Shown here in pieces: positions 1 to 10,803 of a stretch of 10,803 nt of DNA. Every line of letters starts with the position of its first letter. Within the stretch, counting starts at the first letter, position 1. The notes under the pieces are model-generated. The model did no database searches. It worked only from the letters and a program-made list of their open reading frames with translations, and was not told the origin of the DNA. A program made the translations under genes and the position numbers. Source of the stretch: Candidatus Latescibacterota bacterium (GTDB lineage: Bacteria; JAAXHH01; JACQVL01); assembly GCA_016209865.1 (NCBI GenBank), contig JACQVL010000273.1, forward strand, positions 1 through 10,803. Reading direction: 5' to 3'.

Positions 1-84
1 ATGTACGATGGCCGGCTGATGGGGATCGTCCCGGCTGGGACGCCACGGAACGTCATCGGAGGTCTGATGGCGGGAGAGGGGTAA
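1..84 (+). CDS. ABC transporter ATP-binding protein, C-terminal end (BMP/nucleoside or simple-sugar type), partial
   Basis: The window opens inside a reading frame that runs in frame 1 to a TAA at 82-84. Only 27 residues are visible. They read MYDGRLMGIV... and end in GLMAGEG. A final 'G-x-M-A-G' is typical of the duplicated ATPase subunit of sugar and nucleoside importers (RbsA/MglA and YufO/NupO style), where the chain ends soon after the second nucleotide-binding domain. No Walker or signature motif lies inside the window, so the call rests on this tail and on the two matching permease genes downstream (210-1292 and 2199-3122), which fit the usual ATPase-permease-permease order. The ATG at base 1 is most likely an internal methionine, not the start. 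Confidence 0.7.
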   Translation: MYDGRLMGIVPAGTPRNVIGGLMAGEG

Positions 85-88
85 GAGC

Positions 89-252
89 GATTTTGGATTT
101 TATATTGTAGATTTTGGATTACGGATATGATGTTGCGACAGGCGAATGGTTTAATACCATTTACCTTTGGAGGAACTATCATTGAAGGCAGATAGGTGAT
201 CGTTCATAGATGGATTTATCAATCCAAAATCCAAAATCCAAAACCCAAAATC
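89..252. repeat. Inverted pair of 7-base iterated tracts (TTTGGAT / ATCCAAA)
   Basis: The left arm, 89-120, is built from GATTTTGGATT-like words. The right arm, 221-252, is its complement: ATCCAAA three times in tandem (222-242), then ACCCAAA and ATC. When one arm is reverse-complemented, 27 of 32 positions match without gaps. The arms enclose 100 bases (121-220). The left arm begins 4 bases after the ATPase stop, and the right arm lies inside the reading frame of the first permease. Heptamer tandem repeats of this kind (STRR type) are known from filamentous cyanobacteria. What they do here is unknown. A mobile or structural element is possible, but no target-site duplication was seen. Confidence 0.75.
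145..161. other. Small palindrome between ATPase and permease genes
   Basis: AATGGT (145-150) and ACCATT (156-161) are perfect inverted repeats around TTAAT. They sit between the two arms of the 89-252 inverted repeat and shortly before a GGAGGA motif (169-174). The arrangement could be an operator half-site pair or a weak hairpin. A six-base match in a short A/T-rich gap can also occur by chance. Confidence 0.25.
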
Positions 253-1292
253 AGTCTACGGTGAGGAGGTGGACGGGACGGCGGTGGCGTTCGAGTGTTC
301 TTTCTTCCGTGATCGCGGTCGTGAGCGCGTTCGGGATCGGGGCGCTCATCATCCGGGCGGCCGGGTACGATGCGGGAGTCGCGCTCGGCGCGCTGCTCGA
401 CGGGGCGGGGGGCAGTTGGTACAGCCTCTCTGAGACGTTGCTGAGAAGCTGTCCCCTGCTGTTGACCGGCCTGGCGGTCGCGTTCGCGTTCCGGTGCGGG
501 GCCTGGAATATCGGCGCGGAAGGCCAGTTCCTGGTGGGAGCGCTGGCCGCGGCGTGGGCCGGTCCGCATTGCGACGGATGGCCGGGATACGTGGCGACTC
601 CGTTCCTGCTCCTCCTGGGGGCATGCTGCGGCAGCATCTGGGGCGGCATCGCTGGCCTGCTCAGAGTTCGTCGGCGCGTCCAGGAAGTCATCAGCACGAT
701 CATGCTCAACTTCGTGGCCATCCAGTTGGTCAGCTACGCAGTCCACGGCCCGCTGATGGAGTCGACAGGCCAGTTCCCGCAGACCAGCCCGATCGCTGAG
801 GCCGCCCGGTTGACCCGGTGGTTTCCGCCGACGCGGCTGCACGCCGGGGTGTTTCTCGCCGCGCTCTGCGCCGGTCTGCTCCACGTCCTGCTCTTCCGGA
901 CGGTGTTCGGCTACGCCGTGCGGGCGGTCGGACTGAACGCGACCGCGGCTCGCTCGGCGGGTATCGATGTCCCGATGACGGTGCTGGGCGCGATGTGCGT
1001 GAGCGGCGGGCTTGCGGGACTGGCCGGGGCGGTGGAACTCTCCGGGATCACGTATCGGCTCTACGAAGACTTTGCCGGAGGCTACGGCTACACCGCCATC
1101 GCCGTCGCGCTGCTCGGCCGTCTCCATCCCGCCGGCGTCGTGTTCTCTGCCCTGCTGTTCGGGGCGCTCGAGACCGGAGCCAGCGGACTGCAGCGGACCG
1201 CCGGGATCTCGTCGGTGCTGGTGTACGTGATTCAGGCCCTCATCCTGCTGTTCGTCGTGGGCGCGTCGGTCTACGAGAGACGAACACGATAG
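210..1292 (+). CDS. BMP-type ABC importer permease subunit 1 (nucleoside-type, YufP/NupP-like)
   Basis: This is an integral inner-membrane permease of the branched-chain/sugar/nucleoside permease family (BPD_transp_2), probably for a nucleoside-like solute. The 360-residue product has many hydrophobic segments, among them residues about 29-50, 82-94, 105-117, 129-150, 212-229, 247-266, 300-320 and 332-352. The family signature NIGAEGQFLVGA begins at residue 100, and a coupling-loop-like stretch GLNATAARSAGI lies at 231-242. The ATG at 210 is preceded by AGGTGA (194-199). With this start, residues 4-15 (SIQNPKSKTQNQ) are encoded by an intergenic-type repeat arm, so a start at GTG 261 (residue 18) is a real alternative, although no good ribosome site precedes it. 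It pairs with the permease at 2199-3122. The gene between them is not a transporter part. Confidence 0.88.
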   Translation: MDLSIQNPKSKTQNQSTVRRWTGRRWRSSVLSSVIAVVSAFGIGALIIRAAGYDAGVALGALLDGAGGSWYSLSETLLRSCPLLLTGLAVAFAFRCGAWNIGAEGQFLVGALAAAWAGPHCDGWPGYVATPFLLLLGACCGSIWGGIAGLLRVRRRVQEVISTIMLNFVAIQLVSYAVHGPLMESTGQFPQTSPIAEAARLTRWFPPTRLHAGVFLAALCAGLLHVLLFRTVFGYAVRAVGLNATAARSAGIDVPMTVLGAMCVSGGLAGLAGAVELSGITYRLYEDFAGGYGYTAIAVALLGRLHPAGVVFSALLFGALETGASGLQRTAGISSVLVYVIQALILLFVVGASVYERRTR

Positions 1293-1325
1293 ATGCCGGA
1301 GGGATGGTGAAGGGAGAGATTACTG

Positions 1326-2168
1326 ATGTCATCTGCTGAACCGTGGACGCCCGTTGGCCCAGATATCGAGTCCGTCTTCGTCCATGACCCCGACCCGCTG
1401 CATGCCCTCTCCGAGGCGCGCGTCCCGGCCATCCTCTTGCGCCAGGCATACGCCCCGACTCAGTGTCACGGGCTGATCCGGCGGTTCATCGAGCGGGGAC
1501 TGATGAGGGCCCCGGACGATCCGATGGCCGCTGCTCAGGATCCGCGCACACGGATCGACATCGGCACCAGCCTGGGCAATCGTGGAGCGGACAAGGAAGC
1601 GTTCTTGGAGCATGCAATCGGCACACACGAGCTGTTCAACACCCTGTTTGACGGGTTCGAGAATCCGGTGAAGATCATCTACGATGCCCTGTCCACATTG
1701 GCGGTCGGCAAACAGGTGAAGGTCGCCCGCGAACCCGACGGCCGTCTCTACGGTCCGGCGATCTTTCGCGTTCACTACGGCGGCCATACGTACCGACCCC
1801 ATATTGACCACGTTGTGTTGCGTGAAAAACGCTCTCAGTACGCTGTGTCTCGTTTTCAGCACCAGTTTGCAGGCGTCATCTGTTTTCAGAACGATTCCCC
1901 TGACGGAGCAAGCACCCAGGCCATCCTCCATCGGTGCCTCTGGACGCCGGAGATTCAGCCTTACATCGAAGCGGGAACGTTTCATGAGTACGCCACTGAA
2001 CATCACATCGACCACTACCGGGTCGATCTGGCTCAGGGTGACCTGTACTTCTTCAACACCCGCTGCATCCACGAAGTGCCGGCGGTGCAAGGCAGGAATC
2101 CCAGAATCGTCCTGGCCACGTTCATCGGCTACTCCCCGGACGACGATGACGTGTATGTGTGGTCGTGA
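1326..2168 (+). CDS. Fe(II)/2-oxoglutarate-dependent dioxygenase, substrate unknown
   Basis: The product is a 280-residue protein of the 2OG-Fe(II) oxygenase fold, which couples oxidation of a substrate to decarboxylation of 2-oxoglutarate. The iron triad is readable: His159 and Asp161 in YRPHIDH, and the distal His249 in RCIHEVP. Arg260, 11 residues after His249, is placed to hold the 2-oxoglutarate carboxylate. No signal peptide or membrane segment is seen, so it is probably cytosolic. AGGGAG (1311-1316) lies 9 bases before the ATG. The gene begins 33 bases after permease 1 and ends 30 bases before permease 2, interrupting a transporter pair that is normally contiguous. Parts of it, for example around 1800-1870, look less GC-rich than the neighbours, which would fit a later insertion. 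The family covers many substrates, so prolyl or other hydroxylation cannot be assigned. Confidence 0.85.
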   Translation: MSSAEPWTPVGPDIESVFVHDPDPLHALSEARVPAILLRQAYAPTQCHGLIRRFIERGLMRAPDDPMAAAQDPRTRIDIGTSLGNRGADKEAFLEHAIGTHELFNTLFDGFENPVKIIYDALSTLAVGKQVKVAREPDGRLYGPAIFRVHYGGHTYRPHIDHVVLREKRSQYAVSRFQHQFAGVICFQNDSPDGASTQAILHRCLWTPEIQPYIEAGTFHEYATEHHIDHYRVDLAQGDLYFFNTRCIHEVPAVQGRNPRIVLATFIGYSPDDDDVYVWS

Positions 2169-2190
2169 ACAGACGAACAGGGGAACAGGA
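2167..2190. repeat. 8-base iterated tract GAACAGNN between dioxygenase and permease 2
   Basis: Three tandem 8-base units are visible: GAACAGAC (2167-2174), GAACAGGG (2175-2182) and GAACAGGA (2183-2190). The tract begins in the last two bases of the dioxygenase stop codon, and its last unit supplies the AGGAG ribosome binding site (2187-2191) of the permease start at 2199. It therefore fills nearly the whole gap. Confidence 0.7.
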
Positions 2191-2198
2191 GACCCCGG

Positions 2199-3122
2199 AT
2201 GGACTTCTGGCTCCTCTTCATCAGCCTGATCCGGGCTGGACTGAAGATGGCCGTTCCGCTGTTGATGACTGCCCTTGGTGAACTCTTCGCGGAGCGTGCC
2301 GGGGTGATCAACATCGGCCTTGAAGGAATGATGCTCGCCGGGGCGTTCGGCGGGATGGCCGGGTCGTATTTCACCGGGAGCCCCTGGATCGGTCTGCTGG
2401 TCGGCGTCGGAGCGGGACTCCTCTTCGCCGCGCTCTTCTCCGTGATGTCCGTCGGACTGGGAGCGGATCAGGTCGTGACCGGGGCGGCCATCAACCTGAT
2501 GGCCCTGGGGTTGACCGGCGTCCTCTACCGGCGGATTTTTGGGGTGACCGGAGCCGCGCTGTCGGTCCAGACGTTCGCTCCGGTCGGCCTTCCGGGATTC
2601 CAGGATATTCCGGTACTGGGCGAGATCGTGTCCGGGCATACCGCCCTGCTGTACATCGGGTTTGCGCTCGTGCCGGTCGCCACATGGGTTCTCTTCTCGA
2701 CCTCGCTCGGCCTGACGATCCGGTCCGTCGGAGAATACCCCAGGGCGGCAGACACCGCCGGTCTTGCCGTGAGCCGGGTCCGCCATGCCTGCGTCCTGGC
2801 GAGCGGGGTGCTGGCTGGGGCTGCGGGGAGTTATCTCTCCCTGGCCCACTCGAACACGTTTGTGGAGGGGATGTCTGCCGGCCGCGGGTTCATCGCGCTC
2901 GCCATCGTCATCTTCGGGCGCTGGCGTCCGGCCGGCGCGATGTGGGCCGCGCTGCTGTTCGGCCTGGCGAACGCGGTGCAGTTCCAGTTTCAGGCGATCG
3001 GGTCGGCCATCCCGTATCAATTTTTCTTGATGCTGCCGTATGTCCTGACGCTGCTCGTGCTCGTCCTCTTCGCCGGCCGCGCCCGACCGCCGGCCGCGCT
3101 GGCGAGGGCGTATGAACGTTAG
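2199..3122 (+). CDS. BMP-type ABC importer permease subunit 2 (nucleoside-type, YufQ/NupQ-like)
   Basis: This is the second membrane permease of the importer whose ATPase tail lies at 1-84 and first permease at 210-1292. The product is 307 residues, a normal length for the NupQ/YufQ branch. Diagnostic segments are GELFAERAGVINIGLEGMML at residues 27-46, the VGLGADQVVTGAAINL loop at 85-100, the coupling-loop-like SVGEYPRAADTAGLAV at 166-181 and EGMSAGRGFIALAIVIFG at 223-240. Long hydrophobic stretches fill the spaces between them. AGGAG at 2187-2191 stands 7 bases before the ATG. The last codons and the TAG (3120-3122) run into the next intergenic repeat. The usual substrate of this class is a nucleoside delivered by a BmpA-like lipoprotein, but that gene is outside the window, so the substrate is inferred. 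Confidence 0.9.
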   Translation: MDFWLLFISLIRAGLKMAVPLLMTALGELFAERAGVINIGLEGMMLAGAFGGMAGSYFTGSPWIGLLVGVGAGLLFAALFSVMSVGLGADQVVTGAAINLMALGLTGVLYRRIFGVTGAALSVQTFAPVGLPGFQDIPVLGEIVSGHTALLYIGFALVPVATWVLFSTSLGLTIRSVGEYPRAADTAGLAVSRVRHACVLASGVLAGAAGSYLSLAHSNTFVEGMSAGRGFIALAIVIFGRWRPAGAMWAALLFGLANAVQFQFQAIGSAIPYQFFLMLPYVLTLLVLVLFAGRARPPAALARAYER

Positions 3123-3145
3123 AACGTGCGAACGTGCCAACGTAT
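3114..3145. repeat. 8-base iterated tract GAACGTGC between permease 2 and PTPS gene
   Basis: Four 8-base units follow one another: GAACGTTA (3114-3121), GAACGTGC twice (3122-3137) and CAACGTAT (3138-3145). The first unit contains the last codons and most of the stop codon of permease 2, and the last one contains part of the ATG of the pterin synthase gene. The same AACGT word family recurs at 6012-6097. Confidence 0.75.
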
Positions 3146-3974
3146 GCTCTACTTGACCCGTAAAATCGAATTCGCCGCCGCCCACGTCTGCCGGCGGCCG
3201 GAGTGGCCGGACGAGCAGAACCGCCGGGTCTACGGCGCGTGTGCGATCGGCTCAGGACATGGCCATGACTACGTCTGTGACGTCACCGTCAAAGGCCCGA
3301 TCGACCCGCGCACCGGGATGGTGGTGAATCTGGTCGAGGTGAACCGGACGATGAAGGCGGTCGTCGGGGTGCTGAATGCAACCCATCTGAACGACGATCA
3401 TCCCGCGTTTCAGGAGCGTGTGCCGACGACGGAATGGCTGACGCTGGTGCTGTGGGACCGGCTCCAGCCCCATCTGGAGCGATGCTTGCTCCATCGAATC
3501 CGGCTGCAGGAGAGCCGGACGCGGGTGGTCGAATACCGGGGGGAAGGTTCGATGGTCTATGTCACACGGCGGATCGAGTTCAACGCGGCGCACCGGCTGC
3601 ACAGCGCCGTGTTGAGCGATGAAGAGAACGCGGAAGTGTTCGGCAAGTGCAACAGTCCGAACGGTCACGGGCACAACTATGAGCTGGAAGTGACCGTCCG
3701 GGGTCCGGTCGATGAGCGCACCGGGACGGTCATCGACCTCGAGCACCTGGACAAGGTGCTCGAAGAAGAAGTCATGGCTCGGTACGATCATAAGAACCTC
3801 AACGTGGATGTCGAGGAATTCCGCACGCTCAACCCGACCTCCGAGATGTTCGCACGGGTGATCTGGGACCGGCTCGCTGTCCGCCTGGCCGACCCGCCGC
3901 GCGCGCTCTACAGAGTGCGTCTGGTTGAGACATCGAAGAACGCGTTCGAATACTACGGAGAGCAGGAGCCATAG
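3144..3974 (+). CDS. Tandem-domain 6-pyruvoyl-tetrahydropterin synthase (PTPS/QueD superfamily)
   Basis: This product converts dihydroneopterin triphosphate, made by the FolE encoded next door, to a tetrahydropterin. It holds two PTPS domains, about residues 1-133 and 137-276. Zinc ligands appear in both: His14, His39 and His41, and His150, His175 and His177. Each has the Cys-x5-His-Gly-His motif (Cys33, Cys169). In the COG0720 family this motif marks the PTPS-II, biopterin-type class, whereas QueD has Cys-x3-His-Gly-His. Domain 2 keeps the catalytic Asp215-His216 in YDHKNLN and the pterin-binding Glu234 in PTSE. Domain 1 reads LNATHLN at the first site, so the Asp-His pair is missing, but it keeps Glu97. 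ATG 3144 fits the usual MxYxTRxIEF start. GTG 3126 would only add residues coded by repeat. No clear ribosome site precedes it. A queuosine role remains possible because neither queE/queC nor a sepiapterin reductase is in view. Confidence 0.88.
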   Translation: MLYLTRKIEFAAAHVCRRPEWPDEQNRRVYGACAIGSGHGHDYVCDVTVKGPIDPRTGMVVNLVEVNRTMKAVVGVLNATHLNDDHPAFQERVPTTEWLTLVLWDRLQPHLERCLLHRIRLQESRTRVVEYRGEGSMVYVTRRIEFNAAHRLHSAVLSDEENAEVFGKCNSPNGHGHNYELEVTVRGPVDERTGTVIDLEHLDKVLEEEVMARYDHKNLNVDVEEFRTLNPTSEMFARVIWDRLAVRLADPPRALYRVRLVETSKNAFEYYGEQEP

Positions 3975-4544
3975 ATGGAAGACCGCATCACCGCCCTCAT
4001 CAAAACCCTGCTGGTCGAACTGGGCGAAGACCCGGAACGGGAGGGACTGATCAAGACTCCGCGCCGTGCCGCGGATGCGCTGCGTTTCCTGACCAAAGGG
4101 TACCGCGACGACATCCACACCGTCCTCAACGGCGCGGTATTCGAGGGAGAAGATTATGACGAGATGGTCGTCGTGAAGGACATCGAGTTCTATTCCCTGT
4201 GCGAGCATCATCTGCTCCCGTTCTACGGGCAGTGCCACATCGCCTACATCGCCAACAAGAAGATCATCGGCCTCAGTAAAGTCGCCCGTCTGGTGGACAT
4301 GTACGCCCGGCGGCTGCAGGTTCAGGAACGGCTGACGACGCAGATCGCCCACACGTTGCAGGAATGGCTCAACCCGCAAGGGGTGGGGGTGGTGATGGAG
4401 GCCGCGCACCTCTGCATGATGATGCGCGGGGTCGAGAAGCAGCACTCCAAAGCCCTGACGAGTACGATGCTGGGCACATTCCGCAAGGATCGGTCGACAC
4501 GCACGGAGTTCATGGAGCTGATCCGCCGGCCGGGGAGCTATTGA
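3975..4544 (+). CDS. folE: GTP cyclohydrolase I (FolE type)
   Basis: GTP cyclohydrolase I opens GTP to 7,8-dihydroneopterin triphosphate, the first step toward folate, biopterin and 7-deazaguanine compounds. The product is 189 residues, normal for the bacterial enzyme. The zinc ligands are visible as Cys76 and His79 in [10 protein letters not shown] and Cys147 in AHLCMMMRG, followed by the conserved [28 protein letters not shown] at 99-118 is a family hallmark. The ATG follows the TAG of the PTPS gene with no base between them, and AGGAG at 3964-3968 lies inside that upstream gene, so translational coupling is likely. Placing the substrate-making enzyme directly behind its user supports a shared pterin pathway, which itself is not fixed by this window. 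Confidence 0.96.
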
Positions 4545-4563
4545 GAGTGGAAGGAGTCTCACG

Positions 4564-6006
4564 ATGCTCAAGGATGACTTAACCCGCGCTCTCGCGGACA
4601 TCGTCGGCCCGGAGGGCGTGATCGATGCGCCGGACGAGTTGATCGTGTATGAGTGTGACGGGCTGACGCTCGACAAGACGGCTCCGCACGCGGTCGTCTT
4701 CCCGACCTCGACGGAGCAGGTGTCGGCGGTCGTCCGGCTGCTCCACCGGGACGGCATCCCGTTCGTCGCGCGTGGGGCGGGCACCGGACTGAGTGCGGGG
4801 TGCCTCCCTCTGCAGGGTGGGGTGATGATCGCCCTGACGAAGATGAATCACATCCTGCAGATCGACCTGAAGAATCGGCGGGCGCTCGTCGAGGCGGGGG
4901 TGGTGAACCTGTGGCTGACGAAAGCGGTCTCCGAGAAAGGTTATTACTACGTACCCGACCCGTCCAGCCAGCAATCGTGCACGATCGGGGGGAACATCGC
5001 GGAGAATTCCGGCGGGCCGCACACCCTGAAGTACGGGGTCACGACCAATCATACGCTGGGGGTTGAGTTCGTCCTGCCCGACGGCGAGGTTGTCTGGCTG
5101 GGCGGCCAGACAGACGACGCGACGGGGTACGACCTGCGCGGGGTCGTCATCGGGTCGGAGGGCACGTTCGGGATCGTGACGAGGGCGTGGGTCCGGCTGT
5201 GCAAACTGCCGCAGATGTACAGGACGTTCCTCGCCGTCTTCGAGACGATCCAGGACGCGACGAACACGGTGTCCGGCCTGATCGGCCGGGGGGTCGTCCC
5301 GGCGGCCTTAGAGATGATGGATAAGGTGGTCGTCGGGGCGGTCGAGGCGGCGTTCCATTTCGGCTTTCCGCTCGACGCGGGGGCGGTGCTCATCATCGAG
5401 CTGGACGGCCTGGCGGCGGGCATGGAGACACTCGCGCAGCGGGTCGTGGAAGTCTGCCAGGAGAACCGCGTCCGTGAAGTTCGGGTGGCGAAGGATGACA
5501 CAGAACGCACCCTCCTCTGGACGAGCCGGAAGCGGGCGTTCGGGGCGCTCGGCCGGTTGAGCCCGAGCTACTACACCCAGGATGGAGTCGTCCCCCGGAC
5601 GAAACTCCCCGACATCATGCGAGTGATCGAAGCGGCGGGGAAGAAATACCGCCTGCTCATCGGCAACGTCTTCCACGCCGGGGATGGGAACATCCATCCC
5701 TGCATCGCGTTCGACGAGCGCGACCCGGACCAGACGCGGCGGGCGGTCGAGGCGAGCGGGGACATCCTCAAAGCGTGCGTCGAGATGGGCGGGTCGATCA
5801 CGGGTGAGCATGGCATCGGGTACGAGAAGATGAACTTTATGCCGCTGATCTTCTCGGACGACGACATGACGGCGATGGAGAGCCTGAAAGCGGTCTTCAA
5901 CCCGTCGAACCTGTGCAACCCCGGGAAGATTTTCCCGACGAATCGGTCATGCATCGGGTGCGGCACCCTGGAGCTGAACCGGACGAACCGCATGGCGGCG
6001 TGTTAA
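4564..6006 (+). CDS. glcD: FAD-linked 2-hydroxyacid oxidase, GlcD type (glycolate/D-lactate dehydrogenase catalytic subunit)
   Basis: A flavoprotein that oxidises a short 2-hydroxyacid such as glycolate or D-lactate to the 2-oxoacid. It has 480 residues, the length usual for GlcD. The N-terminal PCMH-type FAD domain shows RGAGTGLSAG at 70-79 and PDPSSQQSCTIGGNIAENSG at 131-150. The C-terminal FAD-oxidase domain shows HAGDGNIHP at 381-389, GEHGIG at 414-419 and NPGKIFP at 452-458. AAGGAG (4551-4556) lies 7 bases before the ATG. After the usual end the chain continues with SCIGCG at 462-467 and a final Cys480, a small cysteine-bearing tail. A GlcE-type gene follows, separated by a long inverted repeat, but the usual GlcF iron-sulfur subunit is not seen. 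Substrate cannot be fixed from sequence alone; D-lactate is favoured by the LarA-like gene at 7494. Confidence 0.88.
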   Translation: MLKDDLTRALADIVGPEGVIDAPDELIVYECDGLTLDKTAPHAVVFPTSTEQVSAVVRLLHRDGIPFVARGAGTGLSAGCLPLQGGVMIALTKMNHILQIDLKNRRALVEAGVVNLWLTKAVSEKGYYYVPDPSSQQSCTIGGNIAENSGGPHTLKYGVTTNHTLGVEFVLPDGEVVWLGGQTDDATGYDLRGVVIGSEGTFGIVTRAWVRLCKLPQMYRTFLAVFETIQDATNTVSGLIGRGVVPAALEMMDKVVVGAVEAAFHFGFPLDAGAVLIIELDGLAAGMETLAQRVVEVCQENRVREVRVAKDDTERTLLWTSRKRAFGALGRLSPSYYTQDGVVPRTKLPDIMRVIEAAGKKYRLLIGNVFHAGDGNIHPCIAFDERDPDQTRRAVEASGDILKACVEMGGSITGEHGIGYEKMNFMPLIFSDDDMTAMESLKAVFNPSNLCNPGKIFPTNRSCIGCGTLELNRTNRMAAC

Positions 6007-6011
6007 CACAG

Positions 6012-6097
6012 CGTTCGCACGTTGGCACGTTAGAACGTTGGCACGTTAGTGCTTTGAATTGAACGTTCAAACGTTCGAACGTGCTAACGTGTCAACG
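6012..6097. repeat. Large inverted repeat of 8-base words (AACGT family) between glcD and glcE-like genes
   Basis: The left arm 6012-6048 is made of GTTNGCAC/GTTAGAAC words with 8-base period. The right arm 6061-6097 is made of their complements (GAACGTTC, AAACGTTC, GAACGTGC, TAACGTGT and CAACG). Thirty of 37 positions are complementary, around a 12-base loop at 6049-6060. In RNA this would be a long imperfect hairpin filling nearly the whole gap. GAGG at 6097-6100, the ribosome site of the next gene, sits at its base. There is a five-T run (6101-6105) just after it, which makes a weak terminator or attenuator reading possible, but the run lies right at the next start codon. Confidence 0.75.
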
Positions 6098-6105
6098 AGG
6101 TTTTT

Positions 6106-7479
6106 ATGTCCAACGCATCGCTGGATCGAGGCATCCAGGCGATCATCCCGGCCTATCAGCCAGCGTCCGATGAGACGTTGGCTCAGTACGCGGTCGATGG
6201 GATAATCCCGCAGGCGGTCGTTTCGCCGGAGAACGTTGAGCAGGTTTCTGAGATCATCCGCCTGGCCGGCCGGATGGGCCTGTCGGTCATCCCGCGCGGG
6301 AGCGGGACGAAGATGGGACTCGGACTGCCGCCGTCGCGGGCCGATATCGTCCTCTCTCTCGACCGGCTGAACAAAGTGCTCGAATACGAACCGGCGGACC
6401 TGACGGCCACGGTGCAGGCGGGGATTCGGCTCACCGACCTCCAGACGCAGTTAGGCGAGCACGGCCAGTTCTTCCCGATCGACCCGCCGTACGGGGACGC
6501 GTGTACCCTCGGCGGCGTCATCGCCACGAACGCGAGCGGCCTGCTGCGGTGGACGCACGGGACGGCCCGCGACCTGGTCATCGGGACGAAAGTCGTGCAG
6601 GCGGACGGGACGGTCGTCAAGGCCGGCGGCAAGGTGGTCAAGAACGTCGCCGGGTATGACATGAACAAGATGTACATCGGCTCCCTGGGGACGTTGGGGA
6701 TCATCGTCGAGCTGACCCTCAAGCTCCAGCCACGGCCTGAGGCGGGACGCGCGGTGCTGGCGCGGTTTCCGTTCATCACCACGGCGGTCGATACCGCGTT
6801 CAAGGGCCTCGATTCACCCATCGCGCCCAGTTTTGTGGAGATGGCCAACCCGGTGCCCGTCGCCATCCTCGCCCGGCGGGCGGGGGGTGGGCTGGGCGAT
6901 GCGGGCTTCCCGCTCATCATCGGCGCGATCGGGCCGTCCGAGACGGTCAACTGGCAGATCGCCGAGGCGGAGAAGCTGTGCCATCAGGCGGGCGCGGTGC
7001 AGGTGGTGACGATGTCCCCCCAGCTCTACCGGACGGCGATCGACCTGATCCGGGAGTTTCCGACCGGCCAGATCGTCCCGCAAGGGATGAGGGCGCCGGG
7101 GGTCGTCTGCCGGGCGAGTGTCCTTCCGTCTGACGTCGGGCGGCTGTACCAGATCGCGGAGGACCGGTCGCAGAAGCTCGGCGTCGGGTGCGCGATGCTC
7201 TCCCACTTCGGGAACGGAGCGGTCGTGTTCGTGTTCTTTCAGGATCAGCCGTTCGAGGGGGAACGATTAGAGATACTCGTTTCGATCATCCGGCAACTCT
7301 CCGCGGCGGCGACGGAATTCGGCGGCCATCTCACCGTCGAATCCGCGCCGTTAGCCGTCAAACAGCGGCTGGATGTCTGGGGGGCGCGCCCGAGCGACTG
7401 GGGGTTGATGCGGGCGCTCAAAGACCGGTTCGATCCCTCGCGGGTGCTCAGTCCGGGCCGGTTTGTGGGAGGGTTATAA
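6106..7479 (+). CDS. glcE: FAD-binding glycolate/D-lactate oxidase subunit, GlcE-like
   Basis: This is the second FAD subunit, homologous to GlcE. In the glycolate oxidase complex GlcE works with GlcD and GlcF at the membrane, passing electrons onward. The FAD domain shows PRGSGTKMGLG at 63-73, CTLGGVIATNASG at 133-145 and the GlcE hallmark VKNVAGYDMNKMYIGS at 178-193. The last residues, RFDPSRVLSPGRF, match the usual C-terminus of the FAD-oxidase family. At 457 residues it is longer than the roughly 350 of E. coli GlcE, so it carries a fuller C-terminal domain. The start ATG has GAGG (6097-6100) 5 bases before it. Two in-frame TAA codons (7477-7482) end it, and the second overlaps the ribosome site of the next gene. 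It could work as a stand-alone oxidase, since no GlcF follows. Confidence 0.85.
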   Translation: MSNASLDRGIQAIIPAYQPASDETLAQYAVDGIIPQAVVSPENVEQVSEIIRLAGRMGLSVIPRGSGTKMGLGLPPSRADIVLSLDRLNKVLEYEPADLTATVQAGIRLTDLQTQLGEHGQFFPIDPPYGDACTLGGVIATNASGLLRWTHGTARDLVIGTKVVQADGTVVKAGGKVVKNVAGYDMNKMYIGSLGTLGIIVELTLKLQPRPEAGRAVLARFPFITTAVDTAFKGLDSPIAPSFVEMANPVPVAILARRAGGGLGDAGFPLIIGAIGPSETVNWQIAEAEKLCHQAGAVQVVTMSPQLYRTAIDLIREFPTGQIVPQGMRAPGVVCRASVLPSDVGRLYQIAEDRSQKLGVGCAMLSHFGNGAVVFVFFQDQPFEGERLEILVSIIRQLSAAATEFGGHLTVESAPLAVKQRLDVWGARPSDWGLMRALKDRFDPSRVLSPGRFVGGL

Positions 7480-7493
7480 TAAGGAGGCAAACA

Positions 7494-8747
7494 ATGACCT
7501 ATCCGAATATCATCCGCGTGCGCCAGCGGTTCGACGCGCCGGTCGTGGCGGACATCGCCGGGACGACGCGGGCGGAGGTCGAACGGGCGATCGTGCAGGC
7601 CGGCATCCGGCGGGGCGCGACGGTCGCGGTCGCGGCCGGCAGTCGCGGCATCGCCAACATCGCCACGATCGTGCACAACACCGTGATCGCCCTGCAGCGC
7701 GCCGGGGCGGTCCCGTTCATCATCCCGGCGATGGGCAGCCATGGTGGGGCGACGGCGGAGGGCCAGGTCCGGATTCTGGATCACTACGGCATCTCGGAGG
7801 CGACGATGGGCTGCCCGGTCCGGTCGGACATGGAGCCGGTGCTGGTGGGGGAGACGGACGACAGCCTGCCGGTGTACGTCGACCGCAACGCGCTGAGCGC
7901 GGATCATCTGGTCATCGTCAACCGGGTGAAGCCGCACACCGACTTCGACGGGGACATCGGCAGCGGGCTGATGAAGATGATGGCCATCGGCCTGGGGAAA
8001 CAGAAGGGGGCGAGTTTTTACCACGGCGCGGTCTTCCAGTACGGGTTCGAGCGGATGATCACCTCAGTCGCCCGGATGGTGATGACCCGGTGCCCGGTCG
8101 CCTTCGGCGTGGCGATCGTGGAGACCGCGTACGACCAGACGGCCCACGTGGTGGCCGTCCCCGCCAGCGAGCTGGAACAGCGAGAGCGTGAGCTGTTCGC
8201 TGAGGCGAAGCGGTTGATGCCGAAGCTTCCGTTCGACGACCTCGACGTGCTCATCGTGGACGAGATGGGGAAGAACATCAGCGGGACGGGGATGGACACG
8301 AACATCATCGGACGGCGGATGCAGAACTTCGAGCCGGAGCCGGCATCGCCTCGGGTCCTGCGGATCATCGTACGGGACCTGACGCCGGAGAGCGAAGGGA
8401 ACGCGGTCGGGATCGGCCTGGCCGATTTTACGACGAAGCGCCTGGTCGATCAGATCAATCACCGGTTCACGTACATCAACTCGATCACCGGGATGGGGCC
8501 GCAGAAAGCCCGGATTCCGGTGTTCTTCGAGACGGATCGGGAGGTAATCGAGGCCGCACTCTCGACGATCGGGATGACGAAGCCGGCGGACAGCCGTCTC
8601 GTCCGGATCAAGAATACCCTGCACGTCGGCGAGGTCGACGTGTCGGAGTCGCTCCTGGCCGAGGTCGCCGGGCGTGACGACCTGGAGATCGTCGGAGCAC
8701 CCCGTCCTCTGGCGTTTAACGAGGCGGGGATGTTGATGCCGATGTAG
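7494..8747 (+). CDS. LarA-like nickel-pincer 2-hydroxyacid racemase/epimerase homologue (DUF2088 family)
   Basis: This 417-residue protein belongs to the lactate racemase (LarA) superfamily, whose studied members use a nickel-pincer nucleotide to interconvert 2-hydroxyacid isomers. Residues matching the LarA active site can be placed: His83 in MGSHGG, His148 in VKPHTD, Lys161 in GLMKMM (the cofactor-linked lysine in LarA) and His177 in FYHG. The LarA Asp-x-Thr-Arg motif reads AGSRG here, keeping only Arg51, so the substrate is likely not identical to that of LarA. AAGGAGG (7481-7487) stands 6 bases before ATG 7494, which decides the start against a longer open frame. It follows the glcD/glcE-like pair with a 14-base gap, so a shared 2-hydroxyacid pathway is a reasonable inference: isomer conversion, then oxidation. 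The cofactor-making genes larB, larC and larE are not in view. Confidence 0.8.
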   Translation: MTYPNIIRVRQRFDAPVVADIAGTTRAEVERAIVQAGIRRGATVAVAAGSRGIANIATIVHNTVIALQRAGAVPFIIPAMGSHGGATAEGQVRILDHYGISEATMGCPVRSDMEPVLVGETDDSLPVYVDRNALSADHLVIVNRVKPHTDFDGDIGSGLMKMMAIGLGKQKGASFYHGAVFQYGFERMITSVARMVMTRCPVAFGVAIVETAYDQTAHVVAVPASELEQRERELFAEAKRLMPKLPFDDLDVLIVDEMGKNISGTGMDTNIIGRRMQNFEPEPASPRVLRIIVRDLTPESEGNAVGIGLADFTTKRLVDQINHRFTYINSITGMGPQKARIPVFFETDREVIEAALSTIGMTKPADSRLVRIKNTLHVGEVDVSESLLAEVAGRDDLEIVGAPRPLAFNEAGMLMPM

Positions 8748-8768
8748 GGGCGCACGGGCCTGTGCCCC
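8747..8768. other. Strong GC hairpin directly after the LarA-like gene
   Basis: GGGGCGCA (8747-8754) pairs with TGTGCCCC (8761-8768), 8 base pairs with one G-U, around the loop CGGGCC. It starts at the last base of the stop codon. No T-run follows, since the next bases are GACGAAAAAT, so it is not a classical intrinsic terminator. It may stabilise the 3' end of the upstream message or be part of a dispersed palindromic repeat. Confidence 0.5.
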
Positions 8769-8782
8769 GACGAAAAATATTA

Positions 8783-8811
8783 TTGACAAAACTATGCCGG
8801 GTTCATATACT
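8783..8811 (+). promoter_or_regulatory. Sigma-70 promoter for the shell-protein genes
   Basis: A perfect -35 box TTGACA (8783-8788) and a near-consensus -10 box TATACT (8806-8811) are separated by exactly 17 bases. The region is locally A/T-rich in an otherwise GC-rich window. Transcription should start near 8818, giving a leader of about 100 bases before the ATG at 8922. This is the only consensus-quality promoter found in the window, and it separates the microcompartment/sigma genes from the upstream genes. Confidence 0.8.
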
Positions 8812-8829
8812 CTCTGCCCATCGGTTCTG

Positions 8830-8915
8830 CCGTCCCTCGATAGAGGGGCGGGAAACCTTGTCCCTCCGGGCGATCTGATGGTGTGACAGCATCAATTGAC
8901 ACGGTCAAGGAGGAG
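8830..8915 (+). promoter_or_regulatory. Structured 5' leader ahead of the shell genes
   Basis: A 9-base-pair hairpin (8830-8838 with 8843-8851, GATA loop, one G-U pair) lies about 12 bases after the expected transcript start. The word GTCCCTC of its left side (8832-8838) is repeated at 8860-8866. The GAGGGG between them (8843-8848) could therefore pair with either copy, giving two exclusive folds. Nearer the gene, TTGAC (8896-8900) and GTCAA (8904-8908) form an inverted repeat whose right half runs into the AAGGAGGAG ribosome site (8907-8915). The leader matches no riboswitch class that I recognise. It may be a protein-binding or attenuation leader, or simple 5' structure. Confidence 0.45.
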
Positions 8916-8921
8916 TCTGCG

Positions 8922-9227
8922 ATGGCGCTGGATGCGTTGGGGATGATCGAAACGAAGGGACTGGTCGCCGCGATCGAGGCGGCCGATGCGATGGTCAAAG
9001 CGGCCAAGGTCACCCTGGTCGGGAAAGAGAAGATCGGGGGCGGGTACGTCACCGTCATGGTCCGCGGGGATGTGGGCGCGGTGAAAGCGGCGACGGACGC
9101 GGGCGCAGCGGCGGCGGAGAAGATCGGAGAAGTGGTGTCCGTTCATGTCATCCCGCGGCCGCATGCGGATGTCGAGATAATCCTCCCCGGCGGGGCGGGA
9201 CAGGGCGGCGCCCCGGCCGCAGATTAG
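8922..9227 (+). CDS. Bacterial microcompartment hexameric shell protein (PduA/PduJ-like BMC-H)
   Basis: A 101-residue single-domain BMC shell protein that should form flat hexamers tiling a microcompartment facet. The sequence closely follows PduA over its whole length: [10 protein letters not shown] near the start, [10 protein letters not shown] with the edge lysine Lys26, [15 protein letters not shown] at 47-61 and HVIPRPH with Arg79. The central pore loop reads KIGGGY (residues 37-42) where PduA has KIGSGL, so a glycine replaces the pore serine and an aromatic residue follows. A short Gly/Ala-rich tail ends it. The ribosome site AAGGAGGAG (8907-8915) lies 6 bases before the ATG, which rejects an upstream GTG at 8883. 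A second shell gene follows after 10 bases. No cargo enzyme lies next to it, so the compartment's chemistry is unknown. Confidence 0.95.
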
Positions 9228-9237
9228 AGGGACGGCG

Positions 9238-9714
9238 GTGGAACAGGCGCTGGGGATGATCGAGACGCGGGGGTACGTCGGCGCGCTCACCGCGGCGGAT
9301 GCGGCCCTCAAGGCGGCGAACGTGACGCTGCTCGGCTCGGAACGGGTGGACGCCGGGTTAATGACGATCACCCTCTGCGGCGAGGTGGCGGCGGTGCAAT
9401 CCGCCGTGGCGGCGGGCGCGGCGGCGGCCAGGCAGGTGGGGGAACTCGTCGCCCAGCACGTCATCCCCCGGCCTCATGAGGAGGTCGCTGCGGTCATTCC
9501 GGCCAGCACGACGACCCTGTCGGCCCCTCAGGCCAACCCTCACACGGAGCCGCTCACCCTGCAGGCGCTCGACCGGATGACGGTCTCAGACCTCCGTCGC
9601 CTGGCCAGACAGACGGGCGCGATTGCGCTCCGCGGCCGGGAGATCTCGAAGGCGACACGGGACGTCCTCGTCCAGGCGCTGGCACGAGCACTTGCCCTCG
9701 CAGAACGTGTATAA
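9238..9714 (+). CDS. BMC shell protein with C-terminal Rho-N/SAP-like domain
   Basis: A 158-residue protein with a BMC-H domain at residues 1-88 ([10 protein letters not shown], Lys25 in ALKAAN, HVIPRPH with Arg78), a polar linker at about 89-108, and a C-terminal module at about 109-156. The module reads [20 protein letters not shown] and ends in a Lys/Arg plus VLVQAL helix, the pattern of Rho N-terminal or SAP-like helix-extended-helix domains that often bind nucleic acid. The pore position reads VDAGLM in place of the usual Gly-Ser-Gly, so pore selectivity should differ from the protein encoded just upstream. The start is GTG with GAGGGA (9227-9232) before it. EutK is a known case of a BMC domain fused to a nucleic-acid-binding-like helix-turn-helix, but this module looks different. 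Function of the extension is inferred. Confidence 0.85.
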
Positions 9715-9731
9715 AGGAGTTGAGACCAGGC

Positions 9732-10589
9732 GTGGCCAGTTTTTCGAAAAAATCGTTCTCACGAGAAGACCAATCCCTGGACCTGTACCTGCAGGAGATC
9801 GGCGACGTGCCGTTGCTCTCTGCCGAAGAGGAGGTCGCGCTCGCCCGGAGTATCCGGAGGGGCGATCAACGCGCCTTAGAGAAGCTCACCAAGGCCAACC
9901 TCCGCTTCGTCGTCAGCGTCGCCAAGCAGTACCAGAATCAGGGACTCTACCTGGCCGACCTCATCAACGAGGGTAACCTGGGCCTCATTAAAGCGGCGAA
10001 ACGCTTCGACGAGACGAAGGGGTTTAAATTCATCTCCTACGCGGTGTGGTGGATTCGCCAGGCGATCCTCCAGGCCTTAGCCGAGCAGTCCCGCATCGTC
10101 CGGTTGCCCCTCAATCGGGTCGGGACGCTCCATAAGATCGGCCGGGTATCGAGCGACCTGGAACAAGAATTCGGCCGGGAGCCGAGTCCGGACGAGATCG
10201 CCCAGGAACTCGACATGAGTCCGTATGAGATCGCCGACACGCTTCGCATCTCAAGCCGGCATCTGTCCCTCGACGCGCCGTTCAGCCAGGGCGAGGATAA
10301 CCGTCTGCTCGACATCCTGGAAGACGACATGCAGACGTCCCCCGATGAGATCTTGATGGACGACTCCCTCAAGCATGAGATCGAACGGGCGCTCGATTCC
10401 CTGTCCGAACGCGAGGCGGAAGTCATCAGCCTGTATTTCGGGATCAACGCCGACCGGTCGTACACCTTAGAAGAGATCGGGGAGCAGTTCGGACTGACCC
10501 GTGAACGCGTCCGGCAGATCAAAGAAAAAGCCATCCGCCGTCTCCGGCACGCCTCCAGAAGCCATCGTCTCCGCGCCTACCTGAATTAA
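9732..10589 (+). CDS. rpoD: RpoD-family sigma-70 factor, short form
   Basis: A 285-residue sigma factor that directs RNA polymerase to -10/-35 promoters. Region 1.2 begins near residue 14 ([12 protein letters not shown]). Region 2 holds [18 protein letters not shown] (76-93) and [13 protein letters not shown] (98-110) for -10 recognition and melting. Region 3 lies at about 120-195. Region 4.2 has [20 protein letters not shown] (234-253) for the -35 box. It lacks region 1.1 and the long non-conserved insert of proteobacterial RpoD, and resembles the short primary sigma of the Bacteroidetes/Chlorobi group. AAAGGAG (9713-9719) points to the GTG at 9732; a TTG at 9720 abuts that site and is too close. 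The gene begins 17 bases after the shell gene, with no separate promoter seen. Whether it is the primary or a group 2 sigma cannot be told from one locus. Confidence 0.9.
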
Positions 10590-10596
10590 ACAGAAG

Positions 10597-10631
10597 CAGT
10601 GACGAGTGACCAGTGACAAGTGACGAGTAGG
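10597..10631. repeat. 7-base iterated tract NAGTGAC between sigma gene and the last gene
   Basis: Five units with 7-base period: CAGTGAC, GAGTGAC, CAGTGAC, AAGTGAC and a decayed GAGTAGG. The tract starts 7 bases after the sigma stop codon and passes directly into the AGGAGG ribosome site (10629-10634) of the next gene. It is a different word from the tracts at the other junctions, but has the same style and position. Confidence 0.75.
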
Positions 10632-10643
10632 AGGAGAGACTCT

Positions 10644-10803
10644 ATGCTCACCAGACGGGCTTTTTGTTTTCTCAGCGCTTTCCTGTTCTGCTTTCTCACC
10701 AGCGCAGTCCCTCTCCTCGCCGCTGAAGCGGATAGCCTCCGGCTCGACCCGAACGTCGCCCCGACGTTCGAGGGGATCACCTTACAGGTGGATGCGGATC
10801 AGC
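10644..10803 (+). CDS. Secreted protein, N-terminal part; possibly an M1-type metallopeptidase
   Basis: The reading frame opens at ATG 10644 with AGGAGG (10629-10634) 9 bases before it, and runs off the end of the window. The 53 visible residues begin with a clear Sec signal: MLTRR, a hydrophobic core of Phe, Leu and Cys, then a likely cleavage site near AVPLLAAEA (residues 21-29). The following mature part reads LDPNVAPTFEGITLQVDAD, which resembles the opening 'V-x-P-x-x-Y/F-x-L-x-L-x-x-D' strand of M1 aminopeptidases. That assignment is tentative because the catalytic HExxH region lies outside the window. Any other secreted beta-rich protein is possible. It may be read from the same transcript as the sigma gene, since no terminator is visible between them. 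Confidence 0.7.
   Translation, partial: MLTRRAFCFLSAFLFCFLTSAVPLLAAEADSLRLDPNVAPTFEGITLQVDADQ

Follow-up and report, generated by a model that had tools for sequence, protein, structure and literature searches.

The gene junctions of this locus, a 10,803-nucleotide stretch of a Candidatus Latescibacterota genome analysed as a whole (the window), carry tandem iterations of 7- or 8-base words, and the question is what these tracts are. Heptamers repeated in tandem between bacterial genes are a decades-old observation, and separate, unproven functions have been ascribed to them (regulator sites, quadruplexes and translational control). The iterated tracts are likely to be the arms of small insertable elements, the complete form of which is arm, core and arm, with or without a gene for an intervening-sequence protein (23S_rRNA_IVP or S23p, PF05635; IVP). 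This reading is supported by the following data.

Iterated tracts and their word families

Tandem Repeats Finder (TRF) placed tracts in the window at 89-120, 221-252, 2167-2189, 3114-3143, 6012-6047, 6062-6095 and 10598-10628, all within or overlapping gene junctions. Two inverted pairs (89-120/221-252 and 6012-6047/6058-6097), which the preliminary description had listed as tracts without their inverted pairing, were recognized together with two solo arms (3114-3145 and 10598-10628). The first pair has a G-first (5') arm on the plus strand at 89-120 with 4.6 units of the word TDNGATT/ATTTTGG (TRF score 36), a core or loop without a gene at 121-220, and a C-rich (3') arm on the minus strand at 221-252 with 4.6 units of the reverse-complement word AATCCAA (TRF score 57). 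The second, also gene-less, comprises a G-first arm of 4.5 CGTTNRMA units on the plus strand (6012-6047), a core at 6048-6057 and a C-type arm on the minus strand with five units of the complementary word (6058-6097). Both solo arms were identified by tandem-repeat and word searches. The arm at 3114-3145 is C-type and of the CGTTNRMA family on the minus strand (AACGTKNN on the plus strand); it overlaps the stop of a permease gene and abuts the start of the PTPS gene. The arm at 10598-10628 is G-type on the plus strand, with 4.4 units of AGTGACN, and begins 8 bp past the stop of a sigma-factor gene. Of the five junctions initially noted for iterated words, four carry members of genome-wide families; the short GAACAG tract at 2167-2190 was judged not to be a member and was set aside, its one genome match being the window itself and its TRF score a weak 32.

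The arms at 210-260 and 3114-3145 run into open reading frames (ORFs) and can supply start or stop codons, so that automatic gene starts nearby are unreliable. The ORF called from the ATG at 210 reads through the 221-252 arm, and its true start is probably downstream. Among the genes of the window, one for a WelO5-like 2OG-Fe(II) oxygenase (1326-2168) separates the two permeases of an ABC transporter, and two for BMC shell proteins (8922-9714) follow a LarA-like gene and immediately precede a sigma-70 gene.

A genome-wide process acting on short words had been suggested, and the word counts bear out the genome-wide enrichment. Compared with reversed-pattern controls, the AACGT word gave 305 matches versus 3, ATCCAAA (the family of the 89-252 pair) 327 versus 0, and AGTGACN 677 versus 283; the last control is too high, since reversing the word yields almost a rotation of it. 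With a score of at least 36 required, 59 arrays of period 7 or 8 were counted, compared to 0.05 expected in an equal amount of simulated intergenic DNA of the same composition. The expected intergenic enrichment was likewise found: in a 456-kb sample of the 3.75 Mb, with genes called by a simple codon-model script and many stretches chosen for holding arrays, 197 of 236 such arrays were intergenic, where intergenic DNA makes up 17%. Since so many sampled stretches were array-selected, the density given here (0.40 per kb, or about 1,500 genome-wide by extrapolation) comes from ten contigs chosen without regard to arrays. The genome, which is 83% complete, has more than ten array words. The AACGT word was absent from relatives of the same order, each lineage having its own words. 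Arms of different families adjoin at three loci (L010 2544-2607, L015 12992-13085 and L028 10933-11057), as chimeric or nested elements. A second dispersed palindrome, ATTCCCGCGAAAGCGGGAAT, is found in numerous gaps and at times within the core of an array element (flanks of L145 2124-2927 and L141 2200-2988, L023 at about 1970 and L027 at about 7140).

Paired arms and the gene between them

Many arrays are paired as in the window, a word array being followed 3-160 bp on by an array of its reverse complement, while about half or more are unpaired. The first arm is nearly always the G-richer. Among 41 pairs of the window's own genome, 33 were G-first, none C-first and 8 undetermined; all 8 pairs from order relatives, built of other words, were G-first, as were 26 pairs versus 2 C-first on unrelated IMG/VR contigs. 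In the CGTTNRMA unit, five positions are fixed, the N is free, and R and M are restricted. Between facing units, the variable positions agree no more often than expected by chance, from which it is deduced that the hairpin is conserved at the word level only. The possibility that the arms are recent inverted copies of each other was rejected, as compensatory pairing between facing units was at chance level. RNA folding predicted stable structures for the paired elements (z = -5.7 for 6008-6102 and z = -3.8 for 85-256) and not for solo arms, the predicted stem thus being confined to paired copies.

A four-helix-bundle gene adjoining arrays in two cyanobacterial plasmids was the first clue to a cargo and led to the search for PF05635. 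To our knowledge, this four-helix bundle has no recognized function or catalytic site, and IVP is not a known transposase. All three IVP genes of the window's own genome lie inside G-first iterated arms (words AGGCAGT, ATGGGAGA and AAGGACG), and the same placement inside arms was found for 20 of 20 loci when 12 plasmid copies (Cyanobacteriota, Gemmatimonadota and Bacteroidota) and five from order relatives were included. The scan of named genomes covered the best-scoring 80 of at least 586 candidate PF05635 loci, from about a dozen phyla and one archaeal metagenome-assembled genome (MAG); contamination of MAGs could affect single taxa. Within this best-scoring set, inverted arms (score of at least 13) were present at 66 of 78 testable loci, the other 12 falling below the threshold, compared to 1.9% of 468 random windows and 5 of 279 neighbouring ORFs. 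Arms both iterated and G-first were found at 59 of these 78 loci versus 1 of the 279 neighbouring ORFs (Fisher p = 2e-49), with G-first at 64 versus 1 where arms were present, and the arm units again peaked at four. A third, partly overlapping set of IVP genes gave arms at 25 of 30.

The arm word also follows the kinship of the protein (Mantel r 0.245, 5 of 2000 permutations), and IVPs more than 70% identical mostly have six of the seven word letters in common. G-first arms also enclosed 3 of 310 ordinary genes in the window's own genome; a second cargo family was rejected, as these encode a glycosyltransferase, PdxS and a protein without a Pfam match.

Block presence or absence and rival explanations

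Presence and absence of whole elements were observed at two sites. At a Mesorhizobium stop-start junction with flanks 87-97% identical (L308-L337), the site is empty in 21 of 30 species and measures 10, 11 or 23 bp in them. It is occupied by an IVP element with GTGAATG arms in two species, by one with GTAGTGA arms in four, and by unrelated short insertions lacking arrays in three. The IVPs of the two elements are 54% identical and their arm words differ; from this identity, the junction was deduced to have been hit independently twice. Around the stop, the host sequence reads CAGTGA, which agrees with the first unit of each arm word. In Nostoc, plasmid pn1 of UHCC 0926 carries a gene-less ATTTTNG element, with the word of the 89-252 pair, that is missing as a block from sister plasmids of C057 and C052. 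No clear target-site duplications were seen at the Mesorhizobium and Nostoc sites, and a search with the L205 flank in Nostoc matched a multi-copy element.

The preliminary description had spacers being built word by word. The arrays do not have this look, given the narrow unit number (3 units in 51 arrays of the 456-kb sample, 4 in 94 and 5 in 49, rarely more), the G-first inverted pairs and the block presence or absence. A role in supplying ribosome sites was likewise set aside, the near-gene position being ascribed instead to insertion into short stop-start junctions.

Within the window's own genome, the end of the IVP element at L175 and the gene-less copies at L027 have 42 bp in common at 93-95% identity, including subterminal DNA, as expected if the latter were internal deletions of an L175-type element. 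Solo arms are probably partial deletions. Array abundance varies with the gene: six IVP-negative order relatives gave one array in about 280 kb and IVP-positive genomes 0 to 40 per 100 kb (40 in the window's own and 23 in the genome G013), with few gene-less arrays in some genomes that have several IVP genes. IVP therefore seems necessary for array abundance and not sufficient. In the 83%-complete genome, no IVP-carrying copy of the commonest families (AGTGACN, CGTTNRMA and ATTTTNG) was found, its three IVP genes carrying other words.

An unlikely alternative is that the arrays are binding sites of global regulators, as tandem operators in inverted pairs, with IVP genes merely sharing the junctions. 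The class 1-3 elements of Geobacter metallireducens, four tandem octamers or five heptamers in opposite-strand pairs of variable spacing, closely resemble the present ones and differ in having been read as IHF/HU regulator sites (Aklujkar 2009, PMC2700814). The fixed word positions, the one free position per unit and the lack of covariation between facing units would also fit units contacted by a protein. Such regulators are hard to reconcile with a single genome using over ten words, with block insertion and deletion, and with so specific a cargo as IVP. Nor was any junction type enriched: the enrichment in co-directional gaps that had been anticipated was not observed (120 of 151 arrays compared to 199 of 246 gaps).

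Replication slippage, yielding simple-sequence tracts tolerated in gaps (the classical view of the short tandemly repeated repetitive sequences, STRRs), would account for tandem, intergenic words resembling those of cyanobacteria. It is rendered very improbable by the sharp peak at four units, by the inverted G-first pairing and block presence or absence, and by the GTGAATG arms, which hold four units across two Mesorhizobium species while positions vary.

Equally little probability was given to G-quadruplexes acting on transcription or translation, as proposed for the GGGNATC and GGGGA(C/T)T repeats of Xanthomonas and Nostoc (Rehm 2015, PMC4692102). Those repeats are intergenic heptamers with four units preferred and, in Xanthomonas, form 70-75 convergent pairs per genome. 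The position rule is the same, the G-rich strand reading away from the nearest gene edge in 121 of 151 present arrays and toward it in 30. However, the Rehm repeats have one word per genome and no link to IVP, whereas many words occur here and most, including AGTGACN, CGTTNRMA and ATTTTNG, lack G-tracts yet obey the same rules. Movement by the Y1 transposase RAYT (as for REPINs) or by a reverse transcriptase, which the short dispersed inverted repeats in gaps and the relationship of IVP to the diversity-generating retroelement (DGR) accessory protein Avd (bAvd E = 4e-5; PMC10053308) might suggest, is scarcely credible since Y1_Tnp is absent from the 83%-complete genome and G013, and RVT_1 from both of these and from the genome G011.

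Proposed element and its relation to known systems

On the preferred reading, the complete element would open with a G-richer array, in which a degenerate 7- or 8-mer is iterated in 3-5 units, and close with an array of the complementary word; between them, the core would be almost nothing, as in the window, or a single gene for the PF05635 protein. Such elements would insert as blocks into short intergenic junctions, and the gene-less copies would be miniature derivatives. We hypothesized, more tentatively, a widespread mobile family without a recognized transposase, in which IVP may act in trans as a pentamer that recognizes the iterated 7/8-mer arms and drives the spread of IVP-carrying and gene-less copies alike. 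IVP is described as a homopentamer of four-helix bundles (2GSC; Lin et al. 2006, as cited in PMC3936711), and the structure 2GSC is that of Xcc0516, from the Xanthomonas of the GGGNATC repeats. The transcribed arms might fold into stems as in ribosomal RNA (rRNA) intervening sequences and perhaps be cut by RNase III as in that of Coxiella (PMC4990558), which would make insertions into operons tolerable.

The rRNA intervening sequences with an S23p/IVP ORF (Coxiella and Leptospira; PMC4990558) are also selfish elements of about 0.4-0.5 kb with inverted-repeat ends that form a long stem, and a role of the ORF in mobility has been suggested for them in the same work. The PF05635 gene is likewise the sole cargo in the IVP-carrying relatives of the window elements, while the window copies have no gene. 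The known intervening sequences lie in rRNA helices, whereas the present elements lie between protein genes, no rRNA having been found in the 20 IVP loci checked; iterated 7/8-mer arms and gene-less miniature copies are features of the present elements. A miniature inverted-repeat transposable element (MITE) is also short and non-coding, with terminal inverted repeats and block presence or absence, as in the gene-less Nostoc copy; the window copies resemble it by structure only. MITEs derive from an autonomous transposase element, whereas terminal and subterminal DNA is here shared with an element carrying IVP.

Resemblances to other repeats are similarly partial. Cyanobacterial STRRs are intergenic tandem heptamers at many genomic sites, and the likeness to them first proposed is borne out by BLAST, the ATCCAAA tract matching plasmids of Nostoc, Tolypothrix and Planktothrix, nearly always at unannotated places. 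Of the Class I/II motifs in the Nostoc trnL P6b region, Class I, TDNGATT, is the word of the 89-252 pair and likewise forms a stem from complementary iterated arms; the trnL copies differ in lying inside a group I intron, and no link to IVP was made (PMC4476775). The TAACTGA heptamers of marine Beggiatoaceae are intergenic too and stand at gene starts; they differ in being mostly direct repeats and in that a translational regulator was proposed for them (PMC4679880). If the proposal is correct, a single family explains the STRRs, the Xanthomonas GGGNATC pairs, the paired Geobacter octamers, the trnL P6b motifs, the rRNA intervening sequences and the IVP genes in cas operons, and one insertable element makes the questions of both the repeats and IVP testable. 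The link between iterated repeats and the IVP gene appears to be new, as no paper joining them was found in the open-access literature, subscription literature lying outside the search.

IVP genes have been noted in cas loci (PMC3936711). Among the loci collected here, such genes stand inside cas operons three times, as cas6-IVP-cas4 twice and cas10-IVP-cmr3 once (L191 1495-1863, L194 1507-1866 and L195 1492-1848). The reported CRISPR association of PF05635 may therefore reflect insertion, and where an IVP gene stands in an operon, cas or other, it is perhaps an insertion rather than a functional part. Each of the three cas-operon genes sits between inverted iterated arms.
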